Shown piece by piece: positions 1 through 64,000 of a DNA stretch of 64,000 bases. The notes under the pieces were generated by a model, which saw nothing but the letters and a program-made list of their open reading frames with translations, ran no database searches and was not told the origin of the DNA. Source of the stretch: Planctomycetia bacterium (lineage in GTDB: Bacteria > Planctomycetota > GCA-002687715). The first letter of the stretch is position 1. Each line of letters starts with the position of its first letter. The stretch spans positions 1 to 64,000 of the forward strand of contig SXUL01000051.1 in assembly GCA_005790545.1 (NCBI GenBank), read 5' to 3'. The position numbers and the translations under genes were made by a program.

Positions 1-207
1 ACCTCACCGCCGCCCTACCGCGACCCGTCGTTGCCGATCGAGGCCCGCGTCGAAGATCTGCTCGGCCGCATGACCCTCGACGAGAAGGTCGCGCGTCTCC
101 ATCTCGCAAAGCTCGGCGTGAAACTCACGCGCCTCTCGGACAAGCAGGCGGAGTATCTGGGCATTCCGAAGGACGGCCCCTACAAGCCGGACCACTACCG
201 CTACTGA
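1..207 (+). CDS. ahcY: S-adenosylhomocysteinase C-terminus (5' partial, aberrant upstream part)
   Basis: Frame 1 is open from the window edge and stops at 205-207. The last ~45 residues ([17 protein letters not shown] ... [11 protein letters not shown]) are the conserved C-terminus of S-adenosylhomocysteine hydrolase, which splits SAH into adenosine and homocysteine in the methyl cycle. The ~25 residues before it ([19 protein letters not shown]) do not fit that family. They read like the N-terminus of a family 3 glycoside hydrolase. The two meet in the shared stretch LDEKVA (about bases 73-93), so the first ~75 bases may be an assembly join or a recombination product. The stop overlaps the next start (TGATG). 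Confidence 0.7.
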
Positions 208-1088
208 TGTTCGCTCCGGGTATCCCGCTGCCGCCACGCGCTCCCGAGGCCTCGCCTCTGGGAGCGCGCGTGCTTGGTGATGCGGAAGCACCGGCAACGC
301 TGATCCTCATCGGTGGCATTGCGCAGATTGGCGCGTCCTGGGCCGAAGTGGCCTCACGCGTCCATGCGGCGACGGGCGCGCGCGTGGTGCTGCCGGACAA
401 CCCGGGCATCTGCCTCAGCCGTCATGTCCCGGTGCCGCGCGATTGCGAAGGACATGCAAGGTTGCATGCGCAAACGCTCGCGAGCCTCGGCATCACGGGC
501 GCGGTGCACATCGCAGGCTTGAGCCTCGGGAGCATGATCGCAGCCGCTCTTGCAGCGAAACTCGGGCCGCGCTCACTGTCACTCACGCTCTGCGCAGGCT
601 CGTGCAAGGAAAGCGGCAGGTTGCGCCTGGCGCCCTTCTCGATCCTCCGCATGACTGGACGCGCCCTCATCGGGCGCGGCGGATTGGTGGGGCGCCTTCC
701 CGAACTGGTTCAAGCGCGCATGCTCGCGGAGGACCCTGGCCTCGCAGAGAGGCTGCTCGCACTCCGTCGCAGCGAAGGTGGTTTCGCCAAGGGCGTGCTG
801 TGGCGACAGCTCCTCGCGGCCGCGCGCTTCGAACTGGTGCCCCTCGTGCCCCGCTTGCCGCACCAGCGCGTCGTTGTGGTCGGAACGGCCGACCGTTTGG
901 TTCCCGCCTCGAACAGCGGCCGCATGGCGATGCTCCTCGGCTGCTCCTGCCGCGAGCTGGCCGGACACGGGCACTATCTCGCTCTGGATGGCGCAGCCGA
1001 ACTCGCGCAGGTCCTCGTGGAAGGTCTCAAAACGTCCGCGGGCCTTCCCCGAAAGGAAGGCCCGCGCGATGCCGAGAAGGGGACTTGA
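207..1088 (+). CDS. Alpha/beta hydrolase fold protein
   Basis: 293 residues with the alpha/beta hydrolase layout: an early oxyanion-side strand and loop (LILIGGIAQIG), a nucleophile elbow GLSLGS near residue 107, a likely acid in GTADRLVP and a catalytic His in GHGHYLALD. The substrate cannot be told from sequence; esterase, lactonase or similar are all possible. The ATG overlaps the stop of the upstream ahcY frame by one base, so the two are probably co-transcribed. The last ~6 codons run into the 3' end of the opposite-strand tRNA-Leu, and a 12-bp hairpin lies inside the coding end, so the natural C-terminus sits in an unusual place. Confidence 0.8.
   Translation: MFAPGIPLPPRAPEASPLGARVLGDAEAPATLILIGGIAQIGASWAEVASRVHAATGARVVLPDNPGICLSRHVPVPRDCEGHARLHAQTLASLGITGAVHIAGLSLGSMIAAALAAKLGPRSLSLTLCAGSCKESGRLRLAPFSILRMTGRALIGRGGLVGRLPELVQARMLAEDPGLAERLLALRRSEGGFAKGVLWRQLLAAARFELVPLVPRLPHQRVVVVGTADRLVPASNSGRMAMLLGCSCRELAGHGHYLALDGAAELAQVLVEGLKTSAGLPRKEGPRDAEKGT
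1028..1066 (-). terminator. Probable intrinsic terminator of tRNA-Leu(CAG)
   Basis: A 12-bp GC-rich inverted repeat (1037-1048 with 1055-1066, loop 1049-1054) lies just 3' of the tRNA on the minus strand. On that strand it is followed, after about four bases, by a short T run (complement of AAAA at 1029-1032). It sits within the 3' coding end of the hydrolase gene. Confidence 0.5.
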
Positions 1089-1154
1089 ACCCCTATGCCC
1101 TTGACGGGCGCTAGTACCTGACACTAGTGCGTCTGCCAATTCCGCCATCTCGGC
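1070..1154 (-). tRNA. tRNA-Leu (anticodon CAG)
   Basis: Class II tRNA on the minus strand. The acceptor stem GCCGAGA/TCTCGGC has discriminator A at 1070. The anticodon stem CTAGT/ACTAG encloses loop GTCAGGT (anticodon CAG, reads CTG). It has a long variable arm and a T-loop GTTCAAG. CCA is not encoded. Confidence 0.95.
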
Positions 1155-1207
1155 TTCAGGTGACGTAGTATGCCAAGCCGCGTTGCGCGCTCAAGGCATT
1201 CCACGAC

Positions 1208-1678
1208 GTGACCCCTACCGACAAACGTGACACGCTCGTCGTAGCCCGCAACCGCAAGGCGCGCCATGAACTGCGCATCACGCGCACGTTCGAGGCCGGA
1301 ATCGAGCTCACCGGAACGGAAGTGAAGGCCCTGAGGAAGGGGCTCATCAGCCTCGATCAGGCCTGGGCCGTGGTCGAATCCGAAGAAGTCTGGTTGCGGG
1401 ACGTGAACATCGGCGAGTACGGCGCCGGCAGTTGGAACAACCACGCGCCACGACGAAAGCGCAAACTCCTGCTGCACCGAAAAGAGATCCGCGAACTTGC
1501 CGCTGAGGTCGAGAACGATCGCACTCTCGTACCCCTTGAGGTCTTCTTCAGCGAACGCGGTTTCGCCAAGGTCCTGCTCGGTGTGGGCGAAGGTCTGCAA
1601 CGCCACGATCGCCGCGAGAACATCAAGAAGAAGGAAGCCGAGCGCGAGATGCGCCAGGCCCTGAAGCGCCGCCGCTGA
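1208..1678 (+). CDS. smpB: SsrA-binding protein SmpB
   Basis: 156 residues, usual length for SmpB, which binds the tRNA-like domain of tmRNA and brings it to stalled ribosomes (trans-translation). It shows the family hallmarks: VVARNRKARHELRI near the N-terminus, GIELTGTEVKALRKG, an NNHAPRRKRKLLLHR segment, and a basic C-terminal tail rich in Lys and Arg (ENIKKKEAEREMRQALKRRR) that enters the decoding centre. The start is GTG at 1208. Its partner RNA gene ssrA begins 72 bases downstream on the same strand. Confidence 0.97.
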   Translation: MTPTDKRDTLVVARNRKARHELRITRTFEAGIELTGTEVKALRKGLISLDQAWAVVESEEVWLRDVNIGEYGAGSWNNHAPRRKRKLLLHRKEIRELAAEVENDRTLVPLEVFFSERGFAKVLLGVGEGLQRHDRRENIKKKEAEREMRQALKRRR

Positions 1679-1749
1679 ATCCGCGTATCATGCGCCAGCG
1701 CGTCCTCGGGGCGCGAGTTCTTTGACAAGCGGGTCACGAGACCTGCCTC

Positions 1750-2097
1750 GGGGGCGATCGGTATCGACCGGGCTTGCGAGGTGGAGGTGGCGTGCAGAGG
1801 TTCCACGGAGGCCTCTCAAAACACCGTGGAAAAGATAGTTGCCAATAACAACTACGCACTCGCGGCCTGATTAGGCTGCGACTTCCCTGAGTTCATGTCC
1901 GCAGGGCTCAGGGATGATCACGCGGACTCTGGAATCCGACTCCCGTCGATGACGAGGAAACCGAGACAACGGATCGACTGGTCACCATGAACCGCGGCGC
2001 ACTGGCCGCATGGCGACGAGACCAACAAGTGCGCCTACGCACGTAGAGGCTTCCATCAAACGGCTTCGGGACGGGGGTTCGATTCCCCCCGCCTCCA
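1750..2097 (+). ncRNA. ssrA: tmRNA (ssrA)
   Basis: About 348 nt. The 5' end GGGGGCG (1750-1756) pairs with CGCCTCC (2090-2096), followed by discriminator A at 2097. The tRNA-like T arm GGGGGTTCGATTCCCCC is intact. The mRNA-like part has a resume codon GCC at 1841 and encodes ANNNYALAA, stopping at TGA 1868-1870, so with the tRNA alanine the tag is AANNNYALAA. GATAGTT just before the resume codon resembles the element that sets the frame in known tmRNAs. A TTGACA hexamer lies at 1722-1727 but no convincing -10 box is visible. It is adjacent to smpB. Confidence 0.96.
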
Positions 2098-2146
2098 ACT
2101 CTTTCCGGGTTGGTCCGCCGAGAACCAGTTCCTACATTGAACATCC

Positions 2147-2719
2147 ATGCTGCTCGCGGAAACCAACACTCCATGGGGTGCACACCTCAGACTCATCAGC
2201 GGCGACCTCGCACGCCACGCCGCTGACGCTCTCGTGAATGCCGCCAACGGCTCTCTGCTCGGGGGCAGTGGCGTGGATGGTGCGCTTCACAAAGCCGGCG
2301 GGCCTGAAATTCTCGCCGCGTGCCGGCTGCTGCGCACAGGGCTCCCCCATGGACTTGCTGCGGGCAAGGCGCTCAGCACCACCGCAGGCGACCTGTCGGC
2401 GCGCAGGCTCATCCACGCGGTGGGGCCGCGCTACGGCATCGATGAACCTTCCGACAGGCTGCTGGCCGAGGCCTATCGCGCGGCCCTCACCATTGCCTGC
2501 AACGAAGCCTGCACGAGCGTGGCTTTTCCTGCCATCTCCATGGGGGCCTACGCGTTCCCCGCCACACCCGCTGCACAAATCGCCCTCAACACCGTCTGGA
2601 ACTGGCAATGCCGCGTGCACGCTGCATGTCCCATCCGCCGCGTGGACTTCGTGCTCTACACACCCGAAGCGAGCGCCGCCTTTGCAGCGGCCCTGAAGGA
2701 ACTGACCCATGGCGCGTGA
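2147..2719 (+). CDS. Macro domain protein (ADP-ribose / O-acetyl-ADP-ribose hydrolase type)
   Basis: 190 residues forming a single macro domain. Visible motifs are LISGDL, the ligand-binding DALVNAANGSLLGGSGVDGAL segment (residues ~28-48), HAVGPRY near residue 92 and the glycine-rich AFPAISMGAYAFP loop near residue 125. This arrangement fits the YmdB/MacroD class, which removes ADP-ribose from proteins or hydrolyses O-acetyl-ADP-ribose. The target here is unknown. The gene overlaps the next by 11 bases, suggesting co-expression with the RNA methyltransferase. Confidence 0.9.
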   Translation: MLLAETNTPWGAHLRLISGDLARHAADALVNAANGSLLGGSGVDGALHKAGGPEILAACRLLRTGLPHGLAAGKALSTTAGDLSARRLIHAVGPRYGIDEPSDRLLAEAYRAALTIACNEACTSVAFPAISMGAYAFPATPAAQIALNTVWNWQCRVHAACPIRRVDFVLYTPEASAAFAAALKELTHGA

Positions 2720-3917
2720 AGAAGCGGCTCGACGGTACGACGCAATCTGCACCCTCGGCCTCGAGGATGTGCTGGCCGGCGAACTGGAAGCGTTGGGTGT
2801 TTCGATTGTGGCGCGGCGCGCAGGCGCCGTCGGATTCGAGGCTGATCGCGAACTCGCCTACCGCTGCTGTTTCTGGTTGCGTTCCGCAGTGCGCGTCCGC
2901 GAACTGCTCACCCGCGGCCGTGCGACCACACGCGATGAGCTCTACGAGCTGGCCTCCACCATCGACTGGGAATCGATGATGACCGTTTCGGACACGCTTG
3001 CAGTGGATTCGAGCGTGGATGATGAGCGTGTTCCCCACAGCAACCTCCCCCCGTTGGTGGTGAAGGACGCCGTGGTGGATGCGCTGCGCCGTCGCACCGG
3101 ACGCCGACCCTTCGTGGATCGCGATGATCCGGTGACACCCATTTTCCTCAGCCTCCGCGATGGAGAGGCAGCTCTCTACCGCGACCTCGGCGGTGCAAGT
3201 CTGCACAAGCGCGGTTACAGAGACATTGAATCGAAGAGCCCGCTGAACGAAGCCATCGCTGCAGGTCTCTTGCTCAAGATCGGGTTCAACGCCGAGAAGC
3301 ACCCCGTGCTCGTGGATCCCATGTGTGGCTCGGCCACGTTTCTCATCGAGGCCGCGTGGATCGCTGCGGATATTGCGCCAGGCAGCATGAGGAGCTTCGC
3401 ATTCGAACGCTTCCGCGACCGCGACGCCACCGCCGTGAGCCGTCTACGCCAGGAAATCCAGCGCCGGAAGAAGCGTGTGAAGTTCCTGGCACTGGGTGCG
3501 GACCACCATCCGGGAGCCATCTGGATTGCAAGGAAGTCCATTGCCGATGCCGGCGTGCAGCAGGACGTGCGCGTCGAAGAATCGGAGATCTCGCGTTGGA
3601 CTCCGTCTGACCCCGCTGCCCTCGTGGTCACCAATCCACCTTGGGGTCTGCGCATGGAGGAAGGGCCGGGCCTCGAAGCAGCGTGGCACGATCTGGGAGG
3701 CTTCCTCCGCCGCCATGCGGTCGGAGTGGATGCGTGGATTCTCTCGGGCGCACCAGGTATCACCCAGTTCCTCGGCCTTTCTGCATCAGAGAAGATCCCG
3801 GTCAAAACGGGCCCTGTGGACTGCCGGTTCCTTCGCTACCGCGTTCACACGCCCCAGGAGAGCACAAAGCAGCCCGTCCCGGATGCGACGACTGACGACG
3901 GCCCCGCGCCTCAGTGA
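2709..3917 (+). CDS. THUMP-domain class I SAM-dependent RNA methyltransferase (RlmL/YpsC-like)
   Basis: 402 residues. The N-terminal ~160 residues look like a THUMP/ferredoxin-like RNA-binding region with the typical opening [17 protein letters not shown] and a RGYR motif ([10 protein letters not shown]). The methyltransferase follows, with the SAM-binding loop [14 protein letters not shown] near residue 205 and the catalytic NPPWG motif near residue 308. NPPW/NPPY motifs in this family mark N2-guanine methylation of rRNA or tRNA. RlmL-type 23S rRNA G2445 modification is the nearest known role, but the exact target is not settled. It lacks the second (RlmK) methyltransferase of the E. coli fusion. 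It overlaps mnmG convergently by 7 bases. Confidence 0.88.
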
Positions 3918-5740
3918 GGCGAGTGCCCGCTCCTCTTCTGCACCGCAAGGGCGAGCAGCACCGTGGCGAGATCAGCGGCGGAGAGTCCGGGAATCCTGCG
4001 TGCGCGCCCGATGGTCTCTGGCCGCAGGCGTGTGAGCTTCTCGCGGGCTTCCGCGCGGAGATGCGGGATGGATGCGTAATCAATGCCCGCAGGCAGTTCT
4101 CGCTCATCCTCCTCCGCAAAGCGACGCACGGCCTCAAGAGAACGCTCGACATACCCGGCGTAGCGCGCCGCCATGAGGATCTCATCGCGATCCCGTGCAT
4201 CGAGGGAGAGCGACAGCAACTCCGGCACGAGGGAGACGACTTCGTTCCAACCAAATCCGGGCGTGCGGAGCCAGTCCATGCTGGATCGACCCTCACGACG
4301 CGTTGAGCCGAGGAGCGAGAAAGCCGTCTCCCGCCGGGCGCAGCGCGCGCTCAGTGTGCTTTGCCGGTCCTGCGGCAGAACTCCGAGACTCAAAGCATGC
4401 GCCGCGAGCCGCACATCCGCATCATGATGGCGCAGCAGCAGTCTGTGCTCCGCCAGTGACGTGAACATGCGATAGGGCTCGCTGATGCCACGCGTCACCA
4501 GATCGTCGATCAGTACGCCGAGGTAAGCCTCATGACGTGCGAGCACCAGCGGCGCCTCGCCAACGATGCGCAAGGCCGCATTGGCCCCGGCAACAAAGCC
4601 CTGCCCAGCCGCTTCCTCGTAACCCGTAGTGCCGTTGATCTGTCCCGCGAGATAGAGCCCCGGCACCCGGCGCACCATCAATGTGTTGTCGCACTCCGTC
4701 GGGTCCACGTGGTCGTATTCGACCGCATAACCCGGAGCCGCAAACTCTGCCTGCTCCAGGCCGGGAATCGTGCGCACGAAGGCGAGTTGGACGTCAACAG
4801 GGAGACTGGTGCTGATCCCGTTCGGATACACCAATGGCGAATCGAGGCCCTCGGGCTCGAGAAAGATCTGATGACTTTCCTTGTCCGGAAAACGGAAGAT
4901 CTTGTCCTCGATGGAAGGGCAGTAACGCGGACCGCGCCCGAGAATGCGCCCCGAGAACAACGGACTCCGGTCGAGGTTCTCGGAGATATGACGATGCGTC
5001 GCCGGGTTCGTGTGTGTGATCGCACAGGCCACACGCTCAGCGAGCATGGGATCCGTTCCGAAGGAGAAGCGCTGAGCGGGCTCCTCCGAAGGCTGTGGTT
5101 CAAGCTTCTCCCATGCGATGGAGCTCTTCACGATGCGCGGCGGAGTGCCTGTCTTCAGGCGGCCAAGGCGGAGCCCGAAGGCGCGCAGTGATTCCGTGAG
5201 GCTCGTCGCAGCGCCTTCACCAAGGCGTCCACCCGGGCGCGCATGCAGGCCTTCATGCAAGAGTCCTCCGAGAAACGTGCCCGTTGTCAGAACCACCGCC
5301 GCTGCGGGTAGCTCACGCCCGTCGGCCAGGCGCACGCCGCTCACCGAACCGCGCGCATCCGTCAGCAGGGCTGTCACCTCTCCACGCACAACCGCCACTC
5401 CCGCCTCGCGCACCAGTGCCTGCACCTCGCGCTCATAGAGAGCGCGGTCACACTGCGCGCGCGGCGAGTGCATCGCCGGGCCCTTGCTCCGATTCAGCAC
5501 CCGGAAGTGGATGCCCGACCGATCCGCGGCGCGTCCCATCAGTCCGCCAAGGGCATCCACTTCGCGGACAATCTGTCCCTTCGCCTGCCCCCCGATGGAC
5601 GGATTGCAGCTCATGCGCCCGATGGCAGACGGATCGAGGGTGACGAGCGTTGCGGACAACCCGCGCAGCGCAGCCACGCAAGCTGCTTCGACGCCGGCAT
5701 GGCCTCCTCCGACAACCACGATGCCGCACACATCCACCAT
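3911..5740 (-). CDS. mnmG: tRNA uridine-5-carboxymethylaminomethyl modification enzyme MnmG (GidA)
   Basis: 609 residues from ATG 5740, close to the usual ~620. FAD-binding [10 protein letters not shown] lies at the N-terminus. [27 protein letters not shown] and [12 protein letters not shown] are further GidA hallmarks, and the C-terminal helical domain ends with [18 protein letters not shown]. With MnmE it installs cmnm5 on U34 of tRNAs. The open frame extends upstream to 6178 but that part is antisense to the xdhC-like gene, so the start beside GGGHAG is chosen. The 49-bp gap to the divergent xdhC-like gene must hold both promoters. Confidence 0.97.
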
Positions 5741-5789
5741 GCCGGAACTTAGCAGTGCCCGCGCGCAGTGTGGTGGTACAAGTCTCAAC

Positions 5790-6575
5790 ATGCTCGTGGA
5801 CCTCTTCGCCGAGATCGCCGCGCTGCGGGCCCGTGGTGCCACCGCCGCGCTGGCCACCATCATCGGAGCCAAAGGCTCCACGCCGGCGAAGCCTCCCGCG
5901 CGCATGGTGATCCGCGCCGACGGCACGACCATCGGGACCGTGGGAGGTGGCTGCGTGGAGGCCGAGGTCATCCGGGCTGCACGTGACGCCATGGACACCG
6001 GCCGGACACTCAGGCTCCAGTTCCGGCTTGCTGGCGAGGAAGCCGAGCGCACCGGCATCGCCTGCGGTGGTAGTTTGGAAATCATGATCGAATCCCTTGA
6101 GGACCCACGCGTCGTCCTGATCGGCGCGGGACACGTGGCGGAGTCGGTCACGAACCTCGCCGCACGGACAGGCTTCACCGTCTGGGTGGCGGACGATCGC
6201 CCGGATTACGCCTCGGCAGCACGCTTTCCGCTCGCGCAGAAACTCGTGGTGGCGCCGCTCCACGAACTCGGGGAACACCTGGAACTCACGGCGCGCACGA
6301 GCCTGCTCATCATGACGCGCGGGCACGCAGAGGACTTCGCCGTGTTGCACTGGGCGCTTCAGAGTCCGTGCCGCCACATCGGGGTTCTGGGGAGCAGGAA
6401 AAAGCGTCTCGATTTCGAGGCCGAACTCGCTGGCGATTCCGCGCGCAGTGAACGTTTCCGTTCGGTCCGCATGCCGGTTGGCCTCGACATTGCTGCCGAG
6501 AGCGTTGCCGAGATCGCCGTAGCCGTGGTCGCAGAGCTCGTCCAACTCCGTCGCAAGGATCCGGCCCGTGCCTGA
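5790..6575 (+). CDS. XdhC/CoxI family protein
   Basis: 261 residues from ATG 5790. The N-terminal XdhC/CoxI domain includes [13 protein letters not shown] and [14 protein letters not shown]-terminal Rossmann-like domain starts with [13 protein letters not shown] (residue ~107), followed by GVLGSRKKR. XdhC proteins bind molybdenum cofactor and help insert its sulfurated form into xanthine dehydrogenase-type enzymes. No molybdo-hydroxylase or moco gene is in the window, so the client enzyme is unknown. The stop overlaps the start of the downstream kinase by 8 bases. An in-frame extension upstream is antisense to mnmG and was rejected. Confidence 0.9.
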
Positions 6576-8061
6576 GATGCGGACCGCGCCATTGCTCGAG
6601 GCTGTCGCTGCGTATGCCTCCGCGACAGGGCATGGGCCTGAGGATCATCTCGCATCCGCCCGCAGAATGCTCGAGGCCATCCCGGGCGAACTCCGTTGGA
6701 GTCTGCTCGCGTGCAGCGGTGGATCTGCTCCCGCTGAGAAGGCCTGGTGCGCTGTGGCCGCGGGTGTCGCGGCGGGCGCTGTTCTTGACACAAGCCGGGG
6801 CACACCAGCCGGAATGCCTCACGCGCACGCAGTGCATGTTTTTCCCTTGCTGCTTGCAAGCACACGTGCCTGGCTGCTGGGATCTGCCCCCCTGCAGGCG
6901 CCGCTTGCGACCGAGGAGTTGCGAGCGATCTTGAACCTCGCCAGTCTGCTCTCATCCGCCATCTCGGCCCCTGAGAAGTGTTTCAACGAGCTCAATCATG
7001 CAGACAAGCTCGCACAGCTCGGACGCACCGTCGCTTCGGTCGCCCACGAACTGAACGGCCCCCTGCAGGCGATCATCTCGGAAGCGGAAACTCTCGCGGC
7101 CTCAGCGCACGATCAGAACTTCGACGGAAGTCTGCAGCGCATTCTCCGCTCCGGGCTGCGCTGTCGCGGCATCGTGCAGGATCTTCTCGCCTGCGGAACT
7201 CCCCGGCCGGCAACCTTGCGCGCTGTCAGCGTGAGCAACGCCATCATGGAAGCGATGGACCTTGATCGCTGGAGTGACGTGGGCGATGTGCAAGTCGAAC
7301 TCGCCAATGCCGAGGCGCTGCCTCCCGTGCTCGCCGACGAAGCCCGTCTCATCCAGGTGTTCACGAATCTCATCAGCAACGCGCGACAAGCCAGTGGCGC
7401 AGCGGGCACACGGGAACCCGTGCGCATTCATCTGGCACGCGTCGGAACACAACTCGAGATCCGCGTCACGGACCGGGGGCGCGGTGTGGATCCGGTCGTG
7501 CGCCCGCGCCTCTTTGAACCGTTCGTCACGGACCAGGAGGACGGGCATGGACTCGGACTCTGGCTGAGTCGCCGCATGGTGGAAGAATGCGGCGGCAACC
7601 TTCGCCACGACGCCTCATGGAGCCCCGGTGCTGCTTTCGTGGTCAGCCTGCCCGTTGCGGAGGCCCAGGCTCCGGAGCATCACGAAGTCGTGGCCGCCCG
7701 CGTCCTCGTCATCGATGATGACCGGGAACTGCTGGACACTTATGAAGCGCTGCTCCGCCTCGACGGCCATGTGGTCACAACGACGGACCGTGCCAGTGCG
7801 GCCCTCGAGCAACTCGCGCACGGCCATTTTGATGTAGTTCTGTGTGACCTGAGGCTCCCGGACATGACCGGAGCCGCGTTCTTTGCCGAGGTGCAGCGGC
7901 GTTGGCCGGCAGTCGCGCCGCGCATTGTCTTCGCCACCGGCGACGTCGGACGCGCCGAGTCCGTCGCCTTTCTGGCGAGTGTGCGCAATACCGTGCTCGT
8001 GAAGCCGTTCCGGGCCGAGGATCTGGCGCAGGCCATCGAGCGCGTCCGGCAGCTCAATTGA
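6568..8061 (+). CDS. Hybrid histidine kinase with C-terminal receiver domain
   Basis: 497 residues with no predicted membrane segment. The N-terminal ~140 residues are a divergent, possibly GAF-like sensory region. The H-box is VAHELNGPLQAI with His160. The ATP-binding domain has N-box NLISNARQA (Asn271), G1 DRGRGV (residue ~302) and G2 GHGLGLWLS (~327). A receiver domain runs from ~378 to the end: acidic pocket IDDD, phospho-acceptor Asp427 in CDLRLPD, Thr in ATGD and Lys in VLVKPF. The attached receiver suggests a phosphorelay or self-regulation. No separate response regulator lies next to it. It overlaps the xdhC-like gene by 8 bases. Confidence 0.93.
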   Translation: MPEMRTAPLLEAVAAYASATGHGPEDHLASARRMLEAIPGELRWSLLACSGGSAPAEKAWCAVAAGVAAGAVLDTSRGTPAGMPHAHAVHVFPLLLASTRAWLLGSAPLQAPLATEELRAILNLASLLSSAISAPEKCFNELNHADKLAQLGRTVASVAHELNGPLQAIISEAETLAASAHDQNFDGSLQRILRSGLRCRGIVQDLLACGTPRPATLRAVSVSNAIMEAMDLDRWSDVGDVQVELANAEALPPVLADEARLIQVFTNLISNARQASGAAGTREPVRIHLARVGTQLEIRVTDRGRGVDPVVRPRLFEPFVTDQEDGHGLGLWLSRRMVEECGGNLRHDASWSPGAAFVVSLPVAEAQAPEHHEVVAARVLVIDDDRELLDTYEALLRLDGHVVTTTDRASAALEQLAHGHFDVVLCDLRLPDMTGAAFFAEVQRRWPAVAPRIVFATGDVGRAESVAFLASVRNTVLVKPFRAEDLAQAIERVRQLN

Positions 8062-8062
8062 C

Positions 8063-9664
8063 TCAATCCGCGCTGTCTGGATGCAGTGCGCGCACGTGCT
8101 CCACGCCGGGAATCGCCGCGACAGCCGCGAGCGCCGCCGCCGGCACGGGTTCATCGCAGTTGAGAATGCTGAGCGCATTCGCGCGCGCAGCGTCTCGACC
8201 AACGCTCATGTTCGCGATGTTCACCCCGGCACTCGAGAGAATCGTTCCGATGGCGGCAATCATCCCCGGACGATCCTTGTGCCGCACGAACAACATGTGC
8301 CCCTCAGGTATGGCATCGATGTTCATGCCGAACGCGCGCACGATGCGCAACATGCCGTGACCGAAGAGCGTGCCGTCCAGGACGAGCTCGGAATCGCCGC
8401 CCTTGACGACGAGGCGCAGCAACGCAGGAAAGCTCTTGTGTCCCGGTTGCTGCCGATCCACGAGGCTGAAACCCCATTCCGCTGCGAGCAGACGCGCATT
8501 GACAGGATTGAGCGCGCGTCCCATCCATGGTGAGAGCAGCCCCACGACAGCCTCAGCCGCCAGCACATCGCCACGCAGGAGCACGCCTTCGCCGCAACGG
8601 GTGAGCTCCGCACTTTGCGGCCTTGCCAAGGAGAGGCCCGCTGCAACAGCGCCAAGCCGACGCGCGAGCTGCATCCATGGTGCGAGTTGCACCCTCTCTT
8701 CTGCTCCGAGTCCCGTGAGGTTGACCGCGTTGTCCACAGCGCCATGGATCAGGAAGCGCGCCACCTGACCGGCGATGAGTCGGGCCACGGCTGCCTGCGC
8801 CTCCTCGGTGCTCGCACCAAGATGCGGCGTCGCCAAAACGCGCGGGTGCTGGAGCAGTGCAAGGGAACGTGGTGGCTCCTCTTCAAACACATCCAGTGCT
8901 GCGCCGCCAACATGCCCGGATGTGAGGGCTGCCAACAGCGCCTCTTCATCCACAATTCCACCGCGCGCCACATTCAGGATGCGCACGCCCGGCTTCATGA
9001 GCGCCAGCAGCCGCGCGTCCACCAGATGTCGTGTCTTCTCTGCCAGGGGCACATGCACCGTCAGCACATCACTGCTGGACGCAAGCCCATCGAGATCCAT
9101 GGGCTCGATGCCCATCTCACGGATCGCTGCAGCGTCCAGCATGGGATCGAAGCCGGCCACACGCATCCCGAGCCCGCGCGCCTTGCCCGCCACGGAACGA
9201 CCGATGCGCCCGAGCCCGATGACGCCCAGTGTCCGGCCTTCGAGTTCGATACCGACGAAGGGCTTCTGCTCCCAGCGACCGCACCGGAGCGCTGCTGCGC
9301 CATCAGCGACGTGGCGCGCGAGCGCCAGCATGAGCGCCATGGTGTGCTCTGCAGCCGCGTTGGTGTTCCCGCTCGGGACATTCATCACCACGATGCCGGC
9401 CCGCGTGGCCGTCGCGAGGTCCACATTGTCCACTCCGGTGCCCGCACGACCGACCACGCGCAGGCGCGGTGCTGCGGCAAGCAGCGCCGCATCGACCTTG
9501 GTCCGGCTGCGGACAAGCAGTCCGTCACAGCGACCAATCTCCAGAGCAAGCTCTGCTGCCGAGATGCCCGCGCGGTCAAGAACTTCAATGCCCGCGGCCA
9601 GCAATGGCGCGAGTTCTGCCGTTGCGATGGCGTCGGCGACGAGAACCACCGGGGGCTGTTGCAT
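8063..9664 (-). CDS. serA: D-3-phosphoglycerate dehydrogenase
   Basis: 533 residues, the long bacterial form with an intervening domain and C-terminal ACT domain. It catalyses the first step of serine biosynthesis, oxidising 3-phosphoglycerate with NAD. Visible: VGRAGTGVDNVD, the NAD fold GVIGLGRIGRSVA, catalytic-site segments LNVARGGIVDEEAL, the acid in DVFEEEPP and His in TPHLGASTEEAQ. The ACT-domain signature HKDRPGMIAAIGTILSSAGVNIANMSVGR near residue 460 suggests serine feedback control. It is divergent from lat across a 62-bp gap and ends 1 base from the hybrid kinase gene (convergent). Confidence 0.97.
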   Translation of the reverse strand: MQQPPVVLVADAIATAELAPLLAAGIEVLDRAGISAAELALEIGRCDGLLVRSRTKVDAALLAAAPRLRVVGRAGTGVDNVDLATATRAGIVVMNVPSGNTNAAAEHTMALMLALARHVADGAAALRCGRWEQKPFVGIELEGRTLGVIGLGRIGRSVAGKARGLGMRVAGFDPMLDAAAIREMGIEPMDLDGLASSSDVLTVHVPLAEKTRHLVDARLLALMKPGVRILNVARGGIVDEEALLAALTSGHVGGAALDVFEEEPPRSLALLQHPRVLATPHLGASTEEAQAAVARLIAGQVARFLIHGAVDNAVNLTGLGAEERVQLAPWMQLARRLGAVAAGLSLARPQSAELTRCGEGVLLRGDVLAAEAVVGLLSPWMGRALNPVNARLLAAEWGFSLVDRQQPGHKSFPALLRLVVKGGDSELVLDGTLFGHGMLRIVRAFGMNIDAIPEGHMLFVRHKDRPGMIAAIGTILSSAGVNIANMSVGRDAARANALSILNCDEPVPAAALAAVAAIPGVEHVRALHPDSAD

Positions 9665-9726
9665 GTGGCGAGTATGGAGGAATCAATGCTGCTTTCAACG
9701 CATGGCCTTTGCTACTGTCAATCATC

Positions 9727-11064
9727 ATGAAGATGGATCCCCGCCCAACGCACAGGACACCCCCGGCGCGTGTCCACGAGGTACTCAAGAAGAAGCTCCT
9801 CGTGGACGGTTTTGACTTCGTCTTCGATCCCGCGCGCTCGGATGGCCCGTGGTTGGTGGATGCGCGTGACGGATCACGCTGGCTGGACCTCTTCTCGTTC
9901 TTCGCCAGCGCCCCGCTGGGCTACAACCACCCTGGCATGCGGGACCAGGAGTTCCGCGCGCGGCTCCTTGAGGCGGCGCTCGTCAAACCCACCTGCTCCG
10001 ATGTCTACAGCGAAGCGCAGGCGGATTTCGTTGACACCTTCTCCAGGATCCTCCCGGCAGGGTTCGAGCATCTATTCTTCATCGAAGGTGGCGCCCTCGC
10101 TGTCGAGAACGCACTGAAGGTTGCCTTTGACTGGAAGATCCAGAAGAACCGTCGCGCCGGTCGCGGCGAGGGCCTCGGTCAGTCCATCGTGCATTTCAAG
10201 TCCGCATTCCATGGACGCTCGGGTTACACCCTCAGCCTGACGAATACTGCCGATCCGAGGAAGTACAGGGACTTCCCCAAGTTCGACTGGCCGCGCATCG
10301 TGAACCCCGGTCTCACCTTCCCGCTCACGCAGGAAAGCGTCACCGCGACAGCGGCCTTGGAAACGGAGTCTCTGGCCGCCCTCGATTTCGCCATCAAGAC
10401 CCGCGGACACGATCTCGCCGCCATCATCCTCGAGAGCATTCAAGGCGAGGGTGGGGATGTGCATTTCCGCCCGGAGTTCCTGCGCGAGCTGCGTCGGCGC
10501 GCGGATGACCACGAGATGTTGCTCATCTTCGACGAGGTCCAATGCGGCATGGGGCTCACTGGGCGCTGGTGGGCCTTCGAGCACTCCGGTGTCTCCCCGG
10601 ATCTGTTCTCCTTCGGCAAGAAGTCTCAGGTGTGCGGCATTGCCGCGACCACACGCTGCGACGATGTGGACTCTGTCTTCAAGATCGCAAGCCGCATCAA
10701 CAGCACCTGGGGCGGCAATCTCGTGGACATGGTCCGCTGCGAGCGCTACATCGAGATCATCGAGAAGGAGGGCTTGCTGAACGCCGCAGCCAGGACCGGC
10801 GCGGCCGCTCTCCAGCGCCTTCATGAAATCGCCGAACGGCACCCACGCGTGACCAATGTGCGCGGCAAGGGCCTGATGATCGCCTTCGACCTCCCCGATA
10901 CGGCAGAGCGGGATACGCTGCGCAAGCTGCTGCTGGAGGACAAGACCATCATCCTTTCCTGCGGCGACCGGAGCCTGCGCTTCCGTCCAGCCCTGGACTT
11001 CCCCATGGAAGCAGTGGACATCGCCATGCAACGCATTGACAATGCGCTGCGACGCCTCGCATGA
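9727..11064 (+). CDS. lat: L-lysine 6-transaminase (lysine epsilon-aminotransferase)
   Basis: 445 residues from ATG 9727; the open frame extends further upstream but that part is antisense to serA. Class III PLP aminotransferase fold. The PLP-lysine motif FGKKSQVCG is the form seen in LAT (EC 2.6.1.36), and ILESIQGEGGDVHF plus IFDEVQCGMGLTGRWWAFEH carry the PLP-binding Asp. The reaction moves the epsilon amino group of lysine to 2-oxoglutarate, giving allysine/piperideine-6-carboxylate, usually for lysine breakdown or alpha-aminoadipate supply. The stop overlaps the next start (ATGA). Confidence 0.92.
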   Translation: MKMDPRPTHRTPPARVHEVLKKKLLVDGFDFVFDPARSDGPWLVDARDGSRWLDLFSFFASAPLGYNHPGMRDQEFRARLLEAALVKPTCSDVYSEAQADFVDTFSRILPAGFEHLFFIEGGALAVENALKVAFDWKIQKNRRAGRGEGLGQSIVHFKSAFHGRSGYTLSLTNTADPRKYRDFPKFDWPRIVNPGLTFPLTQESVTATAALETESLAALDFAIKTRGHDLAAIILESIQGEGGDVHFRPEFLRELRRRADDHEMLLIFDEVQCGMGLTGRWWAFEHSGVSPDLFSFGKKSQVCGIAATTRCDDVDSVFKIASRINSTWGGNLVDMVRCERYIEIIEKEGLLNAAARTGAAALQRLHEIAERHPRVTNVRGKGLMIAFDLPDTAERDTLRKLLLEDKTIILSCGDRSLRFRPALDFPMEAVDIAMQRIDNALRRLA

Positions 11065-12305
11065 GACTCGGCCTCGCACTCCTTCTGCTTCTCATCACAG
11101 CCTCCGGGCAACAACCACTGGAGGCGCTGCGCGAACAGGCCTCACAGCGCGTGGGCACCTTGCGCGGGCAGTTCCAGAACGAACTCGGCCTCGCTCTGCG
11201 CGTGTTCGCCGAAGTTCCGGCGAACGACGACCATCCTGCTCTCGTGAAAGCTCGCGCCCAGCTCAAGCCGTGGGTGCCTGCCTTCGCAGAACAGACGTTT
11301 CTCGCTGCGAGCACGCACGCGCACCCGCTCGTCCGTGAACGCTTGCTGGAGTTGCTCGCCTCCACAGAGGCGCGCGATGCGCTCCCTGCCGCTCGCAAGC
11401 TTGTCGCCTCCGGCACCGGGGCAGGACGCGTCACAGCCATCCAACTTGTCGCAATGCTGGGGACCACCGCGGATGGGCAGATCCTCGTGGCTGCGCTCGG
11501 GGGCACTCCTCCGCCCGGCGCACCTGAAACCGCCGCGCTGATCCGTGCGCTCGCGAACCTCAAGACTCCCGAAGCCCCTGCGCAATTGAAAGCTCACGCC
11601 TCTCACGCCGCACCCGAGGTCCGCCTCGCAGCGCTCGAGTCAATGGCTCGTCTCAGGGCGCAGCCGCGCGAAGACCTGATGCAGATCCTCCGCGCCATCC
11701 AGGACGATGCCGATCTGTCCGTCCGCTCCGGCGCGCTCGCCGCGCTGGTGCACTTCAATGAGAACCACGATGCACTGCGCGTCCTGCACGAACAGGTGAA
11801 AGGACCGGATGCCCTCATGGCCGAAGCGGCCCTGCGCGCACTTGAGAGAGTGGCCAACAAGGACACCTCACGGGCCTACCTCCTCGAAGCCGTGAGCGGC
11901 GCACTCGCCATTCCTTTTCGCGAACGCTGCGCGCGACTGATGTGCAAGCTCGGTGATCCCCGCGGGGCCCGTCTGCTGGCCAAGGGCTCACGCGACGCGG
12001 CCCTCGCCCAACCACGCGATGCGGATTTGCAGCTCGCCGCGGGCGAGCAACTCAAGGTCCTCGGAGCCCACCCCGACGCCATCGAGTTCTTCAAGAGAGC
12101 TCTCGACCTGCTCACGCGTGGTCAGAAGTACCGCGCTCGCGTGCCCTGGGCCCGCACGCTCGCGCTGCAGGGACGTTTTGAAGATGCGTGGGACAAGCTC
12201 AAGGACGATTACAAGAACCTGACAGGCTTTGCCGACGACCCCGACTTCAGCGACATGCGTCGCGATCCCAAGTGGGCAAAGCTGTTCTCTTCGGACGGCG
12301 ATTGA
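11061..12305 (+). CDS. Exported HEAT-like repeat protein with C-terminal TPR-like region
   Basis: 414 residues. A signal peptide is visible (MRLGLALLLLLITASGQ). Residues ~60-290 are alpha-helical repeats resembling HEAT units (for example HPLVRERLLELLAS, APEVRLAALESMARL, LSVRSGALAALVHF, ALMAEAALRALERV). The C-terminal ~110 residues resemble TPR units (DADLQLAAGEQLKVLG.. AIEFFKRALDLL) and end DPDFSDMRRDPKWAKLF, a common tail of TPR proteins. A protein-scaffold role in the periplasm is inferred. It is translationally coupled to lat (4-base overlap) and followed 13 bases later by the parvulin gene. Confidence 0.75.
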   Translation: MRLGLALLLLLITASGQQPLEALREQASQRVGTLRGQFQNELGLALRVFAEVPANDDHPALVKARAQLKPWVPAFAEQTFLAASTHAHPLVRERLLELLASTEARDALPAARKLVASGTGAGRVTAIQLVAMLGTTADGQILVAALGGTPPPGAPETAALIRALANLKTPEAPAQLKAHASHAAPEVRLAALESMARLRAQPREDLMQILRAIQDDADLSVRSGALAALVHFNENHDALRVLHEQVKGPDALMAEAALRALERVANKDTSRAYLLEAVSGALAIPFRERCARLMCKLGDPRGARLLAKGSRDAALAQPRDADLQLAAGEQLKVLGAHPDAIEFFKRALDLLTRGQKYRARVPWARTLALQGRFEDAWDKLKDDYKNLTGFADDPDFSDMRRDPKWAKLFSSDGD

Positions 12306-12318
12306 CCTGGAGTTTCCC

Positions 12319-13692
12319 GTGCGGCGCATCGTTCTCCTGATCGCCCTCATCCTCGGCAGCAGTGTTGCCCAAACACCTCCGACCAATCCACTCCGCATCG
12401 GCCGCGACGTCCCGGAGGGCGCCATCGGCATCGTGCGCGGGAAGCCGGTCCCCATCGCGCTCTTCATTGATGAGCTGCTGGCGGTGCAATTGCAGCCAGA
12501 GGGCGAAGGCTCGGCCACTCTGACGGTGATGGAACAAGACCGGGTCGTCGCCAAGGCCGCCACTGCCTCGGGTTTCACAGTGGAGGATGCGGAAGTCGAC
12601 GCGCGCATCGAGTCCATTGCAACCCAGATGAAAGCCGCCGGGCTCTCGTTGGAGGAGAATCTGAAGTCGCGTGGCGTCGAAATGCCGGCATTCAGGTCGC
12701 GCACACGCACGTTGGTGCTTCTCGAGAAACTCGCGCGCAAGGAACTGAAACTCCCGCCCGAGATCGTGGTGGAGAACCATCACAGCGCTCTCTGGCTGAA
12801 GCAGGCCTTGAGCCAGGATCCTCCTCAGCACGACAAGACCCAACTTCCACCCGGAGCCATCAGCCGGGTGGCTGGAGTCGTCATCACGCGTGAGGAACTC
12901 GCGCGCGAACTCATGGCAACCCTCCCGGCGCAGGATCTGCTCCGCACCGCGGAGACGCTCGTGCAGCTCTCGCTCGCAGAAGAACTCGCCGCGGCGGCCG
13001 CCATCGAACTCACCCCTGCGGATTCCGAAGCAGAGTGGCTGCGGCATGCCCGCGACTTCGAGTCCAAGCCCGAATACAAGGGCGTGGCTTGGGCGGATCT
13101 CGTGAAGCAGCGCTTTGGACAGGATCAGGCCGCCTTCATGGCCATGCGTGCCTTCCGCGTGCGCGTGTTGCTGTCTGCGCTCTCCAGGAAACAACATGAT
13201 GACAAGGCCCTCGCGGAGGGCTACGAGAAACACCGCGCTCTCTACGGCCCCGTCTATGAAGTGCGGCACCTCTACCTCCGCGCAACGGCAAAGCCCGATC
13301 CAGCCGGCAAGGTCCTGTCCTTCGAAGACGCTGAAGTGCGCATGAAGTCGGTGCTGACCCAACTCGACCGCGGCGTCACATTTCACGAACTCGCGAGCCT
13401 GCACAGCGAGGACCTGCAATCCAGGGCGCGCGGCGGGCTGCTGGATTCGTTCACTCCGGGCAAGAATCGCTTCCCGCCCGAATTCGTTACAGCGCTCGAA
13501 CCGCTGGAAGCCGGCGCCATGACTCCCCCCTTCAAGTCCGCAGCCGGATGGCATGTCCTCCGGCTGGAAAAGAAGTCTCCACCACCAGCACTCGAAACCG
13601 TGAAAGAGGACCTCTACAACGTCCTCGGCCGTGAACTGTTCCGGCGCGAGTGGATGGCAGCGGACATCGGCATCGACATCCGCAGGCCCTGA
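12319..13692 (+). CDS. Exported parvulin-type peptidyl-prolyl isomerase (SurA/PrsA-like)
   Basis: 457 residues from GTG 12319, chosen because GGAG lies at 12309-12312 with good spacing and the resulting N-terminus is a clean signal peptide (VRRIVLLIALILGSSVAQ). A SurA-like helical N-terminal region is followed by one parvulin domain at residues ~310-430, with VRHLYLRA, VTFHELASLHSED, RGGLLDSFTPG and AGWHVLRLEKK. Such proteins assist folding of outer-membrane or secreted proteins. It probably shares a transcript with the HEAT-like protein upstream. A longer frame beginning at 12229 overlaps that gene and is less likely. Confidence 0.87.
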   Translation: MRRIVLLIALILGSSVAQTPPTNPLRIGRDVPEGAIGIVRGKPVPIALFIDELLAVQLQPEGEGSATLTVMEQDRVVAKAATASGFTVEDAEVDARIESIATQMKAAGLSLEENLKSRGVEMPAFRSRTRTLVLLEKLARKELKLPPEIVVENHHSALWLKQALSQDPPQHDKTQLPPGAISRVAGVVITREELARELMATLPAQDLLRTAETLVQLSLAEELAAAAAIELTPADSEAEWLRHARDFESKPEYKGVAWADLVKQRFGQDQAAFMAMRAFRVRVLLSALSRKQHDDKALAEGYEKHRALYGPVYEVRHLYLRATAKPDPAGKVLSFEDAEVRMKSVLTQLDRGVTFHELASLHSEDLQSRARGGLLDSFTPGKNRFPPEFVTALEPLEAGAMTPPFKSAAGWHVLRLEKKSPPPALETVKEDLYNVLGRELFRREWMAADIGIDIRRP

Positions 13693-13695
13693 GCC

Positions 13696-14625
13696 TCAGG
13701 CGCGCGGCAGCTTCTGGCCGCGCAGCGCAACCAACTGTCCCTGCCGCCGCGCGATGACACGGACGACGCGCGCAAAGGGCGCCAGGAAGAGCACCAGATC
13801 ACGCCGGAGCAATGCGGGCAGCGCGAGAAGAAGCATGCACGGGATACAGAGCACAAGACGCACTGCGTCGGCAACGAGCTTCAGCGCAAAGGAGGCAGGC
13901 CTCCAGCCGTGCTTGCGTGCGAGAGCAATATCGCCCGTCCCGTAACGGAAGAACTGCGCGTGCAGCTCCACGAGACTCGTTCTGTGCCGGTGCTCCACGC
14001 AAGCCGCTGCGACTTCAGAAAGATCCCGGCCGGGGAAACAGGCCCGCAGTCGCCAGCAGAAATCCGCATCGCCGCCGGAGTAGAGCGACACGTCAAACCC
14101 ACCCACCGCAAGGGCGTCATGGCGGCGGAGCGCGAGACATGCGGTTTGCACAAAGGCGCGCTGCCCCTGTCCCAGTGTGAGCGCCTGCGAAAGCAGCCCC
14201 GCGCGCGCCGAGTACCGCTCCACCCATCCGGATTGCCCAGGCGCCTCCACAACACGCGCACCGGCCACGAGAACACGGACCTCCTGCAGCGCCTCCACCA
14301 GCGCAACGATGAGGCCGCGTTGTGCCACACAATCCGCATCGATGAAAATCACGATGTCACCACGAGCTTCCTCAAGACCCCGTTGACGCGCGGCATACGA
14401 GCCTGGCTGTGGCGCCGTGACAAGGCGCACTCCTGAAGCACTCGCAGCACTGACAATGCCCTCGGCGAGTTGGCGGCTCCCGTCCGTGGACCCGTTGTCA
14501 ACCAGCAACACTTCGAAGGCAAAAGGGGCGCGCTCGGCCAACAACGCGGGCAAGGTATGCGGCAGATGCGCTGCCGCGTTGTAGAACGGCATCACGACAG
14601 AGGCGATGACTCTCTGATCCTGCAT
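13696..14625 (-). CDS. Family 2 glycosyltransferase
   Basis: 309 residues from ATG 14625. GT-A fold signature: ASVVMPFYNAAAHL at the start, LLVDNGSTDGS (nucleotide-sugar site), IFIDADC (DXD-type metal site) near residue 95, GGFDVSLYSGGDADFCWRL (acceptor/catalytic region). A C-terminal hydrophobic stretch (KLVADAVRLVLCIPCMLLLALPALL) suggests membrane attachment. The sugar and acceptor are unknown. It is divergent from the neighbouring GT4 gene with a 42-bp gap. The frame stays open far upstream but only as antisense of that gene. Confidence 0.88.
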   Translation of the reverse strand: MQDQRVIASVVMPFYNAAAHLPHTLPALLAERAPFAFEVLLVDNGSTDGSRQLAEGIVSAASASGVRLVTAPQPGSYAARQRGLEEARGDIVIFIDADCVAQRGLIVALVEALQEVRVLVAGARVVEAPGQSGWVERYSARAGLLSQALTLGQGQRAFVQTACLALRRHDALAVGGFDVSLYSGGDADFCWRLRACFPGRDLSEVAAACVEHRHRTSLVELHAQFFRYGTGDIALARKHGWRPASFALKLVADAVRLVLCIPCMLLLALPALLRRDLVLFLAPFARVVRVIARRQGQLVALRGQKLPRA

Positions 14626-14667
14626 GCGTCGGCGCCGTTCTCTGGCGAGAGAGGGTAACCTAGGGCC

Positions 14668-15945
14668 ATGCAGGAAATGCTCGCTCCGGAGAGCCCCGAA
14701 CTCCGGGCCGTTCCTCGCCGCCAACTGGCCCTCGGCGGCCGCGTTCCGGTGGCGATGCTGGCGGCCTGTCCCTTCCCCGCGAATCGCGGCACGCCCATCC
14801 GCATCCGGCAGATGGGCGAAGCCCTGCACGCCCTCGGCTACGACGTGCATGTCATCACCTACCACCTCGGCCAGGAACTCTCGATCCCCGGCATGACGAT
14901 CCACCGCACGGCCCCGCTCGCGCGCTACGCGGAGCTGGGCGCCGGCCCCACGTGGACGAAGCTCATGGTGCTCGATCCGCGCCTCATCCGACGCACGATG
15001 GAAGTGGTGCGGCGCCACAACATCCGCATTGTGCACGCTCACCACTTCGAAGGTGCCCTGTGCGCGCTGGCCGCGCGTGCACTCAGCGGCCGATTCAAGA
15101 TCGTCTACGACGCGCACACCACGCTGCGGGATGAACTCATGAGTTATCGCGGCTTTCGAGGCCCGCGCATCCTGAAGAAACTCGCCTGCGACGTTCTCGA
15201 TGGCGGCCTGCCACGCTGGTGCGACCACGTCGTGACGGTTTCCGAGAGATTGCGCCAGAGCATCCTGCGCGACGGAGTCGCCGCGGACCGCATCAGCGTC
15301 GTCCCCATGGCCATCAACCGGGAGGAGTTCGAGCCCCTGGATCGCGCAGCGGCGCGCCGGCACATCGGCATCGAAGGCCGCCAACTGCTCGTCTACGCAG
15401 GCAACCTCGCGCCGTTCCAGGGCGTGGATCAACTCCTCCGCGCGTGGCGCATGGTCGCACCCACCCTGCCGGAGGCACGCCTCCTCATCGTCGGTCGCAG
15501 CAGCGATGAATACGTGCAGATGGTGCAGCGCCTCGGCCTCGAGAACCACGTCATCTTCACCGGCGAGAAGCCCTTTCCGGAGGTGCGCATTCACATCGCA
15601 GCCGCGGACGCCGTGGTGCTCCCGCGCGACAATTGCGTCGGGTTCCCGCTCAAACTCCTGAACTACATGGCGGCCGGCAAACCCATCGTAGCCTTCGAGG
15701 GTGGCGGTGCGGATGTCCTGCGACACTTGGACAACGCTTGGGTCGTCCCGAACGAGCACGAGGAGGCCTTTGCCGCCGGCATTCTGGGCTGCCTCACCCA
15801 CCCGGTGATACCGGCACAGATCGCGGCTGGCGCGCGCCGCGATGCGGAGCGTTATGGCGCGGAATCCATGGCGCGCCGCGTCCACGAGCTCTACCGTGAG
15901 TTGTTGCTCCCCGGACCGGCTCCGGGAGATGCAGCCCTGCGATGA
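14668..15945 (+). CDS. Family 4 glycosyltransferase
   Basis: 425 residues, GT-B fold. The N-terminal domain carries VAMLAACPFPANRGTPIRIRQM and a predicted acceptor region with VHAHHFEGAL. The C-terminal domain carries LLVYAGNLAPFQGVDQLLRAW and the donor-binding stretch PLKLLNYMAAGKPIVAFEGGG, where the usual E-x7-E motif is altered to a Lys/Asn-containing variant. The preceding DAHTTLRDEL fits family GT4. It probably builds a glycan or glycolipid. Its stop overlaps the next glycosyltransferase start by 4 bases (ATGA). Confidence 0.88.
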   Translation: MQEMLAPESPELRAVPRRQLALGGRVPVAMLAACPFPANRGTPIRIRQMGEALHALGYDVHVITYHLGQELSIPGMTIHRTAPLARYAELGAGPTWTKLMVLDPRLIRRTMEVVRRHNIRIVHAHHFEGALCALAARALSGRFKIVYDAHTTLRDELMSYRGFRGPRILKKLACDVLDGGLPRWCDHVVTVSERLRQSILRDGVAADRISVVPMAINREEFEPLDRAAARRHIGIEGRQLLVYAGNLAPFQGVDQLLRAWRMVAPTLPEARLLIVGRSSDEYVQMVQRLGLENHVIFTGEKPFPEVRIHIAAADAVVLPRDNCVGFPLKLLNYMAAGKPIVAFEGGGADVLRHLDNAWVVPNEHEEAFAAGILGCLTHPVIPAQIAAGARRDAERYGAESMARRVHELYRELLLPGPAPGDAALR

Positions 15946-17009
15946 CGCGTCCAAGGGTCAGTGTCGTGGTCGTCAACTACGACGGCGAGGCCTACCTCCC
16001 GCGCATGCGCGATGCACTCCGCGCAACGGACTGGCCCTTCCACGAGATCCTCGTCTGCGATGATGTGTCCCGCGACGGCAGCCGCCTCTGGCTGCGGCAC
16101 CACTGGCCCGAAGCGCGGATGCTCCCCGGTGCAACCAACAGTGGTTGTGCGCGCATGCGCAACCTCGGGCTCCATGCCGCCACCGGCGAGCTCGTGCTGC
16201 TGCTCGACAACGACGGCCTGCCCGAACGCGGTTCTGTCGATGCACTGGTGGCCGCACTCGCTTCCCATCCGGAGCATGTCGCCGCCATGCCCCGCGTCGT
16301 CTTGCAAACAGACCCACCCCTCGTTCAATGCGATGGAGCCTTCACCCATCCCACCGGGCAGATGGGTCTCGTCAATGCGCATCGACCACTAGCCGGCGTC
16401 TCGGACACACCTCAACCCATCACAAGTCTGATGGGCACGGCCATGCTCTTGCGTCGTCAAGCAGCGCAGCGCATCGGCGGTTTCTCCGAGGACATGTTCA
16501 TCTACTACGAGGACCACGATTTCGGCACGCGGCTCGTGCTTCTCGAAGGGCCCGTGCTCTCCGTCCCCACCGCGCGCATCAACCACCTCGGCGGCACCAA
16601 GAACCTGAGCTTCCGCAGCGGCCAGCGCTATCCCGAACGGCGCAGTTTCCTCATCGCGCGCAATCGTCAGCGCTTCCTGCTGCGCACCTTCGAAACCCGC
16701 ACGCTGTTGGCGCTGGCACCGCTCCTGCTTGTGCATGAAGCAGCACAAGCAGGCTGGTCTCTGGCTGCCGGTCGGATTGCGCTGTGGTGCGATGCCACCC
16801 TCGCCAATCTCATGCGACTCGGCCGCACATTGAACGAGCGCCAGTGGATCCAGGAGCGGCGGCGTGTCACGGACAAGATCATCATTCAACGTGCACCGGT
16901 GCCCCTTCATCCCGGACTGATGGCACGCCCATGGCAGCGACATTTGCTGCTGCGCTTCGATCGGGTCCTTGATGGAATGGCCTCAGCGCTGCTCCGGTTC
17001 GTCCGTTGA
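15942..17009 (+). CDS. Family 2 glycosyltransferase
   Basis: 355 residues. GT-A motifs: SVVVVNYDGEAYL, VCDDVSRDGS, LLLDNDG (DXD equivalent) near residue 90, and GGFSEDMFIYYEDHDFGTRL. The C-terminal ~120 residues contain a hydrophobic segment (LLALAPLLLVHEAAQAGWSLAAG) like other membrane-associated GT2 enzymes. It is coupled to the GT4 gene upstream and probably works in the same pathway. The 3' end overlaps the convergent hypothetical gene by 27 bases. Confidence 0.87.
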   Translation: MTRPRVSVVVVNYDGEAYLPRMRDALRATDWPFHEILVCDDVSRDGSRLWLRHHWPEARMLPGATNSGCARMRNLGLHAATGELVLLLDNDGLPERGSVDALVAALASHPEHVAAMPRVVLQTDPPLVQCDGAFTHPTGQMGLVNAHRPLAGVSDTPQPITSLMGTAMLLRRQAAQRIGGFSEDMFIYYEDHDFGTRLVLLEGPVLSVPTARINHLGGTKNLSFRSGQRYPERRSFLIARNRQRFLLRTFETRTLLALAPLLLVHEAAQAGWSLAAGRIALWCDATLANLMRLGRTLNERQWIQERRRVTDKIIIQRAPVPLHPGLMARPWQRHLLLRFDRVLDGMASALLRFVR

Positions 17010-17555
17010 TATCCACGCCCCTGCGGCCTTGAGTCTGAGCTCCGGCGGAAGACCCACGCGCAGCACGCATGTGTCAGGGACAGAGCCTGCGACAGCAGCG
17101 GCAACCAGTGCCGGCCCAGGGAAGCCACAACACGCCAGCCGCTCGGCAGCGCTGCGCCCTCCACGCTCCCACAGAGCCACCTCTCTGGGTGAAGCCAGCC
17201 AGATCTCTGTTCGATCCAGCCCTTGATCCGCCGTGAGAAGCAGCGTGACCAGTTCACCCGGAGTCAGATCGGGTTCCTGTTGCGGCCACGCATGCACTCC
17301 CGGCATGACGGAAATGCGCCCAACGCCCGAGGCACGCCTGACCTCCAAGTTCATCGGCTGGTCCGCATGGAGACCAACCAAATGCAACATTGGGCGCGCC
17401 GCGACCTGTCGGTGGCGGGGCGCAAAGATCAGCGGCGGCGCAGGCCCGCCCCGGCGCGGCAGCATCCGGGGGGCGGACGTCTGCTCACGATGCCCCGCCA
17501 GCAGGGCTATCAAGACCACGGTCAAGGATGCACCTGCCAACCCTGCACGCCACAT
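16983..17555 (-). CDS. Hypothetical membrane-anchored protein
   Basis: 190 residues from ATG 17555, which has AGGA a few bases upstream. A GTG at 17597 would extend it but falls inside the tRNA-Arg gene. A single N-terminal hydrophobic segment (WRAGLAGASLTVVLIALLAG) is followed by a Pro/Arg-rich linker and a likely beta-rich extracytoplasmic domain (MNLEVRRASGVGRISVMPGVHAW, GELVTLLLTADQGLDRTEIWL). I do not recognise a family. It overlaps the convergent GT2 gene by 27 bases. Confidence 0.55.
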   Translation of the reverse strand: MWRAGLAGASLTVVLIALLAGHREQTSAPRMLPRRGGPAPPLIFAPRHRQVAARPMLHLVGLHADQPMNLEVRRASGVGRISVMPGVHAWPQQEPDLTPGELVTLLLTADQGLDRTEIWLASPREVALWERGGRSAAERLACCGFPGPALVAAAVAGSVPDTCVLRVGLPPELRLKAAGAWISTDEPEQR

Positions 17556-17594
17556 GCTGTCCTGAGCACACGGGCGAGACTTGCTGCGAGAAAA

Positions 17595-17668
17595 CACGCC
17601 AGGAGGGATTCGAACCCCCGACCGCGGGATTAGAAATCCCGTGCTCTATCCGGCTGAGCTACTGGCGC
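17595..17668 (-). tRNA. tRNA-Arg (anticodon TCT)
   Basis: Minus strand, 74 nt. Acceptor GCGCCAG pairs with CTGGCGT (one G-U), discriminator G. Anticodon stem CGGGA/TCCCG encloses loop TTTCTAA (anticodon TCT, reads AGA/AGG). T arm GGGGGTTCGAATCCCTC. CCA is not encoded. Confidence 0.95.
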
Positions 17669-17691
17669 AGAGCCAGGCGATTCCCAGGCAA

Positions 17692-17764
17692 CGCCCCCGT
17701 CGCGATTCGAACGCGAAATCCCGGCTTCGGAGGCCAGTGGTTTATCCGATTAGCCTACAGGGGC
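17692..17764 (-). tRNA. tRNA-Arg (anticodon CCG)
   Basis: Minus strand, 73 nt. Acceptor GCCCCTG/CGGGGGC. Anticodon stem CTGGC/GCCGG encloses loop CTCCGAA (anticodon CCG, reads CGG). T arm CGCGTTCGAATCGCG. It lies 23 bases upstream of tRNA-Arg(TCT) on the same strand, so the pair is probably one transcript. Confidence 0.94.
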
Positions 17765-17871
17765 AGGCAGGATCAGTTTAGGAGCGGGGCACCGCGGATC
17801 AAGTGTGAGCCTCTCTTCCGCACTTTTCTTGAAGCCCACCATGGCGGCTGATACGGTTGCGCCCTCCCGAC

Positions 17872-17946
17872 GGAGGATGTAGCTCAGTTGGTTAGAGCGC
17901 AAGATTGTGGCTCTTGAGGTCGGGGGTTCGATTCCCCTCATCCTCC
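17872..17946 (+). tRNA. tRNA-His (anticodon GTG)
   Basis: 75 nt. The extra 5' G-1 is genome-encoded at 17872 and pairs with C73 at 17946, the histidine identity pair. Acceptor GAGGATG/CATCCTC. Anticodon stem CAAGA/TCTTG encloses TTGTGGC (anticodon GTG). CCA is not encoded. Confidence 0.96.
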
Positions 17947-17989
17947 CTCCGGTTCAGGTGTGCTTCACCGCACACTTGGACCACGACAC

Positions 17990-18062
17990 GCGTGCGTAGC
18001 TCAGTTGGTAGAGCAGGTGATTCTTAATCACCGGGTCCCAGGTTCGAATCCTGGCGCGCGCA
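17990..18062 (+). tRNA. tRNA-Lys (anticodon CTT)
   Basis: 73 nt. Acceptor GCGTGCG/CGCGCGC with one U-G pair, discriminator A. Anticodon stem GGTGA/TCACC encloses TTCTTAA (anticodon CTT, reads AAG). T arm CCAGGTTCGAATCCTGG. It follows tRNA-His by 43 bases and is followed at once by a terminator hairpin. Confidence 0.96.
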
Positions 18063-18063
18063 T

Positions 18064-18094
18064 CGAGGCCCCGAACAGGGGCCTCGCTTCGTTT
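18064..18094 (+). terminator. Intrinsic terminator after tRNA-His/tRNA-Lys
   Basis: A 9-bp stem CGAGGCCCC (18064-18072) with GGGGCCTCG (18078-18086), loop GAACA, followed by a pyrimidine/T-rich tail GCTTCGTTTC. Confidence 0.75.
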
Positions 18095-18178
18095 CAGGAC
18101 CGAGCGCATCCAAAGTCGCTCCCGGCAACCCAGCTCCGCAGCCCGCCGACTCTGCGCTCACCTCCACTTGCGATCCGC

Positions 18179-18265
18179 CAAGAAAACAGCGGATTTTCTT
18201 GTGACTCCCTTGCAGCCATGCGGTGTTTCCAGCACAATCCGCGCGCCGACTGGGAAAAGTCGGCG
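18179..18265 (+). promoter_or_regulatory. Leader of the HU-like gene with two inverted repeats
   Basis: Two perfect inverted repeats lie upstream of the HU-like gene: CAAGAAAA (18179-18186) with TTTTCTTG (18194-18201), 7-base loop; and an 8-bp hairpin CGCCGACT (18244-18251) with AGTCGGCG (18258-18265), loop GGGAAA, followed by GTTTCT. The first could be an operator or, on RNA, an attenuator-like hairpin. The second is ~20 bases before the ribosome-binding site. A regulatory role is inference from position and symmetry. Confidence 0.35.
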
Positions 18266-18295
18266 TTTCTCCGGGAAAACTACAAGAGGAATCAC

Positions 18296-18610
18296 ATGGC
18301 GAAGAATGCAAAACCCAAGGGCCCCAGCAAGGGCGAAGTTCTGAACGCGATCGCGACGAAGACCGGCCTCAAGCGCAAGGACGTCAAGGGCGTGATGGAC
18401 GAGTTGACCGTGCAGATCCAGAAGTCGCTGAAGAAGCCCGGCCTCATCAGCATCAACGGTCTCATGAAGATCGTGGTGATCAGGAAGCCCGCCACGAAGG
18501 AGCGCAAGGGCACCAATCCCTTCACCGGCGAACCGGCCGTGTTCAAGGCGAAGCCCGCGCGCAACGTCATCAAGATCCGCGCCATGAAGGCGCTCAAGTC
18601 GATGGTCTGA
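18296..18610 (+). CDS. HU-family DNA-binding protein
   Basis: 104 residues from ATG 18296, preceded by a strong AAGAGGA at 18284-18290. HU/IHF fold: KGEVLNAIATKTGLKRKDVKGVMDEL forms the helical dimer part, and the beta-arm region carries KERKGTNPFTGEPAVFKAKPARNVIKIRAMKAL. GTNPFTGE corresponds to the RNPqTGe DNA-bending motif of HU. The basic N-terminal extension MAKNAKPKGP and the modified arm resemble HU-like proteins of planctomycetes. It acts as a nucleoid-architecture protein. The gene is monocistronic with a terminator 24 bases after the stop. Confidence 0.92.
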   Translation: MAKNAKPKGPSKGEVLNAIATKTGLKRKDVKGVMDELTVQIQKSLKKPGLISINGLMKIVVIRKPATKERKGTNPFTGEPAVFKAKPARNVIKIRAMKALKSMV

Positions 18611-18633
18611 CAGCTCACGCGCTGTTGATCGCG

Positions 18634-18670
18634 AAGCCCTCTGGACGCCGCGGCGCTCAGAGGGCTTTTT
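18634..18670 (+). terminator. Intrinsic terminator of the HU-like gene
   Basis: A 10-bp stem AAGCCCTCTG (18634-18643) with CAGAGGGCTT (18658-18667) leads directly into a T run (18666-18670). The loop contains a further small GC palindrome. Textbook rho-independent layout. Confidence 0.88.
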
Positions 18671-18692
18671 CGTGGAGTAGAGTGCCGCGTGC

Positions 18693-18774
18693 GCGAGCGT
18701 GGCGGAATTGGCAGACGCACCAGACTTAGGATCTGGCGGGGCAACTCGTGGGGGTTCAAGTCCCCCCGCTCGCA
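18693..18774 (+). tRNA. tRNA-Leu (anticodon TAG)
   Basis: 82 nt class II tRNA. Acceptor GCGAGCG/CGCTCGC, discriminator A. Anticodon stem CCAGA/TCTGG encloses CTTAGGA (anticodon TAG, reads CTA/CTG). It has a long variable arm and the T arm GGGGGTTCAAGTCCCCC. It abuts the stop of the anti-sigma gene on the other strand. Confidence 0.95.
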
Positions 18775-18775
18775 C

Positions 18776-19939
18776 TCAGGAACGCGCGCGAACGCGCCGT
18801 ACGAATTCCTTCAACGCTGCATCAACGGGCGCCATTTCCACGCAATCGAGAATCGAGTCAGAACGGCTCGTGCCCATGCGTGCGAGCATCTCGACCAGTG
18901 CCTCACGCGTTGCCTGTGGCGTTTGCGGCGCAACCAACACACCCACGAGAAAGCGGTCGGAGCAGTCCAGCGGAGCCCGCAGGATGCGCGCGAGAATGTC
19001 GTTTCTGGTGACAGCGTCCTGTCCCGGACGATCATGAACTTCCGCGAGATAGCGCAGCGGCTCCTCGTTCACGCCATGGCGCACGAGTCCACCCGCGGCC
19101 GAAATGCGCAACGATTCGTCGCTGTCCCGGGCGCGAAACACCTCTTCGAGCAGCGGGCGCGCTTCCGGATCGCCGCAGGCTCCGAGAGCTTCAACAGCTT
19201 CCCGTCGCACTTCCCGCGAGTGATCTTCGAGGAACGGACGCACCCGCCGCGCTGAATGCGGCAAGCGCATCACACCATGCATGCGCAAGCCAGCGATGCG
19301 CGCTGCGGGACTCGCTTTCTCTGAAAGAAGATGTTCCTCGATGGGCCGGACAGCAGCGCCTTCACGGCCTGCCAGCGCGCGGGCAGCCGCACGCACGCAG
19401 CTCCATCCCTGACGCGTGCCGTCGCCAGCACGCGCAGACTCAACTGCCACGGCCTGCACGAGGCTGGCAGCGTCCACACCCTCGGTGTTCGAGCGCCCGG
19501 CCGAACCGGCCAGCAATTGCAGGGACGCGTTCTCAGACAGCAAGCGCCCGACCTCGGCTTCGAGATCCTCACGGCTCACATCATCGAAGGAACCCGGCCC
19601 GACTTCGCGTAGAGCAACGGTTTCATCATCTGGCCCGATCGACCGAAGTGCCGCAGCATCCTTCCAATGCAGCGTGACGAGCACGGCAGCTGCGGCAGAT
19701 GCCGCGGCGATGATTCCGGTACGCCACCAGGAGAAACGCAGCGCCTCACGGGGCACGGAGGCACGCACCAGTTCCTGCTCGAGGATCAGATCCTCGTCCA
19801 TCCAGAATTGGCAATCCTTGCACTCAACGAGATGCGCGCGCGTCGCGTGAGTTTCGTTGTCCGCGAGCAAACCATCCGTGAACAACGCGAAGTTCTCGCG
19901 CACACGCTGGCAGGTATCCGATGGCATGGGCGTGCTCAT
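18776..19939 (-). CDS. Zinc-finger anti-sigma factor with HEAT-like repeats
   Basis: 387 residues. The N-terminal anti-sigma zinc-binding motif HxxxCxxC is HLVECKDC (His36, Cys40, Cys43), preceded by Cys10. One membrane segment lies near residue 75 (TGIIAAASAAAAVLVTL). The extracytoplasmic part has a short coiled segment (EDLEAEVGRLLSENASLQLL) and HEAT-like repeats (for example RRVRPFLEDHSREVRREAVEALGACGDPEARPLLEEVF). It should hold the ECF sigma factor of the overlapping gene at the membrane and release it on a signal. The HEAT-like sensory part is unusual. ATGA overlap with the sigma gene upstream. Confidence 0.85.
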   Translation of the reverse strand: MSTPMPSDTCQRVRENFALFTDGLLADNETHATRAHLVECKDCQFWMDEDLILEQELVRASVPREALRFSWWRTGIIAAASAAAAVLVTLHWKDAAALRSIGPDDETVALREVGPGSFDDVSREDLEAEVGRLLSENASLQLLAGSAGRSNTEGVDAASLVQAVAVESARAGDGTRQGWSCVRAAARALAGREGAAVRPIEEHLLSEKASPAARIAGLRMHGVMRLPHSARRVRPFLEDHSREVRREAVEALGACGDPEARPLLEEVFRARDSDESLRISAAGGLVRHGVNEEPLRYLAEVHDRPGQDAVTRNDILARILRAPLDCSDRFLVGVLVAPQTPQATREALVEMLARMGTSRSDSILDCVEMAPVDAALKEFVRRVRARS

Positions 19940-20490
19940 GAGGGTTGCAACAGTTCCTTCAGGCGTTCCTTGGCCCGGTGAATGACGATGGAAACGGAGT
20001 TCGCAGAGGACTTGGTCCTGCGTGCAATCTCCTGCACGTCCAGATCTTCGTGGTAACGCATGCTGAGCACCTCCTGCCAGCGCGCGGGCAGCTTCTGCAT
20101 GGCCGCGCGCAGGCGTTCCACGTCCTCAGTCTGAAGGAGCTGGTCAAGCCCCGAGAGCTGACGCGCGGAACGCTCGTCCGCCTGACGGACGCCCTCGCTC
20201 ACGAGCAGGCGCTGCTCCAGCAGGCGCCTTCTCCTGTTCGTGATCGCGAGGTTCACGCCGATGCGGAAGAACCAGGTCGAGAAGCGGTACTGCTCCCGGT
20301 AGAGGTGCAGCTTCCGCTGGGCCCGAAACACCGTCTCGCGGACGATGTCACGAGCCAGATCGCGGTCGCCGACGAGGGGCAGAACGATGTTCTCGAGCGC
20401 CTTTTCGTAGCGCTCAGCAAGCGCCGCAAAGGCCTCTTGGTCGTTCTTCCGCGCCTGCGCGAGGAGCACACTTTCTTCGGGAGATGTCAC
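19936..20490 (-). CDS. ECF-type RNA polymerase sigma factor
   Basis: 184 residues from GTG 20490. Region 2 spans ~10-95, with EAFAALAERYEKAL and RFSTWFFRIGVNLAITNRRRR, the -10 recognition part. Region 4 spans ~125-180, with LPARWQEVLSMRYHEDLDVQEIARRTKSSANSVSIVIHRAKERLKELL, a helix-turn-helix for the -35 element. It lacks regions 1 and 3, as expected for ECF factors. It overlaps the epimerase gene upstream (GTGA) and the anti-sigma gene downstream (ATGA), so it is expressed with the prenyltransferase operon and is probably controlled by the membrane anti-sigma. Confidence 0.93.
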   Translation of the reverse strand: MTSPEESVLLAQARKNDQEAFAALAERYEKALENIVLPLVGDRDLARDIVRETVFRAQRKLHLYREQYRFSTWFFRIGVNLAITNRRRRLLEQRLLVSEGVRQADERSARQLSGLDQLLQTEDVERLRAAMQKLPARWQEVLSMRYHEDLDVQEIARRTKSSANSVSIVIHRAKERLKELLQPS

Positions 20491-21509
20491 GCTTCCCGCA
20501 ATTCTACGGGCAGAGGACGTCCTTCTTTCAGGGCCCTCGCCCGCATGAGTTCGCGCCGAAGCGCCGGCTCCACAAGACGTGGCTTCCAGCCGAGTTCCGC
20601 AGCGGCGCGCGCCGAGTCGTACGCCCAATCCTGACGCATCACTCCCAGCAGATCCGTGCTGGCCGCGAGGCCGCGACCGAGGATCCGCAGCGGAGCCTCG
20701 ACACAGCCCGCAAGAGCACCCAGCCACGCCCCGGGCAGCAGGGGCGGAATCTCGCCAAGCTCCTCCCGTGCCAGATCGAGAAGGCTTCCCATGCCGCAGT
20801 TTTCGGCGCCAAGAATCCACTCCCCCGAGCCCCTGCCCTGCGCGACATCGACCACCGTTGCGGCCACGTCGCGCACATCAGCAAGGCAAATGCGCTGCTG
20901 ACCCGGCCGCGGAAGAGCCGGGAACTTCTTCAGCGCCAAACCCTCTGCCAACTCGCGAAACCAATTGCCGCGAGACGAAGGCCCTGGCCCCACAAGCGCT
21001 GCCGGGTGCAGGATGATGCGCTGCATGCCGCCAACTCCTGCTTCCCGCAGAAGCTCCACTCCACGCCGCTTGGTGCGCTGGTAGGCGATACGCGTCGTGC
21101 GACCACGCTCGAAATCCGGCTCTGCCAGAATGCGCCCCGCACTCGGGCCAAAGGAGAACACGCTGCTGACGTGCACGAACCGGGACACACCCAGCGCTGC
21201 TGCAGCGAGCGCCCACGCACGAGGTGCCTGCGTGTTGATGCGCTCGAACTCGGCGTGCTTCAACCTCTCCGTGGTGGCCAGCCCCGCTGCATGGATCACC
21301 ACCTCGACCCCGGCAAGAGCCGCCTGCATGCAGGCGGGATCACGGAGATCACCTCGCACCGATTCCACGCCCGCATCCACGCAGGGCGTCGCGTGCACCA
21401 GCACACGCACAGGCGCCCCTCGCCGGGTGAGCTCACGCACAACGTGGCTGCCGAGGTAGCCCGTGCCCCCTGTGACCAGAACCCGACCTTGTGCAACCAC
21501 GTCGCTCAC
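20487..21509 (-). CDS. NAD(P)-dependent sugar epimerase / dehydratase family protein (extended SDR)
   Basis: 340 residues from GTG 21509. Rossmann motif VLVTGGTGYLGSHVVREL, GDLRDPACMQAAL, VIHAAG, active-site SSVF and a YxxxK equivalent (YQRTK). The extended-SDR fold covers epimerases, dehydratases and 3-beta-hydroxysteroid-type dehydrogenases acting on nucleotide sugars or isoprenoid-derived substrates. Since it is coupled by GTGA to the UbiA gene, an isoprenoid-linked substrate is possible, but this is inference. Confidence 0.85.
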   Translation of the reverse strand: MSDVVAQGRVLVTGGTGYLGSHVVRELTRRGAPVRVLVHATPCVDAGVESVRGDLRDPACMQAALAGVEVVIHAAGLATTERLKHAEFERINTQAPRAWALAAAALGVSRFVHVSSVFSFGPSAGRILAEPDFERGRTTRIAYQRTKRRGVELLREAGVGGMQRIILHPAALVGPGPSSRGNWFRELAEGLALKKFPALPRPGQQRICLADVRDVAATVVDVAQGRGSGEWILGAENCGMGSLLDLAREELGEIPPLLPGAWLGALAGCVEAPLRILGRGLAASTDLLGVMRQDWAYDSARAAAELGWKPRLVEPALRRELMRARALKEGRPLPVELREA

Positions 21510-22441
21510 GCTTGCGAGGGCCACCAGTAGCCCGCTGCGGTCAGCACCTGAGCCGCCATCATCTGCAGATAGAGCATGCGCCATGCCTGACGCGCCGAGG
21601 CCTTGTCCGCGCTGGCTCTGGCCATGCCAAGGAGGCTTCGCGCAGCCACCAACCCGAGCAGCGCAATGAACAATCCACTCGCCAGCGCCGCCACGGGAGG
21701 AATGCTCAGCAGTGGCCGCCCTTCCCAGCAGATCCAGGGAGTCGCAGCCAGAAGGACCCACGGCAGCACCAGCGCAAGCGACATCATGCGCGCGGCGCGC
21801 TCACGCCCGAAGCGGAGAGGCAGGCTCGATGCACCGCCGAGAGCATCACCTTCCATGTCCTCGAAGTCCTTGATGGCCGCGCCACCCAGCACAAAGAGAA
21901 AGAAGATGCCCCCAAGCACCCACGGTTCCCGGTCCGCAGCGATATCCGCTACGGCGCCCCAGCCTGCCACCTTCAAGAGCAGGCCGCGCGGGATGGCAAT
22001 GACAAGTGGCGCCAACCACCAGGAATTGCGGCAACGGAACGGTGGCGCCGAGTAGGCCCACGTGAGCCCCGCAGTGAGTACGACTATCCAGAACACTTCG
22101 TGAGCTCCGGGAGGCCCGAGCATCCACGACAGTGCCAGTGCGACCGCGTACCAGAGCGCCGCAAACTGGCACGCGCGACGGCTGGTCACAACGCCGCGCG
22201 GTAGCGGGCGCTCCGGCTTGTTGACCCGATCGAGTGCAAGGTCGTGCACCTGATTCAGAGTGTTGCTGGCCGCATTGAGCGCGGCGGCCATGAGAGCGCC
22301 CAGCACCATCATTCCGGCCGCTCGTCCCGCAGTCCCCTGTTCCCTTGGCAGTGTTCCGAGCGCCGCGAGGGCGCCGGAGAGCATGCCCAGCGCCGGTGGA
22401 AGAAGCGTGAATGGCCTCGCCAATGCGAAGAAGACGCGCAT
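21506..22441 (-). CDS. UbiA-family prenyltransferase
   Basis: 311 residues, polytopic (about 8-9 hydrophobic segments). The two Asp-rich motifs of UbiA enzymes are present: NQVHDLALDRVNKPERPLP (residues ~62-80) and DFEDMEGD near residue 190. They bind Mg-prenyl diphosphate. FALARPFTLLPPALGM is a typical N-terminus. The acceptor is not evident: quinone ring, glycerol-phosphate and chlorin acceptors all occur in this superfamily. The neighbouring VTE5-like and VTE6-like kinases suggest the prenyl diphosphate may come from a free prenol. ATG 22441 overlaps the preceding stop by one base (TGATG). Confidence 0.9.
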   Translation of the reverse strand: MRVFFALARPFTLLPPALGMLSGALAALGTLPREQGTAGRAAGMMVLGALMAAALNAASNTLNQVHDLALDRVNKPERPLPRGVVTSRRACQFAALWYAVALALSWMLGPPGAHEVFWIVVLTAGLTWAYSAPPFRCRNSWWLAPLVIAIPRGLLLKVAGWGAVADIAADREPWVLGGIFFLFVLGGAAIKDFEDMEGDALGGASSLPLRFGRERAARMMSLALVLPWVLLAATPWICWEGRPLLSIPPVAALASGLFIALLGLVAARSLLGMARASADKASARQAWRMLYLQMMAAQVLTAAGYWWPSQA

Positions 22442-23124
22442 CACGCAGGCACGCCCGCCCACAGCACAAGTCCCCCCGCCACTCCGGTGGCGAGCCCGTT
22501 CACCAGGTGATTGCTCCATGCGCGCGGCAAGTGCGCTTCGAGGGTTGCGCCCAGCACGCTGTCCACGACAGGCGCAAGGAACACGCCCGCAGCCGTCATC
22601 CACGCAAGGTCACGGGGAAAGCCTGCAAACTCCGCCGCGCAGAAAGCCACCGCAGCCACCGTCGCGGAAACGGCCGTGCCGCTCCAGCTCATGCCTCCAT
22701 CCGTTCCACGTGGCACACGCGCTCCAAAAAGCAGCAAACGCGGCGCTTCCTCTGCCAGCATGCCAAGCTCACTTGCAAGGGTGTCGGCCAACGCACCTCC
22801 GAGACAAGCGATGGCCACTGCAGATGCCAGCGGCCCATCGCAGCAAAGAACAAGCACAGCCGCAGGACCGGCATTGGCCAAGGCATGACCCGCTCCGCGC
22901 GCTTCATGCGCTTCTCCTCCACGCCGTGACAGGCGCCAGCGTGTGGCGATGGATCCGATGAAGAACAGTGCGCCCAAGGCACCGACGCCACACAGGCCCG
23001 CTTGCGCTCCGAGAATCGTGGCGAGCAGAGAGCCTGCCAGCAGGCCGCTCCAACGGATGAACCCTGTGGCCGCCGCACCAGCCGCAAGGACTGCAGCGAG
23101 AACACCCGCATTCAGCCAGCCCAT
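22441..23124 (-). CDS. DUF92 family membrane protein (VTE6-like prenyl-phosphate kinase)
   Basis: 227 residues, polytopic. Signatures of DUF92 are visible: ALADTLASELGML near residue 112, PRGTDGGMSWSGTAVSA near 138 and APVVDSVLGATLEAHL near 184. The plant member VTE6 phosphorylates phytyl-phosphate to phytyl-diphosphate using a nucleotide. The neighbour upstream resembles VTE5, the first kinase of that route, and the neighbour downstream is a UbiA prenyltransferase, which strengthens the assignment. The natural prenol is unknown. It overlaps both neighbours. Confidence 0.82.
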   Translation of the reverse strand: MGWLNAGVLAAVLAAGAAATGFIRWSGLLAGSLLATILGAQAGLCGVGALGALFFIGSIATRWRLSRRGGEAHEARGAGHALANAGPAAVLVLCCDGPLASAVAIACLGGALADTLASELGMLAEEAPRLLLFGARVPRGTDGGMSWSGTAVSATVAAVAFCAAEFAGFPRDLAWMTAAGVFLAPVVDSVLGATLEAHLPRAWSNHLVNGLATGVAGGLVLWAGVPA

Positions 23125-23648
23125 GCGCTTCCATCTGCAACCATCGCGCCGAGCGCAGCTGCCACAGGCACCGTGAGATTGTCATCCAATGCTGGCGGAG
23201 CCGTCTCAGCCAACATGCCGGACACACCCGCAGCGAGAGCCACAGGCCATGCGACCACACTCAACATCAGCAAGATCGCGAGCGCGTAGGCCAGCACACT
23301 TGCGCCGATTTCCTTGTCGCGTCGCCATGGCCAGGAGAGGCCGCCATGGCGAAAAAGCGGCGCGAGTCCATCTCCCACCGCCAAGGCGAACCACGCGCAC
23401 TGCACCGTGAAACATCGTTCCTGAAACACCAGCGTGAGCAGGGCGAGCACCAGCGGATACAGCACCAGCCCGCGCGTGCCGGGACCGTCGCGCCGCGCGA
23501 GCCAGCCCCTCGGCGCCAGCACGGCGGCATTGAAGAGCGCGGCCAGGACCAGAGCGCCTGCGGCCACCCACCACGCAATGAGCGGCAGAAGAAAGGCACC
23601 GCCTGCGAGCGCGGTGTGCACACAGCGCCGCGCCAACGCAGCACTCAT
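23112..23648 (-). CDS. VTE5/dolichol-kinase-like CTP-dependent prenol kinase
   Basis: 178 residues from ATG 23648 (ATGA overlap with the upstream stop). Five or six hydrophobic segments. The segment ALAVGDGLAPLFRHGG and the following WRRDKEIGASVLAYALA match the GDGLA...K-S-x-x-GS core shared by phytol kinase VTE5, dolichol kinase and CTP:phosphatidate cytidylyltransferases. The most economical reading is phosphorylation of a free prenol to prenyl-phosphate, which the DUF92 protein would turn into the diphosphate. It is shorter than most VTE5 proteins. A cytidylyltransferase role cannot be excluded. Confidence 0.68.
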   Translation of the reverse strand: MSAALARRCVHTALAGGAFLLPLIAWWVAAGALVLAALFNAAVLAPRGWLARRDGPGTRGLVLYPLVLALLTLVFQERCFTVQCAWFALAVGDGLAPLFRHGGLSWPWRRDKEIGASVLAYALAILLMLSVVAWPVALAAGVSGMLAETAPPALDDNLTVPVAAALGAMVADGSAWAG

Positions 23649-25717
23649 GGGCGTCGCATCCACAAGCTCTTGCCGTCAAGATCCGCAGGCTTCAAGAGCG
23701 CGAGCGCATCCAGCACCGTCGGCAGCACATCGACGATGCGTGCCTCACCGACGGCGAGAGGGTGTGAGCAGAACAGCACTCCGGGCACGAGCTCCGGATC
23801 GACCGAGCAGTGATCGCCAGTCCAACGCGAAGTGTTTTCCGCAACCACGGGCTCGTCGCAGCCGAGCAGACACGCATCCCAACTGGTGCGGAAGCCGAGT
23901 TCGAATCCGAGCACCAGGTCGGCACCCGCAGAGGCACCCGCCCCGTAGAGATCCTTCGCAAAAGCGACGGAGCGCACGACACGGCGTCCCTCGTGCTGCA
24001 ATGCGAGAAGTTCCGTCCTGAGCTCTTGAAGCAGCGCTCCTGCTTCCTCCGGCGCCACAATGCCCTCGGGCTCGCGCCCCTTCAGGTTCAACCAGATGCG
24101 CCCGAGTCCGAGGTGATAGGCACGCGTTTGCGTCCAGTCCACACTCTGCACAGGCTGCCCGAGATCCGCGCCCAGAGAGCGAGTGCCACTCGCAGCCTTC
24201 AAAAGCCCGCGGTCCGCAAGCCAGCGATTGAGATTGACGGCTTCCCTGAACGGCGCGAACCCGTGATCACTGACAACCATGAGGATGTCGTCAGGACGGA
24301 GAACTTCGCGACGCAGGCGGCCCACGATGCGGTCCGTTTCGCGGTAGATCCACGGCACTGCATCCGCGAGGCGCTTGTCCGCGCGCGCGTGCCCCGGGTG
24401 CGTGGCATCAAAGGCACTCCACGCCACGTGCTGCACACGATCGGGAGCCGCCAACACACTGAAGAACAGTTTCCAATCGGGGCGTGCCGCCTCCTCCATC
24501 AGCAGCCGCTCGTCCGCTGCGAGCACGCTCAGCACGTCTTCCATGAACACGTCCGCGCCGATGCGCTCGTCCTGGAAGGGATTCGTTGCCGTCGCCCAGC
24601 CACACGTCTCGAAGAGTCCATGCGCGCAGAGCTCGTTGCCGAGCGAGCGCGGTGATGTAATGGCTGCCGTGGGGATCTGATGGCGTGGATCGAAGCCGAC
24701 GGGCTCCTGGTAGAGGCGTGTGCCCTCAGAGTTCAGCACGCGGAACCGCGTGAGTCCGCGCAGCGGCGGCAGAATGCGTCCGAGCGGGAACTCCAGTTCC
24801 ACAAAGCCTGTGAACTGATCCTCCAGCACGTGCACGACCTCACCCACGCACAAGCGTGCCGGCTTGGAGTCGTCCAGAGTGAAAGCAGCACTCAGAGCAC
24901 CAGCGCGCCCGAGTGGGTCCGCCGGCCCGGCCACACGTCCCGTCCATGCGCCCTGTTCTCCGGGCAGCATGGTTGCGAGCTGTCCACCCATGCGCGTGAG
25001 TTCGCGTCCCGCAGGCACAGGATCCTTGCTGTGGATCATCCATGAGCCCGGGGTGCCGAGGAGATCTGGAGTGCCAAGCCCAGTCAGCAGGCGGCCGTGC
25101 TCGAGGGTCGGTGCCGGGAAGGCCATGGGCGCGCGCAGACTCGTGGCCGCCACGCCCTCAGCATCCGCCAGTTCCCACAGCGCCTTCCCGGCGCGCGCAT
25201 TGACGGGGCGCGGCAGTCTGGCGGGAATCTCGGCGAGCACCACGCGCACGACGACCACCCCGCTGGCCATGAGCAGCAACCCGCCGATCAGAGCACCACG
25301 CTTCCAGCGTCTGCGCAACAACCACCACCATCCGAGCCCTGGCAACGCAGCCAGTGTGATCCAGACGATGCGTGCGGCTGTGGAGAGGACGACCACTTCC
25401 TCGCGGCGCACACCGGCGAGTCGCGGAACGACCTCGCCCTTCTCGATCCCGCGCTCGAGAAACCCGAGGATGCGGGTCCTCCCGGGCTCAAGCCCTGTGG
25501 TGAGGCTCGCCCATGCAACAGGGCTCTGCGCAGGATTGGTCGTGGAGAGCTTTCGGCCTGTGCCTTCGCGTGCCAAAGCCGCGAACTCCGGCATGGCGCC
25601 CTCAGCCATGAAACGCTGCACCAGTGCGTGGTCGAGGCCATCAACACCCAGCACCATCACGCGTCCTTGCGCCGGCAGCAGTGCAGCAAGAATGAAGATG
25701 ACGCCGAGCGTGCGCAT
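23645..25717 (-). CDS. Alkaline-phosphatase superfamily (type I phosphodiesterase/nucleotide pyrophosphatase) membrane enzyme
   Basis: 690 residues from ATG 25717 with a signal peptide (MRTLGVIFILAALLPAQG). Metal-site pieces: MVLGVDGLDHALV (first Asp), TTNPAQSPVAWASLTTGLEPG (nucleophile region), DRVQHVAW and VVSDHGFAPF (Asp-His metal ligands). An insertion at ~110-165 holds two hydrophobic segments (IVWITLAALPGLGWWWLL and GALIGGLLLMASGVVVV). The fold hydrolyses phosphate mono- or diesters outside the cytoplasm. The substrate is unknown, but as first gene of the prenol-kinase operon a prenyl phosphate or a glyco-lipid phosphate is plausible. Confidence 0.82.
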   Translation of the reverse strand: MRTLGVIFILAALLPAQGRVMVLGVDGLDHALVQRFMAEGAMPEFAALAREGTGRKLSTTNPAQSPVAWASLTTGLEPGRTRILGFLERGIEKGEVVPRLAGVRREEVVVLSTAARIVWITLAALPGLGWWWLLRRRWKRGALIGGLLLMASGVVVVRVVLAEIPARLPRPVNARAGKALWELADAEGVAATSLRAPMAFPAPTLEHGRLLTGLGTPDLLGTPGSWMIHSKDPVPAGRELTRMGGQLATMLPGEQGAWTGRVAGPADPLGRAGALSAAFTLDDSKPARLCVGEVVHVLEDQFTGFVELEFPLGRILPPLRGLTRFRVLNSEGTRLYQEPVGFDPRHQIPTAAITSPRSLGNELCAHGLFETCGWATATNPFQDERIGADVFMEDVLSVLAADERLLMEEAARPDWKLFFSVLAAPDRVQHVAWSAFDATHPGHARADKRLADAVPWIYRETDRIVGRLRREVLRPDDILMVVSDHGFAPFREAVNLNRWLADRGLLKAASGTRSLGADLGQPVQSVDWTQTRAYHLGLGRIWLNLKGREPEGIVAPEEAGALLQELRTELLALQHEGRRVVRSVAFAKDLYGAGASAGADLVLGFELGFRTSWDACLLGCDEPVVAENTSRWTGDHCSVDPELVPGVLFCSHPLAVGEARIVDVLPTVLDALALLKPADLDGKSLWMRRP

Positions 25718-25749
25718 GAGCTGCGCTGTTGTACCAGCGCCGCACCCTC

Positions 25750-28008
25750 TCAGACGCCGCGCCGGAGCTTCCGGTCGAGCCAGCCCCAGAAACCGCGGCG
25801 TTCCTTCAAGAGCGACTTCGCGCCGAGGTACTGAGCGAGATTCTGGGTGAAGGCGTACCACGGCACACGCGCCAACCACGTGAGGCGATAGAAGAAACCG
25901 GTCGGGTCACGCCAGACCACGCCCGCAAGATGCAGCGTGGCGACAAAGGTGCAGCGCCACATGAAGAGCAGCGATGGAATGCAATGGAGTCCAGTGAGCG
26001 CGAAGAGATTCTGGTGATCCAGGTAGACGCGCTTGAATTCGTACCAGATGGGCTTGTTGTGCGAATGGATGACGACCGAACGCGGGTCCATCACGATGAC
26101 ATGCCCCGCGAGGATGGCGGCCTTGCCCCAGGCGACATCCTCCCCGAACTGGCGCTTCTCGAATGGCACTTCATCCATCACGGATTTTCGCACGCAACTC
26201 GCCACGTCATCGAAGGCAATGAGCTGGTAGCGCTCGAAGGGGTGCATACTCTCCCAACGGGAGCGCTCCGCGAGCCTGCGGCGCACAGGCGTGCCGGAGC
26301 CCGCCGTCCAGCCCTTCAACCGCTCACGCTGGAAGGGATTGCAGTCCTCGCGCGGCACCTGATGGCAATAAGCCCCTGCGACATCGGGATCGTCAAAGTT
26401 GTTCACGAGGCTCTGAAGCCAGTGTTCGTCCCACGGCTCGGCGTCGTGAGTGAGCAAGGCCACGATTTCGCCACGCGCCTCGCGGACGGCCCGGTTGCGC
26501 GTGAGTCCATGGTTGAACTCCGTGTTCGGGATCTCGATCAGCCGGATCTCCGGAAACTGCCGGATGAACGGAAGCGTGCCGTCGCGCGAACCCGAGTCGA
26601 TGATGAGGACTTCGTAGTCGAAGTCCGTCTTCTGGGCGAGCACCTTCTTCAACAGTGCCTGGAACTGATGGCCGCCATTCCACGTGGGAATGAAGACCGT
26701 TGCGTAGGGCGCTGCGGCACCCTTCCGCTTTCTCTCCCGCAGTGCTGCTGAATCCCCGGCGCGGACCGTCTTCATCCCCGACGCGCCGCGGTACACGGCC
26801 TCCGTATCCGTCGCCATTTCTTCGAGAGTCCGCACCGCTCCGCGCAGGGAACTCGCACGTCGCCGCAATTCCGGATTGGTGGCGAGCGCATGCAGCTTGT
26901 GGGCGAGATCCCACGCGTCTCCCGGCTTGAAGAGCATCTCCGGACACACATCCGCAAACGCCTCGTGCATCGCACCGTGATCCGACGCGACCACCGGAAT
27001 GCCAGCCAACATGGCCTCGCGCATGGTGAGGCAGAACGTCTCCCACCACAAACTCGGGACGACAAGGATGTCGATACCAGCAAGAATCTCCGCAATGCGT
27101 TCCTGCTCGTAGGGCCCGGCGAAATCAAAGACAAGGTCCTTCCGCGCCAGAGCCTTCAGACGTTCAAGGTACCCCGTATCGCCGTGATGGTTCACGGCCT
27201 CTCCGTGGATGTGACAGCTCACACCAACCGCACCGATGTGGTTCATGGCCTCGATGAGCACATGCACGCCCTTGCTCGGGATGACGGAGCCGATGAACCC
27301 GACGCGGCAGGGCTCGTTCGAGCGCGGCTCGGTTGCGGGAATCAGCGCATGATCGAGCCCGTGCGGAAGCGCGTGCACACGCGCAGGATCGAGACCGAAT
27401 TCGAGCATGCGTTCACGGTGAAACCTCGAGGGCGTGATCAGCGCATCACACAGCCCGAGGCGCGTGCGCATGCCCGCATCCACGAGGTTCAGGGCTTCCT
27501 CGGTCACACCAAAGTGCGGCCAGAGTCGGGACAGACATGGTGCACAGCGCGAGCGATTGAGCTGGGTGCACAGCTCCAGTTCCGGGGTGATGCGCTGCCC
27601 ACGCGGACACACGGTCCAGAAATCGTGCAGCGTCATGACCAGCGGGATGCCGCGTCCCTTGATCGTGTCCAGCATGGTGGTGCTCAGGCACGTCACATGA
27701 TGCACATGCACGAGGTCGGGCCGGTGGCGGTCGAGTTCCTCGCCGAGAATGCGGTCGATCCCGGGGTTGTGCCAGATCCACTGCAACTCGGCGGCATCGC
27801 GGAACATGTAGTTCACGCGCAGCACGGGAATGCCGTCCACTTCCACGTGTTCGAGGGCGTAGTCCGCCTTGTGCGGGCGCGCGCAGCGCGCAAACACGGA
27901 GACTTCGTGTCCACGCGCATGCAGCGTCCGCGCGAGCTGCTGCATGTGCACTTCGGTACCGCCGCGCCCGTCGGGTGGATAGCCGGAACCAATGAGGAGA
28001 ATCCTCAT
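25750..28008 (-). CDS. Two-domain GT4-GT2 glycosyltransferase fusion
   Basis: 752 residues. Residues 1-~410 are a GT-B family 4 enzyme: ILLIGSGYPPDGRGGTEVHM, VHVHHVTCLS, GFIGSVIPSKGVHVLIEAM and the donor motif ETFCLTMREAMLAGIPVVAS (E-x7-E). After a short basic linker, residues ~435-752 are a GT-A family 2 enzyme: YATVFIPTWNGGHQF, LIIDSGSRDGT, LLTHDAEP (DXD-like), then a rhamnosyltransferase-like tail with hydrophobic segments. One protein could add two successive sugars. It is the last gene of the 17-kb leftward glycan operon (4-base overlap with the gene before). Confidence 0.9.
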   Translation of the reverse strand: MRILLIGSGYPPDGRGGTEVHMQQLARTLHARGHEVSVFARCARPHKADYALEHVEVDGIPVLRVNYMFRDAAELQWIWHNPGIDRILGEELDRHRPDLVHVHHVTCLSTTMLDTIKGRGIPLVMTLHDFWTVCPRGQRITPELELCTQLNRSRCAPCLSRLWPHFGVTEEALNLVDAGMRTRLGLCDALITPSRFHRERMLEFGLDPARVHALPHGLDHALIPATEPRSNEPCRVGFIGSVIPSKGVHVLIEAMNHIGAVGVSCHIHGEAVNHHGDTGYLERLKALARKDLVFDFAGPYEQERIAEILAGIDILVVPSLWWETFCLTMREAMLAGIPVVASDHGAMHEAFADVCPEMLFKPGDAWDLAHKLHALATNPELRRRASSLRGAVRTLEEMATDTEAVYRGASGMKTVRAGDSAALRERKRKGAAAPYATVFIPTWNGGHQFQALLKKVLAQKTDFDYEVLIIDSGSRDGTLPFIRQFPEIRLIEIPNTEFNHGLTRNRAVREARGEIVALLTHDAEPWDEHWLQSLVNNFDDPDVAGAYCHQVPREDCNPFQRERLKGWTAGSGTPVRRRLAERSRWESMHPFERYQLIAFDDVASCVRKSVMDEVPFEKRQFGEDVAWGKAAILAGHVIVMDPRSVVIHSHNKPIWYEFKRVYLDHQNLFALTGLHCIPSLLFMWRCTFVATLHLAGVVWRDPTGFFYRLTWLARVPWYAFTQNLAQYLGAKSLLKERRGFWGWLDRKLRRGV

Positions 28009-31000
28009 GGGACGGCGGACCCCTTCTTGCGCGCAATCACCTCGCGGTAACGCGCCTCTGTTCCGAGCGCATCCTCTTCGATGCTGCGGATCGGAACGAC
28101 CTTGTTGCGCAGGAGTTCAAGCAGCGCTCGATCCTCGGCGAAGCGCGTGATTTTCGCAGCCAAATCGGCCGCGTCACCCACCCGGAAGAGCAGTCCATTG
28201 CTGCCATCGCGCACGAATTCGGCCATGCCGCCGATGTCGGAAGCAATGACGGGCAGGCCCGCCATGAAGGCTTCGTGAATCGTGAGCGGTGAATTCTCCC
28301 ACCACAAGCTCGGAACGACGAGCACATCCATGTCCGCGAGGATCTCGGGAAGAGCGTCGGATGCGTAGCGGCCGTGGAAGCGCGTGCGCGGGTTCTGCGC
28401 ATGCGCGCGCAGCCCTTCAGCATAGGAAGGTGCCGTCGTGAGCCCCCCGTGGATGTCGCAACGAATGTCGGTGCGTTCCGCGAGAAGGTCCATGGCGCCC
28501 GTGAGCACATGCAGGCCCTTGTAGTCCGCGATGGTGCCGATGTAGCCGACGCGCAGTGTTGCCGATGCCCGGCGACTCACGCCGTTGAACGCGGCGGACT
28601 CCTGTCCGTTGTCCGAGAAGATGATCCGCTCCGGCGCGACCACGCCGGACTCGATGAAACGCTGGCGCAGGAACTCTGACGGCGAGATGAACAGGTCCAC
28701 GGAACGCGCCATGACATGCACCGCTTCGAGACGCCGCCGAATGGCCGCCGCACGGGCATCCGGTTCCTCAACCGCCGGCAGCTCTTCAGCGGGCCGCTCA
28801 CCCAGGAGTCCGCGCAGGGTCTGCCGCATGCCAGAAGGCACATGGCGACTGATCCTGGATGCCAGGCGCGGCGTCGTCGCATCCTCCTCCACGCTGTCGA
28901 GCGAGAGATGGGCGATGCAATCGGCACACTTCTCGGGACGCGGCGTCAGGCAGCGCTCGCCATCCGCACGCAACATCTGTCCGCCGCGCGGGCAAAGCAA
29001 CATGTATTCGTGCAGGGTATAGACCACCGGAATGCCGGCCTCGGCGGCAATCGCCGGGTAATCGACGCTGTGGTGATACAGATGCTGGACGTGCACCACA
29101 TCCGGCTTCAGGCGCTCGAGCGTCTCACGAAAAATGCGGTTCATGCGCGCATCCCGCCAGGTGAGATCGAAGTAGCGCGTGGTGTGCTGGTGCGAAACCT
29201 CCGTGACCGCAATCCCCTCCACAGCCGTTTCCCGCACGTTGTAGCTGTGCACCCCCTGATGCGCTTCTGTGGTGAGCAGATGCACTGCATGCCCACGGCG
29301 CTTCAACGCCTGCAGGATGTTGAAGGTGTAAATCTCGCTCCCGGCTGCATGACGCGGAAGAAAATCATGGATGACCATGAGAATCCGGAGCCCGTCTCCC
29401 TTGCGCTTCTCCTGAGCCACACTCACGGACTTCCGCGCTCCAGCCCAGCGCTCGGCAGCGCGGTAAACAAGGCTGCGTCGCAAGCGGTCCTGCTCGGCCT
29501 CGCGCGCGCGCAGTCGCGATTCAAGTTCTGAACGCTCGGCCTCGATGATGCGGGCTTCCTCCGTCAAGCGCTGCACCGAGGCATCCAGCTCCCCGAGGAA
29601 GTTCCGCGCCTGAATCACCGCGGCCGCCACACCTCGCGTCAATTCCGGCAGCACGGCAAAGCCTGCTGCGCCGTCAGGCACGCCGAGCCCCAGTGCTTGC
29701 CCCAGCCCCGCGAGATCGGTGGCGACAGCACCTCCCACCCGCTCCGCTTCAGCCAAGGTCGCTGCCATACCCGCCGCGCGGGCCTTCAACGCAATGAGTT
29801 CTTCTTCGCGTTGGCTGAGGATCGATTGCCGCTCATCCAACAACCCGCGCAAGACGGTTTCCTGCCGCTCTCCCGTTGCGAGGGCGGCGCGCAGCTTGTC
29901 GGCGGCCGCAGCGCGCTCCTCAGTATGGCTCTTCCGGGCCTGGTTCGCCTCCTGCAGGTGGCGTCGCACAGCGGCCTCGCTCTCGACGAGTTTGCGCTGC
30001 ATATCGGCTTCTGCTTCACGACTTGCAGCAAGCGCCGTTTCCACCGTCGCGCGCACGTGCCTGTCGGCGACCAACTCGGATTCCACCTGTTCCAGCACGG
30101 CAGCAAGCCGGCGACTCTCCGCCTCGCGTTCCTGCGCCTTGACCGCCAGCTCACCCTCCCTGACCTCGGCAGTGACGAGCTTCGCATTGAGTTCGCCGAC
30201 GCTCTCATTCAGGCGCGCCAACCCTTCCGCGTGCGCCTGCAAGGTCGCGTGCGCCGCCGCCAGGGCATCGGCATCAGCACCGTGCGCCGAGCCTCCTGCG
30301 CTCATGCGCGCGAGCTCATCCGCCACCCGACGATGCTCAGCTCGTTCATTCTCGAGCGCTTCCCGGTACTCGGAAACGGAGCCCTCATAGTCGGCGATGA
30401 CGCCGTCCTTCGCGCGCCGCAACTCGGCGTGATCCGCGATCAACTGTTTGTAATCAGCGCGCGCTGCAGCGAGCTCCCGCTCGAAGCGCTTCAGGGAATC
30501 GTGCAAATCCACTTCCAGTGCAGTATGGCCCGAGACTGCTGCATCACTCCGGGCGAGCTCGTTCTTCAGGCCTTCGGCCCGATCGAATTCCTGTTGCACG
30601 CGCCCGCGCTGGAGAAGCACTTCCCTTTGGCGCTCCTCGAGCATCAAGGAACGGTGCAGCCGGTGTCGAGAGTCAAGTTCCGGGCCTGCGGTGTCGACGA
30701 CAGCGGCCGCTGCCTGCACGCGCGCGTAGATCGTCTCCAGCGCGTGGGCATGCTCGGACATGGACGGCAACATCGGCACAGCCGCTGCCGCACGCGTCCA
30801 CAACTCCGGCTCTGTCGCGACGCGCTCAAGCACTGCAGCCAGCGCCGACGCATCTTCCGCAGCAAACATGAGCCCCGCCTTGCCGACGCGGCTGCCCAGA
30901 GCGCCGCGGTCGCTCGCAATCACGGGCAGACCGAGCGAGAACGCTTCATCCAGAACGAACGACCATGACTCGAAAGCCATACTAGGCAAGACAGCCCAGT

Positions 31001-31937
31001 CGAGTTGCGCGTCTTGGAGGTCGGTCGGCACATATGGCCCGTGCCAGCGGATGTCGAGACCTTCGGCCAAGCGGTCGAGGCGGGCCTTGTAGGCGCTGTC
31101 AAAGGCGCGACCCCAGCAATCAAGACTGAAGCGTTCACGCCAAGCAGCCGGAAGCCTCTGCAATGCCTCCAGGATGAGGTGAAACCCCTTCATGGGATAG
31201 AGATGCCCCCAATGACCCAAACGGATCTTGGCTGCAGGTTGGTGGCGCTGACGCGTCAGATCTGAGATGCAACCGTGCGCGAGAACTGTCAGGCGCTCCG
31301 CCGCCATGTTCATCTGCCGCGCAATCATCTCCTGCTGCGCCGTGCTCGGAACAACCACCGTGCCAGCCAGCGCCAGTTCACGCTGGAAGTCCGCGTGGAA
31401 GAGCGCAAGCTCCTCACGCACCTCGCGCTCTGATTGCCACGGTTCGTGCGGCACGCAACTGAAGCACTGCTCTGCCGACATGCGTTCTTGACAAAGCGTT
31501 TCATCGCGCACCCGGAAGCAGCGCGCACAGGAGGTCCACAGGTCGTGCAGCGTGGCGACCGTCGGGACACCGAGCCGATGCAGAGTGGCAACCAAGGTGC
31601 GCGTCAGACGGATCCAGTGGTGCACGTGAACCACATCGGGTCGCTCGGCCCGCACCACCTCCGCCAACTCCGTCTCCACTTCCGGACACCAGGACTTGTC
31701 CCAGTTGTCGAGGAAGAGCCCCTGTCGCCGCACACGCCAAATCGTCAACCCCTCCTGTTCGGTCTTCTCCGTCTCGCAACGCGGTCGATTTTCCATGCTG
31801 CCGGTGAAGATCGCGACATGGTGCCCGCGTTCGTTCAGCGCATGCGCAAGCCGGAGCACGTACAGCTCCGTTCCACCGCGAAACTCAGGTGGAAAACCGT
31901 GCACAACGAAGAGCAGGCGGCGGGGTGTCTCTGGCAC
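28005..31937 (-). CDS. Giant GT4 - coiled coil - GT4 protein
   Basis: 1310 residues. Residues 1-~400 are a GT4 glycosyltransferase (VVHGFPPEFRGGTELYVLRL, LGHWGHLYPMKGFHLILEAL, FESWSFVLDEAFSLGLPVIASDRG with E-x7-E). Residues ~420-850 are a long, mostly heptad-like coiled coil rich in Ala, Glu, Arg and Leu (for example ERELAAARADYKQLIADHAELRRAKDG). Residues ~865-1310 are a second GT4 domain (RILMVIHDFLPRHAAGSEIYTFNIL, VGYIGTIADYKGLHVLTGAMDLL, ENSPLTIHEAFMAGLPVIASDIGG). The coil may space or dimerise the catalytic heads. The two halves resemble neighbouring GT4 proteins more than each other at the N-terminal domain. ATGA overlap with the next gene. Confidence 0.9.
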   Translation of the reverse strand: MPETPRRLLFVVHGFPPEFRGGTELYVLRLAHALNERGHHVAIFTGSMENRPRCETEKTEQEGLTIWRVRRQGLFLDNWDKSWCPEVETELAEVVRAERPDVVHVHHWIRLTRTLVATLHRLGVPTVATLHDLWTSCARCFRVRDETLCQERMSAEQCFSCVPHEPWQSEREVREELALFHADFQRELALAGTVVVPSTAQQEMIARQMNMAAERLTVLAHGCISDLTRQRHQPAAKIRLGHWGHLYPMKGFHLILEALQRLPAAWRERFSLDCWGRAFDSAYKARLDRLAEGLDIRWHGPYVPTDLQDAQLDWAVLPSMAFESWSFVLDEAFSLGLPVIASDRGALGSRVGKAGLMFAAEDASALAAVLERVATEPELWTRAAAAVPMLPSMSEHAHALETIYARVQAAAAVVDTAGPELDSRHRLHRSLMLEERQREVLLQRGRVQQEFDRAEGLKNELARSDAAVSGHTALEVDLHDSLKRFERELAAARADYKQLIADHAELRRAKDGVIADYEGSVSEYREALENERAEHRRVADELARMSAGGSAHGADADALAAAHATLQAHAEGLARLNESVGELNAKLVTAEVREGELAVKAQEREAESRRLAAVLEQVESELVADRHVRATVETALAASREAEADMQRKLVESEAAVRRHLQEANQARKSHTEERAAAADKLRAALATGERQETVLRGLLDERQSILSQREEELIALKARAAGMAATLAEAERVGGAVATDLAGLGQALGLGVPDGAAGFAVLPELTRGVAAAVIQARNFLGELDASVQRLTEEARIIEAERSELESRLRAREAEQDRLRRSLVYRAAERWAGARKSVSVAQEKRKGDGLRILMVIHDFLPRHAAGSEIYTFNILQALKRRGHAVHLLTTEAHQGVHSYNVRETAVEGIAVTEVSHQHTTRYFDLTWRDARMNRIFRETLERLKPDVVHVQHLYHHSVDYPAIAAEAGIPVVYTLHEYMLLCPRGGQMLRADGERCLTPRPEKCADCIAHLSLDSVEEDATTPRLASRISRHVPSGMRQTLRGLLGERPAEELPAVEEPDARAAAIRRRLEAVHVMARSVDLFISPSEFLRQRFIESGVVAPERIIFSDNGQESAAFNGVSRRASATLRVGYIGTIADYKGLHVLTGAMDLLAERTDIRCDIHGGLTTAPSYAEGLRAHAQNPRTRFHGRYASDALPEILADMDVLVVPSLWWENSPLTIHEAFMAGLPVIASDIGGMAEFVRDGSNGLLFRVGDAADLAAKITRFAEDRALLELLRNKVVPIRSIEEDALGTEARYREVIARKKGSAVP

Positions 31938-31969
31938 GGGCGGGATCTTAGCGGGGATCTCTTGCCGCC

Positions 31970-33400
31970 TCAGAGTTTGCGGTCGAGCTCGATGAAGAAA
32001 GTGTCTTCGCGGTAATCACCCTGCCCCAACTGCGTGTTGTAGTTGCAATCCTTGCAACACGGCACGGGATTCCCTTCGATCAGCCCCTTCCGCATCTCCT
32101 GCATCATCGGCCCGTTCCAGATCAGACTGAGTGGTTCCTTGTGGACGTTGCCGACCACGGGACGACCTTGGATGCAGCAGGGAGCCACATCGCCCGTGAG
32201 ACTCACGAAAAGCTCGTTCCAGAGGAACTTGCAGGTGTACCGGCCACCCTCGCAGGATGGCTCGGCGGGAATCCCGACTCCGAGGGTCGGCAGCGGACTG
32301 CCAGCAGCCGCCACCTGACCCTGCAATCGGCGCTCCTCCGCGCTTTGCTGCAACGGCGACCCGAAGGCCCGTTCCATCTGCAGGGTTTCACCATTGAGTT
32401 CTCGCAGAAGCTCCGCATCCCCTGCCACAGGGATGTTGGCGCCCAGCGCGTGGAATGATTCTTCGGCGTTCGCCGGCATGGCAATGATCTCTGGTGCTGC
32501 ACCACCGGCGAGCATCGCCTGCAAGTGAGGCAGCGGACCCGACGGAAGAACCGGCTCCCGGACTTCCACCGCGGAGATCTCCTCTTCACTCACGCCGGGG
32601 ATTTCCGCCGGGGTCACCAGATCGACGCCCGCCTCGGCAGCGGCAGCATGTGCGCGGCGCAGACAGGCATTCGCGAGGGCCTTATGCCGGAAGCAGCTCG
32701 AATCGGCGATCTTCTCGTTGAATGCGATCATCCAGGCGCAGTTCACGCGATCGACGCCGAGCAGCGACGCCACGCGCACCAGAACGGGAAGCTCCTCCAC
32801 ATTCTCGCGCATCAGCGTCACGTTCATGTGTAACGCAGGACGGAACGCGCCCTCCGGAAGAGCCTTCCTCCAGCGCTCGAAGAGGAGCATGTTGCGCGTG
32901 ATCACATCGAAATCCGCGCCGATGCGGATGCGATTGAACGTGCGCCGCGTGCCGGCATCGAAGGAGATGATCATGGCAGCGGTTTGCGGCCCGACGCGTT
33001 CAATCATGGCCTGATCGAGCAGCATGCCATTGGTGATGAACTCGATCTTCGTGTTCCAGTCGCGGGCCTGTTCGAGCACGCGGTCGAGGTAGGGAACCAT
33101 CATGGGCTCGCCCACGACCGTCAGGTTCACCATCAGGGCATGCGGGAACACCTGTGGTGCCAGCACATCGAAGAGCTCGGTGCGCATGTCGAGTTCGTAG
33201 CCCTTCTTGCGGCCTTCCTCTCGTGGCGCCGGAAACTCGCACATGCGACAGAACAGGTTGCAGTCCGCAGTGAGCTCCATCGTGACCTTGAGCGGCATGC
33301 CGTCCACGAACACGTCTCCACGCTGCGCAGCTTCGCGGACACGGCGCTCGTTGTCGGCCTTGTAGCCGAGGATCTCTTCGGGCTTGTAGGGAACGCTCAT
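31970..33400 (-). CDS. Radical SAM protein with SPASM-like C-terminus
   Basis: 476 residues. The 4Fe-4S/SAM motif CxxxCxxC is CNLFCRMC (Cys47, Cys51, Cys54), followed by VVGEPMMVPYL (GGEP-type SAM contact) and EFITNGMLLD. The C-terminal ~100 residues carry an auxiliary-cluster region: GGRYTCKFLWNELFVSLTGDVAPCC and VPCCKDCNYNTQ, as in SPASM proteins. Radical SAM/SPASM enzymes modify peptides or sugars. Here it is embedded in a glycan operon (ATGA overlap with a GT4 gene), so a sugar or glycolipid substrate is inferred. The ~130-residue insert before the SPASM part is family-specific. Confidence 0.9.
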   Translation of the reverse strand: MSVPYKPEEILGYKADNERRVREAAQRGDVFVDGMPLKVTMELTADCNLFCRMCEFPAPREEGRKKGYELDMRTELFDVLAPQVFPHALMVNLTVVGEPMMVPYLDRVLEQARDWNTKIEFITNGMLLDQAMIERVGPQTAAMIISFDAGTRRTFNRIRIGADFDVITRNMLLFERWRKALPEGAFRPALHMNVTLMRENVEELPVLVRVASLLGVDRVNCAWMIAFNEKIADSSCFRHKALANACLRRAHAAAAEAGVDLVTPAEIPGVSEEEISAVEVREPVLPSGPLPHLQAMLAGGAAPEIIAMPANAEESFHALGANIPVAGDAELLRELNGETLQMERAFGSPLQQSAEERRLQGQVAAAGSPLPTLGVGIPAEPSCEGGRYTCKFLWNELFVSLTGDVAPCCIQGRPVVGNVHKEPLSLIWNGPMMQEMRKGLIEGNPVPCCKDCNYNTQLGQGDYREDTFFIELDRKL

Positions 33401-34773
33401 CGGGAACTCCTCGCAACCAGACCCCGCGCAAGAGTGATGGCGTCGCGCACTTCCGTCCGCAAGCTGCGCTGCACGTCAATCCCGGCGGCGAGGCGCTGGA
33501 GGAGTCCATCCTCCGTCGCAAGCCGGTGCAGTTGCGTGGCCAGAGCATGGGCATCGCCCTTGGAGAAGTGCAAACCATCCACTTCGTGCCGCACCATTTC
33601 GCGCATACCTCCGATATCCGAACACACCACCGGTACACCAGCCGCAAACGCTTCCGTGATCACGAACGGCGCGTTCTCGTACCAGCGTGACGGAACGACC
33701 AGCACATCCATGCGGGCGAGCGCCTCGGACGGCGGCCCGGTGAACGCACCGGCAAACGTCACATCACCCTTCGACAGACGCGCGAGATCCGCCACAAAGG
33801 ACGGCTCATGACTCACGCTTCCGAAGAGCACCACTTGCACCGCACCTGCCGGAAGCTCACCGACAGCGCGGAGCAGCACATCCGCGCCCTTCTGAGGCGT
33901 GACAGTGCCCATGAATCCTACCCTCAACGGCCTCTGGAGGGTGCAATGCGCTGCGGACAATGTTCCCCCGTCTCGCGGGTTTGAGACCACGCCATTCGGC
34001 CAGACAATCAGGCGGGTTTCCAGTTGCGGAAACGCGCGGAGGAACATGTCCCGCAAGAACGCCGAGGGGCAGAGGATGCGCTGCATGGATGTGAGAGCCT
34101 CCTCCATGCGCTGGCGCCGCATCCGGAGAAATGCCGTCAGCGCGTGCGGCTGTCTTGCAGGCGCCGCGCCACCACGTATCCCAGCCTGCCACCGCTTCAG
34201 GAGCGGAAACACGTCCCAGCCGGACCACGCGGCGACTTCTGCTGCGGCTCGCACCAACCGCCATTCGACAGCCCCGCGGCCGAAACGGTGCGAACCGAGG
34301 CAGGCCGCACACGTCGCATCCTCGGCCTGCGCGCAGAGTGCTCCATCCTCTCGAATCATCTGTCCGTTGCGCGCACAGAGCATCCAGTATTCGTAGAGGG
34401 TGAGCATGGTCGCCGCTCCGGATGCACGCGCGAGACGCGCCGCATCCAACCCGACGTACATGAGATGCTGAAAGTGGACCACCTCAGGCTGGACGGATGC
34501 CAGCACGTCACGGAACGCCTCTTCCTCGCGCGCGGTGCCGAGCGTCGCCAAGGGCTCTGGCGCAAGCCGCGGATGCGCGAGCAGGTGCACAGGAAGGCCG
34601 ACGAGTGTCTCTGTTCGCAGCGTGAAAGGCTCGCGCAAGGGATCGTCATCCGTTGCGTAGAGATGCACATCCTCGCCTGCGGCACGCAGCGCCTCGGCGA
34701 AGGCCAGCGTGTGCACCTCGACACCCGCGCGATGACGTGGGGGAAGGTGATGAGCCACCAACAGCCAGCGCAT
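33397..34773 (-). CDS. Family 4 glycosyltransferase
   Basis: 458 residues from ATG 34773. GT-B fold: WLLVAHHLPPRHRAGVEVHTLAFAEAL, VVHFQHLMYVGL, a Cys-rich middle (MLCARNGQMIREDGALCAQAEDATCAACLG) that also occurs in the giant GT4 protein, VGFMGTVTPQKGADVLLRA, and the donor site ENAPFVITEAFAAGVPVVCSDIGG (E-x7-E). The Cys-rich loop may bind a metal. One-base overlap (TGATG) with the GT2 gene upstream and ATGA with the radical SAM gene downstream. The frame extends upstream only as antisense of the GT2 gene. Confidence 0.9.
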   Translation of the reverse strand: MRWLLVAHHLPPRHRAGVEVHTLAFAEALRAAGEDVHLYATDDDPLREPFTLRTETLVGLPVHLLAHPRLAPEPLATLGTAREEEAFRDVLASVQPEVVHFQHLMYVGLDAARLARASGAATMLTLYEYWMLCARNGQMIREDGALCAQAEDATCAACLGSHRFGRGAVEWRLVRAAAEVAAWSGWDVFPLLKRWQAGIRGGAAPARQPHALTAFLRMRRQRMEEALTSMQRILCPSAFLRDMFLRAFPQLETRLIVWPNGVVSNPRDGGTLSAAHCTLQRPLRVGFMGTVTPQKGADVLLRAVGELPAGAVQVVLFGSVSHEPSFVADLARLSKGDVTFAGAFTGPPSEALARMDVLVVPSRWYENAPFVITEAFAAGVPVVCSDIGGMREMVRHEVDGLHFSKGDAHALATQLHRLATEDGLLQRLAAGIDVQRSLRTEVRDAITLARGLVARSSR

Positions 34774-35681
34774 CAACGCAACCCCAGGCTGCGGAGATCC
34801 GCAGGCCGCTTCAGCAACCCGTCGAGAATCCCGCGTCCCTTCCACCACACAGCCCTGCCCCGCCCGCGCAACGACTCCATGACCAGCACGATGGGCCAGG
34901 TCAGCACATCGCACAGCCAGAAATTCAGCCAGAGTCTCAGTGTGCCGTGCCTCTGAAGATAGAGCACGCTGCCGTGCGCCGAGAGGTACTTCCGCGCCCG
35001 CCCGTAACCGCCGCCGGTGCTGCCGGCACCCGCATGTTCGAGGACAGCTTCCGGCACATAGCGCATCGAGAAACCCGCCTTCCGCGCACGTGCACAGAAA
35101 TCCGCGTCCTCCACGTAGACAAACCACGCTTCGTCCAGAAGACCAATACGCTCGAAGACCTCGCGCAGCACCAAGAGCCCGCAGCCCGTGAGAGCATTGA
35201 CCTCTTCTTCCACGAGAAAGCGCCCGGCGGCGTTCATCCCGTGCCCGCGCAGACGGGCCAGATTGGGTCCGCGGCCGAGATCCATGCCACAACACCACAG
35301 ACGTTCGCGCCGTGCATCCATGTAGACACGTGGACCGTAGAGCCCGGCCTTGGGCGCGCGCTGCACGGCCTGTTCGAATGCTTGCAAGGCTGCCGCATCG
35401 AGCAGCGCGTCGTTGTTCATGAACAACACGGCTTCCGCGCCTGCGCTGAGCGCATTCCGCACCCCGATGTTCGCAGCCGCTGCGAAACCGAGGTTCGTGC
35501 CGGTGCGCATCAGGGCGAGTCCCGGATGGCGATCCTCGACACTCTCAGTCGATCCATCCGTGGATCCGTTGTCGATGAAATGGATGTGCGCCTCGGGAAT
35601 ACCCGCCGCAAGCACGGAACTGAGGCAGGCATGATTCCCCGCACCGCCATTCCAGTTGACGATGACGCAGTGCACCTTCAT
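34773..35681 (-). CDS. Family 2 glycosyltransferase (rhamnosyltransferase-like)
   Basis: 302 residues from ATG 35681 (ATGA overlap with the gene before). GT-A motifs: VHCVIVNWNGG, HFIDNGSTDGS, TNLGFAAAANIG, VLFMNNDALLD (DXD region) and LDEAWFVYVEDADFCARARKAG. The C-terminal end has a hydrophobic stretch (LNFWLCDVLTWPIVLVMESL). Typical of polysaccharide clusters. The exact sugar is not determinable. Confidence 0.9.
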   Translation of the reverse strand: MKVHCVIVNWNGGAGNHACLSSVLAAGIPEAHIHFIDNGSTDGSTESVEDRHPGLALMRTGTNLGFAAAANIGVRNALSAGAEAVLFMNNDALLDAAALQAFEQAVQRAPKAGLYGPRVYMDARRERLWCCGMDLGRGPNLARLRGHGMNAAGRFLVEEEVNALTGCGLLVLREVFERIGLLDEAWFVYVEDADFCARARKAGFSMRYVPEAVLEHAGAGSTGGGYGRARKYLSAHGSVLYLQRHGTLRLWLNFWLCDVLTWPIVLVMESLRGRGRAVWWKGRGILDGLLKRPADLRSLGLR

Positions 35682-36736
35682 GGAATGGCCCACCGGATGA
35701 GCTTCCACCAACCGCGCAACAACCCGTCAAGGATCGAGCGGGACCACACCCCCGCGCCACTCTTCGCCGCGGCGCCGGTCAACATCAGCGGCGGGCAACG
35801 CAGCACCTCGGAGTCCTCTGCGACACGCACTTTCCTGAATTCCCGCCGCAACTTGCTCGCCTGTTTCCAGGCACACCAGGCGCTCCACTTCCCGCCGAGA
35901 AACGACCACGGTCTCAGAGCCGCCGTGGACATGAGCAGCCCGGCCGTCTCCAGCAACAACACGCCGGGGAATGCGAGCACGAGCGTGCGCGGCGAGTGGT
36001 GCAGCCAGCGCACGAGGCTGCGGTTCCTCGCCTGCAGGAAGAGGCGTCGCCCGCTGAAGGTGTTCTTCTTGATGGAGAGCCCCACGGAACCGCCCTCGTT
36101 CACGGCGCGAACGGCTGGCACGCACACCAGCCGCCCGCCGCGGAAACGCAGGCGGAGCGAGAACTCTGCGTCCTCCATGAGGAACCCGAGAAGTGGCAGG
36201 AACCCTCCTGCGTTCAGCGCTTCCTCGCGACGGATGAGCAGACAGCCACTGGTGAGCACGTCCACATCGCGACGGGGGCCGGCCTCCCACGCTCGCCCCA
36301 TATCCGGAAACGAAGGCATCCCTGCGTAGTGCCACTGCGCACCGGCGTATTGGATGATCTCGGGGTGCGCCGCATGCGTGATCGCCGGCCCTGCTGCAAC
36401 CACCTCTTCATCTTCGAGTGCCTCGCGGAGCCCGTCGAGCAATCCGGGCAGCAACTCCATGTCGTCATCCACGAGCAACACCAACGGGCTCTGTGCTTCC
36501 TTCAGCCCGCGATTCCTCGTGACGCAAGGACCGACGTTGCCGTCATAGACAAAGAGCTTCAGTTCGGGATGCAGCGCCAAGGCGTCCGGGATGGATGAGT
36601 CGCGACTTCCGGAATCGACGAGGAGGATTTCCGCAAACGGGCCCGCCGCTTTCACGCTCGCGATGGTCTTCGCGAGCCGTTCGCCCGCGTCATGGCTGAC
36701 GATCACGGCACTGACGGGCTGCTCTGCGCTTCCCAT
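35678..36736 (-). CDS. Family 2 glycosyltransferase
   Basis: 352 residues. GT-A motifs: SAVIVSHDAGERL, LLVDSGSRDSS, LVLLVDDDMELLPG (DXD), LTSGCLLIRREEAL and GFLMEDAEFSLRL. A hydrophobic segment near residue 265 (TLVLAFPGVLLLETAGLLM) suggests membrane association. It begins 9 bases after the upstream GT2 stop and overlaps the next gene (ATGA). Confidence 0.9.
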   Translation of the reverse strand: MGSAEQPVSAVIVSHDAGERLAKTIASVKAAGPFAEILLVDSGSRDSSIPDALALHPELKLFVYDGNVGPCVTRNRGLKEAQSPLVLLVDDDMELLPGLLDGLREALEDEEVVAAGPAITHAAHPEIIQYAGAQWHYAGMPSFPDMGRAWEAGPRRDVDVLTSGCLLIRREEALNAGGFLPLLGFLMEDAEFSLRLRFRGGRLVCVPAVRAVNEGGSVGLSIKKNTFSGRRLFLQARNRSLVRWLHHSPRTLVLAFPGVLLLETAGLLMSTAALRPWSFLGGKWSAWCAWKQASKLRREFRKVRVAEDSEVLRCPPLMLTGAAAKSGAGVWSRSILDGLLRGWWKLIRWAIP

Positions 36737-36745
36737 CAGTTCATC

Positions 36746-37756
36746 TCACTTGGTTGGCAGCGAGAAGTCCGGATGCACACACACACGCCGTTCACGCAGG
36801 CAGCGCGGCAAACCGCGGAAGGCATCGAAGGTGGCCTTGAATACCACTGACCAGCCCCCGGGCGTCTCGGCGATGACACGATAGATGCCAATGCTTCCGA
36901 TGGCATCCGCCTTGAGACTCTCGCGCCTGAGGCGCAGCTTGAGCAACACCTGCATCGCGAAGAACCAGACGATCTGCCAGAGAGCCACATGCTTGAAGAA
37001 GTACCACCACATGTTCCGGATGTGATAGTAGAGGCTCCTCCGGCCAGCCTTCATGCCGAAGGGTGTGCCGTGTTCCACGACCACCGCGGGATACTGCAGG
37101 ATGCGACATCCTGCGTTCAGCACCCGCGCGGCAAGGTCGCGCTCGTTCCCGTAGATGAAGAAGGCCTCGTCATAGTAGCCGCAGGCTTCCAGCACGTCGC
37201 GCCGCGCCAGCGTGGCGCAGCCCCGGAAGGTGGCCATGTAGCGCTCGCGATTCACCTCAGGATGGTTCGCGTACCACTCCGGCTCCTCAGGTTCGTGCAC
37301 CTTCGAGGAGATCATGGCGGTCGTCGGCGGCTCTGTCGCCGCCTTCTCGAGCATGCGCTCAACCCAGTGGTCCGGCAGCACCACATCATCATCGAGGATG
37401 GCGATGTAATCGGTGGTCGCGAGCTTGAAACCGATGTTGAACGTCTCGCAGGCGCCAAAGCGCGAATGCGGCATCACCACGAGGTGGACACTCTTCGGCC
37501 ACTCGGCGCGGATCATCTCGATGCTGCCATCGCTGGAGCAGTTGTCGACCACGATGATCTGCTCGAAGGGCACACTCTGACGGTGAATGGCCGCCAGATT
37601 CAGGCGCACAAACTCGCGCTTGTTGAATGACACCAGCACCGCGGCCACGCTCGGCTTGCCCCCCGGAACAGGCCCCTCCGCACCAAGCCGCCGGAGCTCA
37701 CGCCCCACCACGGAGCGGGCGTAGTCTCGTACAGGCGATGAGGCGGGGTCCGTCAT
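36746..37756 (-). CDS. Family 2 glycosyltransferase
   Basis: 336 residues from ATG 37756; a TTG at 37798 would add 14 residues. GT-A motifs: VAAVLVSFNKREFVRLNLAA, IIVVDNCSSDGS, YIAILDDDVVLPDHW (DXD), GYYDEAFFIYGNERDLAARVL. The C-terminus has a hydrophobic patch (FFKHVALWQIVWFFAMQVLLKL). Predicted to be membrane-associated. It sits in the glycan operon, 82 bases after the PIG-L stop. Confidence 0.88.
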   Translation of the reverse strand: MTDPASSPVRDYARSVVGRELRRLGAEGPVPGGKPSVAAVLVSFNKREFVRLNLAAIHRQSVPFEQIIVVDNCSSDGSIEMIRAEWPKSVHLVVMPHSRFGACETFNIGFKLATTDYIAILDDDVVLPDHWVERMLEKAATEPPTTAMISSKVHEPEEPEWYANHPEVNRERYMATFRGCATLARRDVLEACGYYDEAFFIYGNERDLAARVLNAGCRILQYPAVVVEHGTPFGMKAGRRSLYYHIRNMWWYFFKHVALWQIVWFFAMQVLLKLRLRRESLKADAIGSIGIYRVIAETPGGWSVVFKATFDAFRGLPRCLRERRVCVHPDFSLPTK

Positions 37757-37838
37757 GGCGTCGTGAGGAGGGTAATCCGGATCGTGGCTGCAATCCAAGC
37801 CCGCCTCAACCCGGGTTCTCCGCCCCTCTTCGGCAGGA

Positions 37839-38585
37839 TCAGCGCGGCGTCATGGCATCCGTGATGACAAGAAGCTTCTCGACGGCATCCAGAAAGCTCT
37901 CTCGCTGCGTCGCTTCCACATGAATGAGCGCCTCGGCATGACTGATGCCGGGATCGTCCACATTCACGGTGCGCGCACGGTTGAGGGCACGCATCTTGCC
38001 GGTGATGTCCTGATGCAAGAGCTGCGAGTGGTAGTGCTTCAGCGCCGCTTCCTTCCGCAGCATGAAGGGAGTGATGTCGATCAGCAGGTTGGCCGGCATC
38101 ATGGCGCCGATCTCGAAACAAAAGAGGCGCGGACACGGGACGACACCCCGCAGCGCGCGGAAGGCATGCAGCGCCGTCGCGCGATGATCGGGATGCACCT
38201 CGAATGGCGAGGGCACGAAGATGCTCGCGGGCTGGAGGCGCTGGATGAAGGCCGCGATTTCCCCCACCGCTCCGTGGGCATCTTTCAAGCGCCCGTCCGG
38301 GTGATCGAGAAAGTGGAGCGTGGCACCACCGATGTGCTCCACCGCAAGTCGCGCCTCCTCCTTCCTCATGTTCGTGTAGTCCGCGCCACCAGTGCCGCCG
38401 GGGTTTCCGAGACCGCCGTCGGTCATCACCAGCACATCCACTTCAGCACCCTGTTCACGGTGCGCCATGATCGCTCCACCACACCCGATGAGTTCATCGT
38501 CCGGGTGCGGTGCCAGCACGAGACAGCGCCCGTGCACGATGGCCCGCGCGGGAAGCAGCGGTTCCCATGTGCGGTAGTGCGTCAT
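37839..38585 (-). CDS. PIG-L family deacetylase
   Basis: 248 residues. The zinc-binding APHPDDELIGCGG motif is at residues ~25-37, followed by MTDGGLGN and the second ligand region FEVHPDHRATA. PIG-L/LmbE enzymes remove an N-acetyl group from GlcNAc-type substrates such as GlcNAc-phosphatidylinositol, mycothiol or bacillithiol precursors, or cell-surface glycans. In this operon, de-N-acetylation of a glycan or glycolipid intermediate is the likely role. ATGA overlap with the GT2 gene downstream of it in sequence (upstream in transcription). Confidence 0.93.
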   Translation of the reverse strand: MTHYRTWEPLLPARAIVHGRCLVLAPHPDDELIGCGGAIMAHREQGAEVDVLVMTDGGLGNPGGTGGADYTNMRKEEARLAVEHIGGATLHFLDHPDGRLKDAHGAVGEIAAFIQRLQPASIFVPSPFEVHPDHRATALHAFRALRGVVPCPRLFCFEIGAMMPANLLIDITPFMLRKEAALKHYHSQLLHQDITGKMRALNRARTVNVDDPGISHAEALIHVEATQRESFLDAVEKLLVITDAMTPR

Positions 38586-39415
38586 GACTGAGGAGCCTTG
38601 TTGCCAAGCTGACGCTCGAGCTCGTCCACACGCCGCCGGAGATCGCCGATCACCATGCGCCCGTCGTCCACCATGCCCAGCAGCTCCGCGAATGCAATGT
38701 GGATGTAGCGCTGGAACAGTTTGGTGCGCGTCTCGACAAATTCCCTGCGCAAGGCCGTCACCGCGTTCGATTCGTCATCGCGGATGCGGAAAGCCGACGT
38801 CACCTCCGGAATGTGCAGGAAGTCCCAGTTCTGCGCGAGGCGGAAGAAGAGGTCCAGATCTTCAAGCACCTCAAGGCCTTCATCAAAGCCTCCCGTCACG
38901 CGCGTGCAATCACGGTGGTGCATGAAGGTGACGAGATGGATGTATGTCTCGCGCACCAGCATGATGCGCGAGAAGTCCCGGCTGAACGGCACGCTGCGTG
39001 AGACTTCCTGCCACACGCCGTTCGCATCCTTCGTCTGCCGGATGAGATGCGGGTCCGTGTACCCGACCTTCATGCCGCTCTTTTCCAGAGCGCACACCAG
39101 GGTTTCGAGGTGCTGCGGGTAATAGAGGTCGTCATCGTCGAGCCAGCTCACCCACTCGCCGCGAGCCGCCTCCAGCCCGAGGTTGCCGGCACGGCAGCGC
39201 CCCACGCGCCCGGGGTTCACAATGCGGATGTCGAGCACCCCACGCAGCGGCGCCAGAGCCTCCTCCACCGGCTCGCCTCCGTCATTGACGACGATGAACT
39301 CACGCGCGGGCCAGGTCTGGGCCGCCACCGACGCCGCGGCTTCCACGAGCAGTGCGTGGCGGTTCCGCGTGCGCGTGATCACACTCACGAGTGGTTTCCG
39401 GGGCTCATCGGTCAT
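38582..39415 (-). CDS. Family 2 glycosyltransferase
   Basis: 277 residues from ATG 39415. GT-A motifs: LVSVITRTRNRHALL, FIVVNDGGEPVEEAL, VGRCRAGNLGLEAARGEWVSWLDDDDLYYP (DXD) and GFDEGLEVLEDLDLFFRLAQ. The C-terminus is amphipathic and may form a coil (LRRRVDELERQLG). It starts 14 bases after the upstream GT4 stop. The longer open frame to 39742 is antisense to that gene. Confidence 0.9.
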   Translation of the reverse strand: MTDEPRKPLVSVITRTRNRHALLVEAAASVAAQTWPAREFIVVNDGGEPVEEALAPLRGVLDIRIVNPGRVGRCRAGNLGLEAARGEWVSWLDDDDLYYPQHLETLVCALEKSGMKVGYTDPHLIRQTKDANGVWQEVSRSVPFSRDFSRIMLVRETYIHLVTFMHHRDCTRVTGGFDEGLEVLEDLDLFFRLAQNWDFLHIPEVTSAFRIRDDESNAVTALRREFVETRTKLFQRYIHIAFAELLGMVDDGRMVIGDLRRRVDELERQLGNKAPQS

Positions 39416-39429
39416 GGGACAACCGGAAT

Positions 39430-40737
39430 CTACCCTCCGCGCAGGCGCTGCATGAGTGCCACCATCTCGGCCGTCCTGCGACGGTGCCGCTCGATGCGTT
39501 CGAGCAGCGGTGTCTGGATATCCACCACCGGCACGGGCAGGGCCCGAACCGCGCTGTAGTGCCCCACAAGTTTCTCCGCGTGACTGCGCGCTGTTTCGAG
39601 CGTTCCGGGTGCTCCTGTGCGTGCGCTCGCCAGCCGCTCCGGCTCCCGCAGCAGCAGCTTCAGGAGCTCTGCCAGCGGCCTGGCTGAATCCACGTTCACC
39701 GCGAGGCCGCGCGCTCCGATCCGCTCCTTCAGGGCGCCGCACTCGCTGACGATGACCGGCAAGCCAAGGCGCAGAGCCTCATCCACCACCATTCCATACG
39801 ACTCCGCGGCGAGACTGGGAAAGACGGCCACATCGGCCGCGGACGCAAGGGTTCGGAGGCGCGCGTGCTCGAATGCGCCTTCATGCCTCGCCCGGCCGAG
39901 CTTCAGATCACCTTCGACCAACTCACCTGCAAGCGTCAGCTCGATGGCGGAACCCTCAGGGTCTGCGAGCTCCACGGCCTCGGCGAGCAGTTCCACGCCC
40001 TTCAAGCGCGACAGGTTTCCGAAATGCAGGATGCGCAGAGGCCCGCGCGGAAAGGCAACTCCCTGCTCCGGCAGCGGAGCCAACGCGTCTGTCGGCAAGC
40101 CGAGCACATCCGGCTCCGCAATGGAGAGAAACCGCGCCAACCTCCGCGCGTGGCTGCTGCTCGGGGCGAGCACCCGACCGGCTGCCGCGGCCTCGGCGCG
40201 GAAGGCGCGCGCGCGTGCCGCCGCGAGAATCCCGAGTTCCCGCTCATCCACTCCATAGCGCTGAAAAAGGCACGGCCCGCACGAACTGGCTTCCTCCTTC
40301 TTCTCGCAGAGATTCACGCCGTCCGGCATGCGGAAGAAGAGCGAGCAGGACGTGAAGAAGTCATGCAGCGACAGCACAACGGGGATGCCGAGAGCGACCG
40401 CACGCCGCCCGATGTCATCGCCGAGGTTCCACCAGTGGTGAATGTGAACGATGTCGGGTTTGATGGTGGCGAGAGACTGCTCATAGAGCGGCACCAGACC
40501 GCCGTCGAACGGGTCCATGGGCGTCCTGAAGATGTCCTCGCGCACAAGACGCCACACATCCACACCAGCATGGCGTTCACGCAGCACTTGCGGTTCCATG
40601 GCGGTGCGCTCCGAGCCCGCAAGCACCGAGACTTTGTGCCCGAGTTCGAGCAATCCCGCCACGGCACCTTCGACAGAGCGCTCGACACCGCCGCGAAACT
40701 CCGGCGGGTAGTTGTGCAGGACCATGAGGATGTGCAT
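39430..40737 (-). CDS. Family 4 glycosyltransferase
   Basis: 435 residues from ATG 40737; an adjacent GTG at 40740 would add one residue and give a 4-base overlap. GT-B motifs: ILMVLHNYPPEFRGGVERSVEGAVAGL, IVHIHHWWNLGD, a Cys-containing loop (CEKKEEASSCGPC), ILHFGNLSRLKGVELLAEAV and AAESYGMVVDEALRLGLPVIVSECG (E-x7-E). The shared N-terminal YPPEFRGGVE/PPEFRGGTE pattern links it to the giant GT4 protein, suggesting duplication within the cluster. Confidence 0.9.
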   Translation of the reverse strand: MHILMVLHNYPPEFRGGVERSVEGAVAGLLELGHKVSVLAGSERTAMEPQVLRERHAGVDVWRLVREDIFRTPMDPFDGGLVPLYEQSLATIKPDIVHIHHWWNLGDDIGRRAVALGIPVVLSLHDFFTSCSLFFRMPDGVNLCEKKEEASSCGPCLFQRYGVDERELGILAAARARAFRAEAAAAGRVLAPSSSHARRLARFLSIAEPDVLGLPTDALAPLPEQGVAFPRGPLRILHFGNLSRLKGVELLAEAVELADPEGSAIELTLAGELVEGDLKLGRARHEGAFEHARLRTLASAADVAVFPSLAAESYGMVVDEALRLGLPVIVSECGALKERIGARGLAVNVDSARPLAELLKLLLREPERLASARTGAPGTLETARSHAEKLVGHYSAVRALPVPVVDIQTPLLERIERHRRRTAEMVALMQRLRGG

Positions 40738-41495
40738 CACTCAGCACTCCGGGCGCGATAGCGTCCAACGAACGCCTCGCCGTACGAGGCACCACGTTCG
40801 AGCAGGAGGGAGCGATACGCATCCAACCCCATCACGGCATGTTCGTAATCCTGATACATGAGCTGCGAGGCGTAGCACTTCACGGCGGAGAGCTTCTGCG
40901 GCATCACATCACTGATATCGATGACTGTGTCCGGCGGCAGCGCACTCCACACGTCGTAGCCAAGGAAGTCCATGCGCTCCACGAGATCGGGGCGCGTGGC
41001 GATCAGATGCTGCACACCAAGAGAAACCTGCCAGTGATCCGCGTGGAGTTCTCCCTCCCATGGGTAATAGACGATGGTGAATCTCTCCGGAGCGATGAGG
41101 CCGGCGAGGAGTTCTGCGAACGAACTGGCCAGAGCCTTGCGCGCCTCTGCCGGATCTGCAGGCAGATTCCCGAACACATGGATCCCCTCGTCATCGAGGT
41201 TGTCGGGATAGCCGAGGAACTTGAGTTCCGCGATCCCGAGCACACGAGCCGCGGCCGCAGCCTCCTCCGCACGGATATGCGGGTAATCCGCACGCGGATA
41301 GAACCCGTCGGGATCGCCCTGGATGCCGCTGCCCACGAAGAGCGCTGTGATGTGATCGCCTGCGGCTGCGTGGAGCGCCAGCGTTCCACCGAGGCCCATG
41401 GTTTCATCATCGGGGTGAGGCGCGATCACGAGCACGCGCCCGCAGGGTGGTCGCAGAAGAACATCAGGCAGTTTCGGAGGCAGCGCACTCTTCAT
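40737..41495 (-). CDS. PIG-L family deacetylase
   Basis: 252 residues. Zinc motif IAPHPDDETMGLGG at residues ~24-37 and the second part GELHADHWQ (H-x-x-H type) near 150. The N-terminal LLRPPCGRVLVIAPHPDDE is typical. It is the second deacetylase in this operon and differs clearly from the first, so the two probably act on different acetamido sugars or positions. Overlaps both neighbours. Confidence 0.92.
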   Translation of the reverse strand: MKSALPPKLPDVLLRPPCGRVLVIAPHPDDETMGLGGTLALHAAAGDHITALFVGSGIQGDPDGFYPRADYPHIRAEEAAAAARVLGIAELKFLGYPDNLDDEGIHVFGNLPADPAEARKALASSFAELLAGLIAPERFTIVYYPWEGELHADHWQVSLGVQHLIATRPDLVERMDFLGYDVWSALPPDTVIDISDVMPQKLSAVKCYASQLMYQDYEHAVMGLDAYRSLLLERGASYGEAFVGRYRARSAE

Positions 41496-42685
41496 CCGCG
41501 GAACTCCACTTCTGCGAGAAGATCGAGTGCTCCTGACCAGTTGGCGAGAAAGTCCTCGGGCGGCAGCGAAGCCTGTACGAGCGGACGGATCACCTCACGA
41601 ATCCAGGCTTCACCTGCGGGTGGCCAGAATCCGCGCTCTTCACAGACCGACCACGCGGCGGTTCCGCCCGTGGGTTCGAACGGCACACAGCGCAGGTGCT
41701 GTGGCAGGAAGCGGCGGATGGATTCCACGCGCAATGCGCCGCGCCGTCGCGTCTCACCGGGCACGCCGACCACCAGCAGATAGCCGGTGTCCAGTTGCAG
41801 ACGTCGCGCTTCCACGACCCAGTCTTCGAGGTCCTCGGCTGCAGCAGCGCTTCCTGGCAGAGGATCGGCTCCGGTCACGCGATCCACCTCGAACACGACG
41901 CGAGTCACACCCGCTTCCACAAGGCTTTCGAGCGTCTCCGCGGAGTCCTTGCCATCAGGCATCACCCGCACGCTCTGTTCCTTCACGCGCTCGCGACAGG
42001 CGCTGACGCGTTGCAGCAACTCGGGAGAGAGATCCCTGTCGCGCCACTCGACGTGTCGCACGCCACTCCCCATGCGCAGAAGGGGTGCAAGACAGACGTC
42101 CTCATCCAGCGTGCACGCCTCGGGAAGCGGCGCATCGAAGAGCGCCAACTGCGCGGTGGGTGCAAGTGCGGATCGCGCGCCGCGACGCGCCATGAGCGGC
42201 AGCGTTCCCGGCTCCTGGAAGAAGGAGACTTGCGGGATCCCGAGAACAGCAGCGCCCCCGAAGGCAGCGAATCCGAATCCGCAGCGCTCCACGGCAGGCA
42301 GCGGCAGTCCGAGCCATTCGGCCAAACCGAGCGGAGTCGTCCCCGCGCTGGTTTCGAGATCCTCCGGCAGTGCCGCGCGGTCAGCGCCTTCGCGGAGGAA
42401 TCCGTCTCCGGTCATGAGGACCCGCAGGCCGGCTTTCCGCACCACGCCCGCCGTATGTGCAAGGAACTCGCGCACCTCGCGACGATAGGGCAGCACAACG
42501 CGCGCTCCGGGCACCTGACGCAGCGCAGCCATGAAGGTCTCGTCGTCGGTGCAGTACTCGGCACGCTGAATGGAAACGCCCAGCCCCGCTTGTTCGACGA
42601 GACCCGCAAGAAGCAACGCTTCGCTGGCAGCCTCGCAGCCATCAGGCACTGTGACAATGTGAACGTGCGCGGTGAAGTCGTCCAT
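41492..42685 (-). CDS. Radical-SAM-like protein lacking the CxxxCxxC cluster motif
   Basis: 397 residues from ATG 42685 (a GTG 36 bases upstream is possible). The N-terminal ~130 residues resemble a B12-binding-type Rossmann domain (HVHIVTVPDGCEAASEALLLAGLVEQAG). The rest follows the layout of B12-dependent radical SAM proteins: LLRMGSGVRHVEWRDRDLSPELLQRV, then AGVTRVVFEVDRVTG, then LDTGYLLVVGVPGETRRRGAL, the strand-loop usually written GYFIIGLPGET, then FEPTGGTAAW. No CxxxCxxC is present where the cluster should be, so it is probably catalytically dead or repurposed. It is the first gene of the glycan operon; a regulatory or partner role is inference. Confidence 0.6.
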   Translation of the reverse strand: MDDFTAHVHIVTVPDGCEAASEALLLAGLVEQAGLGVSIQRAEYCTDDETFMAALRQVPGARVVLPYRREVREFLAHTAGVVRKAGLRVLMTGDGFLREGADRAALPEDLETSAGTTPLGLAEWLGLPLPAVERCGFGFAAFGGAAVLGIPQVSFFQEPGTLPLMARRGARSALAPTAQLALFDAPLPEACTLDEDVCLAPLLRMGSGVRHVEWRDRDLSPELLQRVSACRERVKEQSVRVMPDGKDSAETLESLVEAGVTRVVFEVDRVTGADPLPGSAAAAEDLEDWVVEARRLQLDTGYLLVVGVPGETRRRGALRVESIRRFLPQHLRCVPFEPTGGTAAWSVCEERGFWPPAGEAWIREVIRPLVQASLPPEDFLANWSGALDLLAEVEFRG

Positions 42686-42742
42686 GAGAGCGGCTGACAA
42701 GCGTGCAAACGAACTTACCACGCAACGGCGTTCCGGAATCCC

Positions 42743-44155
42743 ATGCTGGCTCGACCACGTAAACTCGCACCGGCGCGCAGCATCATGATTTCCTCTCCCC
42801 CGGCATCACTTCGCGACCTCAACCTGAGGCGGCTCGATACTGCACTGCATGTTCTGACCCTTGTCGTGTGCCTCTTCCTGGCGGGGCGCAGCCTCGATCG
42901 TCGCGAACTCGATGCGGCCGAGGCAACCGAAGCCACACTGCTGCTCGCCAGAATGGAAGGCGGTCCCGTGCCCGCCAGCGAACTCACCAGCGCGCATCAG
43001 GTCATCGCACAAGGTGCGCTCCTCTTCGGCACGACGGAACGTGCGCTGCGGCTCGCGGGCGTGGCAGCGCTCATCCTCGCCATCCTCGTGACAGCCTCCG
43101 TCGCCGGAATGCGCAATGGTCCTCGCGCGAGGACCATTGCTCTCTCCGTCGCGGCCGCCTCCAGTGCCGTCTCCACCAGCGCGCGACTCGAACCGACACT
43201 GCTCGGCCTCGTGCCTGTCGCATTTCTCAGCCTGCTCTTTCTTGCCGTGCGCACCCGTTGGCAGAACGCACTGGTCCTGTGCGGGGCACTCCTCACCCCG
43301 GTGCTCGCGCCCTGCCTCGAACTGCCTGCAGTCGCAGCGCTGATCCTCATCGGCTGCGGCCTCGCGGGTCGGCCCAGAGAACGCGCGCTTGGAATCAGCG
43401 GGCTCTTGCTGTTGCTCCTCCCGCACCTGCTGGGCGTGCCGTGGGTCCTGCTGCCGCTGCCCGCCGATCCCGTTGACGGCGCAGGCATCGCGGCGCTCCT
43501 GCCCAGTTTCAAAGACCCGTTCGGCACAGGAGCCGCTCTCTTCCTTCTCGCCGGGGTCCTGCTCTACGTGCTGACTCCCGCCGTGCTGCGCCAGCGCATG
43601 CTCCCCATCGCACTGGTGTCACTGGTCGCGCTCGCTGTCGCAGCTGTTCCCGGTGGACTCGCTTTCGATCAGGCGCGCCTCATCGTCCTGCTGCCTTTCC
43701 TCATGCTCCTCGTGGCGGATGGCGCCGCACGCATGCGCGAGAGTGCCCAGCGTGCACTCGCAGGCGCCTGCCTCCTGCTGCTCGTACTGCTGGCGTCGCG
43801 GCCGGTTCCGGAGCCTCCGAGCGTCATGGACGCACGCACAAGACTGCTTGCCGTGCGCAACGCAGGTGCCGCCGGAGGACGCGTCGTGCTCGCGGGTCCC
43901 GAGCGCTTCCGCTGGCAGTACTACGCGCGCCGTGGTCATGCTCCGGGAATGCCGCTCTTGCTCGTCCCGGAAGATGTCTCAGCACAGGCGCTGGCCACGC
44001 GCTTGGAGGACGCTCTCGGCATGCCGCCCGGCGCATCGGGCGCACCGCCCGTGCTCCTGCTTGCTCCTCGGGAGCAACGCTTCCCCGGACTCTTCCGCGC
44101 TTCCATTGCGCAGGGGCTCGCGAGCCAGCTCACCGCCGTCGCAACACCGCGCTAG
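42743..44155 (+). CDS. Polytopic membrane protein, possibly glycosyltransferase-like (GT39/ArnT-type)
   Basis: 470 residues with about ten hydrophobic segments. ATG 42743 is used; ATG 42785 is an alternative. After the first membrane segment (LHVLTLVVCLFLAGRSL) comes RRELDAAEATEATLLL, a position where polyprenol-phosphate-dependent mannosyl/arabinosyltransferases carry their acidic catalytic loop. The overall topology (many helices, then a soluble C-terminal domain with VVLAGPERFRWQYYARRGH) resembles that class, but identity is weak. It is divergent from the glycan operon and may attach or polymerise its product. A 28-bp palindrome lies inside the gene. Confidence 0.55.
   Translation: MLARPRKLAPARSIMISSPPASLRDLNLRRLDTALHVLTLVVCLFLAGRSLDRRELDAAEATEATLLLARMEGGPVPASELTSAHQVIAQGALLFGTTERALRLAGVAALILAILVTASVAGMRNGPRARTIALSVAAASSAVSTSARLEPTLLGLVPVAFLSLLFLAVRTRWQNALVLCGALLTPVLAPCLELPAVAALILIGCGLAGRPRERALGISGLLLLLLPHLLGVPWVLLPLPADPVDGAGIAALLPSFKDPFGTGAALFLLAGVLLYVLTPAVLRQRMLPIALVSLVALAVAAVPGGLAFDQARLIVLLPFLMLLVADGAARMRESAQRALAGACLLLLVLLASRPVPEPPSVMDARTRLLAVRNAGAAGGRVVLAGPERFRWQYYARRGHAPGMPLLLVPEDVSAQALATRLEDALGMPPGASGAPPVLLLAPREQRFPGLFRASIAQGLASQLTAVATPR
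43113..43140. repeat. 28-bp perfect palindrome inside a coding sequence
   Basis: Bases 43113-43126 are the exact reverse complement of 43127-43140 (half-site GCAATGGTCCTCGC, no spacer). It encodes part of an arginine-rich loop (RNGPRARTIA) of the membrane protein. As DNA or RNA it could form a hairpin of up to 12-13 bp. Confidence 0.9.
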
Positions 44156-45072
44156 ACGCGCAGCACACCCCACGCGAGGCCGAGGATCTGCTTCACGTTG
44201 GCCTTGTATTCCGCTCCGAAGGGCAAGTGCTTCTTCACGCGGATGCACTGCCGCAGTGCCACATAGACCAGCGCACACTTGGTGAAGAACGAGCCGAGCA
44301 GGTGATAGTGCTTCCTGTAGAAACGGATGCGGTTTCTGTGCCACTCCGCGGCGAAATCCATGTAGTGACGGGTACTGCCCCCGAGGTGGTGCACCACTTC
44401 CGCTTCGTCGAGGTACCAGAGTTCGTGGCCGGCCTTCGTCATGCGCAGGGCCCAGTCCACGTCGTTGAAGAAAAGCCACAGGCCTTCATCCATGAGACCG
44501 ATGCGGTCGATGACGGTACGGGGCACGAGGAGGCACGTCCCCGGTGGCTGATCCACCTTGCGCGTGCCACGGTGGTCCCACTCCTTCATCTGGTAGCTCG
44601 CGAGTTCCTTGCCGTCGGGAAAGAAGTGTTGCAGCGGCGTATCCCACCAGAGCACTGTGCGGAGAGTCGGGAATCGCATGCAGGCGCGCTGGATGCTGCC
44701 ATCGGGATTGATGAGCCGCGGAGCTACGGCCGCGACGGCCGGATGTGCGAGGAGGAATTCGTGGAGCTTGCGAATGGCATCGGGCGCCACGCGCGTGTCT
44801 GAACCGAGCAGCAACACGTACTTCCCTGTTGCGAGCACCACACCGTCATTCACGCCACCTGCATAGCCGCGATTGATCGCGTTGCGTTGCAAACGCGCTT
44901 CCGGGAACTCCGCCGCCACCATGTCCGCCGAGCCGTCGCCGCTGGCGTTGTCGATGACGATGGTCTCGAGCGCGAGGCCGCCGTGTCCAAGCCGGAGTGC
45001 CGTGAGGCACTCACGCAGCAGTTGCTGCGTGTTCCAGGAGAGGATGACAACGGACACATCTGGTGTGGACAT
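44152..45072 (-). CDS. Family 2 glycosyltransferase (rhamnosyltransferase-like)
   Basis: 306 residues from ATG 45072. GT-A motifs: VSVVILSWNTQQLL, IVIDNASGDGS, NAINRGYAGGVNDG, YVLLLGSDTRVAPD (DXD position reads SDT), PPGTCLLVPRTV and LMDEGLWLFFNDVDWALRMTKAG. The C-terminal stretch (SFFTKCALVYVALRQCIRVKK) may contact the membrane. The stop overlaps that of the convergent membrane-protein gene by 4 bases. Likely part of the same surface-glycan locus. Confidence 0.9.
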   Translation of the reverse strand: MSTPDVSVVILSWNTQQLLRECLTALRLGHGGLALETIVIDNASGDGSADMVAAEFPEARLQRNAINRGYAGGVNDGVVLATGKYVLLLGSDTRVAPDAIRKLHEFLLAHPAVAAVAPRLINPDGSIQRACMRFPTLRTVLWWDTPLQHFFPDGKELASYQMKEWDHRGTRKVDQPPGTCLLVPRTVIDRIGLMDEGLWLFFNDVDWALRMTKAGHELWYLDEAEVVHHLGGSTRHYMDFAAEWHRNRIRFYRKHYHLLGSFFTKCALVYVALRQCIRVKKHLPFGAEYKANVKQILGLAWGVLRV

Positions 45073-45166
45073 GCTGCCGCGGGAGTCTAGCGGCTGATGA
45101 GCGCGCGTGCGCGCCGCAATGCCACGCAATTCTCGTGCAGCGCGGCAAACCCCGCGCGTGCGTGCA

Positions 45167-46060
45167 TCATTCGAGTTCTTTGAACGAGTCCGCCTTCAAG
45201 CGATAGAGACTGGTGACGAATCCGTCCTCGATCTTCTCGCCCACATCCAGCACGCCGGTGATGAGAATGGGCACGGGCGTCATGTCCACGCCCTTCTTGG
45301 CGGCGATGGTGACCACCACAGCCTGGTGCACCTCGGGAGGCTTGCCGAAGCAGCAAGACCAGAGGGATTCCACGAGCACGAACTCATGAATGTCCTCGAC
45401 TTCTTCGAGGGTCATCATGTAACCAGCCATGCCGACCTTGCGGCCATTGAGATCCGCGATGTGTTGCGGGAGCTTCATGCCCTCTTCGTAGCTGAAGCCT
45501 CCGATGAGGCTGAAGGGCGCCTTCAGGTAGCCCTCCGGCACTTCAACATCCGCCGCGATGCCGACCATGGATCCGAGATGCACGGTGGCGGAGCCCACCG
45601 GCAAACGGCGCCAGAGATCCGCCGCAATCTGGCGCGCAAGTTCCTTCAGCGCGGCGCGCTGCATGCTCGTGAGCTCGCCGCCGGCGCTGCCTGCGGCACT
45701 CGCCTTCGCGAGGATGTCCTTCATGACCAGACTCGCAACCTGCGAGCGGGTTTCGGCGGTGCCGAGCCCGGATTCTTCGAGGAGTGAGACGAGGCGCGCC
45801 ATGAGCTGCACCGGATCGTCAGCGCCTTTGTCGCGGCGCACGAGCGGCACCAGCAGCGCTTCGATGCCCGCACCGAGGGCGGTGCCTTGATTCACAGGGG
45901 CTGCAGTGGCGTTGGTGCCGCTGGCGGCATTGCCCGCGCTGGGCGTCGCCGCGGTGCGGTTCGTTGCACTTGCGACCGGCTTCACTTCGGCGAGCTTTTC
46001 ATCGGTGCACGCGCCGACAACGCATGCGAGCACGACACAAGCAACAGAGCGGTTCATCAT
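45167..46060 (-). CDS. DUF3299-like lipoprotein of an ABC export/zinc-type system
   Basis: 297 residues. Lipoprotein signal with VVGAC as lipobox (Cys18), then a Thr/Ala-rich linker. The C-terminal ~110 residues match DUF3299 in pattern: DLNGRKVGMAGYMMTLEEVEDIHEFVLV, then a Cys-containing loop (SLWSCCFGKPP) and HQAVVVTI. Proteins of this type (ZrgD) occur with MacB-like ABC components in zinc-responsive operons of vibrios. The gene is last of a three-gene operon: ATPase, permease, lipoprotein, with ATGA overlap to the permease. Confidence 0.75.
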   Translation of the reverse strand: MMNRSVACVVLACVVGACTDEKLAEVKPVASATNRTAATPSAGNAASGTNATAAPVNQGTALGAGIEALLVPLVRRDKGADDPVQLMARLVSLLEESGLGTAETRSQVASLVMKDILAKASAAGSAGGELTSMQRAALKELARQIAADLWRRLPVGSATVHLGSMVGIAADVEVPEGYLKAPFSLIGGFSYEEGMKLPQHIADLNGRKVGMAGYMMTLEEVEDIHEFVLVESLWSCCFGKPPEVHQAVVVTIAAKKGVDMTPVPILITGVLDVGEKIEDGFVTSLYRLKADSFKELE

Positions 46061-47352
46061 GAGAGCGGCTTCAGTCCTGAGGCGACATCCGTACGGTAGG
46101 CGACGAGTGCAGGCAGCATGCCCGCCGCGCCGCCCAGCAGTGTAACGGCCACAAGCACGAAGGTTTCTTCCAACCAGCGTGGCGTGAGCTCCGGGCGGAA
46201 TCCGGCCGCGGATTCAACGCTGCCACTCGCGAGCCAGACCAGCCCGTGGCCCGCAAACACTCCGAGCAGTGCGCCCAGCCCCGCGATGATGGCCGCTTCC
46301 AGCACGACGACGCCGAACACCGTCCGCCGGTGCGCTCCCACGGCGCGCAAGATCGCAATCTCGCGCCGTCGCGAGGCCATGCTGTTGTAGATGGCGACCA
46401 TGATGCTCATCACGCCAAGCACGATGACGAGCACCGCCGTGATGAGAAAGATCTGGTCAACTCGCCCGACAATGGCGAACAGCGCCTGCACTTCGCTCGC
46501 CACTTCCGCCACAGTGAACTCGGCGCGGTTCATGAGCCGCGGCAGGAGCAGTGCCTTGTGAATGCCCGGCTTGGGGAACACCAGCACCGATGAAAGCCCC
46601 ACATCGCCGCTGCCCGGCACCATGCCACCCGCATGTTCGGGGATGCTGTAGAAACTCGCGAGGTCGATGAGCACTACCCGGTCGATGGGCGTGCCTGTGC
46701 GTTTCAGAATGCCGACAACGGTCCAGTGTTCATCGTGGCCGTGTTCCTTGCCGCCTTCGACTCCGTGCGTCGGCTCGATGCTTGCTCCCAGCGCGAGACC
46801 AAGACGGTCCGCCACTTCCGCACCGAGCACGGCTTCGCGCGTTTCCGCATCGTGATCGTGTTCATGCGTGACCGCTGCGCCGGAGCGGAGGTCTTCAAGC
46901 ACATGCTGCAGCGCTTCTTCGTCGCAGCGGAAAGGCCGGCCCGTCTCGAACTTCGCGAGCCCCTCGCCTGCCGGATGCGGAAAACCGCGATCGAAGACTG
47001 CTGCAGTTGTTCCGACGACACGGAAGCCTTTGAAGCTGTCGCCCACTGCGCAGGGCACAGCGAGACGCACCGAGGGGTGCGCGCGCACCTCCTCAAAGCA
47101 CTTCCAGGGCATCAGGCCTGCGCTGCGATCCACGTGATAGATGCTGTTCAGCACCAGTTCGAGACGCGAGCCCGGCGGCCCGATGACAAGACTGAAGCCT
47201 CGGCCCGGCTCCGCGTAGTGACGCTCCATGCCTGCGCGGAGCAGCAGGATCGCCACCACCAGAGCGACTCCGGTTGCGGCCGAAAGCCCTGTGAGGGTCG
47301 CGGCAAGGGGCCGCTCACGAAGGCTTCGCTGGACCAGGGTGAGGATCGTCAT
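46057..47352 (-). CDS. MacB/FtsX-type ABC transporter permease with His-rich loop
   Basis: 431 residues. An N-terminal membrane helix (GLSAATGVALVVAILLLRAGM), a large periplasmic domain, then three C-terminal helices (DQIFLITAVLVIVLGVMSIMVAIYNSM; VFGVVVLEAAIIAGLGALLGVF; LVAVTLLGGAAGMLPALV), the FtsX topology. The periplasmic domain carries two histidine/acid-rich stretches, THEHDHD (162-168) and THGVEGGKEHGHDEHW (195-210), suggesting metal binding. With the ATPase and DUF3299-like lipoprotein it resembles the Zrg zinc system. ATGA overlaps on both sides. Confidence 0.85.
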   Translation of the reverse strand: MTILTLVQRSLRERPLAATLTGLSAATGVALVVAILLLRAGMERHYAEPGRGFSLVIGPPGSRLELVLNSIYHVDRSAGLMPWKCFEEVRAHPSVRLAVPCAVGDSFKGFRVVGTTAAVFDRGFPHPAGEGLAKFETGRPFRCDEEALQHVLEDLRSGAAVTHEHDHDAETREAVLGAEVADRLGLALGASIEPTHGVEGGKEHGHDEHWTVVGILKRTGTPIDRVVLIDLASFYSIPEHAGGMVPGSGDVGLSSVLVFPKPGIHKALLLPRLMNRAEFTVAEVASEVQALFAIVGRVDQIFLITAVLVIVLGVMSIMVAIYNSMASRRREIAILRAVGAHRRTVFGVVVLEAAIIAGLGALLGVFAGHGLVWLASGSVESAAGFRPELTPRWLEETFVLVAVTLLGGAAGMLPALVAYRTDVASGLKPLS

Positions 47353-48011
47353 GAGGCGAAATCCTTCATGGTCCGCACATCCTCGAAGCGTGCCATGACC
47401 TCCCGTTCATGAGTGACGCAGAGCAGTGTGGCGCCGCACTCTCGCACGCATTCGAGCAGGAGGTCCATGGCCTCCGCACCAGCGTCGCTGTCGAGACTCG
47501 CTGTCGGTTCATCCGCCAGCACGAGTTGCGGACGCGGCGCGAGCGCGCGCGCAAGAGCCACGCGCTGCTGTTCCCCGACGGAGAGTTCTGCTGGTCGGCC
47601 ATGCAAGCGCGCTGCAAGCCCCATGCGTTCCAGCATGGCCCGCGCACGCTCGCGCGCTTCCCCAGCGCGCACTCCGGCGAAATGCAACGGGAGGATCACG
47701 TTCTCCAGCGCCGAGAGACTTTGCAGCAAGTGGAACGACTGGAACACGAAGCCCACATGGCGTGCCCGGAAATCATCACGCGCCGTTTCACCGAGCCCGC
47801 GGAGTTGGATGCTCGCCACCGCCACCTCGCCCTCATGCACCGGCAACACTCCAGCGAGCACATTGAGCAAGGTGGACTTGCCGGATCCTGACGGCCCCAC
47901 GAGGCACACCGCAGCTCCGTGCGCGATCTCCAGGGCATCCACGCGCAAGACCACCCGCTCTGCCGCGCGGTCGCTGAATCGCACCAACAGATTCCTGATG
48001 CTCACACTCAC
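47349..48011 (-). CDS. ABC transporter ATP-binding protein (LolD/MacB type)
   Basis: 220 residues, single nucleotide-binding domain. Walker A GPSGSGKST at residues ~39-47, Q-loop FVFQSFHLLQSLSALENVILPL, signature LSVGEQQRVALARAL (LSVGE instead of LSGGQ), Walker B LVLADEPTASLD, switch His in VTHE. It powers the overlapping permease. It is the first gene of the operon, with the tRNA-Gly on the other strand ~80 bases upstream. Confidence 0.95.
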   Translation of the reverse strand: MSVSIRNLLVRFSDRAAERVVLRVDALEIAHGAAVCLVGPSGSGKSTLLNVLAGVLPVHEGEVAVASIQLRGLGETARDDFRARHVGFVFQSFHLLQSLSALENVILPLHFAGVRAGEARERARAMLERMGLAARLHGRPAELSVGEQQRVALARALAPRPQLVLADEPTASLDSDAGAEAMDLLLECVRECGATLLCVTHEREVMARFEDVRTMKDFAS

Positions 48012-48093
48012 GGCGGCTCATTCTCCCCTCTCGCGCCGCCCCGTCCACACTTGCCACGGGAAGTCACGCTCCGTACCATCACTCCATCACCTC

Positions 48094-48166
48094 GCGGGTG
48101 TAACTCAGTTGGTAGAGTGTCAGCTTCCCAAGCTGAATGTCGTGGGTTCGAACCCCATCACCCGCT
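48094..48166 (+). tRNA. tRNA-Gly (anticodon CCC)
   Basis: 73 nt. Acceptor GCGGGTG/CACCCGC, discriminator T. Anticodon stem TCAGC/GCTGA encloses TTCCCAA (anticodon CCC, reads GGG). T arm GTGGGTTCGAACCCCAT. It lies directly upstream of the damaged defence locus, a common integration point, but no repeated 3' end was seen downstream. Confidence 0.94.
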
Positions 48167-48274
48167 TCTCCGCGCCGGCATTTTCCAAGCCCGTTGCGCC
48201 GCGCTGTCCCTCCCTGCGCATAGAATCCCGCTCGAGCTCGCGCTTGGAAGGCGCAGCCACCACGGGCTTCTCTC

Positions 48275-48379
48275 ATGGCATCCTCGGTAGACAACAAACT
48301 GCCTCGCGTTGGCATGATTGCCTCTGTGCGCAACAGACGCGGCGTGGTGTCGGCCGTTGAACCCTTCGATGGCGATTAA
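48275..48379 (+). pseudogene. Detached N-terminus of the DrmD-like helicase (ends in TAA)
   Basis: ATG 48275 opens a 34-codon reading frame (MASSVDNKLPRVGMIASVRNRRG ... EPFDGD) that stops at TAA 48377-48379. The next codons in the same frame (GRIHLVHLEYKDDQ) continue smoothly into the helicase below, and RNRRGVVSAVEPFDG.. is the kind of SH3-like start seen in DrmD proteins. So the original gene probably began here and one nonsense codon now splits it. Confidence 0.6.
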
Positions 48380-48394
48380 GGACGCATCCATCTG

Positions 48395-51300
48395 GTGCAC
48401 CTTGAATACAAGGACGACCAACTCCCGCCGGGAGAACGCCTGCTGTGGGAACTTGAACCGCACCGCTCCTTGCTTGAGCCAACGGCGCTTCCGACGGTGT
48501 CGAAGACCGAGCCCATGCCCGTCCAGGACTACGACGCCTTGTTGCGTGCAGCGCGGTGGACTGCAGCCTCACCGTGGCTCGAACCAGACGGCAATGCGGT
48601 TTGCTCTCGCCCACCGGTCTCAAGCCCCTTCCACGGTGCGGTGCAGGTCGAAGACTTCCAACTCGTGCCGCTGCTGAAGGCCCTGCGCATGCCGCGAGTC
48701 AATCTGCTCATCGCAGACGACGTGGGGCTCGGCAAGACAGTTGAAGCCGGACTGATCCTTACCGAGTTGCTGCTCCGCCGGCGCATCCAGCGCGTCCTCA
48801 TTCTCACACCAGCCTCGCTCCGGCTGCAGTGGCGCGACGAAATGTGGGACAAGTTCTCACTGCCATTCGATCTTGTGGATCGCGCCGAAACCCAGGCCCT
48901 CCGCAAACGCCTTGGCGTGGACGCAAATCCCTGGCGCGCATCCAGCCGCATCATCACTTCGTACCACTACCTCCGGCAGGCGGACGTGCTCGAACAGTTC
49001 CACGCAGCGTGTCACACCCCCGAAGGCACACCGCACCTTCCGTGGGACCTCCTGATCGTGGATGAGTGCCACAACTTGATGCCCTCGGCGTTCGGCCAGG
49101 ATAGCGACCTCTGCAACATGCTGCGCCGGATCGCGCCCCAGTTTGAGCACCGGCTCTTTCTCAGTGCAACACCACACAACGGGCACACACGCTGTTTCAC
49201 AGGTCTGCTTGAACTCCTCGATCCTGTGCGCTTCAGTCAGACGGATGAGCTGCGCCCCGCGGAAAAGGAACGAATCCAGCAAGTCGTGCTGCGCCGTCTG
49301 AAACGTGAAATCAACGCGCGCACCAATCCACCACGCTTTTGCAGGCGCATGCCGCCGCAGCCACGCCTGCTGCAACTCTCGGCTCCTGAAGTGGCTCTCT
49401 CTGCCGCCTTCGCTGAATTTCGCACCAAGGTCCGGGCCGTGGTCAATTCGGGCGACGGCAAACGCCGTCGCTCCGGCAGCTTCGCCATCGAGATCCTCGG
49501 CAAGCGCTTGCTGAGTTGCTCCACCGCCTTCGCCGAATCTTGGCGCCGCGCGAAGGAGGGTTTGGCGGAGGCGCGCTCGGCAACAGATGCCGACGTCGAG
49601 GCCGCCAGGAATGCAGCTGACGAGGACACTGGCGACGATCGCGAATCCGAGGCCCGCGGCGCCACCGCCGTCTGTGTCATCGGCGCATGGCTCAAGAATG
49701 TCGCTGCAGATCTCGTGCCGGAGATCTCGGCCATCGACCAGAGTCTCGCGCAACTCGGATTCAACCTCACGCGCGACAACATCATCGAGCAGGATCCGAA
49801 GTGCGATGCCCGTCTGGAAGACCTTGTCGCTCTGATCGAGGAACTCCTCCGCACCGGGAAGAACTGGCGCGACGACGAACGCATCGTGGTCTTCACCGAG
49901 TACAAGACGACCCTTGACTATCTCACACGCCGACTGCGTGACCGGTTCCGTGAGGATGATCGCATCCTGACCCTTTTCGGCGGGATGGATGAGGTCGCAC
50001 GTGACCTCGTCAAGCAGACTTTCAACGATCCAACTGCGCCCGTGCGCATCCTGCTCGCGACGGACGCGGCAGCGGAAGGCCTGAACCTGCAATCGACGGC
50101 ACGCTACCTGCTGCACTTCGACTGCCCATGGAACCCTTCGAAACTTGAGCAACGCAACGGCCGCATCGACCGCCACGGACAGGCGCGGGATGTCACCATT
50201 CACCACTTCGTGAGCAATGAGGATCAGGATCTCCGTTTCCTCGACCATGTTCTGCGCAAGGCGGATGAGATCCGCGAGGACCTCGGCTCCGTGAATGAAC
50301 TCTTCGACGAGGCTGCGCACAGAAAGCTCGTTGATGGCGAGAGTCTCGAATCCGTCAGAGCAGATCTCGATGCGCGTGTGAAACACTCTCGCGGACGCAG
50401 TGCCATCGCCGCGGATGCAACCATCGAGACCAGTGCGGACGGCGCACCTGCAGCGCGCGATCTCGAAGCGCTCTCCGCCGAGCTGGACCTCGACCCCTCC
50501 GCCGTTCGGGACACTCTCGAATCTGCGTTGGCCATTCGTGCGGGTCGTCCGCAACTCGATTGCTCACCGACCACCAAGAGTTGCAGGCTCATCAATCCGG
50601 GGCTTCCGGGTCGGACGGAGGTCATTGACGAATCACTGCGCCGTCCCAAAGGGGCGAAGGGCGCGCTTTCTCAGCTCGCCTTCACGGCGGATCCCTTTCA
50701 GGTCCAGGTCGGAGCACGAACCGTGTTCGCCCCCCGACCCGATGTGCTCCTGATGCACCTGTCTCACCCCATGGTGCAAAAGGCTCTCAGTGCATTGACC
50801 CGTGGACGCTTTCCCGGAACGGAAGAGAGCGTCTCATGCTGGACAGTGCGGTTGGGTTCCGTACCCACTGGTTGTCAGGCTCTGATCCTGTTGAGGATCG
50901 AAGAACTTGCCGTCAACGACCTCCGCGAGGCCTTCCATCACTGGGTGCGAACCATTGCGTTCCCGGTTCGCGATGATTCTCTCGGCGCACCACTGATCCA
51001 CCAACCCGCACGCGCCCTGCGCGGTGCCCGGCCCACAAACGCCACCGCCGACCAGCGCTTGGCCCGCGACTTGGTTGACGGAATCGAACCAGCGTTGCGC
51101 CGTGCCCTCAACGACCACCGCAAGGCACTGACAAATCGCCTGAAGAGTGCGCTCAAAGACGCTCTTCAGGAAGCGAGCGCGCGGGAGGATGAGCGTTATC
51201 AAAGTCGCCAAGGAGAGGTTTCGAAACTGATCGTCGAGAACACCCTCGCCAAGCTGGAACGCGAAATCGAACACCTGCAGCGCGAGCGCGCTCAGGGCAT

Positions 51301-51517
51301 GCTCTTCGAAAGTGCCAACCGCTTCGATGACGTCATCGCCAACAAACAGGCGGAGATCGAACATCGCAAGGCGCACTGTGAAGAAGTGCGCTCTCAACTC
51401 GAGCGCGAACGTACACGCATCCTCACGCATCTCCTGCCAAGGCGCCATGCTTTGTCCGGCGAGGCGCAGGTGTTCCCCGTCGGTATCGAAGTGCGTCTGC
51501 CGGGAGGGCCGGCATGA
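48395..51517 (+). CDS. drmD: SNF2-family helicase, DrmD-like (DISARM defence)
   Basis: 1040 residues if translation restarts at GTG 48395, 15 bases after the in-frame TAA. Helicase motifs: I ADDVGLGKTVEAGL (~107-120), II VDECHNL (DECH, 223-226), III FLSATPHNG (~256), then FTEYKTTLDYL, LLATDAAAEGLNLQ, and VI QRNGRIDRHGQ. A long C-terminal part includes a coiled stretch (LAKLEREIEHLQRERAQGML). Length and order fit DrmD of class 1 DISARM, which restricts phage DNA together with a methyltransferase and the DrmABC core. The next gene starts within its stop (ATGA). Loss of the first ~40 residues may impair it. Confidence 0.7.
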   Translation: MHLEYKDDQLPPGERLLWELEPHRSLLEPTALPTVSKTEPMPVQDYDALLRAARWTAASPWLEPDGNAVCSRPPVSSPFHGAVQVEDFQLVPLLKALRMPRVNLLIADDVGLGKTVEAGLILTELLLRRRIQRVLILTPASLRLQWRDEMWDKFSLPFDLVDRAETQALRKRLGVDANPWRASSRIITSYHYLRQADVLEQFHAACHTPEGTPHLPWDLLIVDECHNLMPSAFGQDSDLCNMLRRIAPQFEHRLFLSATPHNGHTRCFTGLLELLDPVRFSQTDELRPAEKERIQQVVLRRLKREINARTNPPRFCRRMPPQPRLLQLSAPEVALSAAFAEFRTKVRAVVNSGDGKRRRSGSFAIEILGKRLLSCSTAFAESWRRAKEGLAEARSATDADVEAARNAADEDTGDDRESEARGATAVCVIGAWLKNVAADLVPEISAIDQSLAQLGFNLTRDNIIEQDPKCDARLEDLVALIEELLRTGKNWRDDERIVVFTEYKTTLDYLTRRLRDRFREDDRILTLFGGMDEVARDLVKQTFNDPTAPVRILLATDAAAEGLNLQSTARYLLHFDCPWNPSKLEQRNGRIDRHGQARDVTIHHFVSNEDQDLRFLDHVLRKADEIREDLGSVNELFDEAAHRKLVDGESLESVRADLDARVKHSRGRSAIAADATIETSADGAPAARDLEALSAELDLDPSAVRDTLESALAIRAGRPQLDCSPTTKSCRLINPGLPGRTEVIDESLRRPKGAKGALSQLAFTADPFQVQVGARTVFAPRPDVLLMHLSHPMVQKALSALTRGRFPGTEESVSCWTVRLGSVPTGCQALILLRIEELAVNDLREAFHHWVRTIAFPVRDDSLGAPLIHQPARALRGARPTNATADQRLARDLVDGIEPALRRALNDHRKALTNRLKSALKDALQEASAREDERYQSRQGEVSKLIVENTLAKLEREIEHLQRERAQGMLFESANRFDDVIANKQAEIEHRKAHCEEVRSQLERERTRILTHLLPRRHALSGEAQVFPVGIEVRLPGGPA

Positions 51518-52203
51518 CTCCACCAGCACTATCCGGCTGGGAGCACCTGCGGCACGGCGGCTTGTTGCTGGATCCGCCACGCTTGCGCCGCATCGCGGAG
51601 CATGTACCCCCGGCGCTGCCATGGTTCATCGAAGACCAGTTGCGGCGCAGCGCCAACGCCCTCCGGAGCGGCAACCAAACTGCGTCAGAGTTCGTCACGT
51701 TCGTGCTGCGGGATGTATGCGACTTCCGCGATGAGCGCGGCACATGGCTCCGCGGCAGCAGCATCGGCGCCGAATGGAGCCGCCCTTCCTTCACGGGAGC
51801 AGCCATCAAGCCGCGTCAACTCTGGCGTGCTGAGCGCGGCGGCGTGCTGCCTGTCTTCATCGATGCCTCGGCTCGCATTGGCCTCGGCCATGGGCGCAAG
51901 GCCGCGAGTGAAGTCGTGCATTGGTTGCGCTCGGGCACGGAACGCCTCGCCGTCCTCACCAACGGCAGACAGTGGCGGCTCATTTTTGCGGGCCTCGACT
52001 TCGATGCTTTCTGTGAGTGGGACATCGACCTCTGGTTTTCCGAAGGCCGGTTGTCACCGCAGGTTGACGCGCTCCGCACACTGCTTTCCCCTGCGCTCTG
52101 GATCCACTCCGGGCAGGACGACACCAGCCCGCTCATTGCGGCCATTCTCGACAGCAGGAAGGGCCAAGCAGAGCTCTCCACCCTGCTCGGCGAGCGCGAA
52201 TTC
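51514..52203 (+). pseudogene. N-terminal fragment of a DrmMI-type DNA methyltransferase
   Basis: ATG 51514 begins ~230 residues that match the N-terminal part of the large adenine methyltransferases found beside Drm[99 protein letters not shown]. The family is normally >1000 residues and continues into a SAM-binding domain with an NPPY motif. Here the match ends at ~52200 and the frame runs on as unrelated residues to a stop at 52407. No methyltransferase catalytic motif remains. Confidence 0.65.
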
Positions 52204-52204
52204 C

Positions 52205-53308
52205 TGCATCGATTGCCTGCAAACCTTCCGCAACGTCTTCTATCACGTCCACCTCGACCGCCAGACGGCACTGCAGTGTCTGGATGCGTGGGGACAGGAC
52301 CTCATTCAGACCCATGCGATCCCCGTACTGAATCCGACTGTTGTGGCACGCGACGCCGCGCTACCGGTCAACCACGCCGAGCGACGCTTGCAGCACATGC
52401 TCCGTGATGCGGGATTCGCAGAAGGCATCTGGGGCGAACAAATCCGACTTGAGGGCTCGTTCGGCTCCACGACTCCGGACGTCATCTACAGATCTGCAGA
52501 ACATGGTCCAGATGAAGGCATCGCCATCTACCTGGATGGACTCTCAGAACATCTGCATGGCAACCCCAAGACACGCGAGAAGGACCAGCACATCCGGTCG
52601 TGGTTGCGCAGCCATGGTTGGGAGGTCATCGAGCTTGCCGCCACCGACCTCGCCGACCTGGGTGCCATGCGGCGCTTTTTCATCAAACTGGCGGGATATC
52701 TCGGAAACGCCGAGCTCAAGTCAAACCTGAAAAGCAGTGATGGCTGGTTCACCGCTTCGGCAACAACGCCAGAAGCAGGTGCTCGGCCTCCTTTGCGCAG
52801 AGTGAACCCCGCGCATGAGGACCGCTACCGCAACTGTGTTCCACTCGTGCCGCTCAAGGCCGCAGCAGGCGGCTTTGGTGATCCGCAGTTCATTGAGAAC
52901 GGTGAGCAGGAATGGGTTGAAATCGAGGCGCGGCGTGCCCTGCGTCCCGGGATGTTCGTGGCGCAGGTCGTCGGCAAGTCGATGGAGCCGCTGATCCCTG
53001 ATGGGGCACATTGCCTGTTCAGCGCACCGGTTACCGGGTCGCGCCAGGGGCGTGTCCTGCTCGTGAGCCTGCGGGATGAGGTTGATCCCGAGAGCGGTGA
53101 ACGCTTCACCATCAAGCGCTACGAAAGCTCCAAGAGCTCTGCCGATGGCGATACATGGCGGCACATCAGCATCACCCTCAAGCCAGAGAACACCGACTTT
53201 GCACCCATCGTTCTTCGGGTCGACTCAGAAGGGCTCGTCCACGTCATCGCCGAGTTCCTGCAGGTCCTCCAGCAGCCGGGTTCTTCTGGTCAACAGGAAA
53301 GCCGCTGA
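52205..53308 (+). pseudogene. C-terminal fragment of a DUF1998-type helicase with nuclease-like and S24-like modules
   Basis: In the +1 frame relative to the methyltransferase head, recognisable sequence starts at 52205 with [19 protein letters not shown], the ending seen in DUF1998 helicases (CyxCLlsyrNxxxHxxLDR). Next is a restriction-nuclease-like module ([29 protein letters not shown], then [25 protein letters not shown]). The last ~150 residues resemble an S24/LexA-type domain ([49 protein letters not shown]). The frame is open from 51602 to 53308, so a truncated product from an internal start is possible. No helicase motor motifs are present. Confidence 0.6.
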
Positions 53309-53354
53309 GCGCGGCTAGAGTTGCGGGGCGCCATGCGCGCACGGAGTGACGAGG

Positions 53355-53900
53355 ATGACCATCACCACGGCGGCGATCACGATATTGGCGTTGACGGCGT
53401 CCCTCGCACTGGTCCTGAAGACGGAGGAATCGGAGATGGCCGGGCAAGGGCGCACGATCATCGTGCTGAGACATGCGGAGAAGGAAGCGGGAGCTGACCC
53501 CGTGCTCACCGAGCGCGGGCTGAAACGCGCGCAAGACGTGGCCCTGCTGCTTGGCAAGTGCGGAGCAACCGCCCTCATCAGCAGCGAATTCAAGCGCACG
53601 CGCCTGACGCTCGAACCACTCGCCATGGCTCTCGAACGCAAGGTCGAGACCATCCCCGCCGCCGATACGAAGCAGCTCGTCGAACGCTGCCGAACGGCGG
53701 CGGACGGATCGACGCTGGTGATCTGCGGACACTCGAACACGGTGCCCGCACTGCTGAAAGCGCTCGGCGCGGAACCCACTCGTCTCGATGCCGCCGCCAT
53801 GATTCCCGATGCGGAGTTCGGCCGGCTCTACATCCTGCACTTGCCACCAGCCAACTCCACTCTCACGCCCATGCTCACGGAACTTTCGACAGGCGCATGA
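53355..53900 (+). CDS. Exported or membrane-anchored histidine phosphatase family protein (SixA-like)
   Basis: 181 residues from ATG 53355 (GTG 53346 possible). An N-terminal hydrophobic segment (ITTAAITILALTASLALVL) anchors or exports it. The phosphohistidine motif LRHAEK (RH) comes early and the second catalytic His is in ICGHSNTVPALL near residue 125; SSEFKRTRLTLEPLA holds the phosphate-binding Arg. It lacks the long insertions of metabolic phosphoglycerate mutases, so a phosphatase is favoured. Separate from the defence locus by 46 bases. Confidence 0.85.
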   Translation: MTITTAAITILALTASLALVLKTEESEMAGQGRTIIVLRHAEKEAGADPVLTERGLKRAQDVALLLGKCGATALISSEFKRTRLTLEPLAMALERKVETIPAADTKQLVERCRTAADGSTLVICGHSNTVPALLKALGAEPTRLDAAAMIPDAEFGRLYILHLPPANSTLTPMLTELSTGA

Positions 53901-53915
53901 CGTGCCGAGGCGCTC

Positions 53916-55745
53916 TCAGTGCGGCTTCGACTTCGCCCGCGCCTCAGCGAGTTCCCGAACGGTCTTGGAGAGGAGCGCGTACTCCTTCGCGTTCGACAAC
54001 GCTTCAATGCGCGCATTGACCGCGTCCGCTACCGCACTGGCTGCGTTCGCATCCGGCGCAACCGCCAGGCATGCTTCGACAACGACCAGCGCGAATGGGT
54101 TGAGCGCAAGCGCCGCCTTGGCAACAGACACACTCTCGCGCGCACGTTCGTCAGCCGCCAAAGCATCAAAGACACGGCGCAGCACGAGTGCTTGCAGGTA
54201 ACTCCTGAAATCATGGCTCACGCCCCAAGCGACGGCCTGATGAAAGACCATCGGTCGCCGACCACCCTCATCCACGACGTGATAGCCCGCATGCACACTG
54301 GTCACTTCGTCACCGCCGGTTGCATATTGCTCGCCACGGAAGCGGTAGTGGCCGGTGGCCGCATCATGCTCCAGGCGCATCAACGCGCAGTGCCCGGGCT
54401 GACCTGCGGTCGAGGCCGGAACGCCCATGATGCGAAAGGTGCGCGCGCCGATGTTGCCCATGGTTCCGCACACGCCGCCGTCTTTCCACATCATCTGGAT
54501 CGAGCCGTAGCTGAACGGAAACGGCTGCACGCGCCGCGCTGACTGCATGTCGAATTGCTGCGCGATGTCTCCGATGTACTCGCCGTAGGTCCTCATCTCG
54601 CCGCTCGCGAGGCTCTCCGTCCAGATATCCTCGCGCTCGCGGAGCGGCTGATCATCGGCAGCGAGCATCAGCAACACGGGCCAAGGTGCATTGAGCGGCG
54701 CCTTGGGCCATTTGTGAGCCGTGCGTCGAGCCTGCGCTTTCACATCGCGCTCGTTGCGCACAAACCAGGCCATGGATTCGGCTGCGGTCGGCGCCGGATC
54801 GCGCTCGGCAGGCATGCGCCCCTTGTTGCGGTACGCCGTGTGAAACAACTCGTGGGCTGCGGCAATCTTCTTGCGCAGTTCCGCATCTTGCACAGCTTCC
54901 GTGGAGTACCAGTGCACCGCGCGGTCCCCGCATTCGATGCGAACTTCCGGATGACCATGCGCAGCCATGTGGGCGTTGAACTCGTCTTGCAGCACAGGCG
55001 ATGCAATCACATCGCACGCCAACGGCGCGCGTTGGATCTGCTTCCTGACAGCCACCGCCTTGCCGCGCGGTTTCGCGACCCCTTTCTTGTCGTATTCCAG
55101 TGGCGGCAATTCGCTCACCGTGGCCTCGACCGTGACTGCTGCATGCTGTTCGAGGAAGTTGAGAATATGGTCATCACGGTCGAGTGTGCGGTTGGTTGCT
55201 CTGGTGTCGATCGCGACCCGCGGATCGCCCGGGACTCGGAGCTCCATGCGCTTTCGTGCCGTGATGTCTGGCAACACTGCGTCCGCCTGCGCGGCTTCGT
55301 AGTCGCCATCATTCCAACCCCCTGCCCGCTTCCGTGGCGCTCGGAACGATGCGTCGATCGCGAAGGCCAACGCAAGTTGGGGAAACTCCCGGCGCACCGT
55401 GTCCACACCGAGGTCGAGTTCCAACGAGCGCAGTTGAAGCAGGACCGGCAACGGGTCGCGCCTGCAGCCGTAGACCGAGGCCTGCCGCACGGGATCTGCG
55501 TCGATCCAATGGAGGAAATCCGCCGGCAGCCCCAAACCGCGCTCAGTGCAGCGCGCAAGCGTTTGATGCCGCGCCTTGGCAATGAACTCGGCTGTCAGCT
55601 CGGTCCAGTTCGTCGCCTTCCTGTTCACAACAGAGTTGGCCGCTGTCGCTGACGCTGCCCCCGGTGTCTGGCCAGGCACTCCCGCAGCAACCAAAGCAAC
55701 CACCATGAGCATGGCGCTGCGAATCGGCGCAGTGTTCTTCTTCAT
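53916..55745 (-). CDS. Exported protein with transglutaminase-like domain
   Basis: 609 residues from ATG 55745 with a signal peptide (MKKNTAPIRSAMLMVVALVAAGVPGQ). The central-C-terminal part carries DGGVCGTMGNIGARTFRIMGVPASTAGQPGHCALMRLEHD, which resembles the Cys ... His region of transglutaminase-like proteins from planctomycetes and verrucomicrobia (catalytic Cys in GGVC, His in GQPGHCA). A preceding part has HELFHTAYRNKG. Function unknown; protein cross-linking or peptide cleavage outside the cytoplasm is possible. The last 70 residues are Ala-rich helical. Divergent from the DUF3050 gene with a 90-bp gap. Confidence 0.72.
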   Translation of the reverse strand: MKKNTAPIRSAMLMVVALVAAGVPGQTPGAASATAANSVVNRKATNWTELTAEFIAKARHQTLARCTERGLGLPADFLHWIDADPVRQASVYGCRRDPLPVLLQLRSLELDLGVDTVRREFPQLALAFAIDASFRAPRKRAGGWNDGDYEAAQADAVLPDITARKRMELRVPGDPRVAIDTRATNRTLDRDDHILNFLEQHAAVTVEATVSELPPLEYDKKGVAKPRGKAVAVRKQIQRAPLACDVIASPVLQDEFNAHMAAHGHPEVRIECGDRAVHWYSTEAVQDAELRKKIAAAHELFHTAYRNKGRMPAERDPAPTAAESMAWFVRNERDVKAQARRTAHKWPKAPLNAPWPVLLMLAADDQPLREREDIWTESLASGEMRTYGEYIGDIAQQFDMQSARRVQPFPFSYGSIQMMWKDGGVCGTMGNIGARTFRIMGVPASTAGQPGHCALMRLEHDAATGHYRFRGEQYATGGDEVTSVHAGYHVVDEGGRRPMVFHQAVAWGVSHDFRSYLQALVLRRVFDALAADERARESVSVAKAALALNPFALVVVEACLAVAPDANAASAVADAVNARIEALSNAKEYALLSKTVRELAEARAKSKPH

Positions 55746-55835
55746 GATTCGGATCCTAACGGTCCCCACTGCTTTCGTTGAGCATGTGCGTTCTTGCCCC
55801 TTCATAGTAGAACCTCAGTGGAGCGCCGCACAGCC

Positions 55836-56666
55836 ATGCAAACCGCCAGCACCAGTCCCGACGTTCCGTCAGCGATCCATATCGCACCCTGGGTCGAGAA
55901 GCTGCTCAAGCATCCCTTGTACGGCGAACTCAGCGATGAGTTCAGCCTGCGCATTTTCATGCGCGCTCACGTCTTCGCCGTCTGGGATTTCCAGTCCCTG
56001 CTCAAGGCCCTGCAGCGCAACGTGACTTGCGTGGAGGTGCCGTGGTTTCCCACTGCGGACCCGCTGGCTCGCCGCTTCGTCAATGAAATCGTCCTCGATG
56101 AGGAAAGTGACGAGACGCCGGAAGGATCGTACTTGTCTCATTTTGAGCTGTACCTGCAAGCCATGCAGGCTTGCGGAGCAGACACAACGGCACCGATCCG
56201 TGGCTTCCTGAGCGACTTGCGCGAAGGTCACCCTCTCGTGGAAGCGTTGGCACGTCCAGAAGTTCCCCGCGGAGTCGCGCCCTTCGTCAGTGCCACGCTG
56301 GCAGTCGCCACTTCGGGAAAGGCCCACTGTATTGCCGCGGCCTTCGCCTACGGGCGCGAGGAAGTCATCCCGGGGATGTTCCTGCGCGTCGTGGATGGAC
56401 TGGCCGCCATGGCTCCACAGCGCTGGGCCACTTTCCGGTATTACCTGCAGCGGCACATCGGCACGGACGCCGATCGTCACGCACCGCAGGCCAAGGCTCT
56501 TGTGGCGCGCCTGTGCGGCACTGATGCCACGCTCTGGGCGGAGGCAGAGGCTGCCGCACGCAGCGGATTGGAATCGCGGCTTCAACTCTGGAACGCCATC
56601 CTCGAGACCTTGCATGCAGAGCGTCTCGCTGGTCGCGATGCACATCTCTGCTCTGAAACTCCGTGA
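55836..56666 (+). CDS. DUF3050 family protein
   Basis: 276 residues from ATG 55836. The family pattern is clear: KHPLYGELSDEFSLRIFMRAHVFAVWDFQSLLKALQ, CVEVPWFPTADPLARRFVNEIVLDEESDE, SHFELYLQAMQACGAD and PGMFLRVVDGL. DUF3050 proteins have a helical heme-oxygenase/TenA-like fold with conserved His, Glu and Asp that could form a metal site; no established function. The frame also opens 42 bases earlier at a TTG. Confidence 0.9.
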   Translation: MQTASTSPDVPSAIHIAPWVEKLLKHPLYGELSDEFSLRIFMRAHVFAVWDFQSLLKALQRNVTCVEVPWFPTADPLARRFVNEIVLDEESDETPEGSYLSHFELYLQAMQACGADTTAPIRGFLSDLREGHPLVEALARPEVPRGVAPFVSATLAVATSGKAHCIAAAFAYGREEVIPGMFLRVVDGLAAMAPQRWATFRYYLQRHIGTDADRHAPQAKALVARLCGTDATLWAEAEAAARSGLESRLQLWNAILETLHAERLAGRDAHLCSETP

Positions 56667-56742
56667 TGCGACATGGCATCTGACAACGCTGCCGTCCCAC
56701 ACGGCGCACAGCACCAATAATCGCCATAAGGAACCCCGCTTC

Positions 56743-57288
56743 ATGACCCGCATCGCGATTCTCTTGAGAGGCGTCAACGTCGGAGGGAAGCACAAGCTGC
56801 CCATGGCAGAACTGAAGCAGTGCTGTGAGATGCTCGGGATCCTCGACTGCACAACGCATCTGAATAGCGGCAACGCGGTAGGCAGCCTCGCGGCGGCGAA
56901 GGTGGATGGGTTTGCGGCCTCGCTGGCACGCGCACTCGAAAAGCGCTGCGGCTTCGGGGTGCCGGTGGTTGTCCGCACGGCGTCAGCACTGAAGCGCACC
57001 ATCGCGGCGAACCCGTTCCTTGCGGAGAACGCAGCGCCGGCCTCGCTGCATGTCGCGTTTCTCGATGCGAAGCCGGCGACAGCGAAGGTGCGCGCCCTCG
57101 ACCCCGCACGCTCCCCCGGCGATCGCTTCATCCTGCAAGGCAGCGAGGTATTTCTGCACCTTCCGCATGGTGTCGCGCGCACGAAACTCACCAACGCCTG
57201 GATGGACTCCTCCCTCGGCGTGACCTCCACCCAGCGCAACTGGGCCACCGTCCTCGCCCTCGCAGAACTTCTCGACGCGAGCGACTGA
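56743..57288 (+). CDS. DUF1697 family protein
   Basis: 181 residues from ATG 56743. Family hallmarks: the start RIAILLRGVNVGGKHKLPMAELKQCCEMLG, THLNSGNAVG, a central PVVVRTASALKRTIAANPF and the end TQRNWATVLALAELL. Small cytoplasmic protein of unknown biochemical role found widely in bacteria. The frame continues upstream to 56290 but that part overlaps the DUF3050 gene in another frame and is rejected. Confidence 0.93.
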   Translation: MTRIAILLRGVNVGGKHKLPMAELKQCCEMLGILDCTTHLNSGNAVGSLAAAKVDGFAASLARALEKRCGFGVPVVVRTASALKRTIAANPFLAENAAPASLHVAFLDAKPATAKVRALDPARSPGDRFILQGSEVFLHLPHGVARTKLTNAWMDSSLGVTSTQRNWATVLALAELLDASD

Positions 57289-57340
57289 CTCCGCACGCTC
57301 CGTCGCTTGATCTCGCGCGATTGTTGCCTAGAGTCGCCGC

Positions 57341-57574
57341 ATGAAACTCAGCATCACCTACTGCGTGCAGTGAAATTTCCTGCCACAAGCGGCCGGTCTG
57401 GCCGCTGAACTCAAGGCAAGTCTCGGGCTGGAAGCAGAGATCATCCAGGGCAAGGGCGGCATCTACTCCGTCGTGCTTGACGGCAAGGAGATCTTCAACA
57501 AGAAGGAGATCGGCCGCTATCCCATCCTTGGAGAGGTGACCGGCATCATCAAAGGCATGCACCCGGAGCTCTGA
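57341..57574 (+). CDS. SelW/Rdx-type selenoprotein (in-frame TGA = selenocysteine)
   Basis: ATG 57341 to TGA 57572-57574, 78 codons. Codon 11 is TGA (57371-57373), and readthrough gives a complete 77-residue Rdx (SelW/SelT/SelH) protein: ITYCVQ-U-NFLPQA at the N-terminus, with Cys8-x-x-Sec11 as the redox pair, then AELKASLGLEAEII, GIYSVVLDGKEIFNKKE and GRYPILGEVTGIIKG. The CxxU placed after the first strand is exactly where the family has it. A hairpin with a GGTCT loop follows the TGA at the right distance. The role is thioredoxin-like redox chemistry. Conventional gene finding would split or miss it. Confidence 0.92.
57371..57406 (+). promoter_or_regulatory. Bacterial SECIS element
   Basis: TGA at 57371-57373 is followed by a 7-bp stem AGCGGCC (57388-57394) with GGCCGCT (57400-57406) enclosing the 5-base loop GGTCT. 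The E. coli fdhF SECIS, bound by SelB, has the same apical GGUCU loop. The loop begins 22 bases after the TGA, within the range of known bacterial SECIS elements. Confidence 0.88.
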
Positions 57575-57640
57575 ATGCCGCGCGCGAAGCTTGGCTGAAG
57601 CGGCGCACGTTCTTCGCCGCTGCGCGACGCCCGCGGCGCC

Positions 57641-58816
57641 TCAGGCCGGTTTCAAGCTCACCAGTGCGTGGACTGAGATCGCTTCACCGCGGCCGAGTGC
57701 GTCGACCCCCTCATGCGTTCGAGCCTTGACCGCCACGCGGTCCAGCGGCAACGCGAGCAACTCCGCGAGTGCCGCCTTCATCTCCGCCTTCCACGGCCCG
57801 AGGCGCGGCTTCTCCGCGATGATGGTCACATCGGCCTGCGCGGGTGCATGGCCAAGCGAACGCAGTTCTTCCAGGGTTCTTGCAAGCAGCGCGCGGCTGT
57901 CGATCCCGCGCAACGCAGGATCGGTGTCCGGGAAGTGCTCTCCGATATCAGGCAAGCCCGCCGCACCGAGAAGTCCCTCGATGAGCGCATGCAGCACCGC
58001 GTCGCCATCGGAGTGGCCGAGGAGATGAACCTCCGCCGATACATCGATACCACCGAGCCGTAGCGGCCCGCCCGGCACCAGTCGGTGAATGTCGAAACCG
58101 AAGCCTGAACGCGGCGTTTCCATGATAGCCCTCGCCAGCCGGAGGTCATCCGCTGTCGTGATCTTGAAATTGAGTGCTGAGTCTTCCACCACATGCACGG
58201 CCACACCATAGTGACGCAGCAGCGCCGCTTCGTCGGTGAAATCGCGACCGTCACGTGCAGCCGCTGTCAGCGCGTCTCGCAGCAGGGCAGCACCCGCTCC
58301 TTGTGGCGTCGCAGCCAGGCGCATGCGTTTCCTGTCCGGCGTCGCGGCAATGCGACCGGCCGCATCGATTTCCTGCAAGGTGGCGGTCACCGGTTGCGCG
58401 AGCAGCGCGGCGTCGTGCTGCGCGAGAGCCTGCAGCAGCCTCTGGATGGCTGCCGTGCTCACCAGCGGGCGCGCTGCATCGTGAATGAGCAGCACATCCG
58501 CGTCCCCGGCAACCGCGACACCCGCTTGCACCGATTCCTGCCGGGTCGCGCCACCAGCCACCACACGCGAGAGGCCCACTTCTCGCAGCCAGCTTGCGAG
58601 GGGCTCCTCGGCCGTGGCTCTCAAATCGTCGCGGTGCAGAACGAGGACCTGCGCTGCGGGCAGAAGCGCTGCGGCCGCATGCGCACCGTGCCACCAGAGT
58701 GGTCTGCCGGCCAGCATGACAGTTCCCTTGCGCACGCTGGCCCTCAGGCGTGAGCCTTCCCCCGCAGCCACGTGCACGATCGCGAATCGTTGGGGGACAT
58801 AGGGCTCGGGCTTCAC
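57641..58816 (-). CDS. ispDF: Bifunctional IspD/IspF (MEP isoprenoid pathway)
   Basis: 391 residues. Residues 1-~230 are IspD (CTP + MEP to CDP-ME): VHVAAGEGSRLRA, HDAARPLVST, TPQGAGAALLRDAL, DEAALLRHYG. Residues ~233-391 are IspF (forms MEcPP): GFGFDIHRLVPGGPLRLGGIDV, LLGHSDGDAVLHALIEGLLGAAGLPDIGEHFPDTDP, VTIIAEKP. IspDF fusions are known in alpha- and epsilonproteobacteria and elsewhere. It supplies precursors to the prenyl chemistry found at 20-25 kb. Alone on its transcript, convergent with the selenoprotein gene. Confidence 0.95.
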   Translation of the reverse strand: MKPEPYVPQRFAIVHVAAGEGSRLRASVRKGTVMLAGRPLWWHGAHAAAALLPAAQVLVLHRDDLRATAEEPLASWLREVGLSRVVAGGATRQESVQAGVAVAGDADVLLIHDAARPLVSTAAIQRLLQALAQHDAALLAQPVTATLQEIDAAGRIAATPDRKRMRLAATPQGAGAALLRDALTAAARDGRDFTDEAALLRHYGVAVHVVEDSALNFKITTADDLRLARAIMETPRSGFGFDIHRLVPGGPLRLGGIDVSAEVHLLGHSDGDAVLHALIEGLLGAAGLPDIGEHFPDTDPALRGIDSRALLARTLEELRSLGHAPAQADVTIIAEKPRLGPWKAEMKAALAELLALPLDRVAVKARTHEGVDALGRGEAISVHALVSLKPA

Positions 58817-59064
58817 GGCCTCACCATATCAGCGCCAAAGAGGCGTAGCGGATCCCGTTTTTGCGCTGCGTGTTTCCCGGCCTGACGCTGCAAAGCGCGA
58901 TTGATGCGCTGTTTGCATTCGCGACAGTTTTCACAACTTCTCTGAATTTCCACCGACATCCACGACGAAGAAACGATCAGCTTTATCAGGTCGCCAGCCC
59001 GCCACCTGTGAAGCCCTGCCGGTGTTCGGTTCTCATCGCCAGTTGTGCGGCATGGGAGGTTGGC

Positions 59065-60894
59065 ATGGTCAAGATGAAGAAGGCGGCGTGTGTGTGGTTG
59101 TTGTTTCCGGCCCTCGCCGCCGGGCTGAGTGCGCAAGTTCTTCTGGTAGACGGAGACCCGTCGGGTCCTGTCCAGGTCACACCTCAAGTGGCCGTGGGGA
59201 TCGAGCTGTTCGCTCAGCCCGATGTCCCCTTCGCGCTCCTTGTGGCCATGGCCCCTGCCGCGACCGCGACTCCGTACGGCACCTTCGGGCTCGACTGGAA
59301 CGCGAACGGATTCGTCGCCCTCAACGGATTCGACCCGCAACACCCGTTCCATGCTGAGAGCTGGCTCGATCAGAGCGGCTACTTCAATCTGACCACCGAG
59401 ATCTTCTCGGAGGCGCATGTCCCCGCGGAGCAGATCCAGATCTGGGCACAGACAATCTCTCCGGACGTCACCGCACCCAACGGCTACATCCTCAGCAACG
59501 TGGTGCAAGTCAACGAGCACACGCCGCCCCCGCAGGTCATCTTGAATACGCCGAACATGGTTGCCCAAGGTGGCGTACTCACCATCACTGGCCAGCACTT
59601 CGCCTCGGCGCCCTACTTCAACATCGTCACCATCGGCAACTGCCTCTGCAACGTGCTCTCATCCTCGGGCTCGGTCATCGCGGTGGAAGTGCCTGTGACC
59701 TGCAACTCCGGTCCGGTCATGGTGTCCACGCCCTGGGGCAACTCGGGGAGCAATCCCAATGCCATCAACAGTTGGGTGGCCGTGCTCAACAGCGTGGTCT
59801 CCGAAGCACAAGCGCCGGTGGTCAGCTCTGGCTTTGCGACCGTGCAGGGCTACATCTTCACCGCGCAATCTCCAGACAGCTTCACCGTGCATGCCCAGCC
59901 CGGCCAGGAGATCTACGCCGAGTGCTACTCCTTCGACCCCAACACGGGCATGCTGACGGGCGGCTCCAACAGCGCGAATCAGTATTTCGATCCGGTGCTC
60001 GAGATCCGTCGCGGCGAACTCACCCTCTGCTTCGATGATGATTCCGGCCCGCTCACCAGTGCAGCCTTCGGCGTGCAATCCGGCATCAACAGCTTTGTCG
60101 CCGATATCGAGGCGGATTTCACGGTGCGTGTGCGCGCCGTGTTCACCATCTTCTCGGGGCACTACATCCTCAAGTACGGCGTCCGCGAACCTCTGAACAT
60201 GCCCATGCGCGTTCATGGCGTGCATCCCAACATCGTGCGTGCTGGTGATCAGGTCACGGTTTGGTGTTCACACACCGTTCCCGGCCAGACTGCCGGACAC
60301 CTGGTGCATGCCTTTGGTCAGGACATCGTGCCGGATGCCGTCGGGTATGGGTCCATGCAGTTCACCGTGCCTGCGGGCGCGCAAAGCGGCCCCGTCTCCG
60401 TCTCGACGCCCTCGGGCTCAAGCCAGATGGACATGGACCGCATGTGTGCCTACCTCACCGTCATTCAGAACCAGTTCACATTTGCGGTTGAGGGGCAGAT
60501 CCCGGTGAGCACATCCAGCCTCACCTACTTCGGGACCATTTCGAACAGCTTCGACTACGACGTGTTCCGCATCGTGACCAAGGCGGGCCACGACTACCGT
60601 TTCGAGGTCTACGCCTACGACGGTCCCGAGACGCGGGTCATGACGAGCACCTGGGCCGTGCCCAACCCCTTGGACCCGGATCTCCGCGTGACGCCTGGTG
60701 GTTTCACCTCTCCCATTCTCGCCATGGACTCGGGCTCCGGCCCGGGGCTCAACGCGCAGATCGGCAACGCACTCTCGCCCTACTATCACGCGACTTCCGA
60801 CACGACCATCGACCTCTGGCTGATGCCGTGGTTCATGGGTTCGTGGGGTGACTACATGTTGACCATCGTCGAGATTGCGCCTCCCACGCCTTGA
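59065..60894 (+). CDS. Exported IPT/TIG-domain protein
   Basis: 609 residues from ATG 59065, chosen for the GGGAGGT at 59054-59060 and a clean signal peptide (MVKMKKAACVWLLFPALAAGLSAQ). Two IPT/TIG-like Ig domains are visible (VILNTPNMVAQGGVLTITGQHFASAPYFN and VHPNIVRAGDQVTVWCSHTVPGQT). Between and after them are beta-rich stretches resembling pre-peptidase C-terminal domains (FTVHAQPGQEIYAECYSFDPN, YDVFRIVTKAGHDYRFEVYAYDG). Probably a secreted or surface structural protein. The 248 bases upstream hold no recognised feature apart from the ribosome-binding site. Confidence 0.78.
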   Translation: MVKMKKAACVWLLFPALAAGLSAQVLLVDGDPSGPVQVTPQVAVGIELFAQPDVPFALLVAMAPAATATPYGTFGLDWNANGFVALNGFDPQHPFHAESWLDQSGYFNLTTEIFSEAHVPAEQIQIWAQTISPDVTAPNGYILSNVVQVNEHTPPPQVILNTPNMVAQGGVLTITGQHFASAPYFNIVTIGNCLCNVLSSSGSVIAVEVPVTCNSGPVMVSTPWGNSGSNPNAINSWVAVLNSVVSEAQAPVVSSGFATVQGYIFTAQSPDSFTVHAQPGQEIYAECYSFDPNTGMLTGGSNSANQYFDPVLEIRRGELTLCFDDDSGPLTSAAFGVQSGINSFVADIEADFTVRVRAVFTIFSGHYILKYGVREPLNMPMRVHGVHPNIVRAGDQVTVWCSHTVPGQTAGHLVHAFGQDIVPDAVGYGSMQFTVPAGAQSGPVSVSTPSGSSQMDMDRMCAYLTVIQNQFTFAVEGQIPVSTSSLTYFGTISNSFDYDVFRIVTKAGHDYRFEVYAYDGPETRVMTSTWAVPNPLDPDLRVTPGGFTSPILAMDSGSGPGLNAQIGNALSPYYHATSDTTIDLWLMPWFMGSWGDYMLTIVEIAPPTP

Positions 60895-60921
60895 CGCACC
60901 CGCGCGCCGTATGATTCGCGC

Positions 60922-61479
60922 GTGCCCTTCCGCCAACTCGCAACACGCGATCCACTGATCGTCGCAGGCATCGACCCCGGCACGCACCTGCTGGGGTTCG
61001 GCGTTGTGGGGCGCAAGGGAAGCCTGATGATCGCCGTGGACCACGGCGCTCTGCGCGCTCCGAAGGATGCGGGCTTGTGCGAACGCATGAAGGTGCTCGC
61101 GCGCGGTTTGCGCGCGCTCTTCGCGCACCACAAACCGGATGTCATCGCCCTCGAAGAGGCCTTTGTCGCCAGAAACATCCAGTCCTCGCTCCGGCTCGGC
61201 GAAGCGCGCGGCATGGTGCTTTGCATCGCTGCAGAGTTGGACATCCCGGTGGTTGACTACCCCACCGCGCGCGTGAAGGTCGCCATCGCCGGACATGGTG
61301 GCGCCACCAAGCAACGTGTGCGGACCGCAGTGATGCGCGAGCTCCGGCTGCTGGAAGCCCCCGACCCTCTGGATGCCTCGGACGCTCTCGCACTGGCTCT
61401 CGCCCTCCTCCACGACCCGCGCATGAACCGGCGTCTCGCCGCCGCTTTGAGCGTGCGCCCCCGGGCGCGCAAGCGCTGA
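60922..61479 (+). CDS. ruvC: Crossover junction endodeoxyribonuclease RuvC
   Basis: 185 residues from GTG 60922. RuvC fold with the acidic active site: Asp18 in VAGIDPGTHLLGFGV, Glu in DVIALEEAFVARN, and the C-terminal DASDALALALALLHD. KVAIAGHGGATKQRV is the DNA-contact region. It resolves Holliday junctions with RuvAB, which are not in the window. It follows the TIG protein gene by 27 bases. Confidence 0.93.
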   Translation: MPFRQLATRDPLIVAGIDPGTHLLGFGVVGRKGSLMIAVDHGALRAPKDAGLCERMKVLARGLRALFAHHKPDVIALEEAFVARNIQSSLRLGEARGMVLCIAAELDIPVVDYPTARVKVAIAGHGGATKQRVRTAVMRELRLLEAPDPLDASDALALALALLHDPRMNRRLAAALSVRPRARKR

Positions 61480-61575
61480 CTGGAACCACGGCTTCTCCTC
61501 CCCTTGCAGTTGTTTGGCCGGCAGCCGTGCCGAATCCGGACGCATCCGGTCGATAGAGGAACCGGTACTCCACGC

Positions 61576-62088
61576 ATGAAGACCCGCACGACAACACTCG
61601 CATTGATCGCTCTCCTCGCAGCAGCGTGCGAGCACACTCCGCGTCCTGAGGTAGCGGCAGAGGCGGAGGGCCCGAGTCAACTGCGTCCGGACGCGCGCGA
61701 TGTCCCTGCGGCTGTGCAGGCCATCGAAGTCCTCATCAACCAGAACGGCGCGCTCATCGCCGACGAAATCGAGATCGAGTGTTCCTGCAACTACGTCTGG
61801 GATGTCGCGCTGAGTGGAGAAGACGTGGATAGGCTGCGCCCTGAAGGCAAGGGCCAGAGAAGCACGGCGCGCGGCAAGCCCCGCGGCAGTTTTCGCAATC
61901 TCGAACTCCGTGCCATCCGGAGCATCACCCTCAAGAGTTCCGGCTTCGATGTGGCGCCCTACATCCGCATTCATGCGCGAGGGAATGCCGCCTACGCCTC
62001 GAGCGCGGGCGTCACGCGGGCGACGGTGATCACCATCGACAACGCACACCTCCGCGTCTCCGAGCTCGCCAGCCCGCCGCAGCCCTGA
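61576..62088 (+). CDS. Hypothetical lipoprotein
   Basis: 170 residues from ATG 61576. Lipoprotein signal MKTRTTTLALIALLAAAC with lipidated Cys18, then a short linker and a compact, probably beta-rich domain (ADEIEIECSCNYVWDVALSG, GSFRNLELRAIRSITLKSSGFDVAPYIRIHARGNAAYAS). No family recognised. It is followed 23 bases later by dtd on the same strand. Confidence 0.65.
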   Translation: MKTRTTTLALIALLAAACEHTPRPEVAAEAEGPSQLRPDARDVPAAVQAIEVLINQNGALIADEIEIECSCNYVWDVALSGEDVDRLRPEGKGQRSTARGKPRGSFRNLELRAIRSITLKSSGFDVAPYIRIHARGNAAYASSAGVTRATVITIDNAHLRVSELASPPQP

Positions 62089-62111
62089 GCTCTGGCGGCT
62101 AAGCTCCGCCC

Positions 62112-62567
62112 ATGCGCGTCGTGCTGCAGAGGGTGAAGGAAGCCTCCGTCACAGTAGATGGCGAAATGGTCGCGCGTATCGGCCACGGAGTCCTCCTGCT
62201 CGCCGGCTTTCTGAAAGGCGATGATGCCTCCGTTGCCGATCTGCTCGCAAGAAAGATCGCGGCGCTGCGCATCTTCGAGGACGCGGAAGGACGCACCAAT
62301 CGCGGATTCGAGGAAACCGGAGGAGAAGTCCTCGCCGTCTCGCAGTTCACTCTCGCTGCTGACACGAGCCGCGGGCGCAGGCCTTCTTTCGAGAACGCCC
62401 TCGAAGCAGACGCAGCCCGCGCACTCTTCGCTCATTTCGCGGCGGCCCTCGAAGCGCTACTCGGCAAGCCTGTCGCGCGCGGAGTCTTCGCGGCCTCCAT
62501 GCAGGTTGCCCTCATCAATGATGGCCCGTTCACCCTGGTGCTTGAGCAGCTTCCCGCCGGAAAGTAG
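62112..62567 (+). CDS. dtd: D-aminoacyl-tRNA deacylase
   Basis: 151 residues, usual length of DTD. MRVVLQRVKEASVTVDGE at the N-terminus, the catalytic-site motifs SQFTLAADTSRGRRPSFENAL and NDGPFTLVLEQ (the Gly-cisPro motif). It removes D-amino acids and glycine mischarged onto tRNA. It lies 9 bases upstream of trpS, so both are probably co-transcribed. Confidence 0.96.
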   Translation: MRVVLQRVKEASVTVDGEMVARIGHGVLLLAGFLKGDDASVADLLARKIAALRIFEDAEGRTNRGFEETGGEVLAVSQFTLAADTSRGRRPSFENALEADAARALFAHFAAALEALLGKPVARGVFAASMQVALINDGPFTLVLEQLPAGK

Positions 62568-62576
62568 GTTGCCCGC

Positions 62577-63548
62577 ATGAAGCGATTCCTCTCGGGAATC
62601 CAGCCCTCCGGGCTGCCCCACCTCGGCAACTGGTTCGGCGCCATGGCCATGCACCTCGAACTCGCGCGCGAGGGCGAGGCCTATTGGTTCATCGCCGATC
62701 TGCACGCCCTCACCACGGTGAAGGACGCGGCAAAGCTCCGCGAAATGACACGCGAGGTGGCGGTGAGTTACCTCGCCATGGGCCTCGACCCGGAACGCAC
62801 CTGCTTCTGGCGTCAGAGCGATGTGCCGGAGGTAACCGAGGTGGCCTGGCTGCTCGGCACGGTGAGCGGCATGGGGCTTCTCGAACGCGGCCACTCCTAC
62901 AAGGACAAGGTCGCGCAGGGTCTCACGCCGAGCGTCGGACTCTTCTATTACCCCGTGCTCATGGCCGCGGACATCATCTGTTTCGATGCGGATGAAGTGC
63001 CCGTCGGCAAGGACCAGATCCAGCACGTGGAGTTCGCACAGGACATGGCCGGCGCTTTCGATGCGGTCTACGGGCCCACGTTCAAACGCCCCGAGTGGCG
63101 GCTTTCGAAGACGCCCAAGGTCTCCGGGCTGGATGGCCAGAAGATGAGCAAGAGCTACGGCAATGCACTGTGGATCTTCGAAGAGGGCAAGGCGCTCACG
63201 AAGGGCATCGGTCGTCTGCCGACGGATTCGCGCGCGCCCTCCGAACCGAAGGACCCGGATGGCATGCTCATCTTCGAGTGGCTGAAGCTGCTCATTCCCG
63301 CAGATGAATACGAAGCGCTCGCAACCCGCGCACGCGAGGGCGGAGACAAAGGCCCGGGCTACGGAGAGTTGAAGAAGCGCATCGCTTGCGCGATGGACGA
63401 ACTCTTCGGCGCAGGCCGCGAGGAGAGGAAGAAACTGCTCGCGCACCCGGAGCATGTGGAACGCGTGCTTGCCTCCGGTGCGGAGAGAGCGCGCAGCGCC
63501 GCGCGCGCCGTGCGCGATCGCGCTTACAAGGCCTGCGGGCTGCGCTGA
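62577..63548 (+). CDS. trpS: Tryptophanyl-tRNA synthetase
   Basis: 323 residues. Class I synthetase: the HIGH-type motif PSGLPHLGNW (residues ~10-19) and KMSKS motif DGQKMSKSYGN near residue 187. FIADLHALTT, FWRQSDVPEVTEVAWLLG and MAADIICFDADEVPVGKDQIQHVEFAQD are TrpRS signatures. Charges tRNA-Trp. Confidence 0.97.
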   Translation: MKRFLSGIQPSGLPHLGNWFGAMAMHLELAREGEAYWFIADLHALTTVKDAAKLREMTREVAVSYLAMGLDPERTCFWRQSDVPEVTEVAWLLGTVSGMGLLERGHSYKDKVAQGLTPSVGLFYYPVLMAADIICFDADEVPVGKDQIQHVEFAQDMAGAFDAVYGPTFKRPEWRLSKTPKVSGLDGQKMSKSYGNALWIFEEGKALTKGIGRLPTDSRAPSEPKDPDGMLIFEWLKLLIPADEYEALATRAREGGDKGPGYGELKKRIACAMDELFGAGREERKKLLAHPEHVERVLASGAERARSAARAVRDRAYKACGLR

Positions 63549-63558
63549 AGCGCGTGCG

Positions 63559-64000
63559 TCAGCGCGTGGCGTCCACGAGCCGCGCCATCCACTTGCCGAT
63601 CTGGTCGGCTTCGAGATGCACCGCGTCGCCTGCAGAGAGCTTCCCGAGAGTGGTCACCGCCAATGTGTGCGGTATGAGCGCCAGTTCCACTTCTGCAGCG
63701 CCAAGCGCCGCCAGCGTGAGCGACACACCTTCAACGGTGATGCTCCCCTTCGGAATGGTGAAGCGCAGCACGGAGGATGGAACATCGAGCGTCATGCGCA
63801 CCTCACCCGCAAGGCGTTTCACTTCGCGCACCTTGCCGAGCCCGTCCACATGTCCGGAGACGAGATGCCCGCCGAGTCGGTCGCCGAGCTTCATCGAGCG
63901 CTCAAGATTCAGATCATCTCCGGCGCGAACCTCGGCGAAGCGCGTCAGCCGGAGTGTCTCGCCCATCATGAAGAAGGTGGCGCGAGTACCCTCGATGGCT
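63559..64000 (-). CDS. ribE: Riboflavin synthase alpha subunit (5' end beyond the window)
   Basis: The 3' 147 codons are present; the frame runs off the right edge. The protein has two lumazine-binding repeats. Here are the end of repeat 1 (ETLRLTRFAEVRAGDDLNLER) and repeat 2 starting at MKLGDRLGGHLVSGHVDGLGKV, with GSITVEGVSLTLAAL and IPHTLAVTTLGKL. It dismutates two 6,7-dimethyl-8-ribityllumazine molecules to riboflavin. Convergent with trpS. Confidence 0.94.
   Translation of the reverse strand, partial: AIEGTRATFFMMGETLRLTRFAEVRAGDDLNLERSMKLGDRLGGHLVSGHVDGLGKVREVKRLAGEVRMTLDVPSSVLRFTIPKGSITVEGVSLTLAALGAAEVELALIPHTLAVTTLGKLSAGDAVHLEADQIGKWMARLVDATR

What the first reader, a model, noticed from the sequence alone, without database searches (positions are those of the whole stretch)
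57341..57574. Small SelW/Rdx selenoprotein with a bacterial SECIS
A complete Rdx-family frame is interrupted only by TGA at the Sec position of CxxU. It is followed 22 bases later by a 7-bp hairpin with a GGTCT loop identical to that of E. coli fdhF SECIS. The gene would be lost in automatic annotation. It implies the organism has SelA/B/C/D and tRNA-Sec.
Basis: partly seen in the sequence, partly recalled or inferred. Interest (0 to 1): 0.85.

Follow-up and report, generated by a model that had tools for sequence, protein, structure and literature searches.

The report
SelW-like selenoprotein gene, Planctomycetota
This is a real gene for a small redox protein in which one apparent stop codon is read as the 21st amino acid, selenocysteine; the bacterium carries the machinery for it, but proteins of exactly this kind have been known in bacteria since at least 2005, so it is a well-supported but ordinary find.

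Summary
Window 57341-57574 (+) encodes a 77-residue Rdx/SelW-like protein (Pfam PF10262, E 8e-13) if the in-frame TGA at 57371-57373 is read as Sec (C-V-Q-U). A 7-bp hairpin with apical loop GGUCU (57388-57406, -13.2 kcal/mol) meets all four published constraints for a bacterial SECIS, and the loop is the same as in E. coli fdhF (checked). The genome, a Planctomycetota MAG, carries selA, selB, selC (tRNA-Sec, TCA anticodon) and selD; selD and two thioredoxin-fold genes also have active-site TGA codons. Across the phylum, 23 of 24 Rdx genes in a 59-genome sample have the TGA, and all 23 lie in SelB-positive genomes. The hairpin is conserved in register, covaries, and keeps its loop G in 80 of 80 distinct sequences. 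Loop codons (GGT, AGT) are far more frequent there than in the rest of the genes, so the RNA itself is under selection. It is a new member of a known kind: the bacterial SELENOW-like CxxU selenoprotein family. Insertion of Sec is inferred, not shown; the biochemical role of the family in bacteria remains unknown, most likely thiol-redox.

The parts
57341..57574 (+). selW-like gene: 77-aa Rdx-family protein MKLSITYCVQU(Sec)NFLPQ...HPEL, stop TGA at 57572-57574
   Evidence: Pfam PF10262 E 8.4e-13, NCBIfam TIGR02174 40.6 bits over its cut-off of 34.2; 78% identical to the same-genus homologue
57371..57373 (+). in-frame TGA read as Sec, second position of the CxxU redox motif
   Evidence: TGA at the same codon in 23 of 24 Rdx genes of sampled relatives and in 80 distinct phylum-wide sequences
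57388..57406 (+). bacterial SECIS hairpin AGCGGCC-GGUCU-GGCCGCU, 7 bp
   Evidence: -13.2 kcal/mol; covaries in relatives, 21 cells with both sides changed against 7.9 in shuffles, 0/500 shuffles reach the covariation score
57395..57399 (+). apical loop GGUCU, predicted contact site of the SelB C-terminal domain
   Evidence: G at the second loop position invariant in 80/80, followed by U in 68/80; same loop in E. coli fdhF
57641..58816 (-). ispDF (isoprenoid, MEP pathway) neighbour, convergent; context only
   Evidence: Pfam IspD and YgbB; ispDF also next to selW in G001 and one gene away in G003

Best explanation
A SelW-like (SELENOW-like, Rdx family) bacterial selenoprotein gene. The ribosome meets UGA at codon 11. 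SelB carrying Sec-tRNA(Sec) binds the hairpin whose loop starts 22 nt downstream of the UGA and inserts Sec. The product is a small thioredoxin-like-fold protein whose Cys8-Sec11 pair acts as a thiol/selenol redox centre. Shown by computation: the open frame, family, machinery genes, conserved TGA and conserved covarying SECIS. Inferred: actual Sec insertion and the redox role. Unknown: the physiological partner.
For: Rdx family match. selA (501 bits), selD (362 bits, itself with a TGA), selB (319 bits, over cut-off, with the SelB-specific beta-barrel and winged-helix 3 domains) and tRNA-Sec (74.6 bits, anticodon TCA) in the same genome. Two further thioredoxin-fold genes have active-site TGA codons: a peroxiredoxin TPTU and a TlpA-like WUGPC. 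TGA conserved in relatives. All 23 TGA-Rdx genomes are SelB-positive and none of the 15 genomes below the SelB cut-off has one (Fisher p 1.6e-4); the one Cys-Rdx genome in that sample lacks selA, a SelB over cut-off and a selD over cut-off. Hairpin 87.6% of cells paired against 16-53% in slid controls, with covariation. Loop G invariant in 80/80. Loop Gly is GGT in 37 of 41 against 10% in the rest of the genes, and loop Ser is AGT in 29 of 35 against 9%. Published bSECIS rules (stem 4-16 bp, loop 3-9 nt, G in the first two loop positions, 16-37 nt spacing, MFE at most -7.5) are all met.
Against: No Sec incorporation was measured. The same-genus genome G002 has the machinery but no detectable Rdx gene, so the protein is not essential to the genus, or is missing from that assembly. 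There is no clear Shine-Dalgarno sequence upstream of the ATG, though the start is conserved.
Confidence: 0.97

Rival explanations
1. A pseudogene: an ordinary CxxC Rdx gene with a chance TGC-to-TGA nonsense mutation or sequencing error.
For: A single base separates TGC/TGT from TGA; the window's genome is a draft MAG.
Against: The same TGA is found in nearly all homologues of the phylum, with a conserved covarying hairpin and RNA-level codon bias. The downstream frame is intact and conserved.
Confidence: 0.01
2. TGA recoded as another residue genome-wide, such as Trp in code 4, or simple stop readthrough.
For: The TGA is read through in frame.
Against: TGA also ends this gene and many relatives' Rdx genes. 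Read-through TGAs in the genome fall at redox active sites: CxxU, TPTU, WUGPC and SelD GGU. A complete Sec machinery is present.
Confidence: 0.01
3. The hairpin is a by-product of the coding sequence (QAAGLAAEL is GC-rich) and not a SECIS; Sec insertion would use another signal.
For: 6% of all TGAs in this GC-rich window have some SECIS-like hairpin, and part of the stem falls on conserved codons.
Against: Compensatory changes on both sides at five of seven pairs. Nine distinct non-Sec homologues have a mean local fold of -8.8 against -11.7 kcal/mol and no constant loop G (6 of 9 against 80 of 80). Rare codons are fixed in the loop.
Confidence: 0.01

Closest known systems
Bacterial SELENOW-like (SelW-like) selenoproteins, Pfam PF10262 Rdx, motif CxxU (PMC1088965; PMC1794560; PMC13188914)
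   Same: Family, CxxU motif near the N-terminus, SECIS immediately downstream of UGA, apical-loop G.
   Different: Nothing categorical; a sequence from a Planctomycetota MAG, 77 aa, motif CVQUN.
NCBIfam NF041051 SelTWH_Campy
   Same: 76.1 bits over nearly the whole protein.
   Different: Below that model's curated cut-off of 88 bits, so not an equivalog by NCBI's rule.
E. coli fdhF SECIS
   Same: Identical GGUCU loop sequence.
   Different: Loop 18 nt after the UGA instead of 21; different stem; unrelated protein.
Cys-type Rdx proteins with solved structures (2fa8, 2oka, 3dex, 2ojl, 2obk, 2p0g)
   Same: Same fold family by sequence, E 6e-7 to 2.5e-4.
   Different: By the alignments shown (2fa8, 2oka), Cys instead of Sec; these chains are about 103-108 aa against 77 here.

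Membership tests
Rdx / SelW-like protein family | Match to the family profile over the curated cut-off | tested here: met
   PF10262 48.8 bits against 22.6; TIGR02174 40.6 against 34.2
Rdx / SelW-like protein family | CxxC/CxxU redox motif near the N-terminus | tested here: met
   C8-V-Q-U11; both columns invariant in 14 aligned relatives with Sec written as C
NCBIfam NF041051 (Campylobacter-type SelT/W/H equivalog) | Score over the equivalog cut-off | tested here: not met
   76.1 bits against a cut-off of 88; the claim made here is family level, not this equivalog
Bacterial selenoprotein gene | In-frame UGA aligned with Cys/UGA of homologues | tested here: met
   Cys in L012, L062, L063, L064
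Bacterial selenoprotein gene | bSECIS: loop 3-9 nt, upper stem 4-16 bp, G in the first two loop positions, 16-37 nt spacing, MFE at most -7.5 | tested here: met
   Loop 5 nt, stem 7 bp, loop GGUCU, spacing 21 nt, -13.2 kcal/mol; criteria from PMC13188914
Bacterial selenoprotein gene | Host has selA, selB, selC and selD | tested here: met
Bacterial selenoprotein gene | Selenium shown in the protein | not testable with these tools
   Needs 75Se labelling or mass spectrometry
Rdx / SelW-like protein family | Thioredoxin-like fold | not tested
   Inferred from the family; solved Rdx relatives matched by sequence only

The most novel reading that the evidence does not exclude
In Planctomycetota SelW is overwhelmingly a selenoprotein (Sec ancestral and kept, with the hairpin register frozen), spread through about a third of sampled genomes and only partly annotated, with diverged CxxG paralogues that lost the redox partner beside the Sec form; the phylum would be a major reservoir of SelW selenoproteins.
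Probability: 0.5. Interest if true: 0.3.

Novelty: new member of a known kind. Interest (0 to 1): 0.2.

Why it matters
It shows that the Sec-decoding trait is complete in this Planctomycetota lineage. The phylum-wide set gives a clean SECIS alignment (80 distinct sequences, covariation, fixed loop codons) useful for tuning SECIS predictors and for correcting gene calls truncated at Sec codons. [quoted passage not shown]

Tried and rejected
FdhA: no match over the cut-off in the genus. SelU (2-selenouridine synthase): none. Peroxiredoxin/TlpA family: two genes with active-site TGA in the window's genome. A first script read minus-strand loci in the wrong orientation; its output for those loci was discarded and redone. 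A chance SECIS explanation from GC-rich coding was tested and rejected by covariation and by comparison with non-Sec homologues. Other TGA-plus-hairpin candidates in the window (3893 +, 61088 +, 35419 -, 26651 -) were judged by eye as out-of-frame translations without a recognisable family and not pursued.

Full report
Observation. The frame starting ATG 57341 reads MKLSITYCVQ-TGA-NFLPQAAGLAAELKASLGLEAEIIQGKGGIYSVVLDGKEIFNKKEIGRYPILGEVTGIIKGMHPEL and ends at TGA 57572-57574. Read with Sec (written as Cys for the search) it matches Pfam Rdx at E 8.4e-13 and the NCBIfam SelT/SelW/SelH subfamily over its cut-off, while it stays below the cut-off of the Campylobacter-type equivalog. Six Rdx-type solved chains match by sequence. 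The hairpin is at 57388-57406.

Machinery. The genome holds selA and tRNA-Sec side by side on contig C113, selB on C1 with GTPase, SelB beta-barrel and winged-helix 3 domains, and selD on C36, which itself has an in-frame TGA in GGGU followed by strong hairpins. Two thioredoxin-fold genes have TGA at the peroxidatic or UxxC position. UGA is therefore used for Sec in this cell by every computational sign.

Comparative evidence. Among 59 genomes of the phylum, 24 have an Rdx match; 23 of these have exactly one internal TGA, at the same codon in the alignment. All 23 have a SelB over the cut-off; 15 genomes without one have no TGA-Rdx (Fisher p 1.6e-4, computed; genomes are related, so the p-value is indicative only). 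The single Cys version (G015) lies in a genome without selA, and without SelB or selD over the cut-off. In a 392-genome sample of the phylum 142 have an Rdx gene, and all but 11 of the roughly 150 listed matches carry one TGA. Homologues with TGA also occur in records titled Gemmatimonadota and Egibacteraceae (L096, L098).

The RNA element. The hairpin keeps its distance from the UGA in the relatives without gaps. With the structure taken from the window, 87.6% of cells pair against 16-53% when the partner is slid; five of seven pairs show changes on both sides; no shuffle reached the observed covariation score. An independent RNAalifold consensus found the same helix. Because the structure came from one of the sequences, the slid control favours it somewhat, but the both-sided changes do not depend on that. 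In 80 distinct Sec sequences the second loop base is always G and the third is U in 68; 9 distinct non-Sec homologues lack this pattern and fold less well. The loop codon is GGT in 37 of 41 glycines and AGT in 29 of 35 serines although these codons make up about 10% and 9% of Gly and Ser codons in the rest of the Rdx genes (21% and 10% in nearby window genes), and TTG follows in 19 of 76 leucines against 5%. This is selection on RNA, not on protein. The published bacterial SECIS model (PMC13188914) is met on all four points. The loop is identical to E. coli fdhF, checked on the K-12 record.

Mechanism. From established knowledge of bacterial Sec decoding: SelA makes Sec-tRNA(Sec) with selenophosphate from SelD; SelB binds both the charged tRNA and the SECIS loop and delivers Sec at UGA. 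The product would be a small thioredoxin-like protein with a Cys8-Sec11 pair; a thiol-redox role is the family expectation (inference), the partner is not known. The gene sits beside ispDF in convergent orientation, also in G001 and near it in G003, but nothing suggests a functional link.

Comparison with the known. SelW-like selenoproteins with bacterial SECIS were described in the Sargasso Sea data (48 sequences; PMC1088965), in the 2006 bacterial survey, where SelW-like was among families with few or no Cys homologues in Sec organisms (PMC1794560), and are listed as PF10262, CxxU in recent reviews (PMC13188914, PMC9312934). Full Sec-insertion gene sets in Planctomycetes were reported in 2016 (PMC4807772). 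Hence: new member of a known kind, well supported, low novelty.

Noticed in passing
L101-L106 (genomes G151, G348, G280, G342, G137, G319): Rdx paralogues with Gly at the Sec position (CVPGNY, CEVGNY, CELGNY) in genomes that also carry the Sec form in the cases seen; the redox pair is lost, so they may have another role.
   Followed up: partly
L148 (G000:C98:56600-57700): Peroxiredoxin-like gene with an in-frame TGA at the TPTU position, also in the same-genus genome G001 (L152): a further candidate selenoprotein.
   Followed up: partly
L149 (G000:C97:700-1700), L150, L151: TlpA/ResA-like thioredoxin-fold genes with TGA in WUGPC: candidate selenoproteins in this genus.
   Followed up: partly
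genome G002 (same genus): selA, tRNA-Sec, a SelB over the cut-off and selD (split over two contigs) present but no Rdx gene found: loss of SelW while keeping the Sec trait, or an assembly gap.
   Followed up: partly
L045, L048, L055, L058 (G003, G004, G005): In the same family selA, selD (with TGA) and tRNA-Sec lie next to each other; in the window's genus selD lies on another contig. G004 has two selD genes, both with TGA.
   Followed up: no
window 17594-18775: Cluster of five tRNA genes (Arg, Arg, His, Lys, Leu).
   Followed up: no
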